The notes below the pieces were generated by a model. The model saw nothing but the letters and a program-made list of their open reading frames with translations. It had not been told where the DNA came from and did not search any database. The position numbers and the translations under genes were made by a program. A DNA stretch of 64,000 nucleotides from Verrucomicrobia bacterium LW23 (GTDB lineage: Bacteria > Verrucomicrobiota > Verrucomicrobiia > Methylacidiphilales > UBA1321): positions 755,956-819,955 of the forward strand of contig QAZA01000045.1 of assembly GCA_003054695.1 (NCBI GenBank). The letters run 5' to 3'. Positions 1 to 64,000 of this stretch are shown one piece after another; the stretch's first letter is position 1; the number at the start of each line of letters is the position of its first letter.

Positions 1-1
1 T

Positions 2-1402
2 CTGCTGACCAGGCTCTTCCAGGACGGCGTCGCCTCCCTCTCCGCCAAACACCAGGAGCTGCCGAGCGAGCTCGACGACATCCTCGGCCCCATCCGCGTG
101 GTCAACGCCGCGCGCGCCATGTACGGGCAGGAGGCGATCGGCATCTACATCATCTCCATGGCCGACGCGCTGTCGGATGTGCTTGAGCTGCTGTTCTTTA
201 TGGAATGGTGCGGCACGCCTTTCGACATCGCCCCGCTGTTCGAGACGCTCGACGATCTGGACCGCGCGCCGGAGATCCTGGGCGATATGTTTGCCCACCC
301 CTACTACCGCCGCCACCTGCGCCGCCGCGGCGATCGCCAGCACATTATGGTGGGCTACAGCGACAGCAATAAGGATTGCGGCTACGTCATGGCCAACTGG
401 GCGCTCTTTAAGGCGCAGGAGAATATTGTGCGCGTCTGCCGTCGCACCTCCATCAAAGTGTCGCTCTTCCACGGCCGTGGCGGCTCCATCGCCCGCGGCG
501 GCGGTCCGGCCGCGCAGGCCATCCTGGCCCAGCCCTGCGGCCTGTGCGACGGCGCCATCCGCATCACCGAGCAGGGTGAAGTCCTCAGTACCCGCTATCA
601 CGACCCCGACCTGGCCCACCGCATCCTGGAGCAGATGGCCTACGGCGTGTTGCTGGGCACCTACGCCGCGCAAAAGCCGGCGCAGATTGCCAGCGAGTGG
701 AGCACCGCGATGGAGGAGATGTCCGCCGCCAGCTTTAGCGCGTACGCCGCCCTGGTTCATAAAGATCCGGACTTCATCACCTTCTGGAAAAGCGCCACGC
801 CCATCGACGAAATCAGCACCCTGCGCCTCGGCTCCCGCCCCAGCTTCCGCAAAGCCACCAAAACGGTGGAGGACCTGCGGGCCATCCCCTGGGTGTTCTC
901 CTGGACGCAAAGCCGCTTCGTCTTCCCCGGCTGGTTCGGCATCGGCAGCGCGCTGGCCGAGGTGTTGAAGCGAGGCGACGAAGGTCGCGAGCTACTGCGC
1001 ACGATGTACAAGAGCTGGCCGTTTTTCACCACGGTTATCGACAACGCACAGCTCTCCATGGTCAAAGCCGATATGAAGATTGCCGAGCTGTACGCCAACC
1101 TGGTGCCGGACGAAGCGATCCGCACCCGCATCTTTGGCATCATCAAGGGCGAGTTTGAGCTGGCCGAAAAGTCGATCCTGGAAGTCACCGGCCAGCAAGG
1201 CCTCCTCGACAACCAGCCGGTCCTGCGCCGCTCCGTGGAGCTCCGCAACCCGTATGTCGACCCGCTCAACTACATCCAGGTCGAAGTCATCCGCCGCCTG
1301 CGCGCCCAGAAAGCCGCCGGCACCCAGGAGGAAGCCGACCTGCGCGAAGTCATCGAACTCACCATCAGCGGCGTCTCCGGCGGCCTGCGCAACACGGGTT
1401 GA
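2..1402 (+). CDS. ppc: phosphoenolpyruvate carboxylase, C-terminal part (5' end outside window)
   Basis: Cytosolic enzyme that adds bicarbonate to phosphoenolpyruvate to give oxaloacetate, the anaplerotic feed of the TCA cycle. The open frame runs from base 2 with no stop, so the gene begins upstream; about 466 residues of the roughly 900 typical for the family are visible. Diagnostic motifs are present: VGYSDSNKD, then FHGRGGSIARGGGP (the mobile catalytic loop with its essential Arg/Gly residues), then TEQGEVLSTRY, and the family-typical extreme C terminus ending RNTG, which forms part of the active site. It is followed by an intrinsic terminator and then a palindromic repeat, and it converges with the GYF_2 gene on the other strand. 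Identification is firm; only the N-terminal half is unseen. Confidence 0.97.
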   Translation: MLTRLFQDGVASLSAKHQELPSELDDILGPIRVVNAARAMYGQEAIGIYIISMADALSDVLELLFFMEWCGTPFDIAPLFETLDDLDRAPEILGDMFAHPYYRRHLRRRGDRQHIMVGYSDSNKDCGYVMANWALFKAQENIVRVCRRTSIKVSLFHGRGGSIARGGGPAAQAILAQPCGLCDGAIRITEQGEVLSTRYHDPDLAHRILEQMAYGVLLGTYAAQKPAQIASEWSTAMEEMSAASFSAYAALVHKDPDFITFWKSATPIDEISTLRLGSRPSFRKATKTVEDLRAIPWVFSWTQSRFVFPGWFGIGSALAEVLKRGDEGRELLRTMYKSWPFFTTVIDNAQLSMVKADMKIAELYANLVPDEAIRTRIFGIIKGEFELAEKSILEVTGQQGLLDNQPVLRRSVELRNPYVDPLNYIQVEVIRRLRAQKAAGTQEEADLREVIELTISGVSGGLRNTG

Positions 1403-1476
1403 TCCACAAGCGCCCCGCCACCCCGGCAGACAAACGGCCCCGCCGTGCGCGTATCCCCTGTCCCGCAGAGAGATAC

Positions 1477-1500
1477 AGCCCGCGCCGGGGCTTTTTGTTT
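1477..1500 (+). terminator. intrinsic terminator of ppc
   Basis: A GC stem AGCCC/GGGCT with a six-base loop is followed directly by TTTTTGTTT, about 75 bases after the ppc stop codon. This is the clearest canonical rho-independent terminator on the plus strand of the window. Confidence 0.75.
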
Positions 1501-1555
1501 GGAGGAGATTGCGCGGCCAGATCGTCGATTGCTACGCTCCGCGCTCCTCCTCTGC

Positions 1556-1659
1556 CCCTTTGTGTCTTCGTGTCTTTGTGGTTAAAATATCCCCTGTCCC
1601 CGTGTCCCAGAGCAACAGAAGGGGGAGTTTTAACCACAAAGACACAAAGACACAAAGGG
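1556..1659. repeat. intergenic palindrome, GTGGTTAA family (copy A)
   Basis: Two 32-base arms (1556-1587 and 1628-1659) are inverted copies with a single mismatch, separated by a 40-base loop. The arms are built of iterated TTTGTGTC/TTCGTGTC units and end inwards in GTGGTTAAAA; in translation they read as the 'HKDTKTQR' string common in PVC genomes. The element sits between the convergent genes ppc and the GYF_2 gene. No ORF or transposase is associated with it. Confidence 0.85.
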
Positions 1660-1678
1660 CCAGAAAGCAGAAAATGCC

Positions 1679-2359
1679 CTAACGCGGCGCGCCGTGCAGG
1701 ATGTCGTGGTGGTGGCCGGCGACGTCGAGGATGAGGCGGGTGAGGACGACTTTAGTCGGATCGACAGGTCCGACCGTGGGGATGTTGGCCGCTACAATGA
1801 TGCGTCCGTGATCCCTGGGGCCCTTAATGGCGAAATCGGCCGCCGCTGTGGTGTCGGTGGATTCCAGATTTGCCGGCTTATCGTCGATCTCGTATGGCGA
1901 CCCCAACAGCTCCGCCACATGGGTGCGCTTTGCCAGCTCCTCTCTCGCCATCTGGACCATAAGCATGGCTTTTTGCGACGGAGCAGCGAACGTTTCCCTG
2001 TGCTGAAGGTTGGCCTGCAAGCTGGCGGACGCGGCCAGGCCGATGACTACCACGCCCAGCACAAAAAACGCCAGGGCAACCACCAACCGCCCACTAGCCG
2101 TGGCCTGGCGAGAAGGCTCCGGCGATTCTGCACCCGTCGCCGCCGTTACCGCCGAGGGGGCGCCAAAGTTTACGCTCTCGTACGGCACCCACTGGCCGGG
2201 CGCGCCCACTCCGCCAGCCGGCGCATTTCCTGCTCCCTCCGCCGCAATCAGCGTGCTGCCGGAGATGACGCCGGACTGGCGTAAGTCGTGCAGGGTGGAG
2301 GCGAGGACGGGGCCCTGGGTTTCCCCGGCATTATTCTTATAATAATATTTTGTAGTCAT
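1679..2359 (-). CDS. GYF_2-domain membrane protein
   Basis: 226-residue protein of unknown function. Residues 1-60 look like a GYF_2 (DUF4339) domain: aromatic YYY start, GETQGP turn, then a helix and a closing W-V-P strand. This fold usually binds proline-rich peptides or sits on the cytoplasmic side of membrane proteins. A Ser/Ala/Pro-rich linker (65-90) leads to one membrane helix (about 91-113), so the last 110 residues are probably outside the inner membrane. The start at 2359 was preferred over an upstream in-frame ATG at 2398 because the GYF_2 fold begins exactly here. It is the first of three such proteins in the window (others at 3273 and 31042). The domain call is good; the role is unknown. 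Confidence 0.8.
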   Translation of the reverse strand: MTTKYYYKNNAGETQGPVLASTLHDLRQSGVISGSTLIAAEGAGNAPAGGVGAPGQWVPYESVNFGAPSAVTAATGAESPEPSRQATASGRLVVALAFFVLGVVVIGLAASASLQANLQHRETFAAPSQKAMLMVQMAREELAKRTHVAELLGSPYEIDDKPANLESTDTTAAADFAIKGPRDHGRIIVAANIPTVGPVDPTKVVLTRLILDVAGHHHDILHGAPR

Positions 2360-2410
2360 GACGATGTGTCGCCGATCGGGATGAGCCCCGCGACGCACAT
2401 CAATCTCGCC

Positions 2411-2965
2411 CTAATAGCATGTCAGCGCCAGCACGATCAGCAGCACCCCGAACAAGACGCCGGGGATGCAGAACGCGCGGCAGCGGGCATCGGACTGGCC
2501 CACGTAGTCGATCGCGTCGCGCAGCAGGTGCGGCGAGGCGACAAGCACCATGGCGATGATGGCCCACGCGTAGGCCAGGCACGTCATCACCAGCCGCGCG
2601 TTGGTATCCAGCACAAACGCGCCGTCCAGAATGACGTTGACGGCCAGCAACATGATCCACGCCAGCCCGCGCACGGCAATAAAAGCGGGCATAAACAAAA
2701 TCTGCAGCAGCGTGCCCGCGCCCCACGCCAGCAAAAAGCGGTCCTTGTACAGCGTAAGTTCCCCAAGATCCGCCATTTGCGTTACCCGCATAAACCACAG
2801 GCCGGCCACCAGCGTCAGCAGCACCCCCAGCGGGTAGTTGCGGGGAAAGCGACGCACCAGCGCCATAAACCGGGCAGGCGCCAGCACCCCGGGCAAATGC
2901 CCCAGGATGTACAGGACGCCGATGACCAGCGCGATGTCGCGAAGAGGAAATTGATAATACAGCAT
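2411..2965 (-). CDS. small integral membrane protein, unknown function
   Basis: 184 residues that are mostly hydrophobic, with about five predicted membrane helices and short loops: near residues 8-24, 43-60, 82-104, 110-135 and at the very C terminus, which ends in VLLIVLALTCY. I recognise no catalytic motif or family. The start chosen (MLYYQFPLRD) begins the hydrophobic core; the upstream in-frame ATG at 3070 would add a Cys/Arg-rich tail with no membrane character. It lies 51 bases upstream of the GYF_2 gene on the same strand, so the two are probably co-transcribed. Confidence 0.65.
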   Translation of the reverse strand: MLYYQFPLRDIALVIGVLYILGHLPGVLAPARFMALVRRFPRNYPLGVLLTLVAGLWFMRVTQMADLGELTLYKDRFLLAWGAGTLLQILFMPAFIAVRGLAWIMLLAVNVILDGAFVLDTNARLVMTCLAYAWAIIAMVLVASPHLLRDAIDYVGQSDARCRAFCIPGVLFGVLLIVLALTCY

Positions 2966-3210
2966 GGAGGCGGAGGCAGGCAGGCCGAAGCCGAAAGCGC
3001 AACCGCAGGGCGAAGCGGTATCGCGGCGGCGAAATCGCAATAAGGGGCAAGCATGCAGGTAAATAGTCAACCCGTCAAGCGGATGCCGGAATCAATCCGC
3101 TCTTCTCCAGCCCCACGGAGCGGGGGAGTTTTATCACGGAAAACAGTCGAAATGGGCAACCAGGAAAAGAAATCAGGGGAGCAAAGGGCGGGTGAATTTG
3201 ACATGCGTGG

Positions 3211-3253
3211 CCGGAACGATTCAGCTGGGAGTAGTCCCTCTGAATCGTTCCGG
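3211..3253. repeat. perfect 13-bp inverted repeat (long hairpin)
   Basis: CCGGAACGATTCA (3211-3223) is repeated exactly as its reverse complement at 3241-3253, and the 17-base interior holds a second small stem GGGA/TCCC (3227-3230 / 3235-3238). It lies 20 bases past the stop of the minus-strand gene ending at 3273. There is no T tract on either side, so it is not a typical intrinsic terminator; an operator or mRNA 3'-end structure is possible. Confidence 0.75.
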
Positions 3254-3272
3254 CTTAGAAGCTGTCAACATT

Positions 3273-4004
3273 CTACCGCACATACCAGATTGCGGCCATG
3301 CCGGCGGCCATGATGGCGAGGATGAGCACCAGTTGCGTGCCGTTAAGGAAGATGGCCAGCCAGCCGGCGAAGGAGCGCGTGCGCTCCGAGTAGACGGACA
3401 GCATCGCCAGCACCAGCCCCGCCACGTTTAGCGTGACCAGCGCCGTAACACACAGGCCCAGAATCAACACGCCCGCGTGGATGGGCGGCAGAGGCAGGGC
3501 GAAACCGCTGGCGGCAAACACGAGCGGGTGCAGCACCGCGCACACCGTTGCGGTGCGCAGCGCCATCTGGGCCGCGGTGGGCGGGACGATCAGCGCGCCC
3601 TCCTCCGACGGCGAGGCACCGGGGCGGTGTGTGGCATCGCCGGACGATCCGCGGGAGGTGGCGATTTTGATGGGGCGCACGCCGGCGACAACGTCCGTAT
3701 CCGCCCCGCCCTCGTACCCGCGCGGCGGCGGAGGCGGCGCCAGCACGATGTCGTCGCGCTCCGTCATGCCCAGCGGCGGCAGCCACTCGCCGGAGGGCGG
3801 GCGGGCGTCGCTCCTGCCGCGCAGGCTGGGGAAGCGCGGCGCGAGCAGATCCGGCAACACGTAGGAGAGAGGCTGCCAGGAGACGAGCTCCTCGTGCCAG
3901 GCCAGGTCGGACGGCTTAAAGTATTCGCGCAGCAGCAGGTCCTGCGCCTGCTGCGGCGTAAACGGGCCGGTCTGATGGCCGTCTCTGAGCACGAAAAGCT
4001 TCAT
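3273..4004 (-). CDS. GYF_2-domain membrane protein
   Basis: 243 residues. The N terminus (about 1-55) is a GYF_2-like domain: MKLFVLRDGHQTGPFT, a helix PQQAQDLLLREY, then the conserved W-HEEL-SW pattern. A long disordered Pro/Arg-rich linker follows. The C-terminal third carries about three membrane helices (near 140-165, 170-195 and 215-240), the last two resembling the DUF4190-type helical pair often attached to GYF_2 domains. Start 4004 is set by the beginning of the domain; the frame stays open upstream for more than 150 codons, but that part is antisense to the divergent gene and not protein-like. It is divergent from the secreted protein gene at 4216. Role unknown, perhaps scaffold or sensor. 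Confidence 0.8.
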   Translation of the reverse strand: MKLFVLRDGHQTGPFTPQQAQDLLLREYFKPSDLAWHEELVSWQPLSYVLPDLLAPRFPSLRGRSDARPPSGEWLPPLGMTERDDIVLAPPPPPRGYEGGADTDVVAGVRPIKIATSRGSSGDATHRPGASPSEEGALIVPPTAAQMALRTATVCAVLHPLVFAASGFALPLPPIHAGVLILGLCVTALVTLNVAGLVLAMLSVYSERTRSFAGWLAIFLNGTQLVLILAIMAAGMAAIWYVR

Positions 4005-4215
4005 GGGGCATGAGTATGGTATAGCATTTGCGGAGCTCTGCCAATGGTCATCCGGGCGGTGGAGGGATCGCGCGCTTCTTTTTTGCGCGCTTTTTGGAAA
4101 TTGCGGGGTTGAATGGTTAGGGAATGTTATAAGCGGAACGGATATCATTAGGAATATCCCCGGCAGCCCTGCTGCACGGCCGCACTCCGCCCTCTCCCTG
4201 CCGCCCTGCACAGCC

Positions 4216-5166
4216 ATGAAGCTCCCGATCCTGTCCCTTGTCGTACTGCTGCTTGCGGCCCTTATGGCCGATTCCGCACTGGCCCAACAGCAGGGCCGCG
4301 GCCGCAACCGCCGCCGCATGGCGGATGCCGCCGCCGCGCCGCAGCCCGGCCCCGCCACGTCGCCATCCCCGCCGGGCAACGGCGCCGATGCGGATAAAGG
4401 GAAGGGCGACGCGAAAGCACTCTCCCAGTACGGCAGCGCGGAGCCGAGCGAGTCATCTCTCATCGGCATCCTCTACGACCTCAAGCAAACGCAAAAGCAT
4501 GAGAAGCTGCCGATCGGCCCCACGCGGTACGACGAAATCGCCAATGAGTTCCTGAGCAGCAACTGGGACGAGGGGGTGCTGAACCGGTACTTTCGTGCCA
4601 CGCGGGCCATGTACACCACGCAGGTGTTCATCCCGCTAAGCGGCGCCGCGTTTGCGCCCCGGGCGTACGGGGTGGAGAATGTCGTCAAGCCGAGCTTCTG
4701 GATGATTCACTACAAGGGCCAGGTGGCACCGCCTGCCGGTGGCCGCTGGCGTTTCTGGGGCTACGGCAGCGAGATCTGCAGCGTCGCCGTGAACGGCAAA
4801 ACCGTGCTGGCCAGCAATTGGATTGAGGCGCGCACCCTCAGGCCGGTGCCCACGCCGGGGCTGGACTGGAAGAGCAGCGCGCCGCCGGGGCGCCCAGTCC
4901 ATCGCGGCCTGCTCACGGCGGGCTCGTGGATGCAGCTGCGCCAGGGCGAGGTCATCGACCTCGACATCCTGATTGGCGAGCGCGCCGGCGGCAACTTCTG
5001 CGCCGTACTGCTCATCGAGAAGGAGGGCGAAGCCTACGAGACACGCGACGGCCACCCCGTCTTCCCCATCTTCCAGCTCGCCCCCTACCAAACGCCCGAT
5101 CCCCTGCCCGGCCAGGCCGCCCCGCCCTTCGCCCGCAACGGGCCGATATGGCGGGGGATTCAGTAG
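4216..5166 (+). CDS. secreted protein with a PA14-like region
   Basis: 316 residues with a clear Sec signal peptide (hydrophobic LPILSLVVLLLAALMADSALA, cleavage near residue 24), then a low-complexity Gln/Arg/Pro-rich linker to about residue 75. The globular part (about 80-310) contains WRFWGYGSEICSVAVNGKTV, followed by W and further beta-strands, which resembles the beta-sandwich of PA14 carbohydrate-binding domains; this resemblance is by eye and is an inference. The start with the signal peptide is chosen over an earlier ATG at 4003. The leader is pyrimidine-rich with no Shine-Dalgarno sequence. Likely periplasmic or cell-surface; substrate unknown. Confidence 0.7.
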   Translation: MKLPILSLVVLLLAALMADSALAQQQGRGRNRRRMADAAAAPQPGPATSPSPPGNGADADKGKGDAKALSQYGSAEPSESSLIGILYDLKQTQKHEKLPIGPTRYDEIANEFLSSNWDEGVLNRYFRATRAMYTTQVFIPLSGAAFAPRAYGVENVVKPSFWMIHYKGQVAPPAGGRWRFWGYGSEICSVAVNGKTVLASNWIEARTLRPVPTPGLDWKSSAPPGRPVHRGLLTAGSWMQLRQGEVIDLDILIGERAGGNFCAVLLIEKEGEAYETRDGHPVFPIFQLAPYQTPDPLPGQAAPPFARNGPIWRGIQ

Positions 5167-5342
5167 GGGCGCCCCGCGCCCTGGATGCCGTCGACATTCG
5201 AACTCGAATCGCCGCCAGGATCTCTCCATCCCCTCCGTGCAAACCGTGAGATCCGGAGCCGTTCTCAGATCTACTGATTACACCTGTACGTGAACCGCTC
5301 CAAATGCAGGGCGGTGCTATTGCATTGCACGGCGTTTGTGGC

Positions 5343-6317
5343 ATGGTGGCGCCCATGCCTACCGACGCCGCTTTTGCCGCGCCTGCCTCCGCTGCGCTTC
5401 CGCGCAAAATTCTTATCGATACCGACCCCGGCCAGGATATCGATGACCTGCTCTCCATCCACTTTGCCCTGCTGCGGTCGGAGCTGGATGTGCGGGCCAT
5501 CACCACCGTAACCTGGCCGGCGCGCGACAGGCTGCGCCTCATCCGCCGCCTGCTGCGCTACATGGGGCGCGAGGAGATCCCCGTGGCGGCCGGCATGGAC
5601 CTGCCGCTGCGGCATTTTGACGAGGCCGAGTGGGAGTGGACGCGCAACCCGCGCAACACGATGAATCACAGCTGCTTTGCCGAGCCCTGCGACCCGCGCG
5701 ACGCACACGACCCGGCCTCGCCCGACGCCGTGGAGCTCATCATCCGCACCGTGGAGGCAAACCCGGGCGAGGTGATGCTCGCGGCCATCGCCCCTCTCAC
5801 CAACATTGCCTGCGCCTTGCAGCGCCGGCCGGATATTGCGGAGATGATCCCCGCCATCGCCCTGATGGGCGGCGAACTGACACTGCCCCGCGGCGAGCAC
5901 AACATCGCGCATGACTACGTGGCGGCGGACATTGTGCTGCGCAGCGGCATCCCGGTCGTCATGGGCACGTGGGATGTGACGCGGCGCTTTGTGATTGGCA
6001 ACGACGACCGCGCGCGCATGGCCGGCCACAGCTGCGAGACCGTGCGCGCCCTGGCCGCGGCCATCGCGGCGTGGCACCCCGCGCACTCGTGGAAACCCGG
6101 CGCGGTGATGTACGACATCTTCCCGATCATCCACGCCATGGACCCCACCGGCCCCTCCTACACGCTGCGGCAAACCTCCGTGCGAGTCGATACCACTGGC
6201 GAGTTTACCCGCGGCCACACCGTCCGCCACGGCACCGCCACCCACATCCACGTGACGACCGACATGAACGCCCCCGCCGTGCGCGAGCTGTACCTGCGCA
6301 CCGTGCTGGGGGAGTGA
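5343..6317 (+). CDS. nucleoside hydrolase (inosine-uridine preferring family)
   Basis: Predicted N-ribohydrolase of the IUNH family, which splits ribonucleosides to base and ribose for salvage. The Ca2+/ribose-binding N-terminal motif is present as IDTDPGQDIDDLLS near residue 22, the DxDxGxDxDD variant seen in many bacterial members. A GPLTN-equivalent appears as IAPLTNIA, followed by MGGELT and, near the C terminus, the HAMDPT region that carries the second active-site aspartate. Length (about 324 residues) is normal. The start is uncertain: ATG at 5304, 5343 or 5355 would all work and none has a good ribosome-binding site. The gene stands alone between a secreted protein and a convergent GH63 gene. 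Specificity cannot be read from sequence. Confidence 0.88.
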   Translation: MVAPMPTDAAFAAPASAALPRKILIDTDPGQDIDDLLSIHFALLRSELDVRAITTVTWPARDRLRLIRRLLRYMGREEIPVAAGMDLPLRHFDEAEWEWTRNPRNTMNHSCFAEPCDPRDAHDPASPDAVELIIRTVEANPGEVMLAAIAPLTNIACALQRRPDIAEMIPAIALMGGELTLPRGEHNIAHDYVAADIVLRSGIPVVMGTWDVTRRFVIGNDDRARMAGHSCETVRALAAAIAAWHPAHSWKPGAVMYDIFPIIHAMDPTGPSYTLRQTSVRVDTTGEFTRGHTVRHGTATHIHVTTDMNAPAVRELYLRTVLGE

Positions 6318-6351
6318 GGTGCTTGAGGAGCGTGAGGCGCGGGCGTCTCAC

Positions 6352-9030
6352 TCACCACGTCTTGCGCAAATCCTCCAGCAGCTTGGCGACGAGGGCCGTC
6401 CAGCCGGTCTGGTGGCTGGCGCCGAGGCCTTTGCCGGTTTCGGCGTGAAAGTACTCGTGGAAGAGGACGAGGTCCTTCCAGTTCGGGTCGGTGGCAAAGC
6501 GCAGGTCGCCGCCGTGGCAGGGGCGGATGCCGTTTTCATCCGGCAGGAAGAGGCGGCACAGGCGGCGGGAGATTTCCTCGGCCACCTGCTGCAGCGTCAT
6601 CATGTTGCCGGAGCCTGTGGGGCATTCCACCACCAGCATCTTGTCGTAGAAGTGGTGGTAGCGCTCCAGTGCCTCAATCAGCAAATAGTTGATGGGCAAC
6701 CATATAGGGCCGCGCCAGTTGCTGTTGCCGCCAAACATGTAGCTGTTGCTCTCGCCGGGCACGTACTCCACCTTGTGCTCCTCGCCGCCGTAGCGGAAGA
6801 TATAGGGCTCGTTCTTGTACACTTTGGAGACGGAGCGGATGCCGTACGGGGAGAGGAACTCGTTCTCGTCCAGCATGTAACGCAGGGCGCGGCGCAGGCG
6901 TTTGGGGGAGGGGATGGCCAGCATGCGCAGTGTATCGTGCGCGCCGGTGCGGCAAAACATCTTGTTCTCGCCGTTGGGGTCGCGGTGCGTCAGGAACCAC
7001 TCCAGGCGCTTGGTAAAGCCGGTCAGCTTCTTGATCTTCGACTCCTCCAGCACCTCGATGGCAATGAGCGGCAGCAGGCCCACCAGGGAGCGCAGGCGCA
7101 TGGGGATGCTCTCGTTGCCGACTTTGTACTGGTCGTAGTAGAAGCCGTCTTCCTCATCCCACAGGCCGGTGCCGCCGAACTTGTTGATGGCCTCGGAGAT
7201 AGAAATGAAATGCTCGAAGAACTTGGACGCCATGTCCTCGTACACCGGGTTGTACTGCGCGAGCTCCAGGGAGATGGCCAGCATCGTCAGGCAGTAGAAG
7301 GCCATCCATGCGGTGCCGTCCGCCTGCTGCAGGTAGCCGCCGCCGGGCAGGGGCTTGCTGCGGTCGAACACACCGATGTTATCCAGCCCAAGGAAGCCGC
7401 CGGAGAAGAGGTTGTTGCCGGCTGTATCCTTGCGGTTGACCCACCAGGTAAAGTTGATGAGCAGCTTCTGAAACACGCTCTCCAGAAACTGCGTGTCGCG
7501 CTTGTGGCGCTGGCCGGTGAGCTTGTACACGCGCCACGCGGCCCAGGCGTGCACGGGCGGGTTCACGTCGCTGAAGTTGAACTCGTACGCGGGGATTTGC
7601 CCGTTGGGGTGCATGTACCACTCGCGCAGCATCAGGATGAGCTGCTTCTTCGCAAAAGCGCCGTCAATCTGCGCCATGGGGATCATGTGGAACGCCAGAT
7701 CCCACGCCGCGTACCAGGGGTACTCCCACTTGTCGGGCATGGAGATGACCTCGCGGTTGAACAGATGCGTCCACTCCACGTTGCGGCCGTGCCAGCGCTC
7801 CCCGGGCGGCGCGGGCGATGTCGGGTCGCCGGTCAGCCACTCCTTTACGCCGTAGTGGTAGAACTGCTTGCTTTGCAGCAGCCCGGCGTAGGCCTGGCGG
7901 GCAATCAGCTTCTCCTCCGGCGTGCACTGGGGGGGCGAGAGTGACTCGTAGAAGTCGTTGGCCTCCTGAATGCGCTGCTCAAACACCGCCTCAAAGTGCT
8001 TGCCGAAGACCTCGGCATGACTGTCCTCCTCCGCGCGCAGGCACAGCCGGATTTCGCGGCTCTCTCCGCCGGGGATGGTGAGGATGTAATGCGGGGCCAC
8101 CTTGGTGCCGCGCAGGCGCGGGTTCACGGCGTCGGCCACGCCGTTGATGACGAGGCGATGAAACGCGTCCTTGGTGTAGGGGCTCAGATTCTTCTGCCCG
8201 TTGGGAAAGAGCTTTTCCCAGTTGCTCTCGTTCTCCGTAAAGTAGACGGGCGGCGTGCTGCCGTCCGGCGCCAGGTCGTACATAAACTCGTACGTGCCCA
8301 GCGTGGGGTGCCACGACTTGACGTAACGCTCCCCGGCGCCGTACAGGATTGGCTTGACGGTACAGCCCTCGTGGTCGCAGCCCCACGTCCAGGTGTCGCG
8401 GAACCACAGTGTGGGCAGCACGTGCAGCGTGGCCTCCTCGGTCGAGCGGTTGGCCAGGGTGATTTTGATGAGGATCTCGTTGGCGCTCGCCTTCGCGTAC
8501 TCGGCAAAAACGTCCCAGTATTTGTTCTGATCAAACAGTGCCGTATCGCGCAGCTCGTACTCCGGCTGCATCAGGTTGCGGCGGCGGTTCTCGTCGCGCA
8601 GGCCGGTGTAGGGGAAACGGCCCATGGGGTACTTGTAGAGCGACTTGAGGTAGGACGACGTCGGGGTCGCGTCCAGGTAAAAGTACTCCTCCTTCACGTC
8701 CTCGCCGTGGTTTCCCTCCGGCCCGGTGAGGCCGAAAAGGCGCTCCTTAAGCATGCGGTCCTTGCCATTCCACAGGGCCAGGCCAAAGCACAGTCGGCAC
8801 TGGCGATCGGTAATGCCCAGCAGGCCGTCCTCGCCCCAGCGGTAGCTGCGCATAATGGCGTGCTCGTGGGTAAAATAGGTCCAAGGGTTGGAGTCCGCGG
8901 AGTAGTCCTCGCGCACCGTGGCCCATTGCCGCTCCGAGAGATAAGGGCCCCATCGTTTCCAGTTGTGGACACGCTGGGAGTCGTCCTGTAGCCGTTGAGA
9001 TTCCGCGCAGATGCCTTTCTGGGTGATCAT
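6352..9030 (-). CDS. GH63-family glucosidase / mannosylglycerate hydrolase-like protein
   Basis: 892-residue cytosolic glycoside hydrolase. The N-terminal third has the family signature WKRWGPYLSERQWATVREDY, YRWGEDGL and NHGEDVKEEYFYLD; the C-terminal (alpha/alpha)6 barrel has GQIPAYEFNFSDVNPPVHAW and the late NSNWRGPIWLPINYLL with the usual catalytic acidic neighbourhood, then KDLVLFHEYFH near the end. Length matches bacterial 'glucosidase' GH63 proteins. Known relatives hydrolyse glucosylated or mannosylated small molecules (for example mannosylglycerate or glucosylglycerate), but the true substrate here is unknown. No signal peptide. It converges with the nucleoside hydrolase gene (35-base gap) and has no operon partner. 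Confidence 0.88.
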   Translation of the reverse strand: MITQKGICAESQRLQDDSQRVHNWKRWGPYLSERQWATVREDYSADSNPWTYFTHEHAIMRSYRWGEDGLLGITDRQCRLCFGLALWNGKDRMLKERLFGLTGPEGNHGEDVKEEYFYLDATPTSSYLKSLYKYPMGRFPYTGLRDENRRRNLMQPEYELRDTALFDQNKYWDVFAEYAKASANEILIKITLANRSTEEATLHVLPTLWFRDTWTWGCDHEGCTVKPILYGAGERYVKSWHPTLGTYEFMYDLAPDGSTPPVYFTENESNWEKLFPNGQKNLSPYTKDAFHRLVINGVADAVNPRLRGTKVAPHYILTIPGGESREIRLCLRAEEDSHAEVFGKHFEAVFEQRIQEANDFYESLSPPQCTPEEKLIARQAYAGLLQSKQFYHYGVKEWLTGDPTSPAPPGERWHGRNVEWTHLFNREVISMPDKWEYPWYAAWDLAFHMIPMAQIDGAFAKKQLILMLREWYMHPNGQIPAYEFNFSDVNPPVHAWAAWRVYKLTGQRHKRDTQFLESVFQKLLINFTWWVNRKDTAGNNLFSGGFLGLDNIGVFDRSKPLPGGGYLQQADGTAWMAFYCLTMLAISLELAQYNPVYEDMASKFFEHFISISEAINKFGGTGLWDEEDGFYYDQYKVGNESIPMRLRSLVGLLPLIAIEVLEESKIKKLTGFTKRLEWFLTHRDPNGENKMFCRTGAHDTLRMLAIPSPKRLRRALRYMLDENEFLSPYGIRSVSKVYKNEPYIFRYGGEEHKVEYVPGESNSYMFGGNSNWRGPIWLPINYLLIEALERYHHFYDKMLVVECPTGSGNMMTLQQVAEEISRRLCRLFLPDENGIRPCHGGDLRFATDPNWKDLVLFHEYFHAETGKGLGASHQTGWTALVAKLLEDLRKTW

Positions 9031-9293
9031 GAGAAAAATAGCCAGCGCGGTCCGTTATGCCGCGGGTTGATTTGAGAAGCAGGAAATATGCCGTGCCCGG
9101 GCGGATACACGGCATGGCAGCTTTGCAGAGGCGGCCCGGCAAGTCCCGCAAAAAAAGCAGATGCGCGATACTTCAGGCAGTGTATATTCAAGGAAGTAAA
9201 CCCTGCCAACGCCTGCGGATCATACCCTATTATCCACCCGCAATGCGCCGGCAGGGCTCTCTGTCTCCCTCATAAACATCCATCATCAACTCT

Positions 9294-9725
9294 ATGAAAA
9301 CTCTGAAAAACTGCGTCCTCTCCACCCTCAGCATCGCCTGCGCCATCGTTATCGCCACCGGCGCCGCCTCCATCGTAAATGCCGAGCCCCCCGTCGGCTC
9401 GCCCGGATCGGAAAGCAAGGAGGGCTCCCCCGATAAATCCGCCGAGGAACGCAACGCACTTAAAGCCCAGAAAGAAGCCAAGGCCGCCAAGGACAACGAG
9501 TCCCTGAAGCAGAAGGAAAGCGCCACCCCGGGCAGCCGCACGGGCGATAAATCCAAGCCCAAGGAAGACGGCCAGCCCGTGCCCGAAAAGCCCGCGCCCG
9601 ACCCGATCACTCGCGAGCAAAAGCTGGAACAAAACCGCCTGGACAAAGAAAAGAAAGACCGCGACATGCGCCTGAAGAAGAACGCCCAGGAGCAGGACCG
9701 CTCCGTGGAGCGGCCCGTCGACTAA
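9294..9725 (+). CDS. small exported Lys/Glu-rich protein
   Basis: 143 residues. Residues 1-30 form a signal peptide (VLSTLSIACAIVIATGAAS, cleavage near AEA/NAE). The rest is highly charged and without hydrophobic core: alternating Lys, Glu, Asp, Gln with Pro/Gly, ending in KKNAQEQDRSVERPVD. It is probably disordered or a coiled coil in the periplasm. I recognise no family. The leader is pyrimidine-rich without a Shine-Dalgarno sequence. Start is supported by the signal peptide. Function unknown. Confidence 0.6.
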   Translation: MKTLKNCVLSTLSIACAIVIATGAASIVNAEPPVGSPGSESKEGSPDKSAEERNALKAQKEAKAAKDNESLKQKESATPGSRTGDKSKPKEDGQPVPEKPAPDPITREQKLEQNRLDKEKKDRDMRLKKNAQEQDRSVERPVD

Positions 9726-9781
9726 ATCATTTTGCCGGGTGAGGATGAAAAATCCGCAGCGTGCCGCAGGAACGCAACAGC

Positions 9782-10285
9782 TCACCCCAGCGCGGCCCGC
9801 GATTCAATCCAATACGAGTCGCGGCCGTGGAAGCCGATGTGGGGGTAGTAGCTCTCCGCGCCGGGGGCGGCCAGAAGGATGAGCTTGGCTTCCGGGCCCA
9901 GGCGGGACTGGATGAGGCGCAGCAACCCGCGGCCGATGCCGCAGCGCTGGTACGCCTCATCCACCGCCAGGTCGGAGAGGTAGCAGCAGAAAACAAAGTC
10001 CGTAAGCGAGCGCGCGACGCCGACCAGGCGCGGGCCGTGCCAGGCGGTGCACAGCAGGTTGCCGTGGCGCAGCATCTCCTCCAGGCGCGCAGGATCGTGC
10101 AGCGGGCGGCGGATGCCCAGCGTGGTGCGCCCCAGCACGTCCGCAAACTGCGCCGCGGTTATCGGCCGGGAGTGCTCGTAGGTGATGTCCCCGGCCGCGG
10201 GCGGCGGCTGAGCGGCGGGGGAGGCGGGGGGCGATGTTGTGGACATGGCAAAGAGAGGGCGCGCCCGCGTGGGGGCGGTCATCAT
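9782..10285 (-). CDS. GNAT-family N-acetyltransferase
   Basis: 167 residues. The acetyl-CoA-binding region is clear: a strand LSDLAVDEAYQRCGIGRGLL contains the R/Q-x-x-G-x-G/A motif A (QRCGIG) followed by the pantetheine-contacting helix, then YYPHIGF at the C terminus, typical of GNAT enzymes that modify small molecules or amines. Substrate unknown. Several in-frame ATGs exist; 10285 was preferred, 10327 would add 14 residues. The first 40 residues are Pro/Ala-rich and probably not folded. It lies 54 bases upstream of the CHAT gene on the same strand, but ahead of the CHAT gene's 3' end, so a shared transcript is possible. Confidence 0.8.
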   Translation of the reverse strand: MMTAPTRARPLFAMSTTSPPASPAAQPPPAAGDITYEHSRPITAAQFADVLGRTTLGIRRPLHDPARLEEMLRHGNLLCTAWHGPRLVGVARSLTDFVFCCYLSDLAVDEAYQRCGIGRGLLRLIQSRLGPEAKLILLAAPGAESYYPHIGFHGRDSYWIESRAALG

Positions 10286-10339
10286 CGTTCTTTCAGGCTC
10301 GCGACGCCAGAGCAAAGCCCGGTTCATGTGTCGCTCCGC

Positions 10340-13300
10340 CTAATAGCTCAGCATAAACGCGCCGGCGCTTTGCACGGCTTCCCACAGGCCGCGTTCTTCG
10401 CGCAGGCGGTGGAGTTGGGTGCGTTGCACTTCGGCAAGGGCGGCGGGGGGGGATTTGGTGCGCAGGGCTTCGCGGTAAAAGTTCTCGATGAAGCTGACGG
10501 TGTCGGCATCGCGCACGGGCCAGAGGGTGACGACGAGGTAGCGCGCGCCGGCCAGGTGAAAGCCGCGGCGCAGGCCCAGCACGCCTTCGCCGCCCTGGGC
10601 GGTGCCGATGCCGGTATCGCACGCGCTGAGCACGACCAGCCAGGTGCCGCGCAGGTTCAGCTCCGCAAGCTCCTGGGCGGTGAGGAGGCCGTCGTTCTCG
10701 GACATTACCGGGCCGCCGCGCTGCCAGCTGTCGAAGCCATACCCGGCGCCGGCCAGCGCTAACAGGCTGCGCTGCATCGGGTTGCGCGGCTGGATCCCCG
10801 GCGGCGCCATGGCCTGCGGGCTAAGCGGACGCGCCCGCATTTGCGCGGCGCCGGGGCTGTTGGCGGCGCCCGTGCCGCCGTTGCTGCCGGCGGGCGAGTT
10901 TGTGGAGCCGGCACTGCCCGGGCCGCCGGGCAGCGGCGCGCGCGCTTTTCCATCGCTGCCTACCCCGCCCGGCGCCATATCCGCAAGCGCGGCGGCCACG
11001 GGAGATGCGGCGGAGGGATCGGGCAGAAACAGCCCGTGCGTGGCCATATGCAGGATAAACGGGGGCGGGCCCTGGTGCAGCGCAAGCTCCGAGGCGGCGG
11101 CGCCCAGGCGGATGTCGGGCGTCAGGCCCCAGGCAGGCGCGTTCTGGCGCAAAAATTCGGCTTCCTCCAGTGTGCCGGGCAGGGGCTCCAGGCAGGTGTC
11201 CAGCCAGTTGTTAAGGGCTGCGCCAAAGGGGCGCGTGCTTGCCGTGCCGGTGGAGCTGGCGGTGGTGCCGGAGCCCGACGCCGTGGCGCTTCCCCCGCCG
11301 CCGCCGGAGCTGGCCGGCTGCTGCGGGCGGGTGGGGAAGGGCAGGCTGGTGGGGATACTGTCCGAGGGCGGGGCGGTATCGACGGTAGAATCCGCCGCGG
11401 CCGCCGGCTTGCCGTCCGCCGTCACCCCCGCGCCGGCAACGCCGGGGATACGCGCCTTGCCCGTGGGGGGCGGCGACGGCAGGCCGGGCGGGCTTTGCGC
11501 CGCGGTGCCGGCGCCGGAGTCGACTCGCGCGGAGTAGTCCGGGTAGGCCAGCACCAGCAGACGCTGGTTGCGCTGGTCGTCCACGGGCTCGGCGGGCTGG
11601 GCATCTACGGTGAGGATATCGCGCGCGGTGGCGACGTACTCGAAGGAGTAGCGGTCGGCCAGAAAACGCCCGTCTTTGTCCAGCAGCGCGGCAAACGCCA
11701 CAAAATTGATCTCCCCATCCGGCGAGACGATGATGCGCGAGGTGCCGGCCGGCAGCTGCGATTCAATCGGCGCCCACAGGCGGGCGCACAGCGCCTGCAG
11801 GGCGGCGGCTATTTTGGCGTCGCGCACCCGCTTGCGCGCAAACTCCTGCACGGTGCGGATGTCCACATCCATGGCGTCCGCGGGCCCCAGCGCCACCCAG
11901 CGGGCGGGGGAGCCGTGGGGCATCAGCACGGCGCCGTAGCTGGGGACCGGGCGGCCGAGGTTGCCCGAGTAGGCCTTGTAAGCGACAAAATCGACCAGCA
12001 CGGCGCCGGGCGGCACGGCGGCCGCGATGTGGGCGGGGTCGGTGCGCAGCGCTTCCCAGCTTTCGGCGCCGGCGCTCAGGCGCTCGCCAAGCTCCGCGTA
12101 CAGGCGGTCCTGCTTCAGCTGCAGGTCCTCCGGGCTGGGCAGGGGGAGCAGGGGGCGAGACTCCTCGGTATCGCTGGTGCCGCCGCCGGCGCCGTTGTTG
12201 CGGGGGTTGCGGGAGCCGGCGCCATTGCCGTTGGCGCCGTCCGGATTGTCGCGCCGGCGCAGGGATTCGGCCAGGTCGCGCCGGTTTTGGCGCATCTGGG
12301 ACATCAGCGCCTGCGTCTCCTTGTCGGCGGATTGCCGCATCAGTTCGCGCTGCTCCATAATGCTGTCCAGCACCACGCCCTTGGTGCGCACCAGGGCGCG
12401 GGCGATATCCGGGGCGCTGCCCAGGCTGGCCGGCAAGGTGTACAGGCTCAACGCCTTCTGGAACATCACGCGCTGATCCTCCGAGGCAAAGGCAAAGAGA
12501 TTGCGTAGCATTTGCTCGCGCGTGGACATGCTTTCGCGCCCCAGCTCCAGCGCCAGCTCGCGGTCGCCGGTGTCGATGTATAGAAAGGCCAGGTTGTCGA
12601 GCGTCTCCAGCGTCTCCGGGTGGCAGGTGCCAAGGAGTTGCTTCTGCATCTTCAGCGCGTCCTTGTACAGCGGCAGGGCGCGGGCGGTATCGCCGGCCAG
12701 ATGGTAGTGGCGCGCCAGGAAGGACATGCTGGCGGCTGTCTCCGGGTGGTTGCGGCTCAGCTTCTTGCGCATCGCCAGGGCCTGCTGGTGCAGCGGCAGC
12801 GCCAGCTCGCGCCGGTTGGTGCGATCGTACACCAGCGCAAGGTGGAAGAGACTGCGCGCGACGTCGGGGTGGTCGCCCTTGTACTGCCGTTTGCGAAGCT
12901 CCACCACTTTCTTCATCAGCGCCTCCGCCGCCACGTCGTTGCCAAGGTCGCCCTCCAGCAACGCCAGGTGGCCCAGCGTGGTAATCGTCAGCGCGTGGTC
13001 CGGCGAAAGCTTTTGCTGGCGCGAGCGCAGCACGCGCTCGAACAACGCCTTGCTTCGCGCAAAATCCCCCAGGCTGCGGTACAGCAGCGCCAGGTTGTTG
13101 ACAGTGGTGATCGTAACCGTTGCGTTGGGCCCCGCCCGGCGCTCGCGAATGGCCAGGGCCTGCGCCAGGTAGCGCTCCGCCAGCCGGTAGTCGTTCTGGC
13201 TCCAGTAGAGCGTGGCGAGGTTATTCATGGTGGTGGCCGCCGTTGCGCTGTCCGGCCCCGCCAGGGCTTGCTTGATCTCCAGCGACTCCAGGAAAAGTTG

Positions 13301-14080
13301 CTCGCTTTTCGCGTACTCCCCCATGTTCTCGTACAGCACGGCCAGGCCGTTGAGGGCCGAGGCGGTAAGCATGTGCTTGCGCCCCACAATGCGCTCGCGA
13401 ATGGCCACGCAGCGCGTGAAGTACTCCTCCGACCGCGTGTGGTTGGCCAGGTTGCTGTAGAACCAGCCCAGGTGGTACATCACCGCCGCAACATCCAGGC
13501 TGGAGCCCGAGGCGCCGGCCAGCGTGGACTCGCGCACCGCCAGCGCGCGCTGAAACAGCGCCTCCGCCTCGGCGTACCGGCTCAGCGATTCCATCAGCTC
13601 CGCCGCCTCCAGCATGTAGGGCACCAGGCGCGGGCTGGTGGCGCCCAGTTTGCGCTCCCACATGGCAAAGGTGGAGCGCACCAGGGCGGCCGCCGCCGGG
13701 TTGTCGCCCGCGCGCATCAGCTTGGCGGCCTTCTCAAACACCTGCTCGGGGGAGGGATCCGCCGCATGGGAGGTGGACGCCGCGCCGCTGATCGGCGCCG
13801 GGCTGGCCGGTGCGGCCGGAGCTACCGGGACGGGCACCGCCGGCGCAACGGGAATCGGCACGGCCGGCGCCACCGGCGGCGAGATGGGGAGCGGCGGATT
13901 GGGCGGCGCCAGCAGGGGATCCGCAGCGCGGGCGGCGGGGAGGGAAATCGGGGGGAGACAGGCGAGGGCAAAGACGATAGCGGTAGCAGTAATGCTTGCA
14001 ACAACACTCTTTACCGCAAAGCCGGCTGCGTCCGGCCGAAGCGGCCGGCATCGCGGGCGTTGCGATTGGCCGGAACCCAT
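10340..14080 (-). CDS. giant TPR-CHAT domain protein (putative caspase-like protease)
   Basis: 1246 residues. An N-terminal hydrophobic segment (about 24-50) looks like a signal peptide or anchor, followed by a Pro/Ala/Val repeat. Residues about 95-520 hold roughly ten kinesin-light-chain type TPRs with the A-x-x-N-x-L-A-x-L-Y pattern. The C-terminal half is a CHAT (caspase HetF associated with TPRs) domain with its predicted catalytic pair: His1015 in HMATHGLFLP and Cys1154 in LSACDTGIG, followed by GLRRGFHLAGARYLVVTLW. CHAT proteases cleave partner proteins after activation through a sensory partner. A low-complexity Pro/Gly/Ser insert (about 880-985) interrupts the domain. No obvious dedicated partner (gasdermin, TPR-only or CRISPR protein) lies next to it. 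Start chosen at the ATG before the hydrophobic segment. Confidence 0.88.
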   Translation of the reverse strand: MGSGQSQRPRCRPLRPDAAGFAVKSVVASITATAIVFALACLPPISLPAARAADPLLAPPNPPLPISPPVAPAVPIPVAPAVPVPVAPAAPASPAPISGAASTSHAADPSPEQVFEKAAKLMRAGDNPAAAALVRSTFAMWERKLGATSPRLVPYMLEAAELMESLSRYAEAEALFQRALAVRESTLAGASGSSLDVAAVMYHLGWFYSNLANHTRSEEYFTRCVAIRERIVGRKHMLTASALNGLAVLYENMGEYAKSEQLFLESLEIKQALAGPDSATAATTMNNLATLYWSQNDYRLAERYLAQALAIRERRAGPNATVTITTVNNLALLYRSLGDFARSKALFERVLRSRQQKLSPDHALTITTLGHLALLEGDLGNDVAAEALMKKVVELRKRQYKGDHPDVARSLFHLALVYDRTNRRELALPLHQQALAMRKKLSRNHPETAASMSFLARHYHLAGDTARALPLYKDALKMQKQLLGTCHPETLETLDNLAFLYIDTGDRELALELGRESMSTREQMLRNLFAFASEDQRVMFQKALSLYTLPASLGSAPDIARALVRTKGVVLDSIMEQRELMRQSADKETQALMSQMRQNRRDLAESLRRRDNPDGANGNGAGSRNPRNNGAGGGTSDTEESRPLLPLPSPEDLQLKQDRLYAELGERLSAGAESWEALRTDPAHIAAAVPPGAVLVDFVAYKAYSGNLGRPVPSYGAVLMPHGSPARWVALGPADAMDVDIRTVQEFARKRVRDAKIAAALQALCARLWAPIESQLPAGTSRIIVSPDGEINFVAFAALLDKDGRFLADRYSFEYVATARDILTVDAQPAEPVDDQRNQRLLVLAYPDYSARVDSGAGTAAQSPPGLPSPPPTGKARIPGVAGAGVTADGKPAAAADSTVDTAPPSDSIPTSLPFPTRPQQPASSGGGGGSATASGSGTTASSTGTASTRPFGAALNNWLDTCLEPLPGTLEEAEFLRQNAPAWGLTPDIRLGAAASELALHQGPPPFILHMATHGLFLPDPSAASPVAAALADMAPGGVGSDGKARAPLPGGPGSAGSTNSPAGSNGGTGAANSPGAAQMRARPLSPQAMAPPGIQPRNPMQRSLLALAGAGYGFDSWQRGGPVMSENDGLLTAQELAELNLRGTWLVVLSACDTGIGTAQGGEGVLGLRRGFHLAGARYLVVTLWPVRDADTVSFIENFYREALRTKSPPAALAEVQRTQLHRLREERGLWEAVQSAGAFMLSY

Positions 14081-14397
14081 GGATGTATCCAGAATGATGT
14101 AGGCCGGGCGGCGGCACCCGGCGAGGGAGCAGTGGCAATCCTTCGGCATCCGGCCATTGCGTCCCGGCAAGAGACGGCGCGCCGCAAGGAAGGAGGCACG
14201 CGGCGGACCCATCGGCATGGTGGCGGCAGAACGCCGGGAACGGGCGCGCTCAGTCTTTGCGGCGCAAAGCTATCATGCCTTCGCGCAGAACACCAGCCCT
14301 GCGTGGAACAAAAAATATGCCCCACCCGCCTCGCAAAGGCAAGTTTACTTCCGGCTCCTTAGCTATTTGGCTCCTGGCGTGCGACTCAGCCTTCAGG
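14081..14397. other. 317-base gap between CHAT gene and FHA-cyclase gene
   Basis: Spacer between two minus-strand genes. It contains no convincing ORF, RNA, terminator with a T tract or long inverted repeat. It should hold the promoter of the CHAT gene, but I could not pick -35/-10 boxes with confidence. Confidence 0.4.
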
Positions 14398-15450
14398 TCA
14401 CGTCTCGTACCCAAACACCGTCACCGGGTCCGCAAAGCCATCCAGCTTGTGCTGACCGAGGGGACGGGTGCGCAGGTGCGGCATCTTCTCCGCGGCGGCG
14501 GCGGTAATCAGGCAGCGCTCGCGCAGGGTGGAGGCCAGCTTTTCGGCGCGGAACAGCAGGTTCACCTCCGGGCCCAGGATGCTTTCTTCCCCCGCCCAGC
14601 CGCTGCCGCCGACGGCCACCACGCCGCGGTGCAGCACCACGCGAAAGGCCGGGCGCGCCTTTTGTTGCTGCTCGTGTAAGTCCTTGAGCGCGCGGTAGAT
14701 GTGCGCGTCGACGCCTTTGGCCTGGCGCCAGTAGGCAAAGTAACCGTCGCCCAGGTACTTGTTGACGGTGCCCTGGTGCGTCTCGATGATCTGCCGGCCG
14801 GTTTGCAGCCACACGCCCACCAGCTGCGCCATGTCGGAGGCGCTCATGCGCTGCGACATCGCCGTAAAGCCTTCAATATCAGCGAGAAGCAGCCACATCT
14901 CCGGCTCCTCCACCGCGCGCATGGTCTGATCGTCGTAGGGGCCCGTGCGCTCGCCCGCAGCGCCGGAGGCGGGCTCGGTTTGCATGCGAAAGGTCATCTC
15001 GCACGACACCACCGTAATGCGGTCGCCGTCGCGCAGCATGCACGGGGCCTGCAGGCGTCGGTTATTGAGGAAAGTGCCGTTGACGCTGCCAAAATCGACC
15101 AGGCAAAACTCGCCGCCCTGCGCGCGGATAATGGCGTGGCGCCGCGATACCCTCTCGTGCGCAATGCACACGGTGTTTTCCCGCAGCCGCCCGATGGTGC
15201 AATCCCCATGCACCGCAATGGACTGCGGGTTGCCGTCGATCTCCAGCCACCCTTTGGTAGTGATGCCGGGCGCCGTCAGCTGCGTCACCATTTTGGTGTC
15301 GATGGCGATCGTCATCATCGGATCGCTCTCGTCCCGCGGCATGCGCCCCTCTCCCGGCCAAGCCTGCGCGCCCGAAAGCTCCCCGCCCGGCGCCTCGGCC
15401 GACGATTTCTTTCGGGGATCTATAGAGTGGAGCCAGTCGCGCAAACCCAT
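14398..15450 (-). CDS. FHA domain plus class III adenylate/guanylate cyclase
   Basis: 350 residues, no membrane helix. An FHA domain at about 65-155 shows the phosphothreonine-binding set IGRLRE (Gly-Arg 87-88), VSRRH (Ser102, Arg103-104, His105) and DFGSVNGTFLNN (Asn125-Gly-Thr). A class III nucleotide cyclase domain follows at about 184-345: ADIEGFT with metal-binding Asp191, then KYLGDGYFAYW with the second metal Asp236, and KLDGF before the C-terminal strand. Such FHA-cyclases make cAMP (or cGMP) in response to a Ser/Thr-phosphorylated partner. It stands upstream of the CHAT gene on the same strand, separated by 317 bases. No Ser/Thr kinase is in the window. Confidence 0.9.
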   Translation of the reverse strand: MGLRDWLHSIDPRKKSSAEAPGGELSGAQAWPGEGRMPRDESDPMMTIAIDTKMVTQLTAPGITTKGWLEIDGNPQSIAVHGDCTIGRLRENTVCIAHERVSRRHAIIRAQGGEFCLVDFGSVNGTFLNNRRLQAPCMLRDGDRITVVSCEMTFRMQTEPASGAAGERTGPYDDQTMRAVEEPEMWLLLADIEGFTAMSQRMSASDMAQLVGVWLQTGRQIIETHQGTVNKYLGDGYFAYWRQAKGVDAHIYRALKDLHEQQQKARPAFRVVLHRGVVAVGGSGWAGEESILGPEVNLLFRAEKLASTLRERCLITAAAAEKMPHLRTRPLGQHKLDGFADPVTVFGYET

Positions 15451-15548
15451 AATGGTGGGGAAGACGGGTGAATCAATCAGTCTTACTCCCCGACTTTATC
15501 GCAGAACGGCGCGCGTGGCTATGCCGGAGTTTAGGCGCGAATGCGTCA

Positions 15549-15576
15549 TTGACGGGTAAATCCTAGGTGATACAAC
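15549..15576 (+). promoter_or_regulatory. candidate sigma-70-type promoter for the TPR membrane protein
   Basis: TTGACG (15549-15554) and TACAAC (15571-15576) are 16 bases apart in an AT-rich island of an otherwise GC-rich region, about 100 bases upstream of the ATG at 15679. The -10 matches only 4 of 6 consensus positions, so this is tentative. Confidence 0.3.
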
Positions 15577-15678
15577 AGTGATATAAAAAGGTGATGAGCA
15601 ATGGAACTGTTGGATCGCCGCACCTATCCGCATTAACGACAACGTAATCTCCTAACATGTTGGCCCTGGGTCCTTTGC

Positions 15679-17145
15679 ATGTATGCTTCTGACGCTTTGC
15701 TTGGTACTGCGGATCCGTTCGACGAAGGCCTCTTTGTCATCATCTACTTCTCCAATGTCTTCTTTTCCTTCGCCTTCATTATGGGCTGCATAGTGGCTGT
15801 GCTGGCAGTGCTTCGCCAGTTGCGTAAGCGCGATGAGGAGCACGCCAGGACCAGAAAGGCAGCCATGGCAAAGGCCCGCGCGGAGTTGGATGCGGAGCTT
15901 ACCGGATTCCCCGCGCATATCCCTTTACGCGAGCGACTTGCGCGGGCGGAGGAACAGGTGGCAGCCCGCCCGGAGGACCCCGATGCATGGAAAGAGCGGG
16001 CCAATCTGCGGCGTACATCCAGCGATCTCCCGGGCGCTCTGGCCGATTTCCAGAAAGCGCGCGAGCTTCTGGAGCCGGCGCCGGGCGCCCCGTGGCTGGA
16101 GCACGTGGATATAGCGGATCGCGAAGGATTTACGCAAACGCTTGCGGCAGTTCAACAGGTGGTTGCCGTCCGCTGGGAGATTGCGGAGGTCTATCTGCAG
16201 ATGCACCAGCCGCAGGCGGCTGCGGAGACTCTGGACGCATTGCTGATGCTGCTTGCCGGGATCGACCCCCAGGCGCAAGCCAGCCACGCCTACCGCAAGC
16301 TGCTGCTGGGCTCGATTGCCCATGTGCACAAGATGCGGTCCGGGTGCCGGGCCGAACTTGGCGATCGCGCCGGCGCGGAGAAGGATTTTGCCACCGCTAC
16401 CGCCCATGCGCTTGCCCACGAGGAGGTTTTTGCCCGGGCACAACCCGCGCAAGCCGGCAGCTACCGCTACCGCGAGACTTCCGCTTTGTTTGCGGAGGCG
16501 AACCGCCTGATAAACAATGGGCTGCTCGACGCAGCGCTTCCCCTCATCCGCGAATTTCAGTCGCGCATTGCCGGGCATTATGATGTTGATTCCGGTCTCA
16601 CCACCGCTATGGGCTACCAGCAACTGCTCTTGATCGGCCTGGAGGAGCCGCCCAAAGCCAAACCGGCCGCGGCAGCCCGGTTTGTGGGCGATCTGGAGAA
16701 GGAGCCCCCCTCCCTCACCGGCACCCTCCTGGCCGCCACGGTGCGCGCCTCCGTAGCCGACAGCCCGGCCGCGCTTGCCGGGCTTACCGCGTGCCTTCGG
16801 CAACACCCCGCGTGCATCCCCGTGCTGCGCCAGCGCGGCAACTTGCTGCGACAGATGGGCCGCGCCGAGGAGGCCATGGCCGATTTCGCGCGCATTCTGG
16901 AGCTCGACGAGTTTGACGCAAGCTCCTGGCTCAAGATCGCCCTCATCCACCGCGCCGCCGGTCGCTTGCCGGAAGCACTGGCCGCCTTCGACAGCACGCT
17001 GAAGCTGGCGCCGCACGACGCCCTGGCCCGCTACTTCCGCGCGCGTACCCAGGCCGCCGCCGGGAGAACGCAAGAAGCCGCGACGGACCTGACCGAGCTG
17101 GAACGCGCCGCCCCGGAACTGGCCCGGCGCCTGGGCATCTCGTAG
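15679..17145 (+). CDS. membrane-anchored TPR protein
   Basis: 488 residues. One membrane helix near the N terminus (about 20-45, IIYFSNVFFSFAFIMGCIVAVL) followed by a charged stretch KRDEEHARTRKAAMAKARAE places the rest in the cytoplasm. TPR-like helical pairs are visible at about 80-130 (PDAWKERANLRRTSSDLPGALADFQKA), 165-240, and most clearly at 375-480 (RQRGNLLRQMGRAEEAMADFARIL, then WLKIALIHRAAGRLPEALAAF). Probably a protein-interaction scaffold. It is divergent from the FHA-cyclase gene (228-base gap with a candidate promoter). No catalytic motif; partners unknown. Confidence 0.75.
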   Translation: MYASDALLGTADPFDEGLFVIIYFSNVFFSFAFIMGCIVAVLAVLRQLRKRDEEHARTRKAAMAKARAELDAELTGFPAHIPLRERLARAEEQVAARPEDPDAWKERANLRRTSSDLPGALADFQKARELLEPAPGAPWLEHVDIADREGFTQTLAAVQQVVAVRWEIAEVYLQMHQPQAAAETLDALLMLLAGIDPQAQASHAYRKLLLGSIAHVHKMRSGCRAELGDRAGAEKDFATATAHALAHEEVFARAQPAQAGSYRYRETSALFAEANRLINNGLLDAALPLIREFQSRIAGHYDVDSGLTTAMGYQQLLLIGLEEPPKAKPAAAARFVGDLEKEPPSLTGTLLAATVRASVADSPAALAGLTACLRQHPACIPVLRQRGNLLRQMGRAEEAMADFARILELDEFDASSWLKIALIHRAAGRLPEALAAFDSTLKLAPHDALARYFRARTQAAAGRTQEAATDLTELERAAPELARRLGIS

Positions 17146-17297
17146 CGAAAGATAAAGTGGGCTTTGCTCAATGCGCACTGCGCCGCGCCGGCTCGTCCTG
17201 CACGCCATTTTTAGATTGCGTGTGGCGCGAGTTAGTCTACGTTATCTCCTGATAAGCCGAGCTGCGCCCAAGGAAAGTGCGGCTGCTTCCTCAACCC

Positions 17298-17801
17298 ATG
17301 CGCCCCTTCTGGCAAAGCATCGCTTTTATCCTGCTGGCCGTCTTTCTGCCGGCCACGATGCATTGTCCCCTCGGGGCAGGCCAGACCGCCCCCGCCTGGC
17401 GACTGCAGTCCTGCGCTGCGCAAACTGTTTGTGACAGCTCAGCCGCCTCGGCAGATACCTGCCACGCGGAAGCCGGCGAGGAACGCAGGGTGCCGGACAG
17501 TCCCCGCGCGCCGCTCGAGCACCACGCCTGCCCCTCCTCCACGCTTGCGCAGACGCAGATCCCTCCCGGCGTGCACGCCCCGGGGCTGCAGGCTGCGCCG
17601 GATAGCGATGGCTCGATGCTTCCCCCCTGGGCTTTCCACCCCGGCTCCATCGCTTTTGTTCTGCTGACACACGCTTTTGACAGCCCTCCTGCCTTTGCCC
17701 CGGGCTCTCCCGCGCTCTCCGAAAACACTGGCTCCCGCTGGATGTTCAGCCTCCGCACCGCACTGCCAGCGCGTTGGCCTTCGGATTTGTATCTTGCCTA
17801 A
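17298..17801 (+). CDS. small Cys-containing exported protein of the metal-efflux operon
   Basis: 167 residues beginning with a signal-type segment (FWQSIAFILLAVFLPATMHC). The mature part has Cys pairs (MHCPL, QSCAAQTVC, DTCHAEAGEE, HHACPSS) and a His pair, consistent with metal binding, then a Pro/Ser-rich tail. Similar small proteins with an LPATxHC start often precede CzcCBA genes in Verrucomicrobiota (recollection of family context, not checked). It stands first in the same-strand series with the TolC-like, CzcB-like and CzcA-like genes, 247 bases before the next start. The second ATG was chosen because it begins the signal segment; 17277 is the alternative. Role as periplasmic metal chaperone or sensor is inference. 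Confidence 0.6.
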   Translation: MRPFWQSIAFILLAVFLPATMHCPLGAGQTAPAWRLQSCAAQTVCDSSAASADTCHAEAGEERRVPDSPRAPLEHHACPSSTLAQTQIPPGVHAPGLQAAPDSDGSMLPPWAFHPGSIAFVLLTHAFDSPPAFAPGSPALSENTGSRWMFSLRTALPARWPSDLYLA

Positions 17802-18048
17802 GCGCAACGTTTTGCGTTTGGCTACGGCTGTTCTGGCCCGCTCGGCACGTTTTGCCGGCGGCCCCCGTCCGTGACACGTCCTCCCACGCGTATCGCCGTC
17901 CCCTTCCATCCGTTCTGACTTCCGTCTCCGCTCACCCGCGAGTTGCGCCCCGCCTCAGGCGGGCAGCGCGCGCAAACTCCTCTTGCCCAGGCCTTTCCGC
18001 CTGCGAAGGACGCGTAACCCGGCACTCCGCCATCCCCATTACCCAAGC

Positions 18049-19374
18049 ATGATCTTCCTCCCCGCCACCCCGATGGCCCTCCTGGCCGCTGTGCTCGCGA
18101 TTGCCGCTGCAATCCCCGGCGCATGTGCGGAAACCGTTGCGCTGGAAGATATTCCGCGTCGCGTGCGTGCCGGCCATCCGGGCCTGATTGCCGCCCGCAT
18201 GCGCATTGAGGAGGCGCGCGGCCGCTTTCAGGGCGCCGGCCGCCTCTCCAACCCGTCCCTTGGCGTGGAGCTTAAGCACGACCGCAAGTTTGAAGAGGGC
18301 ACGCTGACCCTGTCGCTCGACCAAAGCTTCCCCATCACCTCGCGCCTGCGCCTGGAGCGCGTGCTCAGCCACAAGGCCATCGCCGCGGCCGAGCTGGAGG
18401 TGCTCGACGCTGAGCGCAAACTCATCGCCGAGGCGCAAACCGCCGCCGTGCGCCTGCTTTACCTGGCCCGCCAGCGGCAGCTGCGCACCCAGCAGGCCGA
18501 AGTGTCCGCCTCCCTCGCGGAGTTTGCCGTCAAGCGCGCGCAAATGGGCGAGATATCGCCGTTGGACGCGGCGCAGGCCCAGGTGGACAGCCAGCGTATC
18601 CTGCTGGAGATCAATCAGTTGGAGGTGGAGCGCGTTGCAATTGCCGGCGAGCTTCGCCTCAAGCTCGGTTCCGCGTCCGCCACCCCACTCACCATCTCCG
18701 GCACCCTGCCGGCGCCCGGCGCGATGCAAACCGCGCCCAGTCAACGTGTTACCAGGGCGGCACCGCTAGGCGGAGCGATGTACGGCCCGCTGCCCCCCGC
18801 CCCGCGCGGTGCGCCCCTTAACCGCCCGGATTACCAGCGCGCCCGCCTGGCCGAGGAGAGCGCGAAGACCGAAGTGGACCTGGCACGGGCGAAGAAATGG
18901 GAGGACGTGACCGCCGGCATTATGCTGGAAGGCGAGCGCGCCCGCGACGAACCGGAAGGGCTGGAGCGCAATATCTACATGGGCTTTCGCCTCAGCATCC
19001 CGCTCCCGTTGTGGAACCAGAACCGGGGCGAGATCCTGGAGAAGGAAGCCGGCGCCCGCCGCGCGGTGCTGGAGACGCGAGCCCTGGAGTCGGAGATCGT
19101 CAACGAGGCCGCGCAGGCTCGCGCCGAGATGGCGGCCAACGCGCGCCTGGCCAACGAGACGCGGACGACACTCCTGCCTCTTGTGCAAAAGCAGGCCGAG
19201 CGCCTTGAGGAATCCTACAAGAAGGGCGAGGTGGAGATGCTGATTGTGCTGCGCTCGCGAGAGCAGCGCCTGGCGCTCGAGTCGGCCATCCTCGACGCAA
19301 CGCGCAACTATCACCTCGCACGCATTCGATATGACTCGGCCACCGGCCGCTACTCGGGGCAATCCCTGCGGTAG
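18049..19374 (+). CDS. TolC-family outer-membrane factor (CzcC-like)
   Basis: 441 residues with a signal peptide (LLAAVLAIAAAIPGACAE, cleavage near residue 25). Two repeated halves of about 190 residues, each with long Ala/Glu/Arg-rich amphipathic helices, form the outer-membrane/periplasmic channel of RND efflux systems. Recognisable pieces are NPSLGVELKHDRKFEEG, the first helical hairpin with LDAAQAQVDSQRILLEINQLE, then FRLSIPLPLWNQNRGEI and the second hairpin ending RYSGQSLR. It is followed after 65 bases by the CzcB-like gene and then CzcA, the CBA order of heavy-metal efflux operons. The start at 18049 begins the signal peptide; the 17983 ATG lies in Arg-rich sequence with no export signal. 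Confidence 0.9.
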   Translation: MIFLPATPMALLAAVLAIAAAIPGACAETVALEDIPRRVRAGHPGLIAARMRIEEARGRFQGAGRLSNPSLGVELKHDRKFEEGTLTLSLDQSFPITSRLRLERVLSHKAIAAAELEVLDAERKLIAEAQTAAVRLLYLARQRQLRTQQAEVSASLAEFAVKRAQMGEISPLDAAQAQVDSQRILLEINQLEVERVAIAGELRLKLGSASATPLTISGTLPAPGAMQTAPSQRVTRAAPLGGAMYGPLPPAPRGAPLNRPDYQRARLAEESAKTEVDLARAKKWEDVTAGIMLEGERARDEPEGLERNIYMGFRLSIPLPLWNQNRGEILEKEAGARRAVLETRALESEIVNEAAQARAEMAANARLANETRTTLLPLVQKQAERLEESYKKGEVEMLIVLRSREQRLALESAILDATRNYHLARIRYDSATGRYSGQSLR

Positions 19375-19439
19375 GGCACGGATGCACCGCTTACCCTTTT
19401 TCTTATCCTTATTATACTTTACTACAACCACTGGATATC

Positions 19440-20873
19440 ATGAGTACATCCACTACTTTCACGCGGCTTGCACTGGCCGCAGCTGCAACTCTCTGGCTTT
19501 CTGGTGGTTGCGCCCTATTTGCGCAAGGCATGCCCAAGCCGGAAGCGAAGGGATCCCCCACAATGCGGGCCAGTACAATCATTCTGACGGAAGAAGGAGT
19601 CAGGAATCTTCGGATCGAAACTGTGCCTGTGGAAGAGCGCGATTTTGAGGAAACGGCATTTACACTGGGTCGCATCGAGGCGATCCCGCGCACCGTCGGA
19701 ACGGTAAGCAGCCGCATTGCCGGGCGGGTTGTGGAGCTGAAAGTGGCGCCGGGCGACATGGTGGAGGCGGGCGCCATTGTCGCGCGCGTCGAAAGCCGCC
19801 AGCCAGGCGATCCGCCGCCCGTCATCCCCCTGCGCGCGCCAGTCGGCGGCATGGTGACGGCCCTGAACGTGCACCTGGGCGACCCCGTTGAGCCCGACAA
19901 GAACCTGTTGGAGATCACCGACTTACGCGAAGTCTACGCCGTGGCCCGCGTGCCGGAACACATTGCCGGACGCACGCGCGCCGCCGACGCCCCCGATACG
20001 ACGAAGGCGGGGGGCACAGCCACCGCCGCGCACATTACAGTAACGGCCCTTCCTCGCGAGAAATTTGACGGAAAGCTTTTGCGCTTTGGTACTTCCGCGG
20101 ACAGGGAGAGCGGAACGATCGATGCCATCTTTCAGCTGACCAACCCCGGCGGGCTGCTGCGGCCCGGCATGCGTGCGGAGTTCAACATTGTGCTCTCCAA
20201 ACGCTCCGGCGTGATGAGCGTGCCGCGCGCCGCCATTCAGGGCGACCCTGCGACGCGGCACGTCTACGTCAAAGATTTTGAGCTGCCCCATGCGTTCATC
20301 AAAACGCCTGTTGTGGTTGGCGAGATGAACGATCGCTACGCCGAGATTATCAGCGGTGTGCTGGTGGTGGACGAGGTTGTGACGCGGGGCTCCTACTCGC
20401 TGGGCTTCGTCGGTGGCGGAACTATATCGTTAAAGGAGGCGCTGGATGCCGCCCACGGGCACGAACATGCGGAAGATGGCGGCGAACTGACCGAGGCGCA
20501 GAGGCAGGCTCTCAGGGCAAAGCGCTCCGGGGGTAGCGACAACTCGCACGGGCACGAACATGGGCACACAGGAGTGAGCGACTTCTGGATGTACACCAGC
20601 GCCGCGCTTTTTGTTCTGCTGCTGCTGTCCCTGGCGTTTCGCGGCGGCGGAGGCAAGGGGGAGGACGGGGACGGCAGCGCCTCTGGGGGGGGTAAGCATG
20701 TGGATTTGCATGAAAGTGAGGTGAAAGCTGCGGATAATTCCGATAAAACAGGAGCTTTATCGTTAAAGTTTTGCGCAATGGCAGTCGGGCAGATTCTCTC
20801 TGCATGGAGCCTTGCCTTTTTGTTCTATAAGCACCACTTATTCACTGTCAGGGAGGGCTATTCGCAATGCTAA
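19440..20873 (+). CDS. CzcB-like RND periplasmic adaptor with His-rich tail; 3' end probably frameshifted
   Basis: Membrane-fusion protein linking CzcA to the outer-membrane factor. Signal segment at 1-29; lipoyl/barrel-sandwich halves at about 90-165 (SSRIAGRVVELKVAPGDMV and LRAPVGGMVTALNVHLGDPV), then the beta-barrel with LREVYAVARVPE and LLRPGMRAEFNIVL. Near the C terminus are metal-binding His clusters (HGHEHAEDG and SHGHEHGHTG) and a membrane helix (about 380-400), a build seen in metal-efflux adaptors of this phylum. After the helix an 8-G run (20685-20692) is followed one frame away by TAA; past it the frame continues 60 residues through AT-richer sequence to a 7-base overlap with czcA. 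The last 60 residues are therefore suspect, and the natural stop may be near 20695. Confidence 0.88.
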   Translation: MSTSTTFTRLALAAAATLWLSGGCALFAQGMPKPEAKGSPTMRASTIILTEEGVRNLRIETVPVEERDFEETAFTLGRIEAIPRTVGTVSSRIAGRVVELKVAPGDMVEAGAIVARVESRQPGDPPPVIPLRAPVGGMVTALNVHLGDPVEPDKNLLEITDLREVYAVARVPEHIAGRTRAADAPDTTKAGGTATAAHITVTALPREKFDGKLLRFGTSADRESGTIDAIFQLTNPGGLLRPGMRAEFNIVLSKRSGVMSVPRAAIQGDPATRHVYVKDFELPHAFIKTPVVVGEMNDRYAEIISGVLVVDEVVTRGSYSLGFVGGGTISLKEALDAAHGHEHAEDGGELTEAQRQALRAKRSGGSDNSHGHEHGHTGVSDFWMYTSAALFVLLLLSLAFRGGGGKGEDGDGSASGGGKHVDLHESEVKAADNSDKTGALSLKFCAMAVGQILSAWSLAFLFYKHHLFTVREGYSQC

Positions 20874-23800
20874 ACACCCTTATCCACTGGTCCCTGGCCA
20901 ACAGACTGATTGTCCTGGGTGCTTCCATCTTGCTGATGCTGATAGGGTTGCACATTGCCACGCAACTGCCGGTGGAGGTGTTGCCGGATCTTACCAGGCC
21001 GACGGTGACGATTCTGACCGAAGCGCCCGGGCTGGCACCGGAGGAAGTAGAGACGCGGGTGACGCAGCCGCTGGAGACGGCGCTGATGGGTATCGCGGGG
21101 ATCACGCGCCTGCGCTCCAACTCGGACGTTGCGTTAAGCCTTGTTTATGTGGAGTTTGGGTGGGGTGCGGACATCTACCGGGCCCGCACCATGGTGCAGG
21201 AGCGCCTGCAGTCCGCACGCGATCAACTGCCGGAAGGGGTGACGCCCTTCATGACGCCAGTAGCATCGCTAATGGGTGAGATCCTGCTCGTCGGCGTGCG
21301 CAGTACCGTCAAGGAGGGGCAGCCCGGCTATCTCCCGCCGCGCGAAGTGCGCAGTCTGGCCGACTGGACGATCCGGCGGCGCCTGCAAAGTATCTCCGGC
21401 GTGGCCGAGGTGCTGAATATGGGCGGCGGCGTCAAGCAAATCGAGATTCAGCCCGATCCGCATCGCATGCAGGCGATGGGCGTGTCACTGGAGGACCTGG
21501 AGGTGGCCGCGAAGCAGGCGGCCAGCACCACGACGGGCGGGTTTATCAACACCGGGCCTACGGAGATTATGGTGCGCAATCTCGCTATGTCCGTGGACCT
21601 GAACGACATAGCAAGCACGCTTGTCAAGCGCGTCAACGATCGCCCCGTCACGATTCACGATGTCGCAACCGTGGCGTGGGGCGTGGAGCCGATGCGCGGC
21701 GACGCAACGGTGAGCCTGAGCCCCGAGAGGGAGCCCACCTACGGCGTCATTATGAGCGTAACCAAGGCGCCCGGCTTCGACACGCGCGCGCTCACCGGCG
21801 AGGTGCGCAAGGCGCTGGAGGAGCTGAATCCGACCCTGCCGCCGGGCGTGCAGACGACGTTACTCTTTCAGCAAAAGGACTTTATCGATCACGCCATCGG
21901 CAACCTCACGGAGGCGATCCGCGATGGGGCAATTATGGTGACGGTGGTGCTCTTCCTCTTTTTGCTGAACTTGCGCACCACGTTTATCACGCTGATGGCC
22001 ATGCCGCTAAGCTTTGGCATTACCATGATTACCTTCTATTATATGGGAATCAGCGTGAATTCCATGACTCTCGGCGGCCTGGCCGTGGCGGTGGGCATGG
22101 TTGTGGACGACGCGATTGTGGACGTGGAGAACGTCTTTCGCCGCCTGCGCGAGAACGCGGCGATGCCCGTGCCGGCGCCGAAACTGAAGGTCATCGCCGC
22201 CGCGTCGGGGGAGGTGCGCAACTCCATCCTGTACGCCACGGCGCTCATCGTCCTGGTGTTTCTGCCGCTGCTCGGCCTCTCCGGCGTGGAGGGAAAGCTG
22301 TTTGCGCCGATTGCCATTGCCACCATTGTCTCGATGGTGGCCTCGTTTGTGGTGTCGCTTACGGCCATCCCCGTGCTTTGCTCGTTTCTGCTGAACCCGG
22401 CGCCGGGGCACGTCCACGCGGACGGACGGCTTGTGGCTGGCATGAAGTGGTTGCTGGAGAAGACGTTGCTACGCGTGGCGCTGTACCGGCCGGTACTGGT
22501 GCTGGCGGTGGCGGCGGCCCTGCTGGCCGGGGCCATTTCGCTCTACCCGCGCATGGGCAAGGATTTTCTGCCCCGCTTTCGGGAGGAAACGCTGCTTATC
22601 GCCGCCACTAGCTCGCCCGGCACCAGCCTGGAGGAGATGAACAAGATTGCGGATGTGCTGGAGTCGCAGATACTTACGGTACCGGAAGTCTATAAGGTGG
22701 GGCGCCGCCTGGGCCGTGCGGAGCGGGGCGACCACGTGGTGCCGGTTTCGACCGCCGAGTTTGATGTGGATTTTCGCACCGACGACACCGCCCATGGCAG
22801 CGCTAAAGGGCGCAGTCGCAAGGAGATACAGGACGACCTGAATGCAAGGCTTCGCGCCGTGCCGGGCGTCTTCACGGTCATTGGCGGGCCGCTGGCGGAT
22901 CGTATCGGCCACATGATGAGTGGTGTTTCGGCGCCGGTGGCGGTAAAGATTTTTGGGCCGGACCTGGAGCGGCTGCGCGAGATCGGCACGGAGATCCAGA
23001 AAGTCGCGAAGGCGATCCCCGGCTTTGAGGACGCCAAGCTCGACTTTACCTCCTCTATCCCGCAGTTGCGGGTGGAGGTGGACCGCACGCGCGCGCAGGC
23101 GTACGGCATTACGCCGGGGCGGCTTAACGAGCAGCTCTCCACGCTGGTGGGCGGCGGCAAGGTGGGGGAGCTTCGCGAGGGGCAGCGCGCTGTGGCGCTG
23201 GTGACGCGGCTGCCGCTGGAGTGGCGGGATTCGCCTGAGAAGATCGGGCAGATTCCGATCGAGACGGATACGAAGGAACGTATTCCGCTGCAAATGGTTG
23301 CGGAGGTGAGGCAGGCGCGCGGGCCGAATGTGATTTTGCGGGAGAACAGCCAGCGGCGCTTTGCGGTGGCCATCAAGCCCACGGCGCGCGATGTCTCGAC
23401 GTTAGTGAAACAGCTGCAACAGGATGTGGCGGCGAAGGTGAGTCTGCCGGAGGGCTATTTTGTGGTGTATGAGGGAGAATTTCAGGCACAGCAGGAGGCG
23501 ACGCAGCGTATTGCGATCCTTTCCGCCGTGGTGTTTGTGGTGATATTCCTGATGCTGTACAGCTATTTCGGCAGCGCCTCGCTCGCGTTGCAAGTGCTTG
23601 TCAATATACCGCTTGCGCTTATGGGCGGGCTGGCCTTTACGTGGTGGGAGATCAACAACATCAGCATCGCCACACTGGTCGGCTTTATCGCGGTGGGCGG
23701 CGTGGCGGCGCGCAACGGCATCATGATGATCTCGCACTACCTGCACCTGATGCAGTACGAGGGCGAAGGCTTTACGCGGCGCATGATTATCCGCGGCACG

Positions 23801-24046
23801 CAGGAGCGGCTGGTGCCGGTGATGATGACCGCGCTGGCCGCGGGCATTGCGCTGATACCCCTGGTGCTGGCTGCCGACCAGCCTGGCAAGGAGATTTTGC
23901 ATCCCATTGCGGTGGTGATCGTGGGGGGCCTTGTCTCCAGCACGCTGCTGGATATGGCGGTGACGCCCGCGATGTTTTGGCTATTCGGGCGCTCCGCCGC
24001 GAAGGCGGCGCTGGAGAAGGGGGCGGCGGCCGGGGAGGCTGCCTAA
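20867..24046 (+). CDS. heavy-metal efflux RND pump (CzcA/CusA family)
   Basis: 1059-residue inner-membrane proton-driven pump that moves metal cations (Co, Zn, Cd, Ni or Cu/Ag type) out through the CzcB/CzcC partners. It has the RND layout of 12 membrane helices with two large periplasmic loops. Diagnostic pieces are ALMGIAGITRLRSNSD in the first porter loop, the TM4 proton relay VAVGMVVDDAIVDVENVF with paired aspartates, and VGFIAVGGVAARNGIMM in TM10, all typical of the HME subfamily rather than AcrB. The start overlaps the extended czcB frame by 7 bases and has a good ribosome-binding site, GGGAGGG about 10 bases before the ATG, one of few clear ones in the window. Exact metal cannot be assigned. 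Confidence 0.94.
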   Translation: MLNTLIHWSLANRLIVLGASILLMLIGLHIATQLPVEVLPDLTRPTVTILTEAPGLAPEEVETRVTQPLETALMGIAGITRLRSNSDVALSLVYVEFGWGADIYRARTMVQERLQSARDQLPEGVTPFMTPVASLMGEILLVGVRSTVKEGQPGYLPPREVRSLADWTIRRRLQSISGVAEVLNMGGGVKQIEIQPDPHRMQAMGVSLEDLEVAAKQAASTTTGGFINTGPTEIMVRNLAMSVDLNDIASTLVKRVNDRPVTIHDVATVAWGVEPMRGDATVSLSPEREPTYGVIMSVTKAPGFDTRALTGEVRKALEELNPTLPPGVQTTLLFQQKDFIDHAIGNLTEAIRDGAIMVTVVLFLFLLNLRTTFITLMAMPLSFGITMITFYYMGISVNSMTLGGLAVAVGMVVDDAIVDVENVFRRLRENAAMPVPAPKLKVIAAASGEVRNSILYATALIVLVFLPLLGLSGVEGKLFAPIAIATIVSMVASFVVSLTAIPVLCSFLLNPAPGHVHADGRLVAGMKWLLEKTLLRVALYRPVLVLAVAAALLAGAISLYPRMGKDFLPRFREETLLIAATSSPGTSLEEMNKIADVLESQILTVPEVYKVGRRLGRAERGDHVVPVSTAEFDVDFRTDDTAHGSAKGRSRKEIQDDLNARLRAVPGVFTVIGGPLADRIGHMMSGVSAPVAVKIFGPDLERLREIGTEIQKVAKAIPGFEDAKLDFTSSIPQLRVEVDRTRAQAYGITPGRLNEQLSTLVGGGKVGELREGQRAVALVTRLPLEWRDSPEKIGQIPIETDTKERIPLQMVAEVRQARGPNVILRENSQRRFAVAIKPTARDVSTLVKQLQQDVAAKVSLPEGYFVVYEGEFQAQQEATQRIAILSAVVFVVIFLMLYSYFGSASLALQVLVNIPLALMGGLAFTWWEINNISIATLVGFIAVGGVAARNGIMMISHYLHLMQYEGEGFTRRMIIRGTQERLVPVMMTALAAGIALIPLVLAADQPGKEILHPIAVVIVGGLVSSTLLDMAVTPAMFWLFGRSAAKAALEKGAAAGEAA

Positions 24047-24125
24047 AGCGCCTAAACACCTGCCATTCAATGTCTTACAATTCGCTACGAGTCTCATATG
24101 CCCATGATTTCTATCCGCCCCATTT

Positions 24126-24263
24126 CCCCCCTTCGCGCCCTTCGCGTTCTCGGCGCCCTTTGCGCGAAACCACCCCGGGATATTGCCTCCCTGAAATGTG
24201 TGGCTCAACCCGATGCAGGTTTTCGCGCAAAGGCCGCAAAGAACGCAGAGGTCGCGAAGGGGG
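24126..24263. repeat. intergenic palindrome, CCCTTCGCG family (copy B)
   Basis: Arms at 24126-24169 and 24221-24263 are imperfect reverse complements of about 43 bases (TTCGCGAAGGGGG ends match exactly, and so does TTTGCGCGAAA at the loop). Copy B lies in the 396-base spacer (24047-24442) between czcA and the small exported protein gene. Apart from this repeat I see nothing in the spacer that looks coding. Confidence 0.7.
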
Positions 24264-24442
24264 ATTCGGGACGGAACAGCAAGCACAATTTCTTTTGTTG
24301 TCAGGAGCGCAGATGAGGGTTTGCGACTCCTTCCACCCTGTCAGTCAACCGACGACGGATGTTGCGGGCGCCGCACAGGCCGCAACATCCGTACGTCTTA
24401 ACTTCAGTATAACGCATCCCTAACCAACCCAGTAGTTTAGCT

Positions 24443-24889
24443 ATGAAGAATCTTATCCTTAGCACGGCCCTTTTTCTGGGCCTGGCCATCAGCAGCATGG
24501 CGCCGGCTTTGGCGCATGAGGCCGCAAAAGCGGGCCCGACGGGCGGACGTGTTCTCCACAAGGGGGAGCCGCACGCGGAGTTTTTTGTTAACGCGGACAA
24601 GAAGGTGGAGATCCGCTTTCTGGACGACAAAAATAAGGTGATTGCGCCCGCCGACCAGAAGGTGACGGTGATTGTCGGCGAGCGAAGCAATCCCACAACG
24701 CTGAGCTTTACCAAGGATGGCGACAAGCTGATCTCCGACAAGGCGCTGCCCGCCGGCGAGGTGATGCCCGCCGTGGTGCAGATCAAGCCGACCGCCGACG
24801 GCAAAGCCGTAACCGAGAAGTTTAACCTTAACCTCGCCAAGTGTCCCACCTGCAAGCTGCAGGAATACGCGTGCGAGTGCGCCCACTAA
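24443..24889 (+). CDS. small periplasmic protein of the metal-efflux locus
   Basis: 148 residues with a clear signal peptide (MKNLILSTALFLGLAISSMA, cleavage after ALA near 24). The mature protein starts HEAAKAGPTGGRVLHKGEPHAEFFVN, a pattern seen in small proteins encoded beside metal RND pumps, then a beta-rich fold. The C terminus has CPTC then CECAH, a five-ligand Cys/His cluster well suited to binding a soft metal. It is the last gene of the efflux series, after a palindrome-bearing spacer of 396 bases. A role as metal-binding accessory (CusF- or CzcE-like) is an inference. Confidence 0.7.
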   Translation: MKNLILSTALFLGLAISSMAPALAHEAAKAGPTGGRVLHKGEPHAEFFVNADKKVEIRFLDDKNKVIAPADQKVTVIVGERSNPTTLSFTKDGDKLISDKALPAGEVMPAVVQIKPTADGKAVTEKFNLNLAKCPTCKLQEYACECAH

Positions 24890-25027
24890 TTCATAAGGTC
24901 TCGCTTTTCCCGCAAGCCCGGGGCCTGGCGTCCTGGGCTGAGGGGGAGACTCGATTTTTGGCTCGGACGATGCCCGGCCTAATCTCGGAGCAGAGGCCGT
25001 CAACATCCGAGTTCTTCTCCTCTCAGT

Positions 25028-25148
25028 CTTGGCGATCTTTCCGTCCCTGGCGTTAAATGTCCCCTCGCCATTCATCCAGCAGATTTTTAACGCCAAGGAC
25101 GGAAAGATCGCCAAGGGGAACCGCGGCATGCGGAAATGTCGACAGCCT
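25028..25148. repeat. intergenic palindrome, CTTGGCGA family (copy C1)
   Basis: Two 30-base arms (25028-25057 and 25086-25115) are inverted copies with one mismatch and a 28-base loop. The right flank GCGGAAATGTCGACAGC mirrors the left flank GCCGTCAACATCCG (near 24996), so the whole palindrome is about 150 bases. It lies between convergent genes. The arms and the flank GCGGAAATGTCGAC recur at 60903-61016 (copy C2). Confidence 0.85.
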
Positions 25149-25163
25149 CTATGGCGGCTTTGC

Positions 25164-28100
25164 TTAGGTCAGCGGCTGGTGCGGCTTGAGGGATTGCGGG
25201 GCTGGGGGCTCTGTCGCAGGCGGCGCGTCCAGGGGATCTGGGGAGGGGCCGGCGGTGGACATGCCGGGGAGGGGCTTGATGAAGCCGAGGATGCGGGCGT
25301 TGCCGGTGCCGTCGGAGCGCATGACGATGCCGTGATCCTCCACCAGGTTATAGTGGCCGGCACGGTGCTGCAGGCGGTACAGGACGATGAAGGGGTGGCC
25401 GGACCGGCAGCTGCGTTCGCGGCGCTTGAGGAAGCCGGCGCGGTCCGCCGGGTGGACGAGCGAGAGCCAGCGCTCGGCGCTGGTGTTGCGGAAGTTGACC
25501 TCGCTCCAGCCCGTAACGGCGGCAAACGCGCCGGACCACGCCACAGCGTCCACGCCCACGGTGTAGTCGTACACCAGCAGGCCGGTGTGGCGCCCCACCA
25601 CGTTAAAGCGCACTTCGTTCTCGTGGATAAGGGCGGCGTCGCGGATGCGGCGGGTGATGTCGTAGGAGACGGCGTGGAACAGCGTCTGGCCGTCCAGCTC
25701 CACCATGGAGAGGTGCACTTCGCAGAGGATCTCCGGGGCGGCGGCCGTGGTGGCCGGCGCGTCTGGCTTGTTCTCCGGCACGCCTCGTTCGCTCCAGGGG
25801 AACATCGCCTCGCCCTCGGCGCGGGTTTTGGCCAGCATGGCGGTCAGCAGCTCCGCCGGCGGCGGGGTGCCGGTGGCTTCGGGCGACGCGGTGGCAAACG
25901 TGGCGGCCAGGGAGTTGCCGAGCGCCGCATCCAGGGAGACGCCGCGGCGGTCCAGCCATATCTGGTTGACTTCCCGCACGTTGCCTTCGGCGTCCAGCAG
26001 GGCCACGCCGGCGTTGATGTTACCGAGGAGGATGCGGTATTTGCGCTCGGAGTCGCGCACTTTTTGCTCCGCGTCGCGGCGCAGCGTTACATCCAGGTTG
26101 GTGCCGACCATGCGCATGGGCTGGCCCAGCGGGTCGCGTTTCATCACGCGGCCGCGGCCCAGTATCCAGCGCCAGTTGCCGGCTTTGGTGCGAAGCCGGT
26201 GCTCAAACTCAAAGGAGGCGGTGCGCTGGGCAAAGTGATCCTCGATGCGCCGCTGCATGGGGCCCCAGTCGTCGGGGTGGCACACGGTCTTCCAGGTGTC
26301 GTGGCGCGAGGGCAGCTCACCGGGCTCGTAGCCCAGCATGCGAAACCACCTGGCGCTGAAGTAGAAGCGTCCGCCGGTCACGTCCCAGTCCCACAGGGCG
26401 TCCTCGGTGCTCTCCAGGGCAAATTGTAGGCGCTCCTCGCTGCGGCGCAGGGCGTCGGTGGCGCGGCGGCGCTCTTCCACTTCCTGCTCCAGCTCCACAT
26501 TCGCTGCTTTAAGCTGCGCGGTGCGTTCGTCCACCTTGCGCTCCTGCTCGTCGTTCAGGCGGCGGATCTCGCTGTTGGCGGCCACGCGGGTGGTGATGTC
26601 GCGCAGGTGGACGACGCAGAGAAGCTCGTTCTCCAGCTGCAGGCGGGACATCTCCAGCTCGCAGGGGAACTCGCGCGGCGTGTTGTGCGCCTCCATGCGC
26701 ACGGCGGTGGTCTCAATGCGTTCGCCGCCGCCCGCCGTCTCGCTCGCGCTGAGGGCGCGGCGGAACGCGGCGAGGGCGTCGTCCTGCTTGTCGCGGGCGA
26801 TAAACTTGCCGATAAAGTCCTGCCCCAGGGTATCCTCGCGCGTGTCGCCCAGGATTTTTTCCGCCGCGGCGTTAAACTCGGCCACGGAGCCTGTGGCGTT
26901 GACGATCATCATGGCATCCATGGTGGCGCCCAGTATGCCGCTGTAGCGCGACGTGCTGGCGCGCAGGGCGGCGGCCATCCGTTCCTGCTCGGTCATGTCG
27001 TCAAAGAGAATGGCGATGCGCCCGCCGCCGGGTACGGACTCCGGCAGCATGCGGCCCGTGGCGCTGAGGTGCACCACGGGGCCTTTGGCCGGCTTGTGGT
27101 ACATGGTGACGCGGCTGGTGCCCCGCTCGGTCACCTCGCGCAGCCACTCCTCCAGGTTGCCGCGGGAGATGGATGTGATGAGATCGTGCGGATTGCGACC
27201 TATCACCTGCTCGCTCTTCAGCCCCACCATCTGGCAATAGGCGGGGTTGACGGCGGAGATCCGGATGGAATCCGGCCCCCAGGGATGGCTTGCGGAGGCG
27301 CCGGTGGACTCCACCTGCCAGTAGCCCAGGGAGATATCGTGTGCCAGCACCTCGTGCCGGTGCTCCGTCTCGTCCAGCCGCCGGCAAATGCGCCAGGCCA
27401 CGGCGGTGCCCAGGGCAAAAATGGCCAGGCTGAAGGCGCCGACGGCCGCGGACGTCTGGATGGCAAGCCACCACACGTCGCGATCGTAGCTGACCTCGAT
27501 GACAACGCCTTCGTCGCGCTTGTCGATGCTGGGCATAAACTCGTAGCCCAGGAGCTTGTTGCCAAACCAGGGGGACTCGATGCACAGGATGCGGGCCGCG
27601 TAGGTGGAGATGGCATGGCGTCCCAGGGGCGGGATATCCTTCGACGTCGTCGGCCACATCCGTACGTCGCGCCGCACAATGGCGGAGACTTCCCCCGCCA
27701 GGGTGTCGTCGATGTAGCGCCCCAGGTACATCACCCCCGTTCTGGGTCCGGAGCCGTCGGACTGGACAACCTGCTGCACCATCAACAGCATGGCCCCCTC
27801 GGGGGTGACTATAATGCCGCCGATGGACTCGCTGAAGCTGCGAAAGCGGGTGAGCGCGGGGTTTTTGATGAGGGGGAGGTAGATACTCTCCGGCGCTGGC
27901 CTGGTGGTGTTGGTGGCGCTGTCGTACAGCTTGCCAAACACTTTGCCGCTGGAATCCGACACAACAAAGAGCAGGTGGACTTTTTCCGCCGACGGGGAGA
28001 TTTCCTCCTCAAAGTCCGCGCGATAGTTGACCAGAAACTCCTGCATCTCCGTCCACGCCGCGTAGCCGCGGATCTTGACGCGCATCTCCTCCTCCTTAAC

Positions 28101-28256
28101 GTGGACAAAGTCGACAGCGCGGCGCAGGCTGCCCGTCAGCAACTCCTGCTCGATACTCTGGGCGCGGTGCAGCATAACCCACCCGATACCGACGGCCTGC
28201 AACAGAAGGAGCGCGCCCATGGCCGCCACAATGGTGGAAAAGAGGCCTCGCTTCAT
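25164..28256 (-). CDS. membrane sensor with CHASE4-like region and five PAS domains, no output domain
   Basis: 1030 residues. TM1 (about 5-28) and TM2 (about 265-290) bracket an exported sensory region that reads like CHASE4 (RGYAAWTEMQEFL, then LLFVVSDSSGKVFG). After TM2 come successive PAS/PAC units at about 300-420, 430-555, a coiled coil (565-610, DEQERKVDERTAQLKAANVE), 612-735, 740-870 and 875-1000; the third has the PAS_3 signature ALWDWDVTGGRFYFSARW and the PAC motif WRWILGRGRV. The protein then simply ends in a Pro-rich tail. There is no histidine kinase, GGDEF, EAL, methyl-accepting or HTH domain, although such arrays normally end in one. A mutational loss or a free-standing sensor are both possible. 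Confidence 0.85.
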   Translation of the reverse strand: MKRGLFSTIVAAMGALLLLQAVGIGWVMLHRAQSIEQELLTGSLRRAVDFVHVKEEEMRVKIRGYAAWTEMQEFLVNYRADFEEEISPSAEKVHLLFVVSDSSGKVFGKLYDSATNTTRPAPESIYLPLIKNPALTRFRSFSESIGGIIVTPEGAMLLMVQQVVQSDGSGPRTGVMYLGRYIDDTLAGEVSAIVRRDVRMWPTTSKDIPPLGRHAISTYAARILCIESPWFGNKLLGYEFMPSIDKRDEGVVIEVSYDRDVWWLAIQTSAAVGAFSLAIFALGTAVAWRICRRLDETEHRHEVLAHDISLGYWQVESTGASASHPWGPDSIRISAVNPAYCQMVGLKSEQVIGRNPHDLITSISRGNLEEWLREVTERGTSRVTMYHKPAKGPVVHLSATGRMLPESVPGGGRIAILFDDMTEQERMAAALRASTSRYSGILGATMDAMMIVNATGSVAEFNAAAEKILGDTREDTLGQDFIGKFIARDKQDDALAAFRRALSASETAGGGERIETTAVRMEAHNTPREFPCELEMSRLQLENELLCVVHLRDITTRVAANSEIRRLNDEQERKVDERTAQLKAANVELEQEVEERRRATDALRRSEERLQFALESTEDALWDWDVTGGRFYFSARWFRMLGYEPGELPSRHDTWKTVCHPDDWGPMQRRIEDHFAQRTASFEFEHRLRTKAGNWRWILGRGRVMKRDPLGQPMRMVGTNLDVTLRRDAEQKVRDSERKYRILLGNINAGVALLDAEGNVREVNQIWLDRRGVSLDAALGNSLAATFATASPEATGTPPPAELLTAMLAKTRAEGEAMFPWSERGVPENKPDAPATTAAAPEILCEVHLSMVELDGQTLFHAVSYDITRRIRDAALIHENEVRFNVVGRHTGLLVYDYTVGVDAVAWSGAFAAVTGWSEVNFRNTSAERWLSLVHPADRAGFLKRRERSCRSGHPFIVLYRLQHRAGHYNLVEDHGIVMRSDGTGNARILGFIKPLPGMSTAGPSPDPLDAPPATEPPAPQSLKPHQPLT

Positions 28257-28320
28257 ATCGGGTTGGCAGAGGTGGGGCCGGCCCGTGAGGGGCGGTCATG
28301 TACCCGGGCCGGGCGCGGGG

Positions 28321-29541
28321 CTATTGCTCCACGCGCAACACGCGTACGCGTGTCTGGCGGTCGGAGCCGGGCTTTTTGCGGCGCCCGGCGCTGGAGCTTT
28401 CGCCATCGCTGGAGGTTGCCTGCGGCGAAGGCTTGGCCTTGACGATGGCCGGCTTGCCCTCTATCGCCACCAGCGCGGCCACGCACTTTTGGCGAAACTC
28501 GGCGTCCTGTGCGGACATGCGGATCAAGTCGCGCAGGCGCGCGCTCGCGCCCACGTTGGCAATGCGCCCCACGGCGGCCACAGCCTCCTGCTTCAGGTCG
28601 CGATCGCTGCCCACGTCCGTGCGGCGTCCCTGCCCGGGCGGCGCGTCCAGAATCTCCAGAATGGCCGGCAGCGCCTCCACGGACTTCCACGCGCCAAGGG
28701 TGCGCAGCACCTGAATGCGCACGCCGTGGCGCTCATGCACGTCCAGCAGCGGCGTCAGTTTGGAGGTTAGCGTGGCGTTGCCCAGGGTGCGCAGGCGCAC
28801 CACGGCGTACACGCGCTCGGTGGGATCCTGGCTTTTAAGCAGCGCTACAAGGCCCGGCACCGCGGGGTCCGGCCCGTGCACGGCGTGGCCGTCGTGGCTG
28901 CTGGCGGTGTGGCCCGGCTTGTCGTCCGTGCCCGTTTCGTTTTCGGCGATGGGAGGCACGCCGCCCTCGTACAGGGGCACCAGGCGCAGACGCGGCTCAA
29001 TCTCCGTAAGCTGCGCCACGATGGAGGCGCCGCCGTCGGACCACCAGATGCGGTGCAGGCGCGTGCCCTGCTCCATCACATTGGGGCCGGAGAGGAAAAA
29101 GATGACGCGCCCCTCGCGAAACAGCACGCCCGTGGGCTTGCCGGCCACTTTTCCGCGCACGCTGCAGTCGTCGCCCATGCTGGCCGCCTCGGGCGGCAGC
29201 TCGCCGGGAAGCTCCGGCACGGCGATCGACTCTTTCATCGCGGCAAACTTGGCGGCGGACTCGCGGCCGTTGGCGAGGATGTGAATCTCCACGTGGAAGA
29301 TCTGCCCCTCCTTGCTGCCAAAGTAGAAGAAATAGGCGCGCCCCTTGTAAGCGGCATCGCGCAGCGGCAGCTTGCTGGCCTCGCGCAAAAACTCCGGCAC
29401 CGGGTAGCGGCCGGGCAGGTTTACCTCCCACTGCGCGCGGGCGGTGCCTGCCAGGGCGAGCAGCATGGCGGCAAGCAGCAGCAGGGTGGTGCGGATGGGG
29501 TGGATGGGGCTGATCCAGTGTCGGGAAAGGCGTGCAGTCAT
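28321..29541 (-). CDS. exported HEAT-repeat protein
   Basis: 406 residues, signal peptide at about 8-35 (IRTTLLLLAAMLLALAGTARAQ). The first 200 residues form an alpha/beta region without a family I know (KGRAYFFYFGSKEGQIFHVEIHI). Residues about 225-385 contain alpha-solenoid pairs of HEAT type: LKSQDPTERVYAVVRLRTLG, LLDVHERHGVRIQVLRTLGAW and LKQEAVAAVGRIANVGASARLRDLI. It ends in a basic tail KKPGSDRQTRVRVLRVEQ. A periplasmic interaction or scaffold role is likely. It is 64 bases downstream of the PAS sensor start, so not in its operon despite the same strand. Start 29541 set by the signal peptide. Confidence 0.75.
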   Translation of the reverse strand: MTARLSRHWISPIHPIRTTLLLLAAMLLALAGTARAQWEVNLPGRYPVPEFLREASKLPLRDAAYKGRAYFFYFGSKEGQIFHVEIHILANGRESAAKFAAMKESIAVPELPGELPPEAASMGDDCSVRGKVAGKPTGVLFREGRVIFFLSGPNVMEQGTRLHRIWWSDGGASIVAQLTEIEPRLRLVPLYEGGVPPIAENETGTDDKPGHTASSHDGHAVHGPDPAVPGLVALLKSQDPTERVYAVVRLRTLGNATLTSKLTPLLDVHERHGVRIQVLRTLGAWKSVEALPAILEILDAPPGQGRRTDVGSDRDLKQEAVAAVGRIANVGASARLRDLIRMSAQDAEFRQKCVAALVAIEGKPAIVKAKPSPQATSSDGESSSAGRRKKPGSDRQTRVRVLRVEQ

Positions 29542-29931
29542 CGCTAAATCAGGGTCAAGGCGGCGGTAGAGGGAGGGAAGGAAAGGCCGTGCGGATGGCG
29601 CCGGCAGGCCGCGAGTGGCCGCGGGTATTGCGATGGATGACACGTTTTTCCAGGTAAATCGTGCATGAATCGTCGGCGATGAAAAGCCTTTCTGTTACGC
29701 GACCGCTGCCTTTGTATGCCAAACCCACGGCCAAGCGCAAGCGGCGCCTGCCGCAAAATGGCGGTTCCCCCACTTATCCCCCCCTTTGCATCCGTTTGCG
29801 TCCTTTGCGTAAGTCAGCACTATAGCGGTTTCAGCAAAAGTACAATCAGATGAGAGCCACAGGCCAATATTCGTTCGCGGCCCCGGCGCTTCGGAGCATT
29901 TGGCGTTGCGTGCACCTTTACTGAAGACGCT
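29542..29931. other. 390-base gap with a single repeat half
   Basis: Between two minus-strand genes. About 29782-29815 it contains the string CCTTTGCATCCGTTTGCGTCCTTTGCGT, shown here only in parts: CCGTTTGCGTCCTTTGCGT resembles one arm of the CCCTTCGCG-type palindrome, without a partner arm. Nothing else recognised; probably holds the promoter of the HEAT-repeat gene. Confidence 0.4.
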
Positions 29932-30906
29932 CTATGCCCGGCCCAGCGCCTTTAGCAGGGTGCGGCGCATGATGTCGAGCGGGGGTGTCTGGCCTGTCCA
30001 GATGGCGAAGCTGGCGGCCCCCTGGTGGAGGAGCATGCTGAGGCCGTTGGCGGTGCGGCAGCCGGCGCTGCGGGCCTCCTGAAGCAGGCGGGTGGGGTCG
30101 GGCTTGTAGATGGTGTCGTAAACGAGTAGGTGCGGTTGCAGCACGCGGGCGGGGAGGACGGGGGCGTCCCAGGCTTTAAGGCCTACGGAGGTGGCGTTGA
30201 CGATGAGGTCGACCTGGTTGATCTCCTCGGCGATGCGCGCCTCCTCCCACGGCAGGGCAACCAGGCGGTCGCTCGGGCCCATCAGCGAGGTGCGCTCGAA
30301 CGCGGGCTGCAGGTAGTCGGCCAGCTCCACCACGCGCTCGTGCGTGCGGTTGACGAGGATGAGGCGCTCGCAGCGCTCCATGGCGGCCTGGATGGCCAGG
30401 GCGCGACCGGCGCCGCCGGCGCCCAGGATCATGATGCGCAGGTCCCGCACGTCGGCCTGAAACTCCTCGCGAATGGCTTTGACCCAGCCTTCCCCGTCGG
30501 TGTTGAAGCCGATGAGGCGGCCGTTGTCGTTCAGCACGGTGTTGACGCCCTGCAACTTGCGCGCGCTGTCGGTCAGCTCGTCCACTGCGTCGCGCATGGA
30601 GCCTTTGTGGGGAAGCGTGACGTTCCAACCGGTAAGGCCGGCGTTCTTCAGCCCGGCTACCGCCTCGGCAAAGCGCTCGGGGGGAATCTCCACGCGCACG
30701 TAGCGGGCAGATATCTTCAGCGCGTCAAACGCCGCCTGCTGAAAACCGGGGGAGAGGGAGTGGCGCACGGGCCAGCCCAGCACCGCAAACCGCTGGGCCG
30801 CCTTGCCGCCGCCCGCAGCGGGAAGGGAGGCAAGCTCGGCGAGCTCGTCCACGGTGTAAACCTCGCGCGGGGCGCCCAGAAAGTCGGCCGGTGCTGTGTC
30901 GGACAT
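29932..30906 (-). CDS. aroE: shikimate dehydrogenase
   Basis: NADPH-dependent reduction of 3-dehydroshikimate to shikimate in aromatic amino-acid synthesis. 324 residues; the core begins near residue 42 with VLGWPVRHSLSPGFQQAAF (the HSxSP substrate site), then NVTLPHKGSM with the catalytic Lys, and GFNTDGEGW with the substrate Asp. The Rossmann NADP site is ILGAGGAGRALAIQA, then LVNRTHERV, and LHQGAASFAIWTG near the end carries the conserved Gln. A 40-residue N-terminal extension is unusual but lacks an export signal. Start 30906 fits the preceding pyrimidine-rich leader; the upstream ATG at 31038 would add Arg-rich sequence. No other aro gene is nearby. Confidence 0.93.
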   Translation of the reverse strand: MSDTAPADFLGAPREVYTVDELAELASLPAAGGGKAAQRFAVLGWPVRHSLSPGFQQAAFDALKISARYVRVEIPPERFAEAVAGLKNAGLTGWNVTLPHKGSMRDAVDELTDSARKLQGVNTVLNDNGRLIGFNTDGEGWVKAIREEFQADVRDLRIMILGAGGAGRALAIQAAMERCERLILVNRTHERVVELADYLQPAFERTSLMGPSDRLVALPWEEARIAEEINQVDLIVNATSVGLKAWDAPVLPARVLQPHLLVYDTIYKPDPTRLLQEARSAGCRTANGLSMLLHQGAASFAIWTGQTPPLDIMRRTLLKALGRA

Positions 30907-31041
30907 GTTGGAGAGAGAACGTGTTGCGGATAAAGGGGATGCGTGGTGTGGAACCGGCCCGGCGCGGCGCCGAACGGGGCCACGCGTGCGCGGGTTCACC
31001 CCCGTATGTACATGTACACCGCGGCGGCCTCGGTACAAAGG

Positions 31042-31878
31042 CTAAAACTCTTCGGATTCCTCATTGCTGCTGGGCTTGCGGGTGCCGCCGCCATTGCTGC
31101 GGCTGTCTCCGCCTCCGCGCTTCTCCATATACGTCCGTTGAAACTCGTCTTTCATTTGCGCCCAGGCCTTTTGAAAGGCGGGATCGTTGGCGGGGCTGAA
31201 GACGGAGCCGAAAAAGCCGATGATCAGCATGATACGCACCAGCCAGGTCATGGCCACAATGTGCCAGGTTTTGCCGGGGTAAATGCACGCAAAGATGATG
31301 TCGCCGAACGGTACCAGGAGGATGACGAACATCCAGAGCATGCTCTCCTCCACCGCGGCAAGAACCAGCATGACCACACAGATAAGGCTGATGACCACGG
31401 CGATAAGCAACAGGATCATCCACGCCCAGGGCCACATGTAGCATACGCCGAAAGAGGCGCAACTGAGGAGGAACACAGCCACCAGCACCCAGGCCATCAC
31501 CTCAAAGAAGTAAAGCCCTTCTTCGCCGCCGGCTTGCTGGCGAAACTCCGATACGGGCACGTCGGGCCCCGCGTAGGCGGAAACGGCCTCGGCTTCGGCG
31601 GCCTGGGTGCGTTGATCGGCCAGTTGCCTGTCCGCGGAGGCAAAGAGCGATCGCTTGTCGGTAACGGTGGTGGCGTTCGCGCCGAGCTGGCCGGCGATCT
31701 CTTTAAGCGAGCTGAGTTCAGGCACCGAGTTCAGGGGCGCCCAGTCTTCGGTTCCGTCGGGGCACACCATGGTGTCCGACACAATCTTTCCCTGGCGCAA
31801 CAACGTTGCCACGGCGGCGGCGGCATACGGGCCCTCCACAGAATTGCCGTCTGTAGAAATGTAATACTTAGCAGCCAT
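31042..31878 (-). CDS. GYF_2-domain membrane protein
   Basis: 278 residues. N-terminal GYF_2-like domain (1-50): KYYISTDGNSVEGPYAAAAV, then a helix and DGTEDWAPLNSV with the conserved W. A short linker (about 55-110) leads to several membrane helices (about 118-140, 145-170, 178-200 and 212-238). The tail (240-278) is polar and Gly/Ser-rich, ending EESEEF. It is the third GYF_2 protein in the window and has the most membrane helices. It begins 135 bases upstream of aroE on the same strand and may be co-transcribed with it. Function unknown. Confidence 0.8.
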   Translation of the reverse strand: MAAKYYISTDGNSVEGPYAAAAVATLLRQGKIVSDTMVCPDGTEDWAPLNSVPELSSLKEIAGQLGANATTVTDKRSLFASADRQLADQRTQAAEAEAVSAYAGPDVPVSEFRQQAGGEEGLYFFEVMAWVLVAVFLLSCASFGVCYMWPWAWMILLLIAVVISLICVVMLVLAAVEESMLWMFVILLVPFGDIIFACIYPGKTWHIVAMTWLVRIMLIIGFFGSVFSPANDPAFQKAWAQMKDEFQRTYMEKRGGGDSRSNGGGTRKPSSNEESEEF

Positions 31879-31944
31879 AGAGCAGGTTGAAGGATGCAGC
31901 GCAGTATAGTGACTGTGTGCAGGATGTGTAGCTTTTTCTACACG

Positions 31945-31972
31945 CGGCAAGTGTATTCCTGCCAACTTGCCG
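31945..31972. repeat. perfect 8-bp hairpin
   Basis: CGGCAAGT/ACTTGCCG with a 12-base loop, in the 150-base gap between the RND pump stop and the GYF_2 start (both minus strand). It could end the RND transcript's far side or act as a leader element; there is no T tract. Confidence 0.5.
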
Positions 31973-32028
31973 TCCCCGTGCCAAATGGGCGTACTTTCCT
32001 CCCGACAATACGGATGTGTGCCACCTGC

Positions 32029-35000
32029 TTAGTGCGCCGCGGCAGGCTTGGCGTCGGCCGGTACCGGCTTGGGAGAGGGCGGGGCGCCGTGGCCGCCGCC
32101 GGAGGAGGGAGGCGTTCCGCCCTCGCCGGTGCCCTTAGCCTTGTTTTTGGCGGTAAGGGCGCGCACCACCACGTAGAAGACGGGGGTGAGAAAGATACCG
32201 AAGATGGTAACGCCGAGCATGCCGCTGAACACCGCGATACCGAGCATGGAGCGCATCTCCGCGCCGGCGCCGGTGGCGCGCACCAGGGGCACAACGCCCA
32301 GGATGAACGCGAAGGAGGTCATGAGGATGGGGCGCAGACGCAGGCGGCATGCTTCCACGCACGCCTCCACGCGGTTCTTGCCTTTATCCTCCTCGGCCTT
32401 GGCAAACTCGACGATAAGGATGGCGTTTTTACACGCCAAACCTACAAGGACGACAAAGCCGATCTGCGTAAAGATGTTGTTGCTGGACCCCACAAAATGC
32501 ACGCCCGCAATGGCGCACAGCAAGCACATCGGCACAATCAGGATGACGGTGAGCGGCAGTGTCCAACTCTCATACTGCGCGGAGAGCACCAGGAAGACGA
32601 AGAGCACGCACAGGGGGAAGATGTAGAGCGATGTATTGCCCGCAAGTCGTTCCTGCAGCGCCAGTTCCGTCCATTCGTAGCTCATCCCCTGGGGCAGGCG
32701 CTGGCTGGCCACTTCTTCCATCGCGGCCAGGGCCTGGGCGGAGCTGTACTCGGGGCCGTTGGCGCCGTTGATGTCGGCGGCGGGGTAGAGGTTATAGCGC
32801 TGCACGCGGGCGGGGTCGGTGATCTCGCGGATGCTGAGCACAGCGCCCAGCGGCACCATGTCGCCCTTGGCGTTGGCCACTTTGAGGTTGCCGACATCCT
32901 CCGCGGTGCGACGGAACTTGGCGTCGGCCTGCGCGTTAACCTGGTAGCTGCGGCCCTGGTAGGTGAAGTCGTTAACGTAGAGCGAGCCCATGTAGATCTG
33001 CAGCGTGCTAAAGACGCTGGAGAGCGGTACGGCCAGCGTCTTGGCAGCAACGCGGTCGATATCGATGTAGAGCTGCGGCACGTTGGCGCTGAAGGTGCTG
33101 TAGACGAAGGCGATAACCTGCTGCGAGCGCGAGGCGGCCATCACGGCTTCCGTGCCGCCCTGCAACGTCTTGTAGCCCAGATTGTTGCGATCCTGCACCA
33201 TCATCTTGAAGCCGCCGGCCGAGCCCAGGCCGTCCACGGGCGGCGGGCCGACAACGGCGATCTGCGCCTCCAGCACGGTGCTGAACTTTTTGCGCAGTTC
33301 CATCGCGATGGCGTCGGCATGCAGGTGCTTGGCCTTGCGGTGCTCAAACTCGTCCAGAATGACGATGAGCGAGGCAATGTTGCTCTGGTTGGCGGAGGAG
33401 ACGAAGGAGTAGCCGGCAAGGTCCATCGTGTGGGCGACGCCGGGGGTGGAGCGGGCCATCTCGGAGAGCTTGCGCACGACTTTGTCGGAGCGCTCGATAG
33501 ACGCGGCGTCGGGAAGCTGCGCGTTGACAATGAGATAGCCCTTATCCTGCGGCGGGATAAAGCCCGTCGGCACAATCATGAAGCCGTAGTAGGTGAGGTA
33601 AAGCAGGCCCGCGTAGACCGCCAGTGCCACAACGGCGCCGCTGATGAAGATGCGCACAACTGCCACATACCAGGCCGTGCCGACATCAAACACCTTGTTA
33701 AAGCCGGCAAAGAACCAGCCTAGCACGAGGTTGATGAAGCGCGTAAAGATGTCCTGCTTGGCCTCCTTGGGCCGCAGCACAATGGCGGAGAGCGCGGGGG
33801 AAAGCGTGAGCGAGTTGAAGGCGGAGATGACCGTGGAGACCGCGATCGTCAGCGCGAACTGGCGGTAAAACTCGCCGGAGATGCCGGTGATGAAGGCTGT
33901 CGGGACGAACACCGCGCATAGCACAAGTGCCACGGCCACAACGGGTCCGGAGACCTCGTCCATGGCTTTGTACGACGCATCGCGCGGACTTAGCCCGTGC
34001 GCCATATGGTGCTCCACGTTCTCCACCACCACAATGGCGTCGTCGACGACGATACCGATGGCCAGCACCAGGCCGAAGAGCGACAAGTTGTTGAGGGAGA
34101 AGCCCATCATGGCCATGACGGCGAAGGTGCCGATGATCGACACGGGCACCGCGATGAGAGGGATGATAGTGGCGCGCCAGCTTTGGAGGAAGCACAGCAC
34201 CACAATCGTCACCAGCACAACGGCTTCGATCAGCGTGTGCTCCACGGCCACAATCGACTCTTTCACGAACATCGTGGTGTCGTAGTCGATCTTGTACTCA
34301 ATGCCCTTGGGGAAGTTTTTGGCCAGGCGCGCCATCTCATCGCGCACGCCCTGTGCGGTGGCGATGGCGTTGCTGCCCGGCAGCTGGAAGATGGCCATGG
34401 TGACGCAGGGCTTGCCATCACGGTAGCTGTTGACGGAGTAGTCCTTGGCGCCCAGCTCCATGCGGGCGATATCCCTCAGATAGGTAATCTTCCCGTCGTC
34501 GCCCGTTTTGACGACGATGGCGCCGAACTGCTCCTCCGTTACCAGGCGGCCCAGGGCGCTGAGGTTGTACTGGAACTGCTGGCCGGCGGGTACGGGCGGG
34601 GCGCCGACGGTACCGGCGGCCACCTGTACGTTTTGCTCCTTGATGGCGTTGGTGGCGTCCGACGCGGAGAGGTTGCGCGCAGCAAGCTTCTCCGGGTCCA
34701 GCCAAATACGCATGGAGTAATCGCGCGCGCCGAGGAAGCTGAGGTCACCCACGCCGGGCAGTCGCGCAAGGCTGTCCTTAAGCTGCAGCAGGGCGTAGTT
34801 GGAGAGGTAAATCTGGTCGAACGAGTTGTCGGGGGAGATCAGCTGGATGGCCAGCGTCAGGCTCGACGACTTCTTCTTGGTGGTGACGCCGATGTTGCGC
34901 ACGTCCTGCGGCAGCGTGGGCAGCGCCAGGGAGACGCGGTTTTGCACCAGCACCTGGGCGATGTCCAGGTCCGTACCGACCTTGAAGGTGACGGTGAGGG

Positions 35001-35271
35001 TCATGTTGCCGTCGGAGGTGCTCGACGACATCATGTACAGCATGTTTTCCACGCCGTTAACCTGCTGCTCAATAGGCGTGGCGACGGTCTCCGCCACGGT
35101 AGGCGCGGTGGCGCCGACGTAGGTGGCGGTAACGGAGACGGTGGGCGGCGCAATTTCGGGGTACTGCGCGACGGGCAGAGCCAGTAGTGCCAGGCCGCCG
35201 ACAATCGTAATGACGATGGACAGGACCGCCGCGAAGATCGGGCGGTCGATGAAGAAGTGGGAGATATTCAC
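32029..35271 (-). CDS. multidrug efflux RND transporter (AcrB/MexB-like, HAE1)
   Basis: 1080-residue inner-membrane proton/drug antiporter. It starts with the family-typical N-terminal helix MNISHFFIDRPIFAAVLSIV and PVAQYPEIAPPTVSV. The TM4 proton relay reads AIGIVVDDAIVVVENVEHHM with paired aspartates, and TM10 has VLVGLACKNAILIVEFA with the essential Lys. These place it with the AcrB/MexB branch rather than metal pumps. The C terminus carries a Gly/Pro-rich tail of about 40 residues. The gene lies 25 bases after the adaptor gene on the same strand, so the two form an operon; no TolC partner gene or TetR-type repressor is in the operon, so an outer-membrane factor encoded elsewhere must be used. 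Confidence 0.95.
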   Translation of the reverse strand: MNISHFFIDRPIFAAVLSIVITIVGGLALLALPVAQYPEIAPPTVSVTATYVGATAPTVAETVATPIEQQVNGVENMLYMMSSSTSDGNMTLTVTFKVGTDLDIAQVLVQNRVSLALPTLPQDVRNIGVTTKKKSSSLTLAIQLISPDNSFDQIYLSNYALLQLKDSLARLPGVGDLSFLGARDYSMRIWLDPEKLAARNLSASDATNAIKEQNVQVAAGTVGAPPVPAGQQFQYNLSALGRLVTEEQFGAIVVKTGDDGKITYLRDIARMELGAKDYSVNSYRDGKPCVTMAIFQLPGSNAIATAQGVRDEMARLAKNFPKGIEYKIDYDTTMFVKESIVAVEHTLIEAVVLVTIVVLCFLQSWRATIIPLIAVPVSIIGTFAVMAMMGFSLNNLSLFGLVLAIGIVVDDAIVVVENVEHHMAHGLSPRDASYKAMDEVSGPVVAVALVLCAVFVPTAFITGISGEFYRQFALTIAVSTVISAFNSLTLSPALSAIVLRPKEAKQDIFTRFINLVLGWFFAGFNKVFDVGTAWYVAVVRIFISGAVVALAVYAGLLYLTYYGFMIVPTGFIPPQDKGYLIVNAQLPDAASIERSDKVVRKLSEMARSTPGVAHTMDLAGYSFVSSANQSNIASLIVILDEFEHRKAKHLHADAIAMELRKKFSTVLEAQIAVVGPPPVDGLGSAGGFKMMVQDRNNLGYKTLQGGTEAVMAASRSQQVIAFVYSTFSANVPQLYIDIDRVAAKTLAVPLSSVFSTLQIYMGSLYVNDFTYQGRSYQVNAQADAKFRRTAEDVGNLKVANAKGDMVPLGAVLSIREITDPARVQRYNLYPAADINGANGPEYSSAQALAAMEEVASQRLPQGMSYEWTELALQERLAGNTSLYIFPLCVLFVFLVLSAQYESWTLPLTVILIVPMCLLCAIAGVHFVGSSNNIFTQIGFVVLVGLACKNAILIVEFAKAEEDKGKNRVEACVEACRLRLRPILMTSFAFILGVVPLVRATGAGAEMRSMLGIAVFSGMLGVTIFGIFLTPVFYVVVRALTAKNKAKGTGEGGTPPSSGGGHGAPPSPKPVPADAKPAAAH

Positions 35272-35296
35272 GCGCGCCGTGGTGTGGTGGTTGCAA

Positions 35297-36535
35297 TCAC
35301 TTGGCGGGGGCCGTGGGGGCGGCGTTAGTGGCGCCGGCGGATGCGGGGGCTTTCGGAGCGTCCTGGCCTTCGGCAGCCTTCTGCTTGGCGGCCTCCTGCG
35401 CCAGCGTCTCCGGCTTTACGGTAACGCCCGGGCGCACGCTCAGGATGCCGTCGACGATGATGTCGTCGTCAGGCGCAACGCCGCTTTTGATGACCCGGTA
35501 GCCGTCGGACGTCAGCTGGCCGAGGTCCAGCTTGTCCAGGATGTCCACCTTGTTGCCGGCGCGCAACACGTACAGGAAGGGCTTGCCCTGCATGCTGCCC
35601 AGGGCCCGCTCGGGCACCAGCAGCGCTTTGCCGGGCTTGCTCATGGGCACCAGCACGCGGGCAAAGTAGCCGGCCACAAAGATGCGGGATTTGTTATCCA
35701 GCACTGCGCGGATGGCGAAGTTGCCGGTGCCCGGGTCCAACTGGTTGCTCACGTAGTCAATCTTGGCCTCGTAGGGGTAATCCTTCTCGGTGGCCAGGCC
35801 CACGCGCACGGCGGTGCCGCTAGCGCGGTCGTTGCCGGTGGTGCGGTCCTCGTGGTTGGACTCGCGGTAGCGTTGGAGCGTGCGCTCGTCCACGTTAAAG
35901 GAGACGTAGATCGGATCGACCGGCACGATAGTGGTGAGGACGTCCGAAGTCGTCACCAGGTTGCCCAGGGTGATGTTAGCCTTGGCGGTAAGGCCGCCGA
36001 CGGGGGCGGTGACGGTGGTGTAGATGAGGTTGAGGTTCGCCGTCTCCACCAGCGCCTTGTTGGTGTCCTTGCTGGCTACGGCGCTGGCGTAGTTGGCGCT
36101 CTTGGTATCAAACTCCTGTGCGCTGATGACGTTTTGCTTAAAGAGCTCCTGCGCGCGGTCAAAATCCACCTTGGCCAGCTTTTCCTTGGATTCCGCCTCG
36201 GCCAGCTGCGCCTTTGCCTTGTCCAGGTCCGCCTTAAAGGGGCGCTGGTCGATGACAAAGAGCAGGTCGCCCGCCTTTACTTCCTGGCCTTCCTTGTAGG
36301 CTACCTTGTCCATGTAGCCGCTCACGCGGGCGCGGATCTGCACCGTGTCCCTGGCGGTGATGGTTCCCGTAAACTCCTGCGTATCCGTCACTTCGCGCTC
36401 AATGGGTTTGGTGATGGTGACGGTGGGCGGCGGAAGTTCCGCTTTCTTCTTGGGCTCGGAACAGCCGACAAGCAGCATGGCGGAGCTCAGGGTACTGACG
36501 AGGGCGAACAGGTGAAAGCTGGTGTAGGATTTCAT
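35297..36535 (-). CDS. RND periplasmic adaptor lipoprotein (AcrA/MexA-like)
   Basis: 412 residues. A lipobox LLVGC (Cys about residue 24) after a hydrophobic stretch makes it a lipoprotein of the AcrA type. Lipoyl half-motifs are at about 60-95 (TITARDTVQIRARVSGYMDK) and around 185 (TVTAPVGGLTAKANITLGNLV), flanking a long coiled hairpin (LDKAKAQLAEAESKEKLAKV). The barrel and membrane-proximal domains follow, then a low-complexity Ala/Pro tail. Start 36535 was chosen because the 36559 ATG adds only a polar stretch. A GAGG sits about 5 bases before the start, one of the few partial Shine-Dalgarno sequences here. First gene of the operon with the AcrB-like pump. Confidence 0.94.
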   Translation of the reverse strand: MKSYTSFHLFALVSTLSSAMLLVGCSEPKKKAELPPPTVTITKPIEREVTDTQEFTGTITARDTVQIRARVSGYMDKVAYKEGQEVKAGDLLFVIDQRPFKADLDKAKAQLAEAESKEKLAKVDFDRAQELFKQNVISAQEFDTKSANYASAVASKDTNKALVETANLNLIYTTVTAPVGGLTAKANITLGNLVTTSDVLTTIVPVDPIYVSFNVDERTLQRYRESNHEDRTTGNDRASGTAVRVGLATEKDYPYEAKIDYVSNQLDPGTGNFAIRAVLDNKSRIFVAGYFARVLVPMSKPGKALLVPERALGSMQGKPFLYVLRAGNKVDILDKLDLGQLTSDGYRVIKSGVAPDDDIIVDGILSVRPGVTVKPETLAQEAAKQKAAEGQDAPKAPASAGATNAAPTAPAK

Positions 36536-36954
36536 AGACCTCGCGGTGGGCGGGACCATCTCACTCTTTCAGAGGAGATGTGTCCACCAAAAAAATCCGG
36601 TTTCATGCACGCATATGAACGGACTACGAGCCTTTACCAGTCGGTGTGATCTCTGGAAACGGGCGTTTGAGCGAGCGTAAATAGTTGTGTACTGACTGAC
36701 CCTTGCCGGGGCGGCGCACGGGATTCTCCGAGCCATCATTGTACTGACCGCCTGGGAAGGCTGCCAACTCTTCGTGATGAGTAATCACAGCATTGATAAA
36801 GGACGAGGACCATGCCATGCTTTATCCACAGGCAGCGATTATCGCCTCCGCTACTCCTCTCCCTCTTCTTCTCCCTCTTCCATCTTCTTTCTCCACCCCC
36901 CTCGCTCCCGGTTCCTCCCGCATCCCTTATCCCTTTTGCTTATCCCTTTCGCTT
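36536..36954. other. 419-base divergent gap with a long pyrimidine-rich leader
   Basis: Divergent promoter region between the efflux adaptor and the heparinase-like gene. From about 36855 to the ATG at 36955 almost every base of the plus strand is C or T (CTCTCCCTCTTCTTCTCC and similar), with no Shine-Dalgarno sequence. No ORF with protein-like composition, RNA gene or long palindrome seen. Confidence 0.5.
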
Positions 36955-39909
36955 ATGCATCGCCCCATCCGGTTCCCCCTTCCTGCTTGCCTGCGCGCCG
37001 CGTTTGGCACTGTGCCTGCGGCCGTGGCGCTGAGTCTGTGCGCCGCCGTGCTCCCCACCGCCGCACCGCTGGCGCCGCAACTGGCCGCCGCGCAAACGGC
37101 CCCGGCTACCGCTACCGCCTCCGCTCCCACCACTGTCAGCGACCTGAAGGCCTGGACGATTGAAGGCGACGCGGCGCTGGATCCCGCCAAGCCCAGCCCG
37201 GGCAACACGCCGTCCCTTCGTCTGGCCCCCAACAGCCGCGCCTCTCTTAAGCTGCGCGATACGGATGGCTCCGGTAAAATCACCTTCCACGTCTTCGACG
37301 ACGCCACAGTCGCCACGCCGGACAAGAAGAAATCCGTCGGCCCCCGCTGGGGCACTACGGCGGCGAGCGGACGCATCCTCGTCGGCGGCATTATGTACGC
37401 GCCGTTCCTGCAGCCCGCCGGCTCCATCTGCCTGCTGGATACGGACCCGAAGGACCCGGCCGCGTGGCTGCCCGTCAAGTTTCTGGGCACCCGCGCCTCG
37501 CAGCCGGGGTGGAGCAAGTGGGAGCTGGAGTACCATCCGGAGAAGGGGCTTATCATCACCATCGACGGCAAGCTGGTGCCCACGCGCCACTTTGACTGGA
37601 ACACCAGCAAGGCGGAGGGGTTCAACGGCATCACCTTTTACGGCGATGCCTCCCCCGGCGCCGGCGCGCAGACCATCTACATTGGCGATATCACCCATGA
37701 ACTCGGCCCCCCCATGAAAGTAAAGCCCGGCAGCGCCCCGTCCATCGCCAGCGCCAACACCAACCCGGCGGCGGCGAAGCCCACGCCGGTGCTAACCGGG
37801 CCTGTACCCGAGGAGGAGACCGACAAGCTCGTCGCCGCCGGCGGCAAGCCGGTGCCTGCCAAAATGGCCGGCTTTGTGCCCGGCCCGCGCCTTATCGACG
37901 ACCTGAAGGACCTGCGCGTGCAAACGGTGGAGGGCTACGACAAGCAGCACCCGCGCCTGCGCTTCTCCCCCGGGGATAAAGAGCAGCTGCAACAGCGCGC
38001 CAGGGATAACCCCGCGCTGTGGGAGGCCGTTATCGCCAACGCCAACTCCGTGCGCAACGCGGAGCCTCCCAGCCCGCAGTGGATCCGCGAAGGCACCAAG
38101 TACTGGATCGCCGAGAAGATCGAATCCGCCGCGCTGGCCTGGTTTGTAACGGGCGATGCCGCTTACAAAGACGCGGCCATCCGCTGGATGGTGGCCCACT
38201 GCAAGCAGGACATCTGGGGCGACACCTACCGGCCCAACCTGGACCTCATCGCCTCATGGTACCTCTACCACATCTCCATCGCGTACGATATCCTCAAAAA
38301 CGAGATGTCGCCCGAGGACCGCAAGATCGTGTCCAAAGGCATCGCGGATCACGCGCGGCACATCTATGTGGATGCGGACCCGCGCAATCCGCAGCAGCAA
38401 ATCCGCTACGACCAGAACCACACCTACATCCCCAACGTGGCCGCGATGACCGCCGCGCTGGCCCTGCTGGACGAACTGCCCGAGGCGCGCCACTGGCTCA
38501 CCCGCAGCTACGCCATCCTGCGCCGCAGCCGCTACGTGCAGAATGAGGACGGCTACTACTACGAGGGATTTGGCTACTGGACCTACGCGCTGAACTGGCA
38601 CGCCCGTGGCGCTGAGCTGCTGCAACGCGCCACCGGCGAGCCGATGTTCAACATCCCCGTGCTGCGCGACACATGGCTCTTCGGTCTTCACCTTAGCCTG
38701 CCCGGCACGCCCGGCGCGTTTGATCTCGGCGACTGCCTGGGCTGGGGCGCCGACGGCAAGCTCAAGGACATGCGCGTGGGCAACTACAGCATGATGTGGG
38801 AGATCGGCTCACAAAACGTGGCCGCCGGCGTGCCCAACGCCAACGCGGACAAAAGCCGTACGGTGGCGGATATGTTTTACAAGCGCTGGGCGGAGCGCGA
38901 TTACCCCAGCGCCGCGTTCCTCTACTTCAACCCGGCAATCAAAGCGGCTCCGATCGAATCCATTACGCCCTACCATTACTTTGAGGACCAGGATGTGGTG
39001 GCCTGGCGCAGCGATTGGACGCCCGACGCCACAGTTTATCTCTTCCGCTGCGGCCCGCCCCTGGGCCACAAGGCGGCCGCCAAGTTCAGGCAGCTTAAGG
39101 ACTGGACCATGAACGCCGGCCACGTGCACCCGGACATCGGCGCGTTCTGGATCTACGCCAAAGGCGCCTACCTCGCCGTCGACACCGGCTACACGGCGGA
39201 GAAATACACGCGGGAGCACAACACGCTGCTCATCGACGACAAAGGCCAGGCGATGGACGGCAGCTACCACAACGACCGCGGCGTGCCCTACGAGCACCTG
39301 GACGGCGCGAAAATCACCGCGCAGTATCTGTCCCCGGAGTATGGCTTTGCGGCCGGCACCTTTGGGAGCGCCTACACCCGGCAAATCAAAGGCGCCGACC
39401 TGCGCCGTGCGCTGCTGATGACCAAACGCTACCTGCTCGTCATCGACGACCTGCAAAGCGAAACGCCCCGCAAACTCACCTGGCTGTGCCACGCCGTGGA
39501 GCCCTTCAAGCCCGAAGGCGCCGCCCACGTCTCCCGCCTCACCGACGGCAACCGCGCCGCCCTGGCCGTCATCCCCCTGGCCCCCACCGGCGCCACCGCC
39601 GCCGTGCCCAGGGCGGAGGCCACCATGGTGCTCGCCGGCATATCCCCGAAAAACGGCAAGATTGCCCAGCGCGGCAACAAGCTCACCCTCAGCAGCCCGG
39701 AGCCGACAAGCAAAACGCGCTTCATCAACCTGCTGGTGCCCCTGGCCGCCGACGAAAAACTGCCCGAAATCGCCGACGTAAAGGACGAAGGCACTGCCGT
39801 CTCCCTCACTGTCAAGTGGCCCGACGGCAAGTCCGAGACGGTAAAGCTGGACCTGACCTGGAAGACCGGCTCCGGCCCCACCGGCCCCGCCGCCATTACC
39901 GTCAAGTAA
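36955..39909 (+). CDS. heparinase II/III-type polysaccharide lyase with N-terminal lectin-like domain
   Basis: 984 residues, exported (Sec-type segment about 12-45, cleavage near AQLAAAQ). A beta-sandwich domain at about 60-245 (IEGDAALDPAKP, then WSKWELEYHPEKGLIITID and GFNGITFYGD) resembles concanavalin-like sugar-binding modules. The alpha/alpha toroid (about 325-600) starts with HPRLRFSPGDKEQL, typical of alginate lyase/heparinase folds, and the C-terminal beta domain carries HVHPDIGAFWIYAKG (about 720) and TREHNTLLIDD (about 753), the heparinase II/III signature. It likely depolymerises a uronate-containing polysaccharide in the periplasm. A GH130 gene follows on the same strand. Start 36955 begins the signal peptide. 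Confidence 0.88.
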   Translation: MHRPIRFPLPACLRAAFGTVPAAVALSLCAAVLPTAAPLAPQLAAAQTAPATATASAPTTVSDLKAWTIEGDAALDPAKPSPGNTPSLRLAPNSRASLKLRDTDGSGKITFHVFDDATVATPDKKKSVGPRWGTTAASGRILVGGIMYAPFLQPAGSICLLDTDPKDPAAWLPVKFLGTRASQPGWSKWELEYHPEKGLIITIDGKLVPTRHFDWNTSKAEGFNGITFYGDASPGAGAQTIYIGDITHELGPPMKVKPGSAPSIASANTNPAAAKPTPVLTGPVPEEETDKLVAAGGKPVPAKMAGFVPGPRLIDDLKDLRVQTVEGYDKQHPRLRFSPGDKEQLQQRARDNPALWEAVIANANSVRNAEPPSPQWIREGTKYWIAEKIESAALAWFVTGDAAYKDAAIRWMVAHCKQDIWGDTYRPNLDLIASWYLYHISIAYDILKNEMSPEDRKIVSKGIADHARHIYVDADPRNPQQQIRYDQNHTYIPNVAAMTAALALLDELPEARHWLTRSYAILRRSRYVQNEDGYYYEGFGYWTYALNWHARGAELLQRATGEPMFNIPVLRDTWLFGLHLSLPGTPGAFDLGDCLGWGADGKLKDMRVGNYSMMWEIGSQNVAAGVPNANADKSRTVADMFYKRWAERDYPSAAFLYFNPAIKAAPIESITPYHYFEDQDVVAWRSDWTPDATVYLFRCGPPLGHKAAAKFRQLKDWTMNAGHVHPDIGAFWIYAKGAYLAVDTGYTAEKYTREHNTLLIDDKGQAMDGSYHNDRGVPYEHLDGAKITAQYLSPEYGFAAGTFGSAYTRQIKGADLRRALLMTKRYLLVIDDLQSETPRKLTWLCHAVEPFKPEGAAHVSRLTDGNRAALAVIPLAPTGATAAVPRAEATMVLAGISPKNGKIAQRGNKLTLSSPEPTSKTRFINLLVPLAADEKLPEIADVKDEGTAVSLTVKWPDGKSETVKLDLTWKTGSGPTGPAAITVK

Positions 39910-40188
39910 GACCTATAACCGTGCGTGGCGGTCCAACACCCCTGCGCACCGCGCCGAAGGCAGCGGCACGCTGCTCCGAGAACGGCGGGCGGCAGGCCGC
40001 TTTCGGCCTGTACGCCCAGGCTGTACCATCGGCGCAGGCATTCAGCTTCTTTTTGCGCTGTATACAAATTGTATGTATACTTTTTTACGTCGCATTGAGG
40101 CAGACTGCACAGTGCCGAGACTCCCTCCGCGAGTGGCGCCCCAGCGGCGCCCGCCCCCCGTGAGCCGGTACTGCCCTGCCTGCCCTTT

Positions 40189-41304
40189 ATGCACGATACC
40201 ATTCGCCCTGCCGCCACCGCCGCCACCCTTTCCCCCGCGCCCGCCGCACCGTCCATGTCGTCATTCGTGGATCGCTTTGCCAACAACCCGCTGTTCTCCC
40301 CCGGGGACCTCAGGCCGTCGCGGCCGGATGTGGAGATCATGTGCGCCTTCAACCCGGGCGCCATCATGTTCAAAGGCAAGCGCCTCATTATGCTGCGCGT
40401 GGCGGAGAAGGCTATCCCTGATGCCGGGTGCGTTGCCACACCCATTTTCGATCCCGAAACGGGCGAAACGCACATCCGCCAGTTCAAGCTCAGCGATCCG
40501 GACATCGAGATGTCCGACCCCCGCTTCTTCAACTACCGGGGCGAGATCTACCTGACCAGCCTCAGCCACTTTCGCATCGCCACCTCCGCAGACGGCGTCA
40601 CCTGGGAGATTGACGAGGCGCCCACCATGACGCCCAGCGGCCGCTACGAGGCGTTTGGCATTGAGGACGTGCGACTTACGGAGCTGGAAGGCGAGTACTA
40701 CCTCAATTACACGGCAGCCAGCAGCCTCGGCGTCGTCACCGCGCTGGCTAAAACGGAGGACTTTCGCACGTTTAAGCGCCTGGGCATTATCTTTGGCCCG
40801 GATAACAAGGACGTCGCGCTCTTTCCCGAGCGCATTGACGGGCGTTTTCAAACGTTCCATCGCCCCGCCGTCAAGCACGCCGGCCTGCCCAGTATCTGGA
40901 CGGCCAGCTCCGCCAACATGCTGGACTGGGGCCGGCACGAGATCGTCATCAGCCCGCGCCGCGACAGCTGGGACTGCGAGCGCGTAGGCGCCGGCACCTC
41001 GCCCATCCGCACGCCCGAAGGCTGGCTGGCCCTCTACCACGCCGCCGACCACAATACCCGCTACTGCCTGGGCGCCCTGCTGCTGGACGCCAAACAGCCC
41101 TGGAAAGTGCTGGCCCGCAGCCGCGAGCCGTTCTTCGTACCTGAGGCGCCCTACGAGACGGCCGGCTTTATGCCCAATGTCGTCTTTCACAACGGCACCA
41201 TCGACCTCGGCGACGGCACCCTGGAGCTTTACTACGGCGGCGGCGACCTCGTTACCTGCGGCGCCCGCGTTAAAGTGGCGGATATCCTTGCGCACCTCCG
41301 CTAA
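40189..41304 (+). CDS. GH130 family glycoside phosphorylase/hydrolase
   Basis: 371 residues, five-bladed beta-propeller type. Family motifs are NPGAIMFKGKRLIMLRVAE, the SDPRFF segment with the conserved Asp, GIEDVRLTELEGEYYLNYT, DVALFPERIDGRFQTFHRP with the catalytic-pocket residues, and GTSPIRTPEGWLALYHAAD. GH130 enzymes phosphorolyse or hydrolyse beta-mannosides such as mannosylglucose and mannooligosaccharides. No signal peptide, so cytosolic. The neighbouring exported lyase suggests a polysaccharide-use pair. Alternative start is the ATG at 40255, just before the conserved core; the first 22 residues are Ala/Pro-rich. Confidence 0.92.
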   Translation: MHDTIRPAATAATLSPAPAAPSMSSFVDRFANNPLFSPGDLRPSRPDVEIMCAFNPGAIMFKGKRLIMLRVAEKAIPDAGCVATPIFDPETGETHIRQFKLSDPDIEMSDPRFFNYRGEIYLTSLSHFRIATSADGVTWEIDEAPTMTPSGRYEAFGIEDVRLTELEGEYYLNYTAASSLGVVTALAKTEDFRTFKRLGIIFGPDNKDVALFPERIDGRFQTFHRPAVKHAGLPSIWTASSANMLDWGRHEIVISPRRDSWDCERVGAGTSPIRTPEGWLALYHAADHNTRYCLGALLLDAKQPWKVLARSREPFFVPEAPYETAGFMPNVVFHNGTIDLGDGTLELYYGGGDLVTCGARVKVADILAHLR

Positions 41305-41321
41305 GGGGAGCGCGCGCAGGG

Positions 41322-41633
41322 TTACATCTCGGCCGAGCCAGTGGAGACGGGCGCGGACTGGCCTGCGGCTGCGGGGGGAATCGGGGGGGCGGGCTTGAAG
41401 TTGAGGACGACCCAGAGAACGACGCCGAGCACGAGGACGGCATGCGCGGCCTGGCTGCCGATGTGCATCCAGAACTTGTACGGGTTCTCCTGCCTGGTAA
41501 GCAACACCTTGCCGCTGAAGAGCTTCTGAACGCGGCCGTTGGAGGCTTGCGCTGCCAGCCACATCAGATGAAACCCGACAAACAGGCAGGGCACAGCAAT
41601 AAAAGCGATGTCGAGGAGCTTCTCGGTATTCAT
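41322..41633 (-). CDS. small two-helix membrane protein
   Basis: 103 residues with membrane helices at about 7-29 (LDIAFIAVPCLFVGFHLMWLA) and 59-80 (AAHAVLVLGVVLWVVLNF), a polar loop between, and a Pro/Ala tail. No family recognised. It is convergent with GH130 with only 17 bases between stops. The leader is pyrimidine-rich. Codon use looks like its neighbours, so probably a real gene of unknown role. Confidence 0.55.
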   Translation of the reverse strand: MNTEKLLDIAFIAVPCLFVGFHLMWLAAQASNGRVQKLFSGKVLLTRQENPYKFWMHIGSQAAHAVLVLGVVLWVVLNFKPAPPIPPAAAGQSAPVSTGSAEM

Positions 41634-41770
41634 AGGGCGGGATGGGAAATGGGGGTAATGTAAGGGAAATACGAACGACAGCCGGGAAATTGAGACAGAG
41701 GGGAGCCAAAGGGGGGCGGGCCGCGTGGGGAAACACGCTCTTTCTTCCCCGTTACGACGTTGGTGTCATG

Positions 41771-41805
41771 GTGACTTGGTGGTCAAACTTCCCTCACCAA
41801 GTCAC
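41771..41805. repeat. intergenic palindrome, GTGGTTAA family relative (copy D)
   Basis: GTGACTTGGTG (41771-41781) repeats exactly as its reverse complement at 41795-41805 with a 13-base loop. The left side (TTGGTGTCATGGTGACTTGG) is nearly identical to the left arm of copy E at 43974, so D looks like a decayed or partial member. It lies in the 204-base tandem gap between two minus-strand genes. Confidence 0.7.
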
Positions 41806-41837
41806 GAGGGTCGGAAAGATTCAGCCGGGCGGCGCAA

Positions 41838-43760
41838 TCAATCGTCCGCGCTGTCGGCTTCGGACCAGCGTGCGCTTTCGAAGGAGCCGCTGCGCATCAT
41901 GGCCCAGATGGGGAGGATGGCCAGCGCCATAAAGACGAGCACAAAATTTTGCCACACGGCCACGCCCTCCCAGGCGGTGAGTCTGAAGCTGATGGGTGTC
42001 TTGAGTGCGTCGTCCGCGTCCAGGTCGATCTCGAACCTGTAGCGCCCCTTCGGCACGCCCACAAAGGTGGTGCTGAAGCTCTGGCTGCCTTCGGACCACG
42101 ATCCATCGCTGTCCGTGCCGGAGTAGTAAGAGGACTCGCCCTGGGCGATGTAATTCTTGTCTGCCTTGGTATCCACCAGCACCACGTTATACGCCAGCCA
42201 GTTGTTGTTAACCGGCGCCGTTACCTCAATGTCCACGTTGGTCGTCGCCGCCGTCACCTCAAACTCCTTGCTCACATAATCCGGCGCTGCCGGGGCGGTG
42301 TTTGGCGTCGACGTGCCTGCGGCGCCTGTGCCGGCCGCGGTCGTCGGCGTTAAAGGGCGGGTGGTGGGCGGCGTAGTTGTGGAACGTGCCGGGGTGGAAG
42401 TGGTTGTCGTTGTCGCCGGCGGTTTGGCCGCGGGATCGTACCGGAACTCCTGCGCCACCACCTGCCGGCCGGGGCTGACGACCAGGTTGGTGCATTGCGC
42501 CAGCACAATAAAGGAGTAGAAGAGCATCGCCATCAACAGGATGCGTGACGACGCCCGGCTGTACGGGTTGGGCTGGTTGGCAAACACCCCCACGGGCTCC
42601 GGCAGCGATACCTTGAAGGCCTCCGCCACTACGCCGGGCTCCACGTACTCGCCCACGGACCAGACGATTTCGTCCTTGTCCTTCTCCATCGAGAGCATTT
42701 TGGGCGGCGCGATAAAATCCGCCACCTGCACGCGGTCCTTGGTGGAGACCTGCCAGTAAAACTCGCCGTACACGTAGCTGACAACGGCGGCTCCGGTGAG
42801 GAAGCGCTTGTACGTAACGTCGTCCAGCACAATGCGATCGGCGCCGTGGGCCAGGGGGCTGTCGGGCAGGCCGGCGGGGTGCGGGCGCGCTTTGGTCATC
42901 GTCACAAAGCTCCAGTGGCCGTTGGAGTTGACCAGCCAGCGGAAGCCGCGCCAGGGATTAAACAGAAGGTACTCAAACCACGGGTACACGCCCGTGCCGT
43001 CGGTGCGGCGCATAAAGCCGATCACCTCCCACGTGCTGCCAAACAGCTTGCCACGGGTGCCCAGGGGGATGAGCGGCGCGTACTTTTGCCTGGATTTGGC
43101 CTTGCTAAGGATGCGGTGGTTCGGGTCCGCGGAGTCGATAACCGCGCGGCAATGGCTGCACACCACGCTGAGGGACTGGCCCTCCGCGCGCACTGTAACG
43201 GTGGCGCCGCAGCTGGGGCAGCTAAAGGAGCTTGCCAGCTTGACGGGGCGCGAGTCCCCCGGGCGGCGCCAGGTGGAGGGATCCGTATTGGGCTCCGGCC
43301 CGGGGCGCGCGGCGGCCTGGCGCAGGAGATCGGACTGCGCGGGCAGGCCGGCCAGCGCCAGCACATCATGTCCGCGCGGCGTGCCGGGATCGGTATGGTG
43401 ATCCAGCGAAGCTTTGGCGTCGTAGGCGGGATCGTACGGAGCGTCCGGGCCGTCATCATCGTCGCCATCGCCACCGCCGGGCATGGGAGGGGGAGGCCCG
43501 CCGCCGCCGCGTCGCTGCGGGGGTGCATGCAGGTCCGACGCCCCGCCGCCAAAGCCCGCATAAGCGCCCTGCAGGGGCGGCGGGGGAGGGGGTGGCGGAT
43601 ATCCGCCCGCGCCGGATTGCGCACCAGGGGCGCCCTGGCCGCCGGGCGTGTACCACGCGGGCGGCGGGGGAGGTGGTGGTGGAGGGGGCACGCCGGGGCC
43701 GCCGATGGGCGGCGGTCCGCCCCGCCGGGGTGGGGGCGAAGGATAATCCGGGTTGCTCAT
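41838..43760 (-). CDS. DUF4178-like membrane protein with zinc ribbon and Pro-rich N terminus
   Basis: 640 residues. The first 150 are Pro/Gly-rich (a run of ten prolines near residue 25), probably disordered. A zinc ribbon CPSCG (about 190) and CSHCR (about 212) follows, then a DUF4178-like beta region (about 230-370: GTRGKLFGSTWEVIGFM, WFEYLLFNPWRGFRWLV). A membrane helix sits near 410-430 (RILLMAMLFYSFIVLAQC), a Thr/Pro spacer, a beta-rich exported domain (about 500-590) and a final helix near 605-625. Role unknown. Relatives are often encoded with polyamine or membrane-stress genes, but none is seen here. It is separated from sctN by a divergent gap. Confidence 0.7.
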   Translation of the reverse strand: MSNPDYPSPPPRRGGPPPIGGPGVPPPPPPPPPPAWYTPGGQGAPGAQSGAGGYPPPPPPPPLQGAYAGFGGGASDLHAPPQRRGGGGPPPPMPGGGDGDDDDGPDAPYDPAYDAKASLDHHTDPGTPRGHDVLALAGLPAQSDLLRQAAARPGPEPNTDPSTWRRPGDSRPVKLASSFSCPSCGATVTVRAEGQSLSVVCSHCRAVIDSADPNHRILSKAKSRQKYAPLIPLGTRGKLFGSTWEVIGFMRRTDGTGVYPWFEYLLFNPWRGFRWLVNSNGHWSFVTMTKARPHPAGLPDSPLAHGADRIVLDDVTYKRFLTGAAVVSYVYGEFYWQVSTKDRVQVADFIAPPKMLSMEKDKDEIVWSVGEYVEPGVVAEAFKVSLPEPVGVFANQPNPYSRASSRILLMAMLFYSFIVLAQCTNLVVSPGRQVVAQEFRYDPAAKPPATTTTTSTPARSTTTPPTTRPLTPTTAAGTGAAGTSTPNTAPAAPDYVSKEFEVTAATTNVDIEVTAPVNNNWLAYNVVLVDTKADKNYIAQGESSYYSGTDSDGSWSEGSQSFSTTFVGVPKGRYRFEIDLDADDALKTPISFRLTAWEGVAVWQNFVLVFMALAILPIWAMMRSGSFESARWSEADSADD

Positions 43761-44207
43761 GGTCGTCAGTCGTCAGTCAGAGAGGGGCGGGCGAGGGGCG
43801 ATCCGGCAAAGCGGCGGCGTGCGTGCTGCGCTGGGGGGATGAGACGTCCGCAAAGGACGGCTTTGTCGCAATATTCCAGAAAACTGCCGCAATTGCCAGC
43901 GTGATTGATCATGACGAAAGCGAACAGTGCAAGGAAGGCTGAAAGCAGGCAGCCAACCGGTTCCCTCCAAAACTTGGTGTCCTGGTGACTTGGTGGTTAA
44001 TTTCCCTCGCTTCTGAAGCTTTTAACCACCAAGGCACCAGGTTTCGGAAGGGGAACTCCAGCGCTGTCTGGGTCTCCCAACTTTTTTACCATTATGATAG
44101 TATAATCCCCCCTCGGCCTGTATGATGCCAGCCATCGGCCCTCTCCCGCGGCGCGGCGTTCTCTCTCCTCCATCCCCCTCATCCCCATCCCCTCCCTCCC
44201 GCACGCC
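43761..44207. other. 447-base divergent gap containing palindrome E
   Basis: Between the DUF4178-like gene and sctN. It carries the palindrome at 43981-44041 and, from about 44125 to the sctN ATG, a pyrimidine-rich leader (CTCTCTCCTCCATCCCCCTC and more) with no Shine-Dalgarno sequence. No other gene seen. Confidence 0.5.
43974..44047. repeat. intergenic palindrome, GTGGTTAA family (copy E)
   Basis: CCTGGTGACTTGGTGGTTAA (43981-44000) and its reverse complement at 44022-44041 differ at one base; the 21-base loop is AT-richer. The inward-facing GTGGTTAA end is the same as in copy A. It lies in the divergent gap upstream of sctN, where a terminator is not needed. Confidence 0.85.
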
Positions 44208-45551
44208 ATGCATTCTTCCGGCGAAACGCAGGACTTCTACTTCTCGCAGCTGTTTAACAGCGCGATTGATGAGGCGCGGCCTATTGAGATTCGCGGGAAG
44301 GTGACGCAGGTCATCGGCACCATCATCAAGGCCGTCGTCCCCGGCGTTAAGATTGGCGAGCTGTGCAAGCTGCGCGACACGTTTGAGGACTGGGAGCTGA
44401 TGGCCGAGGTCGTCGGCTTTAGCAAGGACGCCGCGCTGCTGACCCCCATGGGCGAGCTCCTCGGCGTCTCCGCCACCACGGAGGTCATCCCCACCGGCAA
44501 GATCCACACCGTGCCCGTGGCGCCTGAGATGCTGGGCCGCGTGCTGGACGGCCTGGGCAATCCGCTGGATGGCAAGCCCGCGTTCAAGCCCAAACAGTTC
44601 TACCCCGTCTACAACAGCCCGCCTAACGCGATGACGCGCAACATGATCGAGCACCCCATCTCGCTCGGCCTGCGCGTGCTGGACGGCGTGCTGACGTGCG
44701 GTGAAGGGCAGCGCATGGGCATCTTTGCGGCGGCCGGCGGCGGTAAAAGTACGCTCATGGCCCAGATCATCCGCAACACGGAGGCCGAGATCATCGTGCT
44801 GGCGCTCATCGGCGAGCGCGGCCGCGAAGTGCGCGAGTTTGTAGAGCGCGACCTGGGGCCGGAAGGCGTCAAGAAGTCGGTGCTTGTCATCAGCACCAGC
44901 GATCGCCCCAGCATGGAGCGCCTGAAGGCGGCGTACGTCGCCACCGCCGTGGCGGAGTATTTTCGCGACCAGGGCAAGAAAGTGCTGCTGCTGATGGACA
45001 GCGTTACCCGCTTTGCGCGCGCCCAGCGCGAAATCGGCCTGGCCGCCGGCGAGCCCCCCACGCGCCGTGGCTTTCCCCCCAGCGTCTTCGCCACCCTGCC
45101 CCGCCTGATGGAACGCGCCGGGCAAAGCGAAAAGGGGAGCATTACCGCCCTTTACACCGTACTGGTGGAGGGCGACGATATGACCGAGCCGGTGGCGGAC
45201 GAAACGCGATCCATCCTGGACGGCCACATTGTGCTGAGCCGTAAACTCGGCGGCGCCAACCACTACCCCGCGGTGGATGTGTTGGCCAGCGTCAGCCGCG
45301 TCTTCAACGCCGTGACCCAGCCGCTGCACCGCAAAGCCGCCAGCCGCCTGCGCGAGCTCATGGCCAAGTACCAGGAAGTGGAACTGCTGGTGCGCATAGG
45401 CGAGTACAAAAAGGGCTCCGACCCCGCGGCGGACGAGGCGATTGCCAAGATGGACGCCATCAACAAATTCCTGCGCCAGGGCCTGATGGAAAAAGGCACC
45501 TTCGACGAAACGGTACAGGCCATGGCGAAGATTACGGGAGTGAAGGCGTAG
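44208..45551 (+). CDS. sctN: type III secretion / flagellar-type export ATPase (SctN)
   Basis: 447-residue F1-beta-like ATPase that energises protein unfolding and export in injectisomes. Walker [13 protein letters not shown] (171-182), the GERGREV loop (202-208), Walker [11 protein letters not shown] (259-268), then [20 protein letters not shown] and the strongly family-specific [25 protein letters not shown] in Walker A and the YTVLVEGDD segment fit SctN better than FliI, AtpA/AtpD or Rho. Length is normal. No other secretion gene (SctV, SctU, SctJ, SctC, SctQ, SctL or chaperone) lies within the window on either side, which is unusual. The leader is pyrimidine-rich. Confidence 0.93.
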
Positions 45552-45832
45552 GTTGGGCGGTACCAGATCCCGAGAGCCGCCAGGTTACCAGCAAAATGTG
45601 GCGAATCTATGGAACAGTGAGGAAGTTAGCCGTTGTAAAATACGCCTGCGACGGCAACCCTCTCCCCCGTTGCGACCGTTGCGTATCTGCTTTGCCCGTA
45701 GCGTACGTTGCGTGATAATCTGCTCCACGTATCGCCACATCTTTTCGCGAGGCGAAGTCCGGTACGGATTTTGACATCAGCGCCCGCGCGCGGCGCTTGA
45801 ATGTTGCCGTCCGCTAAACTATAAGCTTACGC
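45552..45832. other. 281-base gap with a single repeat half
   Basis: After sctN. At about 45660-45715 it holds iterated CGTTGCG units (CCGTTGCGACCGTTGCG, then CGTACGTTGCGTGATAA) that resemble one arm of an intergenic palindrome, with no inverted partner. No gene or terminator recognised. Confidence 0.4.
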
Positions 45833-46705
45833 GTGGTTGCTATCCCCCTGATCCTGTTGGTGATGCTCACTGCGGCGGCCTGCTTTGTGCTGGGCGCGGC
45901 CGGGCCGCTGGTGCTGCGGCGGTTTATCTCGCTGGAGAAGCTGCATCTCAATAACGAGGTGGCCGGCGTCAAGTTCGGCGCGCTGGCCGCGTTTTACTCC
46001 GTGCTGCTTGCGTTTATTGTGGTGGTAGTGTGGACGGGCTATACCGACGCCGACGCCGTGTGCCAGCAGGAGGCGGTAAACTGCCAGAATCTCTACCGCC
46101 TCTCCCAGGGGCTCGATATCTCCGGCACCATGCACGCCGAGCTGGAGGGGGCGATTCGCGAGTATGTGGCGCTGGTTATCAAGGAGGAATGGCCGAACAT
46201 GGGGCAGGGCCGGCACTCCGTGGCCGCGCAGCAGCAGTTTCAGAAGCTCAGCGCCCTGGTGATCAACATCCACCGCTCCATACACAACAGCAATACGCCT
46301 ACCGACAGCGACCGCATCCTGCAGTCCGCCTGGCAGCCGGGCAGTCTTAACATTCAGCAGCAAATGCTGGCCGTCTACACCCAGCTGGCGGTGGATCGCA
46401 ACCAGCGGTTGCTCTCCAGCACCACCAACGTGCCGGGCATTTTATGGGTGGTGCTGGGGCTTGGCGCAGTATCGGCACTGGTGTTTTGCTGCTTTTTTGG
46501 ATCGCCCAACCTCTATGCCCAGGCGCTGATGAGCGCGATTGTAGCCATGATGCTGGGCCTCATCCTCCTCGCTATCTTCCAGCTGGACAACAACTTCATC
46601 GGCGAGTGGGGCATCCGCCCCCACGCCTTTGAGAACGTGCTCCACACCATGGAAACTGAAAAGCCCGCCCCCACCCCGCCGCAGGTGCCGGAGCTTCAGC
46701 GCTGA
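45833..46705 (+). CDS. DUF4239-like (bestrophin-type) membrane protein
   Basis: 290 residues with two N-terminal membrane helices (about 3-24 and 45-65), a soluble helical middle (70-200) and two more helices (about 205-230 and 235-260). The pattern 'helix, ALAAFYSVLLAFIVVVVWTGY, coiled helical domain, paired helices' matches DUF4239, thought to be bestrophin-related and possibly an ion channel; this is by resemblance. Starts with GTG, which begins the first helix. Transcribed like sctN, 281 bases downstream, and followed at 92 bases by the RodZ-like gene. Function unproven. Confidence 0.65.
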   Translation: MVAIPLILLVMLTAAACFVLGAAGPLVLRRFISLEKLHLNNEVAGVKFGALAAFYSVLLAFIVVVVWTGYTDADAVCQQEAVNCQNLYRLSQGLDISGTMHAELEGAIREYVALVIKEEWPNMGQGRHSVAAQQQFQKLSALVINIHRSIHNSNTPTDSDRILQSAWQPGSLNIQQQMLAVYTQLAVDRNQRLLSSTTNVPGILWVVLGLGAVSALVFCCFFGSPNLYAQALMSAIVAMMLGLILLAIFQLDNNFIGEWGIRPHAFENVLHTMETEKPAPTPPQVPELQR

Positions 46706-46797
46706 TGGGGCAGGGTGGGGAGTGGTAAAAACTCCCCTCTCCCTGCCGTGCGATGCCGGTTGCCATCCACGCGCAAACCGGGCATATTAGGGGCAGG

Positions 46798-47898
46798 ATG
46801 ACCTCGGTAGGAGAGATACTGCGCAACAGCCGCCTGAGCAAGGAGTGGACGCCGGAAGCGGCGTCGCGCGTCACGAAAATCCGTGTGCCGCAACTGCTTG
46901 CGCTGGAGCGTAACGACTACTCCAAGTTTGCCGCGCCTGCCTACGCGCGCGGCTTTGTGCGCATCTACGCACGCTGCCTGGGGCTGGACGAAAAGGCGAT
47001 CCTCTCCCAGCTGGACGGCACCTACGAGGGCGACGACGACGACATGTTTGTGCACGCGCCGCCGGTGGACTACGTCCCCGAGCGCATCCGCCTGCCCCTG
47101 GGCAGCCCCACCAGCGACATGGGCTGGAAGATCCTGGTCGGCGGCTTCCTGCTGTTCCTCATCATCACCGGCATTGTGATTGGCTACTGGCTGCAGGCCA
47201 CGCCGGCCGCGCTCAGCAATTTGTGGAGCGGGCCGGGCACCGGTTCGCCCTCCACAACGCGCGCGCCTTCCACCGCCACCACACCGGCGGCGCCGTCGCC
47301 GGGCGCGTCGTCCGTTACGCAGCGCCCCGGCCCGGGTTCCGCGGCCGCCCGCCCTGGCTCTGGCCCTGGCGCCGCGCCCAGCATCTCCACGGTGCCCGAG
47401 GTGCCGACCGCGCCACGCGCCACGGCGGTGGTGCCGACGCCGGGGCTGGATATGTCCGCGCCGGCGGTCACCCCCGTTACGCCTGGGGCCACGCCCCCCG
47501 CGCCTGGCGATATCCCCGTAGCGCCCATCGCAGCACCCGTCACGCCGGGTGACATCCCGACTGCGCCACCCGTGGTGGAGACTCCGGGCGCGCCTGCCCC
47601 CGCCCCCACCGCTCCTGGCGCCGCGCCCGCCCCCGCGGGTGGGGAGCCGCACCGGCTGCGCATTACGGCGCGGGGCAACGGCGTGCGCATTACCATGTCG
47701 CGCACCACCAGGGCGGGTGTGGTGAAGGAGAACCACACGCTCAACAACGGGCAGTCGCAGGAGTACACCGGCTCATTCTTCAGCTTCGACACGTCCGCGC
47801 CCAACCTGACCAGCTGGGGCTGGGACGGAGAGGACCGCGGCATTATCGATCCCAGCACCACAACGCCCATGGGCTACGACATGCCGCCGCCGAATTAG
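46798..47898 (+). CDS. RodZ-like protein (HTH, one membrane helix, periplasmic domain)
   Basis: 366 residues. A cytoplasmic HTH_25-type domain at 1-70 (VGEILRNSRLSKEWTPEAAS, then PAYARGFVRIYARCLGLDE, the classic RodZ/HTH_25 spacing), an acidic link, one membrane helix at 110-131, a Pro/Thr/Ala-rich periplasmic stretch (135-290) and a C-terminal beta domain (about 295-350). RodZ links MreB to the envelope and sets rod shape; distant relatives act as membrane-bound regulators. The C-terminal domain is only loosely like DUF4115. Start 46798 begins the HTH; 46753 is an earlier in-frame ATG. No mre gene nearby. Confidence 0.78.
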   Translation: MTSVGEILRNSRLSKEWTPEAASRVTKIRVPQLLALERNDYSKFAAPAYARGFVRIYARCLGLDEKAILSQLDGTYEGDDDDMFVHAPPVDYVPERIRLPLGSPTSDMGWKILVGGFLLFLIITGIVIGYWLQATPAALSNLWSGPGTGSPSTTRAPSTATTPAAPSPGASSVTQRPGPGSAAARPGSGPGAAPSISTVPEVPTAPRATAVVPTPGLDMSAPAVTPVTPGATPPAPGDIPVAPIAAPVTPGDIPTAPPVVETPGAPAPAPTAPGAAPAPAGGEPHRLRITARGNGVRITMSRTTRAGVVKENHTLNNGQSQEYTGSFFSFDTSAPNLTSWGWDGEDRGIIDPSTTTPMGYDMPPPN

Positions 47899-47941
47899 TG
47901 CCCTGCAGTACCCCCCTTTATCGCACGTGAAGCGCTGAAAA

Positions 47942-47972
47942 AGGCCCGGCCGCATTCTCAACCGCCGGGCCT
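47942..47972 (-). terminator. intrinsic-type terminator facing the minus strand
   Basis: A perfect 9-bp stem AGGCCCGGC/GCCGGGCCT with a 13-base loop. On the minus strand it is followed by TTTTTC, a canonical terminator; on the plus strand no T tract follows. It lies between two plus-strand genes, so it would stop antisense rather than sense transcription, though a stem alone may also help end the RodZ-like transcript. Confidence 0.55.
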
Positions 47973-48001
47973 GTCCGATTCAGCCCTCCAACCACAGACG
48001 C

Positions 48002-48346
48002 ATGAATTCCATTAACATCATCGCCCCCTACAAGTACGAGGGCGTCTGGGTCTTCGACGACCCCAAAGTCGGGCTTGTGCGCGAGCCGTTTGTTATGGGC
48101 ATCGACGAAATGATCGACGCGGCGACCGAGGCGTACCCCGATGCGGATAAAGGCTTTACGATTATCTTTGCCGCCAGGCCTTTCCCCGGCTACTCGTTCA
48201 AACTGGAGTGGCGCCGGCCCGAGTACGACGGCAACTGGTATTACTGCGAGGCCCTCAACATGGAAGGCTGGCTGTGCCCCGCCCTCCAGCGCTATTTCGA
48301 GAAGCCGCCCACGGAAATCTACGTGCGCGCGCAGGAGAAGAAGTAG
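48002..48346 (+). CDS. conserved small protein (DUF6717-like)
   Basis: 114 residues, soluble, no signal or membrane helix. Compact alpha/beta composition: NSINIIAPYKYEGVWVFDDP, then GLVREPFVMGIDEMIDAATE and WYYCEALNMEGWLCPALQRYF. This recalls small proteins filed under DUF6717 in PVC genomes, an identification from memory with moderate certainty. It is the gene directly upstream of tag (49 bases), so the two may share a transcript. No catalytic residues obvious. Confidence 0.6.
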   Translation: MNSINIIAPYKYEGVWVFDDPKVGLVREPFVMGIDEMIDAATEAYPDADKGFTIIFAARPFPGYSFKLEWRRPEYDGNWYYCEALNMEGWLCPALQRYFEKPPTEIYVRAQEKK

Positions 48347-48395
48347 CGTAGCAACCGGCGTACAGCAACGACCCACCCTCCCTCCGCTCTCTCTC

Positions 48396-49040
48396 ATGCC
48401 CCCCGCCAAACCCGCCCCCTACTCGCCCCCGGACAACAAGCCGCGCTGCACATGGTGTGTGAGCGAAGAGATCTACCTACGCTACCACGACGACGAGTGG
48501 GGCCGGCCCGTGCACGACGACCGGCTGCTCTTCGAGTTCCTCATCCTGGAAAGCTTTCAGGCCGGGCTAAGCTGGATCACCATCCTCAAAAAGCGCGAGA
48601 ACTTCCGCCGCGCCTTCCACAACTTTGAGGCGGAGAAGGTGGCGTTGTTTGACGACGCAAAGATTGAGGAACTGATGCAGGACGCCGGCATCGTACGCAA
48701 CCGCCTCAAAATCGTGGCCGCCATCAACAACGCGCGCCTTTATCTGGAGATACAGAAGGAGTTCGGCTCCTTCGACAAATACGTGTGGAGCTTTGTCGGC
48801 GGCGCGCCCGTCATCAACGATCGCCCCGCGCACACCTCCATCCCCGCCTTCACGCCGCAGTCCGACGCCATGAGCAAGGACATGGGCAAACGCGGTTTCA
48901 AGTTCCGCGGCACCACCATCTGCTACGCCTTCATGCAGGCCGTGGGGATGGTGGACGACCACCTGAACAGCTGCTGGTGCAAGACAGGGACGGCTAAGGA
49001 GAAGGTCTCTTTAGCGCCGAAGGCGCGGAACATCTCGTAG
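48396..49040 (+). CDS. tag: DNA-3-methyladenine glycosylase I
   Basis: 214-residue base-excision enzyme that removes 3-methyladenine. Motifs: RCTWCVSEEIYLRYHDDEWG (the zinc ligand Cys and the active-site HDxEWG), FEFLILESFQAGLSWITIL (the ExxQAGLSW base pocket), KIVAAINNARLYLEIQKEFG, and the C-terminal HLNSCWC supplying the remaining zinc His/Cys ligands. Start 48396 begins just ahead of the conserved core. The last ten codons (SLAPKARNIS) and the TAG stop lie inside the outer arm of the palindromic repeat at 49015, so the natural 3' end has probably been replaced; the zinc site remains intact. Confidence 0.93.
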   Translation: MPPAKPAPYSPPDNKPRCTWCVSEEIYLRYHDDEWGRPVHDDRLLFEFLILESFQAGLSWITILKKRENFRRAFHNFEAEKVALFDDAKIEELMQDAGIVRNRLKIVAAINNARLYLEIQKEFGSFDKYVWSFVGGAPVINDRPAHTSIPAFTPQSDAMSKDMGKRGFKFRGTTICYAFMQAVGMVDDHLNSCWCKTGTAKEKVSLAPKARNIS

Positions 49041-49225
49041 CCCAGGGTAAGGTCCGCCGCAGCCCTGGGGTTAAGGTGCCTCTGAATCGCGTCCTGAAGG
49101 GACGCCCTGTTCTCAGGCTGACCGTTGGGGCGTCCCTTCAGGACGCATTTCTTTCCCGTCATAACCCAGGGCTGCGGCAGACCTTACCCTGGGCTACGAG
49201 ATGTATCTCGCCTTTGGCGCTTCAG
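49015..49225. repeat. large nested intergenic palindrome (copy H1)
   Basis: Outer arms 49015-49072 and 49163-49225 are imperfect reverse complements over about 60 bases (exact stretches include CATCTCGTAGCCCAGGGTAA). Nested inside is a perfect 19-bp pair: GCGTCCTGAAGGGACGCCC at 49089-49107 and its reverse complement at 49128-49146. It lies between convergent genes; the left arm reaches into the 3' end of tag. Modules recur at 61190-61285 (copy H3). Confidence 0.9.
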
Positions 49226-49248
49226 AAGTTGGGCCTCCATACTCGCGT

Positions 49249-50388
49249 TCACGGGTCCACCCACTGCACCATCATGCCGTCCGGCGGGTTGCGGGGGTCG
49301 ACGCCCAGGGCGGCGGGGGAGGCGTTGTAGTGTTGGTAGAAGTGCTCCGCCAGCCAGGGCAGGTTGCCGGAGCGGCGGCGGGTTTCGGCGACTTCCGGCG
49401 TGGGCAGGGGGCGCATGATGCGGATTTTTGCGCGGAACTCCTTGCCGGCAAGCGCCTCGCCTGTGCGCGGGGGGATACCTGTGGCGGCGCAAAAGCGTTT
49501 AACGTCGGCACCTTCCACCAGCATCAGGCACGGGGTGGAGCGGCCGGGTAGCGTTACCATCACCGCAGCGCACTGGTCGCGGCGGTTGGGGACATCGCGC
49601 GGCCAGAGGTGCAGGTTGCCGGCAAAGCGGCCTTCCACCGCAAAGCGTTTGCGGTCCGAGGCTTCCGGAGTGGTGAATTGTGTGGCGAAGTCCTCCTTCA
49701 CCCGCGTTTCATCGCTCTCCCGCGCGCCTGCGACCATCGCCACCCCCAGCCCAGTGCCGCCCGTGGCCAGGGCAATGATCCACAGCAGCAGCACGGGCCA
49801 CCAGGCCAGGTGCCAGTGCAGGTTGCGCACGCGGGCGGCGCTCCAGTCGCGCGTAGCGGGCTCCAGCATATGCGGCCTGCGTCGCAGCACGTACCAGCAC
49901 AACAGGCGCGCTACGGGAAAGACGGCCAGCACGGCCAGCGTCCACCACGCGCCGTACAGTGTGGGGTAGTAGTCGATATCCATGCCCAGGCTTGCCAGCA
50001 GCAGGAGCACCGGCAGTATCGCCGCAAAGAGATCCACCAGCACATAGGCCGGGTGCGTGGTAATCACGGCCGTGCTGACGGACCACGAATCGCCCGGCAC
50101 CACAACGCTGACGGGGCCGATGTGGCGCGGCGTGCTTACCTGCTCCACCTTAAAGTGCGGCCACACAATACCGCGCAGGCCCAGCATCATCAGCAGCCCG
50201 CCCGCCACGGCAAAGCCGATAACGGTAGCATCCCCCGGCGGGGGCGGGTTGATGTAGGCAAACGCGTCGTTATGCGGCCCGTACCAGCCTTTGCCCAAGG
50301 CGATGCGGTGCAGCACGCCCATCCCCAGCAGCAGGGCGGCCAGCAGCTCAATTACCACTATCTGGATGAGGGACGGTATGCGGTTCAC
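49249..50388 (-). CDS. membrane protein with four to five helices, unknown function
   Basis: 379 residues. Helices near 8-28, 55-75, 115-137 (YVLVDLFAAILPVLLLLASLG), 145-170 and 195-225 (WHLAWWPVLLLWIIALATGG); a soluble C-terminal part (230-379) with FAVEGRFAGNLHLWPRDVPN and an ending VDPRNPPDGMMVQWVDP. The region 80-110 is a beta-type exported loop of the DUF3592 sort, but the match is loose. No enzyme motif recognised. Convergent with tag, with the H1 palindrome between the two stops. Confidence 0.65.
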   Translation of the reverse strand: MNRIPSLIQIVVIELLAALLLGMGVLHRIALGKGWYGPHNDAFAYINPPPPGDATVIGFAVAGGLLMMLGLRGIVWPHFKVEQVSTPRHIGPVSVVVPGDSWSVSTAVITTHPAYVLVDLFAAILPVLLLLASLGMDIDYYPTLYGAWWTLAVLAVFPVARLLCWYVLRRRPHMLEPATRDWSAARVRNLHWHLAWWPVLLLWIIALATGGTGLGVAMVAGARESDETRVKEDFATQFTTPEASDRKRFAVEGRFAGNLHLWPRDVPNRRDQCAAVMVTLPGRSTPCLMLVEGADVKRFCAATGIPPRTGEALAGKEFRAKIRIMRPLPTPEVAETRRRSGNLPWLAEHFYQHYNASPAALGVDPRNPPDGMMVQWVDP

Positions 50389-50779
50389 GCCCCGTCAGTA
50401 CACGTGCGCGGGCGGCCCGGCGTCAAGCATTCTTGGGGGAAGGGGGAGTATTTAACCACGAAGCACACGAAGCACACGAAATTTACGGAGGGGACGAAAG
50501 GGAGGGGTATGAAGGGTATGGATTCCGTTTTTGCTTTATCCCCACTTAGCGGCTTTGTCCCCCTTCGTGCGAAAACTTTCCCCATCTTCTCCGCCGCGTT
50601 TTGAAAGGGGAGTTCTCTCGCTAAGGGGGATAAAGACGCTAAGTGGGGATAATGGGGGACGCGGGGAAGCGGACACAAACACCATAATCCATTCCACTCC
50701 TCCGCTTTCCCCTTTCGTCCCCTCCGTAGATTTCGTGTGGTTCGTGTGCTTCGTGGTTAAAAGACTCCCCCCTGCCTTC
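50389..50779. repeat. 391-base gap filled by nested palindromes (copy F)
   Basis: Outer arms 50451-50500 and about 50710-50762 are reverse complements over some 50 bases with few mismatches; they begin/end with TTTAACCACGAAGCACACGA and GTGTGCTTCGTGGTTAAAA, so the GTGGTTAA end points outwards here, the reverse of copies A and E. A second palindrome lies inside: left arm about 50535-50583 (CTTAGCGGCTTTGTCCCCCT), right arm about 50593-50652. The inner one shares 23 identical bases with copy G at 62160. Nothing coding in the gap. Confidence 0.85.
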
Positions 50780-52141
50780 TCAGAACGAGTAGACCACGTC
50801 CACGCTCACCTGATGCTGGTCCAGGCCGTTGATCGTGTCGTCGCTGCCACGGTCATAGCGGTACTCCACGCGGGTCAGCACATTTTCCCAGAGGTCGAAG
50901 CCGGCGGTAATGGTGCCGCTCCAGAGGTCGGTGCTGCTGCCCAGGGGGGAGGCTGCGTTGTTGCCGGGGATGGAATTGCCGACGATCTTGCCGGAGTCAT
51001 CGTTGTGCAGGTACTCCGCGCGGCCGGCCAGGGAGAAGACTGGGGTGAAGCGGTACTTGCTGTAGAGGCCCAGGCCCCACCAGTTGGAGTTGTCCTGCGT
51101 GGGAGCGCCAAACACGGCGTCGGTGCCGCTGCCTGCAAAGCCGGCCATCAGGTCAAAGGCCAGGATAAGCGCCTCGTTCGGCACGCATTTAGGGCGCCAC
51201 TCGCCGGAAATCTCGCCGACAGCAAGGGGCAGGTTGTCGAGAAACGCGGGCGAAGCCTGGTCCACCGAGCCGTCCGGCGCGACAAAGAAGGTGCCCGACA
51301 GCCATGCGTTGCCGCCCGGCACCGTGTAGGTAATCTGCCCCGTAAATGCGTTGCCAAACTCCTGAATGCCCAGGCCGAAGAAGGCCGTGTCGGAGCCCTC
51401 CCACGAGCTGACCATGCCCACCGTTGCCTCCAGATGCTCCGTAAACGGATAGGTGAGCATAACGCCCGTGCTGGCGCCGTTGTAGTAGTTGGTGGACATG
51501 AGGCCGAAGCTGTAGTTCATGTTCTCCGGGCGCTCCTCGGCCTCGTAGCCCAGCAGGCCGGCAATTTTGCCGAACTTGACGATTAGCCCGTTGCCCACCG
51601 GCACGCGCATGGACACAAACGCCTGGTGCAGAAACAGCGACTCGCCTGGCGAGGTGGCCGGGTCGGCGCCGCCAAAGCGCACGGCGTCCTCGCCAAACCA
51701 CAGGTCGGTGCGGAAGCCGGCGGACCACTCGTCCTTGCGGTCGCTCAGGTCCTTCTCCAGCACCAGCTTAAAGGCGTTGATGTTGAAGTCGTTGTGGTCC
51801 ACGTCGTTACGCAGCGCGCTTTCCGTACTCTCGCTGGCCTCGCCCTTGCTGGCAAACTGGTTGGTGTAGCTGGCTTCCACATAGCCGCTCAGCCGCACCC
51901 CGCGCTGGGCGGTCTCCACATAAATGGCCTGGTCGTCCACAATGGTTTTCAGGTCCTTGGCGGACTTACTGCCCTGCTGCGGCTGAAGGGTCTCCCCGGC
52001 GCAGCAGCCGGTGCACAGTCCGCCGGGCGCCAGGCAGCCGATGGAGGACATCAGCGCGCCAAAGGCAAACAGCGCGCGCAGCGGGGTGAGGGAGGAGCGG
52101 AACCGTGGAGAGATGCGGGCCGGGGATAGGATGGAGGTCAT
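50780..52141 (-). CDS. outer-membrane beta-barrel porin (BBP2 type)
   Basis: 453 residues with an export signal and a possible lipobox (MSSIGC about residue 35), then CTGCC. From about residue 70 the protein is a string of amphipathic strands: GVRLSGYVEASYTNQF, FNINAFKLVLEKDLSD, WSAGFRTDLWFGE, VRVPVGNGLIVKFGKIAG and YEAEERPENMNYSFGLM, and it ends with an aromatic residue (VVYSF), the beta-barrel assembly signal. This is the pattern of putative PF07642-type porins. Start 52141 begins the signal segment. The leader has a pyrimidine-rich stretch and, further upstream, three TTGCRATAA motifs. Confidence 0.86.
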   Translation of the reverse strand: MTSILSPARISPRFRSSLTPLRALFAFGALMSSIGCLAPGGLCTGCCAGETLQPQQGSKSAKDLKTIVDDQAIYVETAQRGVRLSGYVEASYTNQFASKGEASESTESALRNDVDHNDFNINAFKLVLEKDLSDRKDEWSAGFRTDLWFGEDAVRFGGADPATSPGESLFLHQAFVSMRVPVGNGLIVKFGKIAGLLGYEAEERPENMNYSFGLMSTNYYNGASTGVMLTYPFTEHLEATVGMVSSWEGSDTAFFGLGIQEFGNAFTGQITYTVPGGNAWLSGTFFVAPDGSVDQASPAFLDNLPLAVGEISGEWRPKCVPNEALILAFDLMAGFAGSGTDAVFGAPTQDNSNWWGLGLYSKYRFTPVFSLAGRAEYLHNDDSGKIVGNSIPGNNAASPLGSSTDLWSGTITAGFDLWENVLTRVEYRYDRGSDDTINGLDQHQVSVDVVYSF

Positions 52142-52665
52142 GTCGGGATGCGGATGAATCGGGAATGAGGGAGCGGACGAGCAATGGGGGCGCGGCGCAC
52201 GGCAACGCCTGATGAGCGGAATTGCAAAAGGATTGCGATAAGGAGCGGCGCCGTTAGCGGGTGCGTTACCGAGAACGGCGGGTCTCCAGATAAAATCGAA
52301 TTGCAATAAGTATCAATCCGGCGGCATGATGCTTGCGTCGCTGCGGGCTGTCAACAACTAATGCAATTAAATTGCGATAACGAGGGCGCGACTGGTGCCG
52401 ATACCTGATGGGAACCTCACATTCCCCTTTTCCCCCGCCGTCCTCCGGGCCTGGCGAACTCGCGGCAAGCTGTCTGGGGATTGCTCTAACTCCCCATAGA
52501 ACGGTAAATCCATCACGATCAGAGGGCTTTGGCCCGTTTCCCATTGACGCCGCACAAGCCTTTCTCTTAATAGTGGTTTAGCGCCCCGTCGTGTGTTTCT
52601 ATTGGTAACAGATCCGCACCATACACCTTACTTACTTCGCCCCCCTCCTACCCCTACTTCACGCC
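52142..52665. promoter_or_regulatory. divergent regulatory region with repeated TTGCRATAA motifs
   Basis: 524-base gap between the porin and the cyclic-nucleotide-domain gene, AT-richer than its surroundings. Motif ATTGCGATAA occurs at 52232-52241 and 52371-52380, ATTGCAATAA at 52300-52309, and a weaker ATTGCAAAAG at 52221-52230, all on the plus strand. Such spaced direct repeats suit a repressor or activator of the porin. The rest of the gap shows no gene; a pyrimidine-rich leader precedes the ATG at 52666. Confidence 0.45.
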
Positions 52666-53124
52666 ATGTCCGAAACCACCAGCAATCCAAGCCTTCCCGC
52701 CTCCCATTGGATGGGTGCGCTTCGTCAGGATGACCGTGATCTCCTGAGCTCCTACGGTGAGTTTATCCCCGCCCACCCCGGCCAGGCGGTGATCCGCGAA
52801 GGCACAGAGCAGGACAACTTCTATTTTGTCGTCAGTGGCAAGCTGGAGGTCCGCCGTGGCGGTGCGCTTGGCGAACAAGTGATCGCGTACATAGGGCCCG
52901 GCGAAGCGATGGGCGAGGTGTGCATGTTCGATCCCGGCCCGGCCACCGCCACCGTTGTGCCCGTGGAGTTCTCCCAGCTGTGGCGCATTAATCAGGACGA
53001 GCTGCTTAACTTCATTAAGGATAACCCCGGCGCCGGTGCTGTTGTCCTGCTGGCCACCAGCTCCATCCTGGCCCAGCGCCTGCGTACCGCCGGCCACGCC
53101 GACGCGCTGACGCCCGGCGCCTGA
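52666..53124 (+). CDS. single-domain cyclic-nucleotide-binding-fold protein (degenerate phosphate cassette)
   Basis: 152 residues consisting of one CNMP/Crp N-terminal fold and a short helix; there is no DNA-binding HTH. Beta-roll pattern: VIREGTEQDNFYFVVSGKLEV, IAYIGPGEAMGEVCMF, then DPGPATATVVPVEFSQLWRI. The phosphate-binding cassette keeps the Gly-Glu (GEV) but the conserved Arg before Ala-Thr is replaced (GPATAT), so cyclic-nucleotide binding is doubtful. The final helix (FIKDNPGAGAVVLLATSSIL) fits the dimer helix. Divergent from the porin. Possible effector for the FHA-cyclase, but the cassette argues against it. Confidence 0.8.
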   Translation: MSETTSNPSLPASHWMGALRQDDRDLLSSYGEFIPAHPGQAVIREGTEQDNFYFVVSGKLEVRRGGALGEQVIAYIGPGEAMGEVCMFDPGPATATVVPVEFSQLWRINQDELLNFIKDNPGAGAVVLLATSSILAQRLRTAGHADALTPGA

Positions 53125-53296
53125 GGGCCTGAGGGCCAGGGCGCCGGCGGCTCATTCTGACTTTCATTTTGATGCGGAACGGCCGCGGGCTCCGCAGCTT
53201 CAGCCCGCGCCATGCCGCTTGGACTCCGTTACGCACATGTGCGCGGAAGCCGAACCGGCTCGCCGGAATGCATCGACTGCTGGGCGGCGGCCCACC

Positions 53297-53322
53297 GGGA
53301 AGGAAGGCAGGGATTCCTTCCC
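53297..53322. repeat. perfect 9-bp hairpin upstream of the EEP gene
   Basis: GGGAAGGAA/TTCCTTCCC with an 8-base loop, flanked by a weaker outer pairing (GGCCCAC with GTGGGC). It ends 39 bases before the ATG at 53361 and could be the terminator-like end of the upstream gene or a leader structure. Confidence 0.5.
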
Positions 53323-53360
53323 CGCAAAGCAGCAGTGGGCGGCGCAATATCTCCCTGACC

Positions 53361-54812
53361 ATGAACTCCTTACCCATCACCCAGCGCTGCGCGCCGACAC
53401 AGAGATCCTGCCGGTTGCGCTCGCTCCCCCGTCGTGTGCTGGGTGCTGCGCTGCCGGGCCTTGTTGCGGCGGTGCTCTGTCTTGCCCTGCAGGTCAGGAT
53501 GCTGGGGCAGGAGACGTCTCCACCCTCCGCCCCGGCACCGCCACCGCCTCCGGCCGCGACAAACGCCACCACATCGGCCCCGCCGGCGCAGCCCCAGCCA
53601 CCCACGGGCATCGCCCCGCGGGACCCCGTGCCGGCGACCGAGTTTCGCGTATGCACGTGGAACATCCGTAACTTTGGGGTGACTGACCAGCTGAGCGGCG
53701 GCCGGCGTTTCCGCGGGATGAAGCCCGAAGAGGAGGTGGCCGCCATCTGCGCCATGGTGCGCGCCATGCGGCCGGATATCCTTGCCGTGCAGGAGGTTGT
53801 ATCTGCGGATAACGACCTGTACCTGCAGATGCTGCAGCGCCGCCTGCGCGAGGCGGGGGTGGATTACCCGCACATTACCACCGCGCGCGGTGGCGACACG
53901 CGCATCCAGAGCGCCATTCTCTCCCGCGTCCCCTTCGTCCGCGTGGCGCACCGTACGGATGACACCTACGAGGTGCTGCGCCGCACCGCCTTTCCTCAGG
54001 ACGCCGCGCTTGCCCCGCGCCCCGCGACGCCAGGTACCGGGGCGGCCCCACGCCCGGGCCAGGCCGCGGTGGCGCCCGATACGGAGTCCTCGCCTGTGGC
54101 ACCGGAGGGCGTAAAACCGACGATTGCGCTGGGGCAGGGGGCTCCCGGCACCAACGGCCCGTCCGCCGCGCCGGGCGCCTCGGGCTCCACGGCGCAAAGC
54201 TACGGCGGCGCGCCCTCGGGCACCACCACGGCGGTGCTCCTGGTTAACCGCGCCATCTTGCATGTGGAGGTGGAGCCCTTGCCCGGCCGGCGCATGCACC
54301 TCCTCGTTGCCCACTTTAAAAGCCGCCGCGCCGCTCCGTTGTACGACGACCCCGCAACCGGCCTGAAGGGCGATGACGTGATGCGACGGGGCGAGGCCGC
54401 CATTTTGCGCCGCGCCATGCTCGCCGCCGCCGGCCCGGACGAGTCGCAACCCGTTCTGGCCATGGGAGATCTGAATGACTCGCCCACCAGCATGGCCGTG
54501 CGCGCCGTGGTGGGGCCGCGCCCGGCCCGGGGCGTGGAGCCCGGCTGGCGGCTGCTGCCGCTGCGCGACTACCTGGGCGACACGTGGACCGCCATGTACG
54601 CCTCCACGGACACCTACAATCGCCATGACTATATGGTGGCCAACCGCGCCGCCCTGGCACTGTGGGACGCCGGCGCCTCGCACCTTTACCGCCACCGGGA
54701 CGGCGATCCGCGGGAGCTCCACACGATGGCCGCCAGCGATCACCGGCCGCTCATCGCCGTGTTTCGTCTCACGCCCGCGTCGGCCAATGCAGCCCCAGCG
54801 CCGGCGCCCTGA
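53361..54812 (+). CDS. endonuclease/exonuclease/phosphatase-family protein, exported
   Basis: 483 residues. Signal or anchor segment at about 28-50 (VLGAALPGLVAAVLCLALQV), then a Pro/Ala linker. The EEP (DNase I-like) fold is shown by FRVCTWNIRNFGV (about 95, the N-terminal Asn), DILAVQEVVS (about 140, metal Glu), HLLVAHFKSRR, MGDLNDSP (about 369) and SDHRPLIAVF (about 459, catalytic Asp-His). A low-complexity Pro/Ala/Gly insert (about 215-290) interrupts the fold. Members hydrolyse phosphodiesters in nucleic acids, lipids or inositides; with an export signal, this one probably acts outside the cytoplasm. Start 53361 was chosen as the last ATG before the hydrophobic segment. Confidence 0.85.
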   Translation: MNSLPITQRCAPTQRSCRLRSLPRRVLGAALPGLVAAVLCLALQVRMLGQETSPPSAPAPPPPPAATNATTSAPPAQPQPPTGIAPRDPVPATEFRVCTWNIRNFGVTDQLSGGRRFRGMKPEEEVAAICAMVRAMRPDILAVQEVVSADNDLYLQMLQRRLREAGVDYPHITTARGGDTRIQSAILSRVPFVRVAHRTDDTYEVLRRTAFPQDAALAPRPATPGTGAAPRPGQAAVAPDTESSPVAPEGVKPTIALGQGAPGTNGPSAAPGASGSTAQSYGGAPSGTTTAVLLVNRAILHVEVEPLPGRRMHLLVAHFKSRRAAPLYDDPATGLKGDDVMRRGEAAILRRAMLAAAGPDESQPVLAMGDLNDSPTSMAVRAVVGPRPARGVEPGWRLLPLRDYLGDTWTAMYASTDTYNRHDYMVANRAALALWDAGASHLYRHRDGDPRELHTMAASDHRPLIAVFRLTPASANAAPAPAP

Positions 54813-54921
54813 CCCGGGGCGACACCCCGCCTGAGACGACGGAGCGGCCGCGGCTTGTCATCTGCAAACCGGTGTGCCACTCTGCTTGCGGCGCGCCAAT
54901 CCCCTGAGCGCCGCCGACTCT

Positions 54922-55800
54922 ATGAACTGCGCCTATCGCCTTGATATCCTGCAGCTTATGCCTGTTGCTCAGTCCGGCTACCCGCCGGGCGACCTGCCGC
55001 CGGAGATGGTCCCTATAGGCTGGTTCGAGTGGATCTTTTTCTGGATCCTGGGCGGAGGCCTTATCCCCAGCCTTATCTTCCTGGCCGGCACCGCGTTCTG
55101 GTTGTGGATGCTGATCGATGCTGTCCGACGCGAGGAGTACGTCTGGGCGGTCATCATCTTTTTCTTCAGCATTCTGGGGTGTATCTTTTACTTTTTGATG
55201 GTGTACCAGCCCTCGGGCGGCGCGCTAAGCACGCGGGGGTTCGAGCTGCCGGGCGCGTACGATCGCCGGCGCATCGCCAAACTCAAGGCGGATATCCACC
55301 ACCTGGACAAGCCGCACCTGCACCTGCAGCTGGGCGATATCTACTTCTCCCAGGGCAAGCTGGACGACGCGGAGGCCAGCTACCGCGCCGCTTACGAGCG
55401 CGACAAGGAAGATCCCGACATCCGCTCCCACCTGGCGCAAACCTTTTTGCGCAAGGGCAACGCCAGGGAGGCCCTGCCGCTGCTGGCCGGCGTGGTGGAG
55501 GAGAATCCCCGCCACGACTATTGCCACAGCCTGATGGCGCTGGCCGAAGCCCAGGGGCAGCTCGGCGATACCTCCTCCGCCATCGCCAGCTGGCGCCGCG
55601 TGCTGCAAATGAGCGGCTACAGCCGCGCCCGCGTGCAGCTGGCGGAGCTGTTGATGCAAGGCAAAGATAACGCGGACGAAGCCAGGAAGCTGCTGCGCGA
55701 AGTCATCGACGACGAGCCCCACCTCCCGGCCTTTCAGCGCCGCAAGGAGAAACCGTGGGTGCGCCGCGCCAAATCGCTGCTGGGCAAGCTTCCGAAGTAG
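54922..55800 (+). CDS. TPR protein with two N-terminal membrane helices
   Basis: 292 residues. Two membrane helices (about 36-62 and 72-95) with a WLWMLIDAVRREEY linker reminiscent of the PLDc_N/PspC-type helical pair, followed by a short acidic-basic link and TPR-type helix pairs at about 130-265 (LHLQLGDIYFSQGKLDDAEASYRAAYERDKEDP, quoted in part: LGDIYFSQGKLDDAEASYRA). Ends with a basic tail. Probably scaffolds a membrane complex. Only 109 bases after the EEP gene on the same strand, so the two may be co-transcribed. Start 54922 begins the first segment; 54874 is upstream in a Cys/Arg-rich run. Confidence 0.78.
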   Translation: MNCAYRLDILQLMPVAQSGYPPGDLPPEMVPIGWFEWIFFWILGGGLIPSLIFLAGTAFWLWMLIDAVRREEYVWAVIIFFFSILGCIFYFLMVYQPSGGALSTRGFELPGAYDRRRIAKLKADIHHLDKPHLHLQLGDIYFSQGKLDDAEASYRAAYERDKEDPDIRSHLAQTFLRKGNAREALPLLAGVVEENPRHDYCHSLMALAEAQGQLGDTSSAIASWRRVLQMSGYSRARVQLAELLMQGKDNADEARKLLREVIDDEPHLPAFQRRKEKPWVRRAKSLLGKLPK

Positions 55801-55885
55801 CGCGTGGGACGCACGGTACGCGTGGGGCTGAGCGGCGGCTCTTAGAGCATTTTCCAGGTAGCTTGTCGCGAATTTGCCAAGCTCT

Positions 55886-55906
55886 GAGAACGGCTCCGCC
55901 GTTCTC
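55886..55906. repeat. perfect 9-bp hairpin with 3-base loop
   Basis: GAGAACGGC TCC GCCGTTCTC between convergent genes. No T tract on either strand, so a terminator only in the broad sense; it could reduce read-through between the TPR gene and the vWA-like gene. Confidence 0.55.
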
Positions 55907-55992
55907 GAACCGTGCTTCGGAGCGACGCATGTTTGGGCTTTGCTCTATTGCCTTCCTGCGCATGCGCCCACCACCTTGCTTGCGATCGGCGC

Positions 55993-58521
55993 TTACGAGC
56001 GGTCGGCTTCCGGGCGCAGGTTGATTTGCGCGGAGCCGGTGTGGGGCAGGGTTTTGGTGGTTGGCGGCACTTTGGGGGCCAGCGGTCCCAGGGTGAAGAG
56101 GTAGATCAACACGAGGACTCCAACAGCGACCACGGCGCCGATCACCTTGAGCATGAGCATGTTAGGGCCCTCGACGGTAGCGGGGGCGCTGGGGGCCGGC
56201 TTCTTGCCCGCTTCGCGGCTCTTCGGGTCGCTGGGGCTGGTCGGCAGGCCGGCGGGCTGGCTGGCCGCTTTGGACGGCTGTGTGATGGGCGGCATGCGGC
56301 CCCCTTTGGGGGCGCCGGTGGGGCCGGGGGGCGGTGTGGACGGGGCCGAGGAGGCAGGCACGGGGGGCGCAAGCTGTGCGCCGTCGGGGCCGACGGCCGG
56401 GCTGGAGCCGGGGAGAATAATTTGCCCCGTTCCGGCCTTGCCTGGGATGCCGGAGGCGGGTTGCGGCGGGCGCTTTTTGGCCCAGCCGGGCTGCGGAAGC
56501 GCCACGGTGTGCGCGTCCATGGCGTTGAAGGCAGGCGCGGGCGCGGATGCGGGGGCGGGCGGACCACCGGGCGCAATGCCGGCGAGCGACGAGGTATCCT
56601 TGTCGATACCGCCGCCCACAGGAAGCGTGGGCCGGGACGACGCGCCGGGCGTGACGGGAGGCGCGGCCGGAGCGCGGGGCGGCAGCTTGGGTGCGCGCAT
56701 GGGCGGCACCATGGGGGCCTCCCCGGGCGGGCCGGCCATGGGCAGGGAGGGCAGCGACGAGGGCGGCGCGGAAGGGGCGGGCTCGGGCACGGAGCTGGGG
56801 ACGTCCGGAATGATCGTGGGGCCGGCCCCCGCGCCTGTCGGGCTTTTGCGCACTACCGGCATCTTCATGGTGGCGCCGGAGCGCACGTCGAGATCCTCGA
56901 TTTTGCGCAGGCCGGGCGCGCCGGTAATGCCCATGGCGGAGGCGCTGGTGGTGGCGCTGAGCGAGGGGACGTTGGGCCGGGGCATTGGCGGGGCACCGGC
57001 CGGGCGGCGCGGCGCGGCCTTTTCGACAGCGGCGCGGGCTTCGCCAACCAGGTCGTCGGAGAGTGTAAACTCGTGGGGCGGAACGGTTTTGGCGCGGCCT
57101 TTACCCAGCGGGCTCTCCTCGGTATCGCGGCGCACGGGCGTCAGCGGGGGGAGATCGCCCTCCACGGCGGGCGGCGTGCCAGGGCGCAGCGGCGCCGTCG
57201 GCAGGGCTCGCGGCTTGCTAAGGTACGGTAGGACGGGGGAGTCGGGGGCGTCAGGGGCGCTCAACGCGCTGGGCACTACGGACTTGGGGGCTTCTGCGGC
57301 GGCGGCCGGCACGTCGGCATCGGGGCGCGGGGCGCCGCCGAGGCTGGGCAGGGCGGGTACGCCAATGCCGGGCCCCTTGCGCTGCAGGGAGGGGGTGGCG
57401 GGCGAGGGAAGGGCGGGCAGCGGGGCGGCCTCGCCGGCTTGCGCGGGCTCGGGCAGGATAAAGTCGTCCCCGGCGGCGGCGCTTTCCGCGCTGGGGGTGG
57501 GGCTGCTGGGCAGGCTGGTGGAGGCGGCGGGCGCCTCGGCGGAGACGGGAGCAGGGATGGGCTCCCCGGCGGGCAGCAGGCCGGCGGCGGCGCCTTCGGC
57601 CTCGGCATTGGCCAGGGCTTCGGCGGCGGCTGCGGCGTCGGCGGCGATAGCGGCGGGGTCTTCGTCCCACGCCAGTCCGGTAATCACCAGGGCCACGGCG
57701 TTAAGGAAGTAGTCGAAAGCGGCGGTGCCGCCGGGCACCAGGGCGCCCCGCACTTTGTCCTCGGCCATAAAGCCGACTTTGCGGACCATGGCCAGGATGT
57801 AGGTGGGCAGCTCGCTGGAGATATCGGCAAGGCCCTTGGCGTGGGGCAGCTCCACGTACGTATCATCCGGCGGCAGAAGCACATCCGCGTCGCCCTCGGC
57901 GCCTACCACTACGTGAAACAGCAGCAGGCTGCCGTCCGTGGTGGAGAGGCCGCACAGCTTTGCGGCTTCGGCCTTGAATGCCTCCAGATCCTCCGGAATG
58001 CCGGCGGCGATGTGGATGACGACGGGGGGGAAGGAGCTCTGGTTGGCCTGGCACCAGCCGGCGATCGCCTCCTGCACCACGGCGAAGGCGGGGGCTGCCA
58101 GGGTGGTGCCGGTGGCGACGGGCTCCATATATACCGGCAGCTCAAAGGTTTGCGCCTGGGTGCTTCCATCCTCGGCCTGCACCTCGTAGGTGTCGGACTC
58201 CATGCGGATGGGGGCGCTGGCTGTATTGACGAGCGTGTCGCCCAGTAGCGGCGCGGCTTCGCCATTGTTATAGCCTACCACTATTATGGAGGCGCGGTCT
58301 TCCACCTGGGGCTCGGGCGGGTTCTCGCTGGCGGCGGCGGCTTCGTCCACGGGCAGCATGCAGCTTTGCGCCATCAGGTAAATCAGCCGGTTGATGGCCC
58401 GGGTGGCCTCTTCCGCCTTGGTTTGCCCGCTCTGGCCCATGGCCGCCATGGCCTGGGATTGATCGAGGACAAAGGCGAGCAGCGCCGGGTTGGCGGCTGT
58501 GGGTCGGGAACCGTATGCCAT
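55993..58521 (-). CDS. vWA-like protein with long Pro/Ala-rich linker and C-terminal membrane anchor
   Basis: 842 residues. The N-terminal 250 residues have a von Willebrand A fold: strand FVLDQSQAM near residue 17 at the MIDAS site (Asp-x-Ser-x-Ala, the usual second Ser replaced), then ASIIVVGYNNGEA, and VVIHIAAGIPED. Residues about 290-780 are Pro/Ala/Ser-rich with short conserved islands and no fold I recognise. A single membrane helix at about 795-815 (VIGAVVAVGVLVLIYLF) leaves a short tail, so the vWA domain is cytoplasmic. No kinase, PP2C or MoxR gene of the usual vWA triads is adjacent. The upstream gap holds one TTATCGCAA (reverse of TTGCGATAA). Confidence 0.75.
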   Translation of the reverse strand: MAYGSRPTAANPALLAFVLDQSQAMAAMGQSGQTKAEEATRAINRLIYLMAQSCMLPVDEAAAASENPPEPQVEDRASIIVVGYNNGEAAPLLGDTLVNTASAPIRMESDTYEVQAEDGSTQAQTFELPVYMEPVATGTTLAAPAFAVVQEAIAGWCQANQSSFPPVVIHIAAGIPEDLEAFKAEAAKLCGLSTTDGSLLLFHVVVGAEGDADVLLPPDDTYVELPHAKGLADISSELPTYILAMVRKVGFMAEDKVRGALVPGGTAAFDYFLNAVALVITGLAWDEDPAAIAADAAAAAEALANAEAEGAAAGLLPAGEPIPAPVSAEAPAASTSLPSSPTPSAESAAAGDDFILPEPAQAGEAAPLPALPSPATPSLQRKGPGIGVPALPSLGGAPRPDADVPAAAAEAPKSVVPSALSAPDAPDSPVLPYLSKPRALPTAPLRPGTPPAVEGDLPPLTPVRRDTEESPLGKGRAKTVPPHEFTLSDDLVGEARAAVEKAAPRRPAGAPPMPRPNVPSLSATTSASAMGITGAPGLRKIEDLDVRSGATMKMPVVRKSPTGAGAGPTIIPDVPSSVPEPAPSAPPSSLPSLPMAGPPGEAPMVPPMRAPKLPPRAPAAPPVTPGASSRPTLPVGGGIDKDTSSLAGIAPGGPPAPASAPAPAFNAMDAHTVALPQPGWAKKRPPQPASGIPGKAGTGQIILPGSSPAVGPDGAQLAPPVPASSAPSTPPPGPTGAPKGGRMPPITQPSKAASQPAGLPTSPSDPKSREAGKKPAPSAPATVEGPNMLMLKVIGAVVAVGVLVLIYLFTLGPLAPKVPPTTKTLPHTGSAQINLRPEADRS

Positions 58522-58918
58522 AATACCGTGTTTGTGTGTAAGTTACCGGCTGTTGTGTGGAGGGGATGCGAGAGAAAGAGGGGGAGAATACCGGTGAACG
58601 CGCATGCTGTGGCGGCACGCGCGCCCCTGCCGCCCGCAGGCGGGGTTTGGCATTACGCACGTCTTATCGCAACCTGTTGTAAATTTGGCAAGTGCAAAAG
58701 TTTTCACCAATTGATGCGTAAATCGCAATCGCAGGGTGTGCTGGGTGCGCTCTCTCGTTGCGTTCGTACCATGGCACGAGCGCGCCCGCATCCTAGTCAA
58801 TGATGTTAGGAAACAAAATACGAAAGATAGGCAAATGTGGGTTGATTTTATCTCGAAGGCATCAACGAATTATGTATGGAAATGACAGTGAGTGGCTGAC
58901 CATTTATCGGCCGTGAGC
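58522..58918. other. 397-base gap, AT-rich, promoter region
   Basis: Between two minus-strand genes. The part 58660-58910 is markedly AT-richer than the coding DNA and likely carries the promoter of the vWA-like gene; TTATCGCAA sits at 58674-58682. No gene, RNA or palindrome seen. Confidence 0.4.
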
Positions 58919-59596
58919 TTATGCGGGCGCCTCCGCCGCCGGGGCAAGGGCGCGCGCCAGGTCCGGCGCAAGCTCCGGGTGGCCGCCCAGGGCGGCGCTC
59001 ACTAGGGAGCGCACGCGGGCGTCGTCGAGGAGCCGCGCCTTATCGTTCCAGGTGATTATGCGGTCCCGGTACAGGGCGGCCAGGGCGGCGTTACCCAGCA
59101 CGGCGTCGAGGCTGCGGGCGGCGGGCGCGCCCGCGTCCGCGGCGGCGGGCGTGATGGTGGCGCAGCCGACGCCGGAGAGCGGCCAGTCCCGGGCCAGGGC
59201 ATGGAGCAGGGGGAGGAACGGGTCGTCCTCAGCCAGTTTGGCGGCGATGCGCAGCACGTCGGGCAGGTAGCGCAGCGTCAGGTCCACACTATATATGGTG
59301 GCGGGCAGCTCCGGCGGGCACGGGCAGGGCTCGCGCATGGCGGGGGCGATGATGTCCATGTCGAGCTCGCGCGCGTGGAGGAACTGGCAGGCGCGGTACA
59401 GGAGGGCCGCCGCCCACACCGCCGCTTTAACGTCCAGCGGCGGCGCGGTGCCGGGGCAGTTGGCGCGCGCAAAAAAATCCATGTCCTCCACAATCCGCTC
59501 GGCGTCCGCATCGCGCGCCGGGGTGGCGAAGAAGCCCGTGCCGACGCGGGCGACGCCACGTTCCAGCAGGATGGTGAGAAAGGAAGCGAGTTCCAT
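58919..59596 (-). CDS. hypothetical helical protein
   Basis: 225 residues, mostly helical, Ala/Leu-rich and soluble (no signal or membrane segment). Pieces: FLTILLERGVARVGTGFF, LDVKAAVWAAALLYRACQFL, a Cys-Pro pair REPCPCPPEL, and LTLRYLPDVLRIAAKLAEDD. I do not recognise a family. It sits upstream of the vWA-like gene on the same strand (397-base gap). Composition and codon pattern match neighbours, so it is probably a gene. Confidence 0.6.
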   Translation of the reverse strand: MELASFLTILLERGVARVGTGFFATPARDADAERIVEDMDFFARANCPGTAPPLDVKAAVWAAALLYRACQFLHARELDMDIIAPAMREPCPCPPELPATIYSVDLTLRYLPDVLRIAAKLAEDDPFLPLLHALARDWPLSGVGCATITPAAADAGAPAARSLDAVLGNAALAALYRDRIITWNDKARLLDDARVRSLVSAALGGHPELAPDLARALAPAAEAPA

Positions 59597-59959
59597 GCCA
59601 CAATGCTACACATGAAATCTGAGAACCTCAAAGAGGTTCTATATCCTAGCCCGGGGTTCCCCGAGTTCAGCGAGGGAACCCTGGGAAAGAAGTGACCTCT
59701 GTACAACCCCAGCGCGGGTTGTATCCCTTTGCATAACAGCGGGATACGACCCACGTTGGGGTCGGTCCCTGCCTCCTCCTCTCCCAGGGTTCCCTCGCTG
59801 TACTCGGGGAACCCTGGGCTATGTTATACAACCTCTTCGAGGTAGTAGGATGAGGCTGCTTTCACTTGCGCTTCATCCGCTCTAGGCGGGGATCGCGGGC
59901 GAGGGAAGGCGCAAAATGCATGGTGCACGTCGGGCGGGCGGGGCTATAGTGACGCCGAG
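59597..59959. repeat. 363-base divergent gap dominated by a nested palindrome (copy H2)
   Basis: Outer arms 59621-59690 and 59777-59846 are reverse complements over about 65 bases with a handful of mismatches (AGCCCAGGGTTCCCCGAG-type core). Inside is a smaller palindrome, ACCCCAGCGCGGGTTGTATC at 59706 paired with GGGATACGACCCACGTTGGG near 59740. The remaining sequence before the ATG at 59960 shows no Shine-Dalgarno sequence. The left half reappears at 61077 (copy H3). Confidence 0.88.
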
Positions 59960-60850
59960 ATGACAACCCACCTGTCCGCGATGACTGACTCTGTGCAACT
60001 TCCAACGCAAGTGCCTTATTACGAGAGCGATAAGGGGCTTTCCGAGTACTTGCTGTTTCACTACGGCACGGAGGAGCAGCTGCTGCCGGAGTTTGCCCGC
60101 GAGTTTGCGCCGCCGGGCGCGCTGGAGTATCCGGCCCGTTGCGTGCATCAGCTGCTGTCGCAGGCCCTGGATGCCGGCGCTGCACTGGCGCCCGATGGCA
60201 GGGGCCGCGCCCTGGACCTGGGCTGCGCAGTGGGTCGCAGCACGCTGGAGCTGACGTGCTGGTGCGAGGAGGTGATCGGCATCGACTACTCCCAACGCTT
60301 TGTGGATGCCGCCGAGCAGATGCGGCGCGACGGCGAGATGGGGGGAGCGATTGCGGTGGAAGGAGATGTGTATGAATACGCAACGTTTGTCTCTCCCGGC
60401 AGGCTCCCCTCATTCCCCGCCGGCCACGGCAGGCAGGAGGTGGCCGGAGTGCCCATTGCCCCGCAACGCGCCCGGTTTATGCGCGGCGACGCCCAGGAGC
60501 TTCCGCTGGAGGAGCTGGGCACCTTCGATATCGTGTTGATGGCCAACCTGATCGACCGCCTGGCCGATCCCCGCCGCTGCCTGGCGCAGATGCCCGCGCT
60601 CGTTCGCCCGGGCGGCCTGCTTCTCATCACCAGCCCCTACACGTGGCTGCAGGAGTACACGCCGAGCGCCAACTGGCTGCAAGCCGGCGCCCCGCAATCC
60701 CCCCCCAGCACGCTAGGGGGCCTGCACACCGCGCTGGATCCCCACTTCACGCTCCTCACCACCGCCAATCTCCCCTTCCTCATCCGCGAGCACGCCCGCA
60801 AATACCAGTGGTCCATCGCCCACGGCACGGTGTGGAAGCGGCGTGGCTAG
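59960..60850 (+). CDS. putative 4-mercaptohistidine N1-methyltransferase (OvoA C-terminal-like)
   Basis: 296-residue SAM-dependent methyltransferase. The N terminus YYESDKGLSEYLLFHYG is the characteristic start of the OvoA C-terminal family that methylates 4-mercaptohistidine in ovothiol synthesis. Class I motifs follow: ALDLGCAVGRSTLEL (SAM-binding motif I), EEVIGIDYSQRFVDAA, then FDIVLMANLIDRLADPRRCL and LLITSPYTWL. In ovothiol producers this domain is commonly fused to the sulfoxide synthase; here it is separate, and the synthase is not within the window. Convergent with the O-methyltransferase gene. Alternative start ATG at 59981. Confidence 0.82.
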   Translation: MTTHLSAMTDSVQLPTQVPYYESDKGLSEYLLFHYGTEEQLLPEFAREFAPPGALEYPARCVHQLLSQALDAGAALAPDGRGRALDLGCAVGRSTLELTCWCEEVIGIDYSQRFVDAAEQMRRDGEMGGAIAVEGDVYEYATFVSPGRLPSFPAGHGRQEVAGVPIAPQRARFMRGDAQELPLEELGTFDIVLMANLIDRLADPRRCLAQMPALVRPGGLLLITSPYTWLQEYTPSANWLQAGAPQSPPSTLGGLHTALDPHFTLLTTANLPFLIREHARKYQWSIAHGTVWKRRG

Positions 60851-61315
60851 TGTTGCAGCAAGGATCTATTTTAGGAAGGTTGAACATCGTGGAAGCAACC
60901 CTCTTGGCGAAACTTTCCGCCCTTGGCGATGTTATCTGAAGGTCCGTAGATCCAAGGCGGATAGTATCGCCAAGGACGGAAAGTTTCGCCAAGGGAATCC
61001 AGCGGAAATGTCGACTGCTCTAGTGAATCGGCAAAGATCTATATTGGGATTAGACGTGCATGGACCGGGAATGTCCGAGAACCTCGAAGAGGTTCTATAA
61101 CCTAGCCCAGGGTTCCCCGAGCGAAGCGAGAGAACCCTGGGTAAGCGGCAGTTTCAGATCAACCCCAACGCGGGTTGTATCCCTCTGGTCTGAAGCGCCA
61201 GAGGCGCGAAAGCATATAGCCCAGGGCGTAAGCCCTGGGGGGAGGAGTCCCAAAGGAACCGCGTCCTGCGGGGACGCAACAGCCATTGCCTGGCGATGTT
61301 GCGTTTCTGCAGAAC
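60851..61315. repeat. 465-base convergent gap with two palindromic repeats (copies C2 and H3)
   Basis: C2: arms 60903-60930 and 60966-60993 are reverse complements with one mismatch (CTTGGCGAAACTTTCCG) and share the flank GCGGAAATGTCGAC with C1 at 25132. H3: 61077-61145 equals the left half of H2 (59621), and 61160-61187 equals the H2 inner arm; from 61190 the sequence continues with modules of H1 (GCGCCAGAGGCGCG, AGCCCAGGGCGTAAGCCCTG, GCGTCCTGCGGGGACGC). H3 is therefore a mosaic of half of H2 and half of H1. No gene in the gap. Confidence 0.88.
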
Positions 61316-61978
61316 TTACTTTTTTCGCACAATATTCAGGCCATCAGCTACGGGGATCAGGACCGCTTCGACGCGTTCGTCGCCCGCGAGCTTGCGGTTG
61401 AGTTGATCAACGGCGATGGACTCCACCGTGTTTTTCTCCTCCGTAACCAGGCGGCCTCCCCACAACATGTTGTCGAAGATGATGATGCCGTTCTGTTTCA
61501 GGCGGGGCAGGATGAGCTCGTAGTAGCTGTCGTAGCCGTCCTTATTGGCGTCGATGAACGCGAAGTCGATCTCCGGCTCGTTGGCCAGGCAGCGCAGCGT
61601 CTCCACGGCGGGGCCCAGGCGCAGTTCGATTTTGCCGGCCACATCGGCGCGCTCCCAGTAGTGGCGGGCGCGGGCGGTCCACTCGGTGCTGACGTCGTGG
61701 CAAATCAGCTTGCCGTCGGCCGGCAGGGCACGGGCGATGCACACGGAGCTGTAGCCGGTAAACGTCCCCACCTCTACGGCGCGTTTTACGCCCAGGGCGG
61801 AGACCAGCAGCGTCAGCAGGCTGCCCTGCTCGCGGCTGACCAGCATGCGGCTGATGCTGCCCAGCCTTTCCGTCTCTTCTCTTAAATCATCCAGCACCAG
61901 GTCATCGTTGGCGCCGGAGCGGTGCGCCACGACATAGTCGTAAAGCGCGTCTGTCATCTTGGTGAATTTCGAACCCAT
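61316..61978 (-). CDS. class I SAM-dependent O-methyltransferase (catechol/caffeoyl-CoA type)
   Basis: 220 residues. Motif I region AVEVGTFTGYSSVCIARALP, the divalent-metal/substrate block DFAFIDANKDGYDSYYELIL followed by GIIIFDNMLWGG, which carry the Asp and Asn ligands typical of the metal-dependent O-methyltransferase_3 family. Members methylate catechols, caffeoyl-CoA-like compounds or tRNA uridines. Start 61978 begins MGSKFTKMTDALYDYV; the ATG at 61993 adds five residues. Monocistronic and convergent with the ovothiol-type methyltransferase. Confidence 0.9.
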   Translation of the reverse strand: MGSKFTKMTDALYDYVVAHRSGANDDLVLDDLREETERLGSISRMLVSREQGSLLTLLVSALGVKRAVEVGTFTGYSSVCIARALPADGKLICHDVSTEWTARARHYWERADVAGKIELRLGPAVETLRCLANEPEIDFAFIDANKDGYDSYYELILPRLKQNGIIIFDNMLWGGRLVTEEKNTVESIAVDQLNRKLAGDERVEAVLIPVADGLNIVRKK

Positions 61979-62005
61979 AGCTAACCTCACCATAACCCTT
62001 TAAGC

Positions 62006-62105
62006 AGCTCAGGGCAATACGCCAGCGAGCGCGTGGAGGTCATGCCTGAGCCGGGAAGGACTCAGATGGCAGCAACCCATTGGCGCAAGATCTTGACCTT
62101 CAAGC
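62006..62105 (+). ncRNA. candidate structured RNA, possibly SRP (4.5S-like) RNA
   Basis: About 100 bases between the O-methyltransferase start and the G repeat. Folding by eye: outer stem AGGGCAA (62011-62017) with TTGACCT (62093-62099), then GCGC and GTG pairing, a GG/CC pair enclosing TCAT opposite AGCAA, then GCC/GGC and an apical stem TGAG/CTCA closed by CCGGGAAGG. The GGGAAGG and GGCAGCAACC strings recall the GGAAGG...AGCA residues of SRP RNA, and ffs often neighbours dnaX. The apical stem is longer than in the standard small SRP RNA, so this may be another RNA. Strand taken as plus because of the motif direction. Confidence 0.4.
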
Positions 62106-62155
62106 CATCGCGTACTCCTCAACGTATGACCATGGGGATACACCTCGTCCCCCCT

Positions 62156-62262
62156 CCCCCTTAGCGGCTTTGTCCCCCTTCGCGTGAAAAACTCCCCTTC
62201 TGTCCCCTGAGAAAGGCTTACGGATTATTTCACGCGAAGGGGGACAAAGCCGTTAAGGGGAA
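62156..62262. repeat. intergenic palindrome, TTAGCGGCTTTGTCC family (copy G)
   Basis: Arms 62156-62189 and 62228-62262 are reverse complements over about 33 bases with two mismatches; the loop is 38 bases. It shares CTTAGCGGCTTTGTCCCCCT (and 3 more bases) with the inner part of copy F at 50545. It sits in the 318-base gap (61979-62296) after dnaX, downstream of the candidate RNA. No ORF. Confidence 0.85.
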
Positions 62263-62296
62263 GCGGATGCCTGGATGCGGTAGGCAGCCAGCCAGG

Positions 62297-64000
62297 CTAC
62301 TTGCGGGGCGAGACGATGCGCGCCTCGAAAAGCTCCAGCGCCTGGCGGATGAGCGGGTCGTTTTCGAAGGAGGCCGAGTCGAGCTTGCCGGCCGGGCCGT
62401 CTTCCTCGGCGGCCGCGGTGGGGCGCTCCTCCACGTTGCCGAGGATGAAGGTGATGAGGGGGATGAAGCCGATTTCCTCTTGAAAGGCGGTCTCGATAAT
62501 CTCCAGGTTCTTCTTATGGCGCAACCAGTTAAGTTTGCTGCCAAATTTGGTGGGTACCTTGATGTACAGCTCCGCCCCGCGCACGTCCTCCACGCGCATG
62601 GAGCCGATCATTGCGGCCTCCGTGGGGCGGGCGGCGGCGAAGGTATCGGCCACGGCGGCCCACACGGCGGGGGCGTTCTCGATGCGCCGCCCGGCGTTGG
62701 CGGCGGCGCGATCGGCGGCGGCCCTGGCGGCGGGGCTGGCGCTTTTGCCTCGGCCACGGCCCGCGCCTTTCGGAGGCTCCGCGCTGCCTGCGGCCACGGG
62801 CGGCGCGTCCTCGCCGGGGGAGGCAAAGGGCGACATCTCTTCCTCATCCCCCGCGCCACCCGGCGCTGCCGATAGGGCGGGGCCCGAGGAAATGGACGCG
62901 GAAGGCGCAGGCGTTTGTGGCACGACGCCGAGGGATGCCGGGATGTATTTTTGCTTTGCGGGCGACGGAGCTGTCTCCCGTGCCGTTTCGGCCGCCGGCG
63001 CAGGCGCGCTGCGGGGCGCCGCTGCGGCTGGCGCGATTTCCGGAATCGGCGAAGCGTTCGCGGGCGTATCAGGCGTAGACGGTATCACAGACGTCACAGG
63101 CGCCGCAGTTTCAGATTCGGCAATAGCGTGTGACACGCCTACCTCTGGCCCAGCGCCGGATGGCATGGGCGCATCCACGGGTGCGGCCGTCTGCGTGGCG
63201 GGCACAGCTTGCGCGGCGGGCGCGGAAACCTCGACAAGCGGTGCGGTGCCCGGCAGTGCCAGCGCCACTTCTTCCGGCGCAGGCGTAATCGCAGCGGGCG
63301 CCGCAGTAACGTTTGGCGCGGGCTCGGGAGCTACGGAGACAGCTACGGGAGCGGGTGGCGTGGGAGATGCGGGGGCGTCGCCGAAAAGATCGGGGCCTGC
63401 ATCCGGCGCGCTCGCGTGCTGGGCCTCCGTGCTTTGCGGGAGCTCCGTCGCGGAGAGCAGCACGTCGGGCTTGCCCGAGGGAGGCGTGGCTTCTGTGTTC
63501 GGCGCCGCCGCCGCCAGGGCAGGTGTTGCCAAGGCAGGCGCTGCTACGGCAGGTGTCGAGGGCGTTGCAGGAGCTTCTACTTTCCCGGCGGCAACGGCAT
63601 CCGCAGCCCTGTCGGGGGATGCTTCGGTTGCTGTATCTCCTGGCACAGCACTCGCCCGCAGAGGGGCGGGCACCGGCGCAGTCGCAGTCGTTGGCGCTGG
63701 CGCGGACACAGCTTCCTCCAAACGGGACGGCCCGGCTGCCAGAGGTACGGAGCTTTCCGGCACGGCGGCCACGTAGGTACTGCGCACCGCGGCTGCTGCT
63801 GGGGTCGCGACGGGTTCCCCCCCCGATACATCGCCCGGGGCGCCGGCAAGGGCGCGGGTGCCGGTGGAGGCGGCGCGGGCGGCGTAGCCGGGGCGCGGGG
63901 GCGTGTCCTTGTCGCTGCCCAGCTTGAGCAGGATGCTCTCCAGCGAAACTTTTTCCCTCAGCGTGCACAGCTGAATCATCGTCACCTCAAACAGCACATC
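62297..64000 (-). CDS. dnaX: DNA polymerase III subunit gamma/tau, C-terminal part (5' end outside window)
   Basis: Clamp-loader subunit. The visible 567 codons begin in the middle: DVLFEVTMIQLCTLREKVSL is the end of the structural domain that follows the AAA+ ATPase. A very long Ala/Pro/Thr/Val-rich stretch follows (about 340 residues) with no fold, then basic GRGRGKSASPAARAAADRAA and a C-terminal globular domain (about 440-566, VPTKFGSKLNWLRHKKNLEI) typical of tau domains that contact the polymerase. The ATP-binding N-terminal half is beyond the window edge. The downstream gap holds palindrome G and a candidate structured RNA. Confidence 0.88.
   Translation of the reverse strand, partial: DVLFEVTMIQLCTLREKVSLESILLKLGSDKDTPPRPGYAARAASTGTRALAGAPGDVSGGEPVATPAAAAVRSTYVAAVPESSVPLAAGPSRLEEAVSAPAPTTATAPVPAPLRASAVPGDTATEASPDRAADAVAAGKVEAPATPSTPAVAAPALATPALAAAAPNTEATPPSGKPDVLLSATELPQSTEAQHASAPDAGPDLFGDAPASPTPPAPVAVSVAPEPAPNVTAAPAAITPAPEEVALALPGTAPLVEVSAPAAQAVPATQTAAPVDAPMPSGAGPEVGVSHAIAESETAAPVTSVIPSTPDTPANASPIPEIAPAAAAPRSAPAPAAETARETAPSPAKQKYIPASLGVVPQTPAPSASISSGPALSAAPGGAGDEEEMSPFASPGEDAPPVAAGSAEPPKGAGRGRGKSASPAARAAADRAAANAGRRIENAPAVWAAVADTFAAARPTEAAMIGSMRVEDVRGAELYIKVPTKFGSKLNWLRHKKNLEIIETAFQEEIGFIPLITFILGNVEERPTAAAEEDGPAGKLDSASFENDPLIRQALELFEARIVSPRK

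Follow-up and report, generated by a model that had tools for sequence, protein, structure and literature searches.

Three large palindromes, H1, H2 and H3, lie within the window analysed here, a 64,000-nt stretch of the genome of Verrucomicrobia bacterium LW23, and share hairpin modules that are not arranged in the same order. This raises the question of what these units are and how their modules were shuffled. A first-pass annotation of the window considered them a non-autonomous family without a coded transposase, moved or rearranged by recombination, and named no described family that matches. We interpret H1, H2 and both parts of H3 as non-autonomous remains of IS200-like (HUH, single-tyrosine) transposons with three-hairpin ends that are mixed with TA-inserting units, a reading to which we assign a probability of roughly 0.78.

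H1 (49008-49226) and H2 (59618-59850) are symmetric nested palindromes, whereas H3 is composed of two left halves in tandem. The arms of H1 (49008-49069 and 49165-49226) span 62 nt with 89% complementarity and those of H2 (59625-59692 and 59776-59843) 68 nt with 88%, in line with the value of about 90% over 60-70 bases given initially. When folded as single-strand DNA and compared to 200 dinucleotide shuffles each, H1, H2 and H3 reach z-scores of -18.1, -12.4 and -6.4, respectively, and 0/200 shuffles fold as well as any of the three; the nested palindromes are real and have many relatives in the genome. Each arm of H1 and H2 displays a short outer hairpin (h1), a TAG tag followed by a larger hairpin (h2) of the form CCCAGGG...CCCTGGG, and a short inner hairpin (h3). 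In the left arm of H1, these correspond to GCGCCGAAGGCGC (h1, 49014-49026), a GTAG tag with h2 (49037-49069), which occur in the same order at the C50 ends described below, and GCGTCCTGAAGGGACGC (h3, 49089-49105, with a mirror copy at 49130-49146). In the left arm of H2, h1 (59623-59639) is followed by a CTAG tag with h2 (59646-59685) and by h3 (59704-59721). The first base of the tag varies between the families, namely GTAG in F1 (H1-type units), CTAG in F2 (H2-type units) and ATAG in F3 (a third family, present in H3), and TAG is common to all. Outside the TC(C/T)GA foot of h1, the flanks of the units are mostly unconserved. H1 and H3 are located between convergent genes, and H2 is flanked by the starts of two divergent genes. 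The reading frame that precedes H1 has its stop codon in the TAG of the GTAG tag (49037-49040), and H1 appears to supply the end of this frame.

Dozens of copies of these modules, with matches far above the level of chance, were found elsewhere in the genome. The best other copy of H2 has an E-value of 1e-68, and its 79 strand matches at E ≤ 0.01 correspond to roughly 45 places, as palindromes match on both strands; the identity of H2 to other F2 units amounts to 82-85%. For H1, the best other copy has an E-value of 4e-67 among 30 strand matches, and other full F1 units are present on C16, C11, C23 and C45 (L037, L038, L041 and L043). Neither H1 nor H2 was detected in the 59 relatives searched, hence there is no orthologous empty site among them. 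The initial interpretation is supported in part: the proposal of a non-autonomous family with shuffled modules and without a transposase at the H1-H3 loci is right, and the opposite outcome, modules unique to this window, does not apply.

The left part of H3 (61020-61187, plus strand) is the left half of an F2 composite unit, comprising a CTAG terminus, a terminal inverted repeat (TIR) and an F2 end that is cut in the loop. It displays 94% identity over 168 nt to composite L176, and in composite copy L015 the F2 end is identical to it at 112/112 positions. Homology to composite copies already starts at 61020, which moves the beginning of H3 upstream of the 61077 annotated before. The right part (61189-61315, plus strand) consists of an F3 left end followed by a portion of the right inner hairpin, and breaks off where the next gene has its stop codon. 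It shows 86% identity over 127 nt to full F3 copy L195 and 96% over 47 nt to the end of the C25 transposon, compared with 80% over 41 nt for the H1 family. H3 had been described as the left half of H2 followed by the left half of H1: the first half indeed belongs to the H2 family (F2), and the second half is, judged by these alignments, assigned to F3, the family of the C25 transposon ends, which follows the same module plan as H1 and yet is distinct from it. H3 is a nest, in which half an F2 composite is joined to half an F3 unit.

Five Y1_Tnp matches are present in the genome, and two of these genes stand within palindrome ends. The tnpA gene of C50 (L096) is flanked by 101-bp inverted repeats of H1 type and that of C25 (L097) by 88-bp inverted repeats of F3 type. 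The halves of H1 match the C50 end with 89% identity over 93 nt and 82% over 101 nt, and both ends of H1 are common to the C50 element that encodes tnpA. Since the inverted repeats surrounding the C50 gene are H1 halves, H1 reads as the C50 transposon minus its gene, with a left end, a short spacer and an inverted right end. No F2-type tnpA was found in this assembly (95.4% complete) and the F2 ends have no clear partner among all sampled tnpA ends, so that H2, despite having the same plan, does not share its ends with any transposase-encoding element of this assembly or of the sampled loci; its TnpA may be lost or unassembled, the enzyme of C50 or C25 may cross-mobilize it, or a DDE enzyme may have spread it. 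The claim that no transposase is coded holds at the palindrome loci, but genes with matching ends for H1 (C50) and the right half of H3 (C25) are located elsewhere in the genome. The Y1 genes of C3 and C31 were also considered as sources and were rejected, as no H-type ends were seen around either of them on inspection; the C3 gene is IS200-like according to the model. The C31 locus (L099, G000:C31) is a small contig of 6778 bases with two IS200-like genes, one of which is broken by a stop codon, and other transposase-like frames.

The C50 and C25 proteins are about 150 aa long, are 53% identical to each other and match Pfam Y1_Tnp with intact HUH and Y motifs. The C25 protein scores above the cutoff of the NCBIfam IS200 model and the C50 protein just below it, and neither matches the model for REP-associated transposases (NF047646). 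Their PDB matches are the TnpA proteins of ISDra2 and ISHp608. When both genes were aligned with 15 relatives (length about 148 aa), the columns of the motifs DH[IV]H, WQ and YIxNQxxHH proved to be invariant or nearly so, and no NP follows the catalytic tyrosine in either protein. These motifs have been listed for subclass 1.2 in the Quentin-type classification of TnpA-Y1 (PMC6006769), and by their motifs the C50 and C25 proteins fit this subclass. Members of subclass 1.2 are reported to be generally without terminal structures, to have no insertion sequence properties and to occur mostly in Cyanobacteria and Bacteroidetes (PMC6006769). Both genes studied here have three-hairpin inverted ends and thus deviate from the reported absence of REP-like ends, which is not a necessary trait of the subclass. 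The first-pass annotation had suggested searching the genome for a RAYT-type (Y1_Tnp) transposase; this was the right place to look, but the genes encountered are of the IS200-like subclass 1.2 and not REP-associated.

The association of tnpA with such ends extends beyond this genome. A scan for related tnpA genes, which covered 84,980 species with a single genome each, yielded 50 loci from many phyla, and many of these possess terminal inverted repeats with the plan h1, (T)AG-h2, h3, such as L116 (Sumerlaeia), L119 and L120 (Verrucomicrobiota), L126 (Pirellula) and L134 (Planctomycetes). Within the class to which the window belongs, 129/384 genomes carry the tnpA gene. Terminal inverted repeats well above shuffles, mostly arranged as h1, AG-h2, h3, were detected at 24 of 29 related class loci, a count that is slightly low at worst, since for L269, which is among the five negatives, the scoring used an incorrect gene position.

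Contrary to the initial impression that no described family matches, part of H3 corresponds to Rfam family RF01687 (Acido-Lenti-1), which was originally listed from comparative genomics (PMC2864571) and is filed by Rfam as sRNA. The h2 and h1 hairpins of the F3 end in the right half of H3 (61194-61239, minus strand) score 53.5 bits against a gathering score of 37, and H1 (31.0) and H2 (24.0) remain under this cutoff; 41 matches are present in the genome. The C25 tnpA gene is flanked by RF01687 on both sides, on the minus strand upstream and on the plus strand downstream. RF01687 stands beside tnpA in one fixed orientation at nine loci, the C25 locus included. Three others show it on both sides, namely G145:C155 (match at 59143 on the minus strand, gene at 59246-59695 on the plus strand, match at 59770 on the plus strand), L121 and L126, and five on one side, namely L135 (a Lentisphaerae genome), L262, G069:C65, G242:C5 and G079:C39. 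Exceptions are L133, with an upstream match in the other orientation, and L256 and L266, where the matches are further off and in the other orientation. Back-to-back RF01687 pairs without a gene, about 150 bp apart, occur at 10 of 20 loci of other genomes. No tnpA was found beside the best RF01687 locus at any of 29 loci from other genomes with a profile that recovers all 54 known positives; the RF01687 copies at these loci are gene-less. Across the class, RF01687 is present in 119 of the 384 genomes, tnpA in 129 and both in 95 (Fisher P 7e-38, uncorrected for kinship). From the flanking of tnpA, the gene-less pairs and the co-occurrence, the reading follows that RF01687 would represent a portion of a transposon end, with gene-less units making up most of its copies.

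Next to the hairpins, a second layer of structure was identified. Many F2 copies are located inside a larger unit, about 330 bp long, that is bounded by CTAG termini and carries the TIRs GGCAARGATCTATTTTAGGATTA. The printed stretches of these composites, flank included, form a size series of 366, 337, 249, 233, 179 and 160 nt in which the palindrome interior is partly lost, as expected for deletion within long inverted repeats. At the filled site L175, the CTAG that separates h1 from h2 in an F2-type palindrome holds a composite; once this composite is taken out together with one TA, the F2-type palindrome is continuous again. This TA-type insertion is the only event with direct evidence and it speaks for a DDE enzyme at that site; together with the CTAG termini of many copies, it gives the composites both the TIRs and the TA duplication of IS630/Tc1-like MITEs. 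Outside many F3 and some F2 copies, a different outer arm, CTAGAGCGGTTTCAATACG, is present, and an IS630/Tc1-like element of C38 with a DDE_3 gene has this arm at one of its ends. For the DDE element with the AGCGGTTTCAATACG arm, one end is matched and the C38 element is truncated; no DDE element with a GGCAARGATC arm was found. Composite copies without any F2 hairpin, which would represent the empty state of the host unit, were not seen. F1 units, including H1, lack both outer arms. A scan of the window with a matrix built from 33 arms revealed that H2 keeps a weak trace of the outer arm found on F3 copies (CTAGAGCGG...) on its right (59853-59885, minus strand; rank 9 of 127,934 window positions) and none on its left. 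The solo end of another composite unit is located at 60846-60876 (minus strand, 90% over 31 nt).

Taken together, the following mechanism is proposed. Each transposon end comprises three hairpins, of which the outer one is short and has a TC(C/T)GA foot, the second is the large TAG-tagged CCCAGGG hairpin and the inner one is again short, and an H1-like unit joins a left end to an inverted right end and lacks tnpA. TnpA-REP and IS608 TnpA recognize tagged hairpins on single-stranded DNA (PMC8266576). By homology, the TnpA of the present system most likely recognizes the tagged hairpins in the same single-stranded form and cuts beside them, and it probably moved the short gene-less units in trans, like the TnpA of IS200/IS605 elements. 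Some F2 and F3 units would have gained, or landed inside, the outer arms of TA-inserting IS630/Tc1-like elements. The resulting composites would spread by insertion at CTAG and, since the F2 palindromes carry this sequence themselves, palindromes would end up within palindromes; the shorter versions would stem from loss of the middle of long palindromes. The best explanation for the module shuffling combines specific routes, namely the pairing of left and right ends, nested insertion of TA-targeting composites that enter the CTAG of older palindromes, and internal palindrome collapse. The second outcome named initially as contrary, modules that belong to a known insertion sequence with terminal repeats, applies by half.

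It could be argued that all units are IS630/Tc1-like DDE MITEs, for which double-strand cut-and-paste transposition at TA would be the mode of movement and the hairpins passive cargo. The CTAG termini and TIRs of the composites, the TA duplication at the filled site and the identity of the CTAGAGCGGTTTCAATACG arm on many F3 and some F2 units to an end of the C38 element with its DDE_3 gene agree with this. As an explanation for the units throughout, we nevertheless consider it unlikely: H1-type units lack these arms, both the C50 and C25 tnpA genes lie between H1- or F3-type ends without arms, the three-hairpin ends follow tnpA across phyla, and the search for a DDE element with the GGCAARGATC arm yielded none.

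Two further explanations have very little probability. Units kept for function as RNA genes or transcribed regulatory hairpins, rather than by mobility, would be in accordance with the sRNA label and comparative genomics origin of RF01687 (PMC2864571) and with the position of H1 and H3 between convergent genes, where a role at the 3' end is plausible. However, RF01687 is one of the paired inverted ends around tnpA and also forms gene-less pairs, with 41 matches in this genome; the same covariation is expected from selection for DNA hairpins read by TnpA, and H1 and H2 are missing from the 59 relatives. Mobilization by a RAYT (TnpA-REP), with the units as canonical REP/BIME elements, is equally improbable. 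Inverted pairs of TAG-tagged hairpins, a single-copy Y1 gene inside such a pair and many gene-less copies do resemble REPtrons and REPINs, but the cognate proteins lack a match to the NCBI REP-associated model and have YIxNQ where the TnpA-REP classes show YIxxNP, each end has three hairpins, and the first base of the TAG tag is variable, although F1 has the GTAG of REP/RAYT systems.

The units are REPIN- or MITE-like gene-less derivatives of IS200-like transposons that have unusual three-hairpin ends and are in addition mixed with TA-inserting units. As in REPINs/BIMEs and REPtrons (PMC3116915, PMC2817692, PMC3733652), tagged hairpins form inverted pairs that contain no gene and are related to Y1 transposase gene ends, but the present units are larger (about 220 bp), with three hairpins per end and an IS200-like rather than a RAYT protein. 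TIRtrons (TIRYT), which occur in Acidobacteria and others, likewise have a Y1 transposase that is flanked by long terminal inverted repeats, in part double-palindromic and in some cases repeated in the genome (PMC3733652). Published TIRYT proteins mostly belong to subclass 2.1 with extra HTH domains, which the C50 and C25 proteins do not have. Class 3 TnpA-Y1 combine atypical structures, a CnGA foot and a high copy number in Solibacter (PMC6006769), to be compared with the TC(C/T)GA foot of h1, whereas their motifs NHVH, W[TA] and Y----Q differ from those found here. Subclass 1.2 as published (PMC6006769) agrees in protein length, motifs and low copy number; the present system differs from it by three-hairpin inverted ends, many gene-less derivatives and occurrence in other phyla. 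The F3 end in H3 and 41 places in the genome match Acido-Lenti-1 (PMC2864571), which is filed as sRNA but here forms the outer part of a transposon end. IS630/Tc1-like MITEs have the CTAG termini, TIRs and TA duplication of the composites, but the interior of a composite is an IS200-like three-hairpin palindrome and H1 is devoid of arms.

A wider hypothesis, for which we estimate the odds to be about even, is that subclass 1.2 TnpA is the enzyme of a widespread three-hairpin mobile system in several phyla, that Acido-Lenti-1 is its DNA end and not an RNA gene, and that these ends have here merged with TA-inserting DDE ends into palindromes movable by two unrelated mechanisms. With the main reading proposed above, unexplained palindromes become a testable mobile system, an 'sRNA' family of 119 of the 384 sampled class genomes is offered a meaning as transposon end, and subclass 1.2 TnpA gains a candidate DNA substrate. 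The L175 site provides a concrete route for domain shuffling, with palindromes that insert into each other's CTAG. The link between RF01687, subclass 1.2 TnpA and three-hairpin ends is the point likeliest to interest specialists.

Additionally, several other repeats were observed in the window. Relaxed-threshold matches to microRNA families were discarded, as they score far under the gathering scores and are generic long-hairpin matches. A further repeated palindrome (TTGGCGAAACTTTCCG...CGGAAAGTTTCGCCAAG, 60892-60993), situated between H3 and the solo end of a composite, is 98% identical to a copy beside L012 and occurs in 17 fetched loci of the genome, some of which overlap. Long inverted repeats at 50441-50770 and 62151-62266 (CCACGAAGCACACGAAG... 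and CCCCTTAGCGGCTTTGTCCCCCTTCG...) are about 72% alike, are also present in 10-14 other fetched loci of the genome and constitute a separate palindrome family. A short degenerate inverted pair at 29820-29935, with CTAGAGCGGTTTCA-type arms and remnants of the F3 outer hairpin, is probably a collapsed F3 composite. Finally, an isolated 40-nt match at 9739-9778 shows 87% identity to the inner part of an F3 unit.
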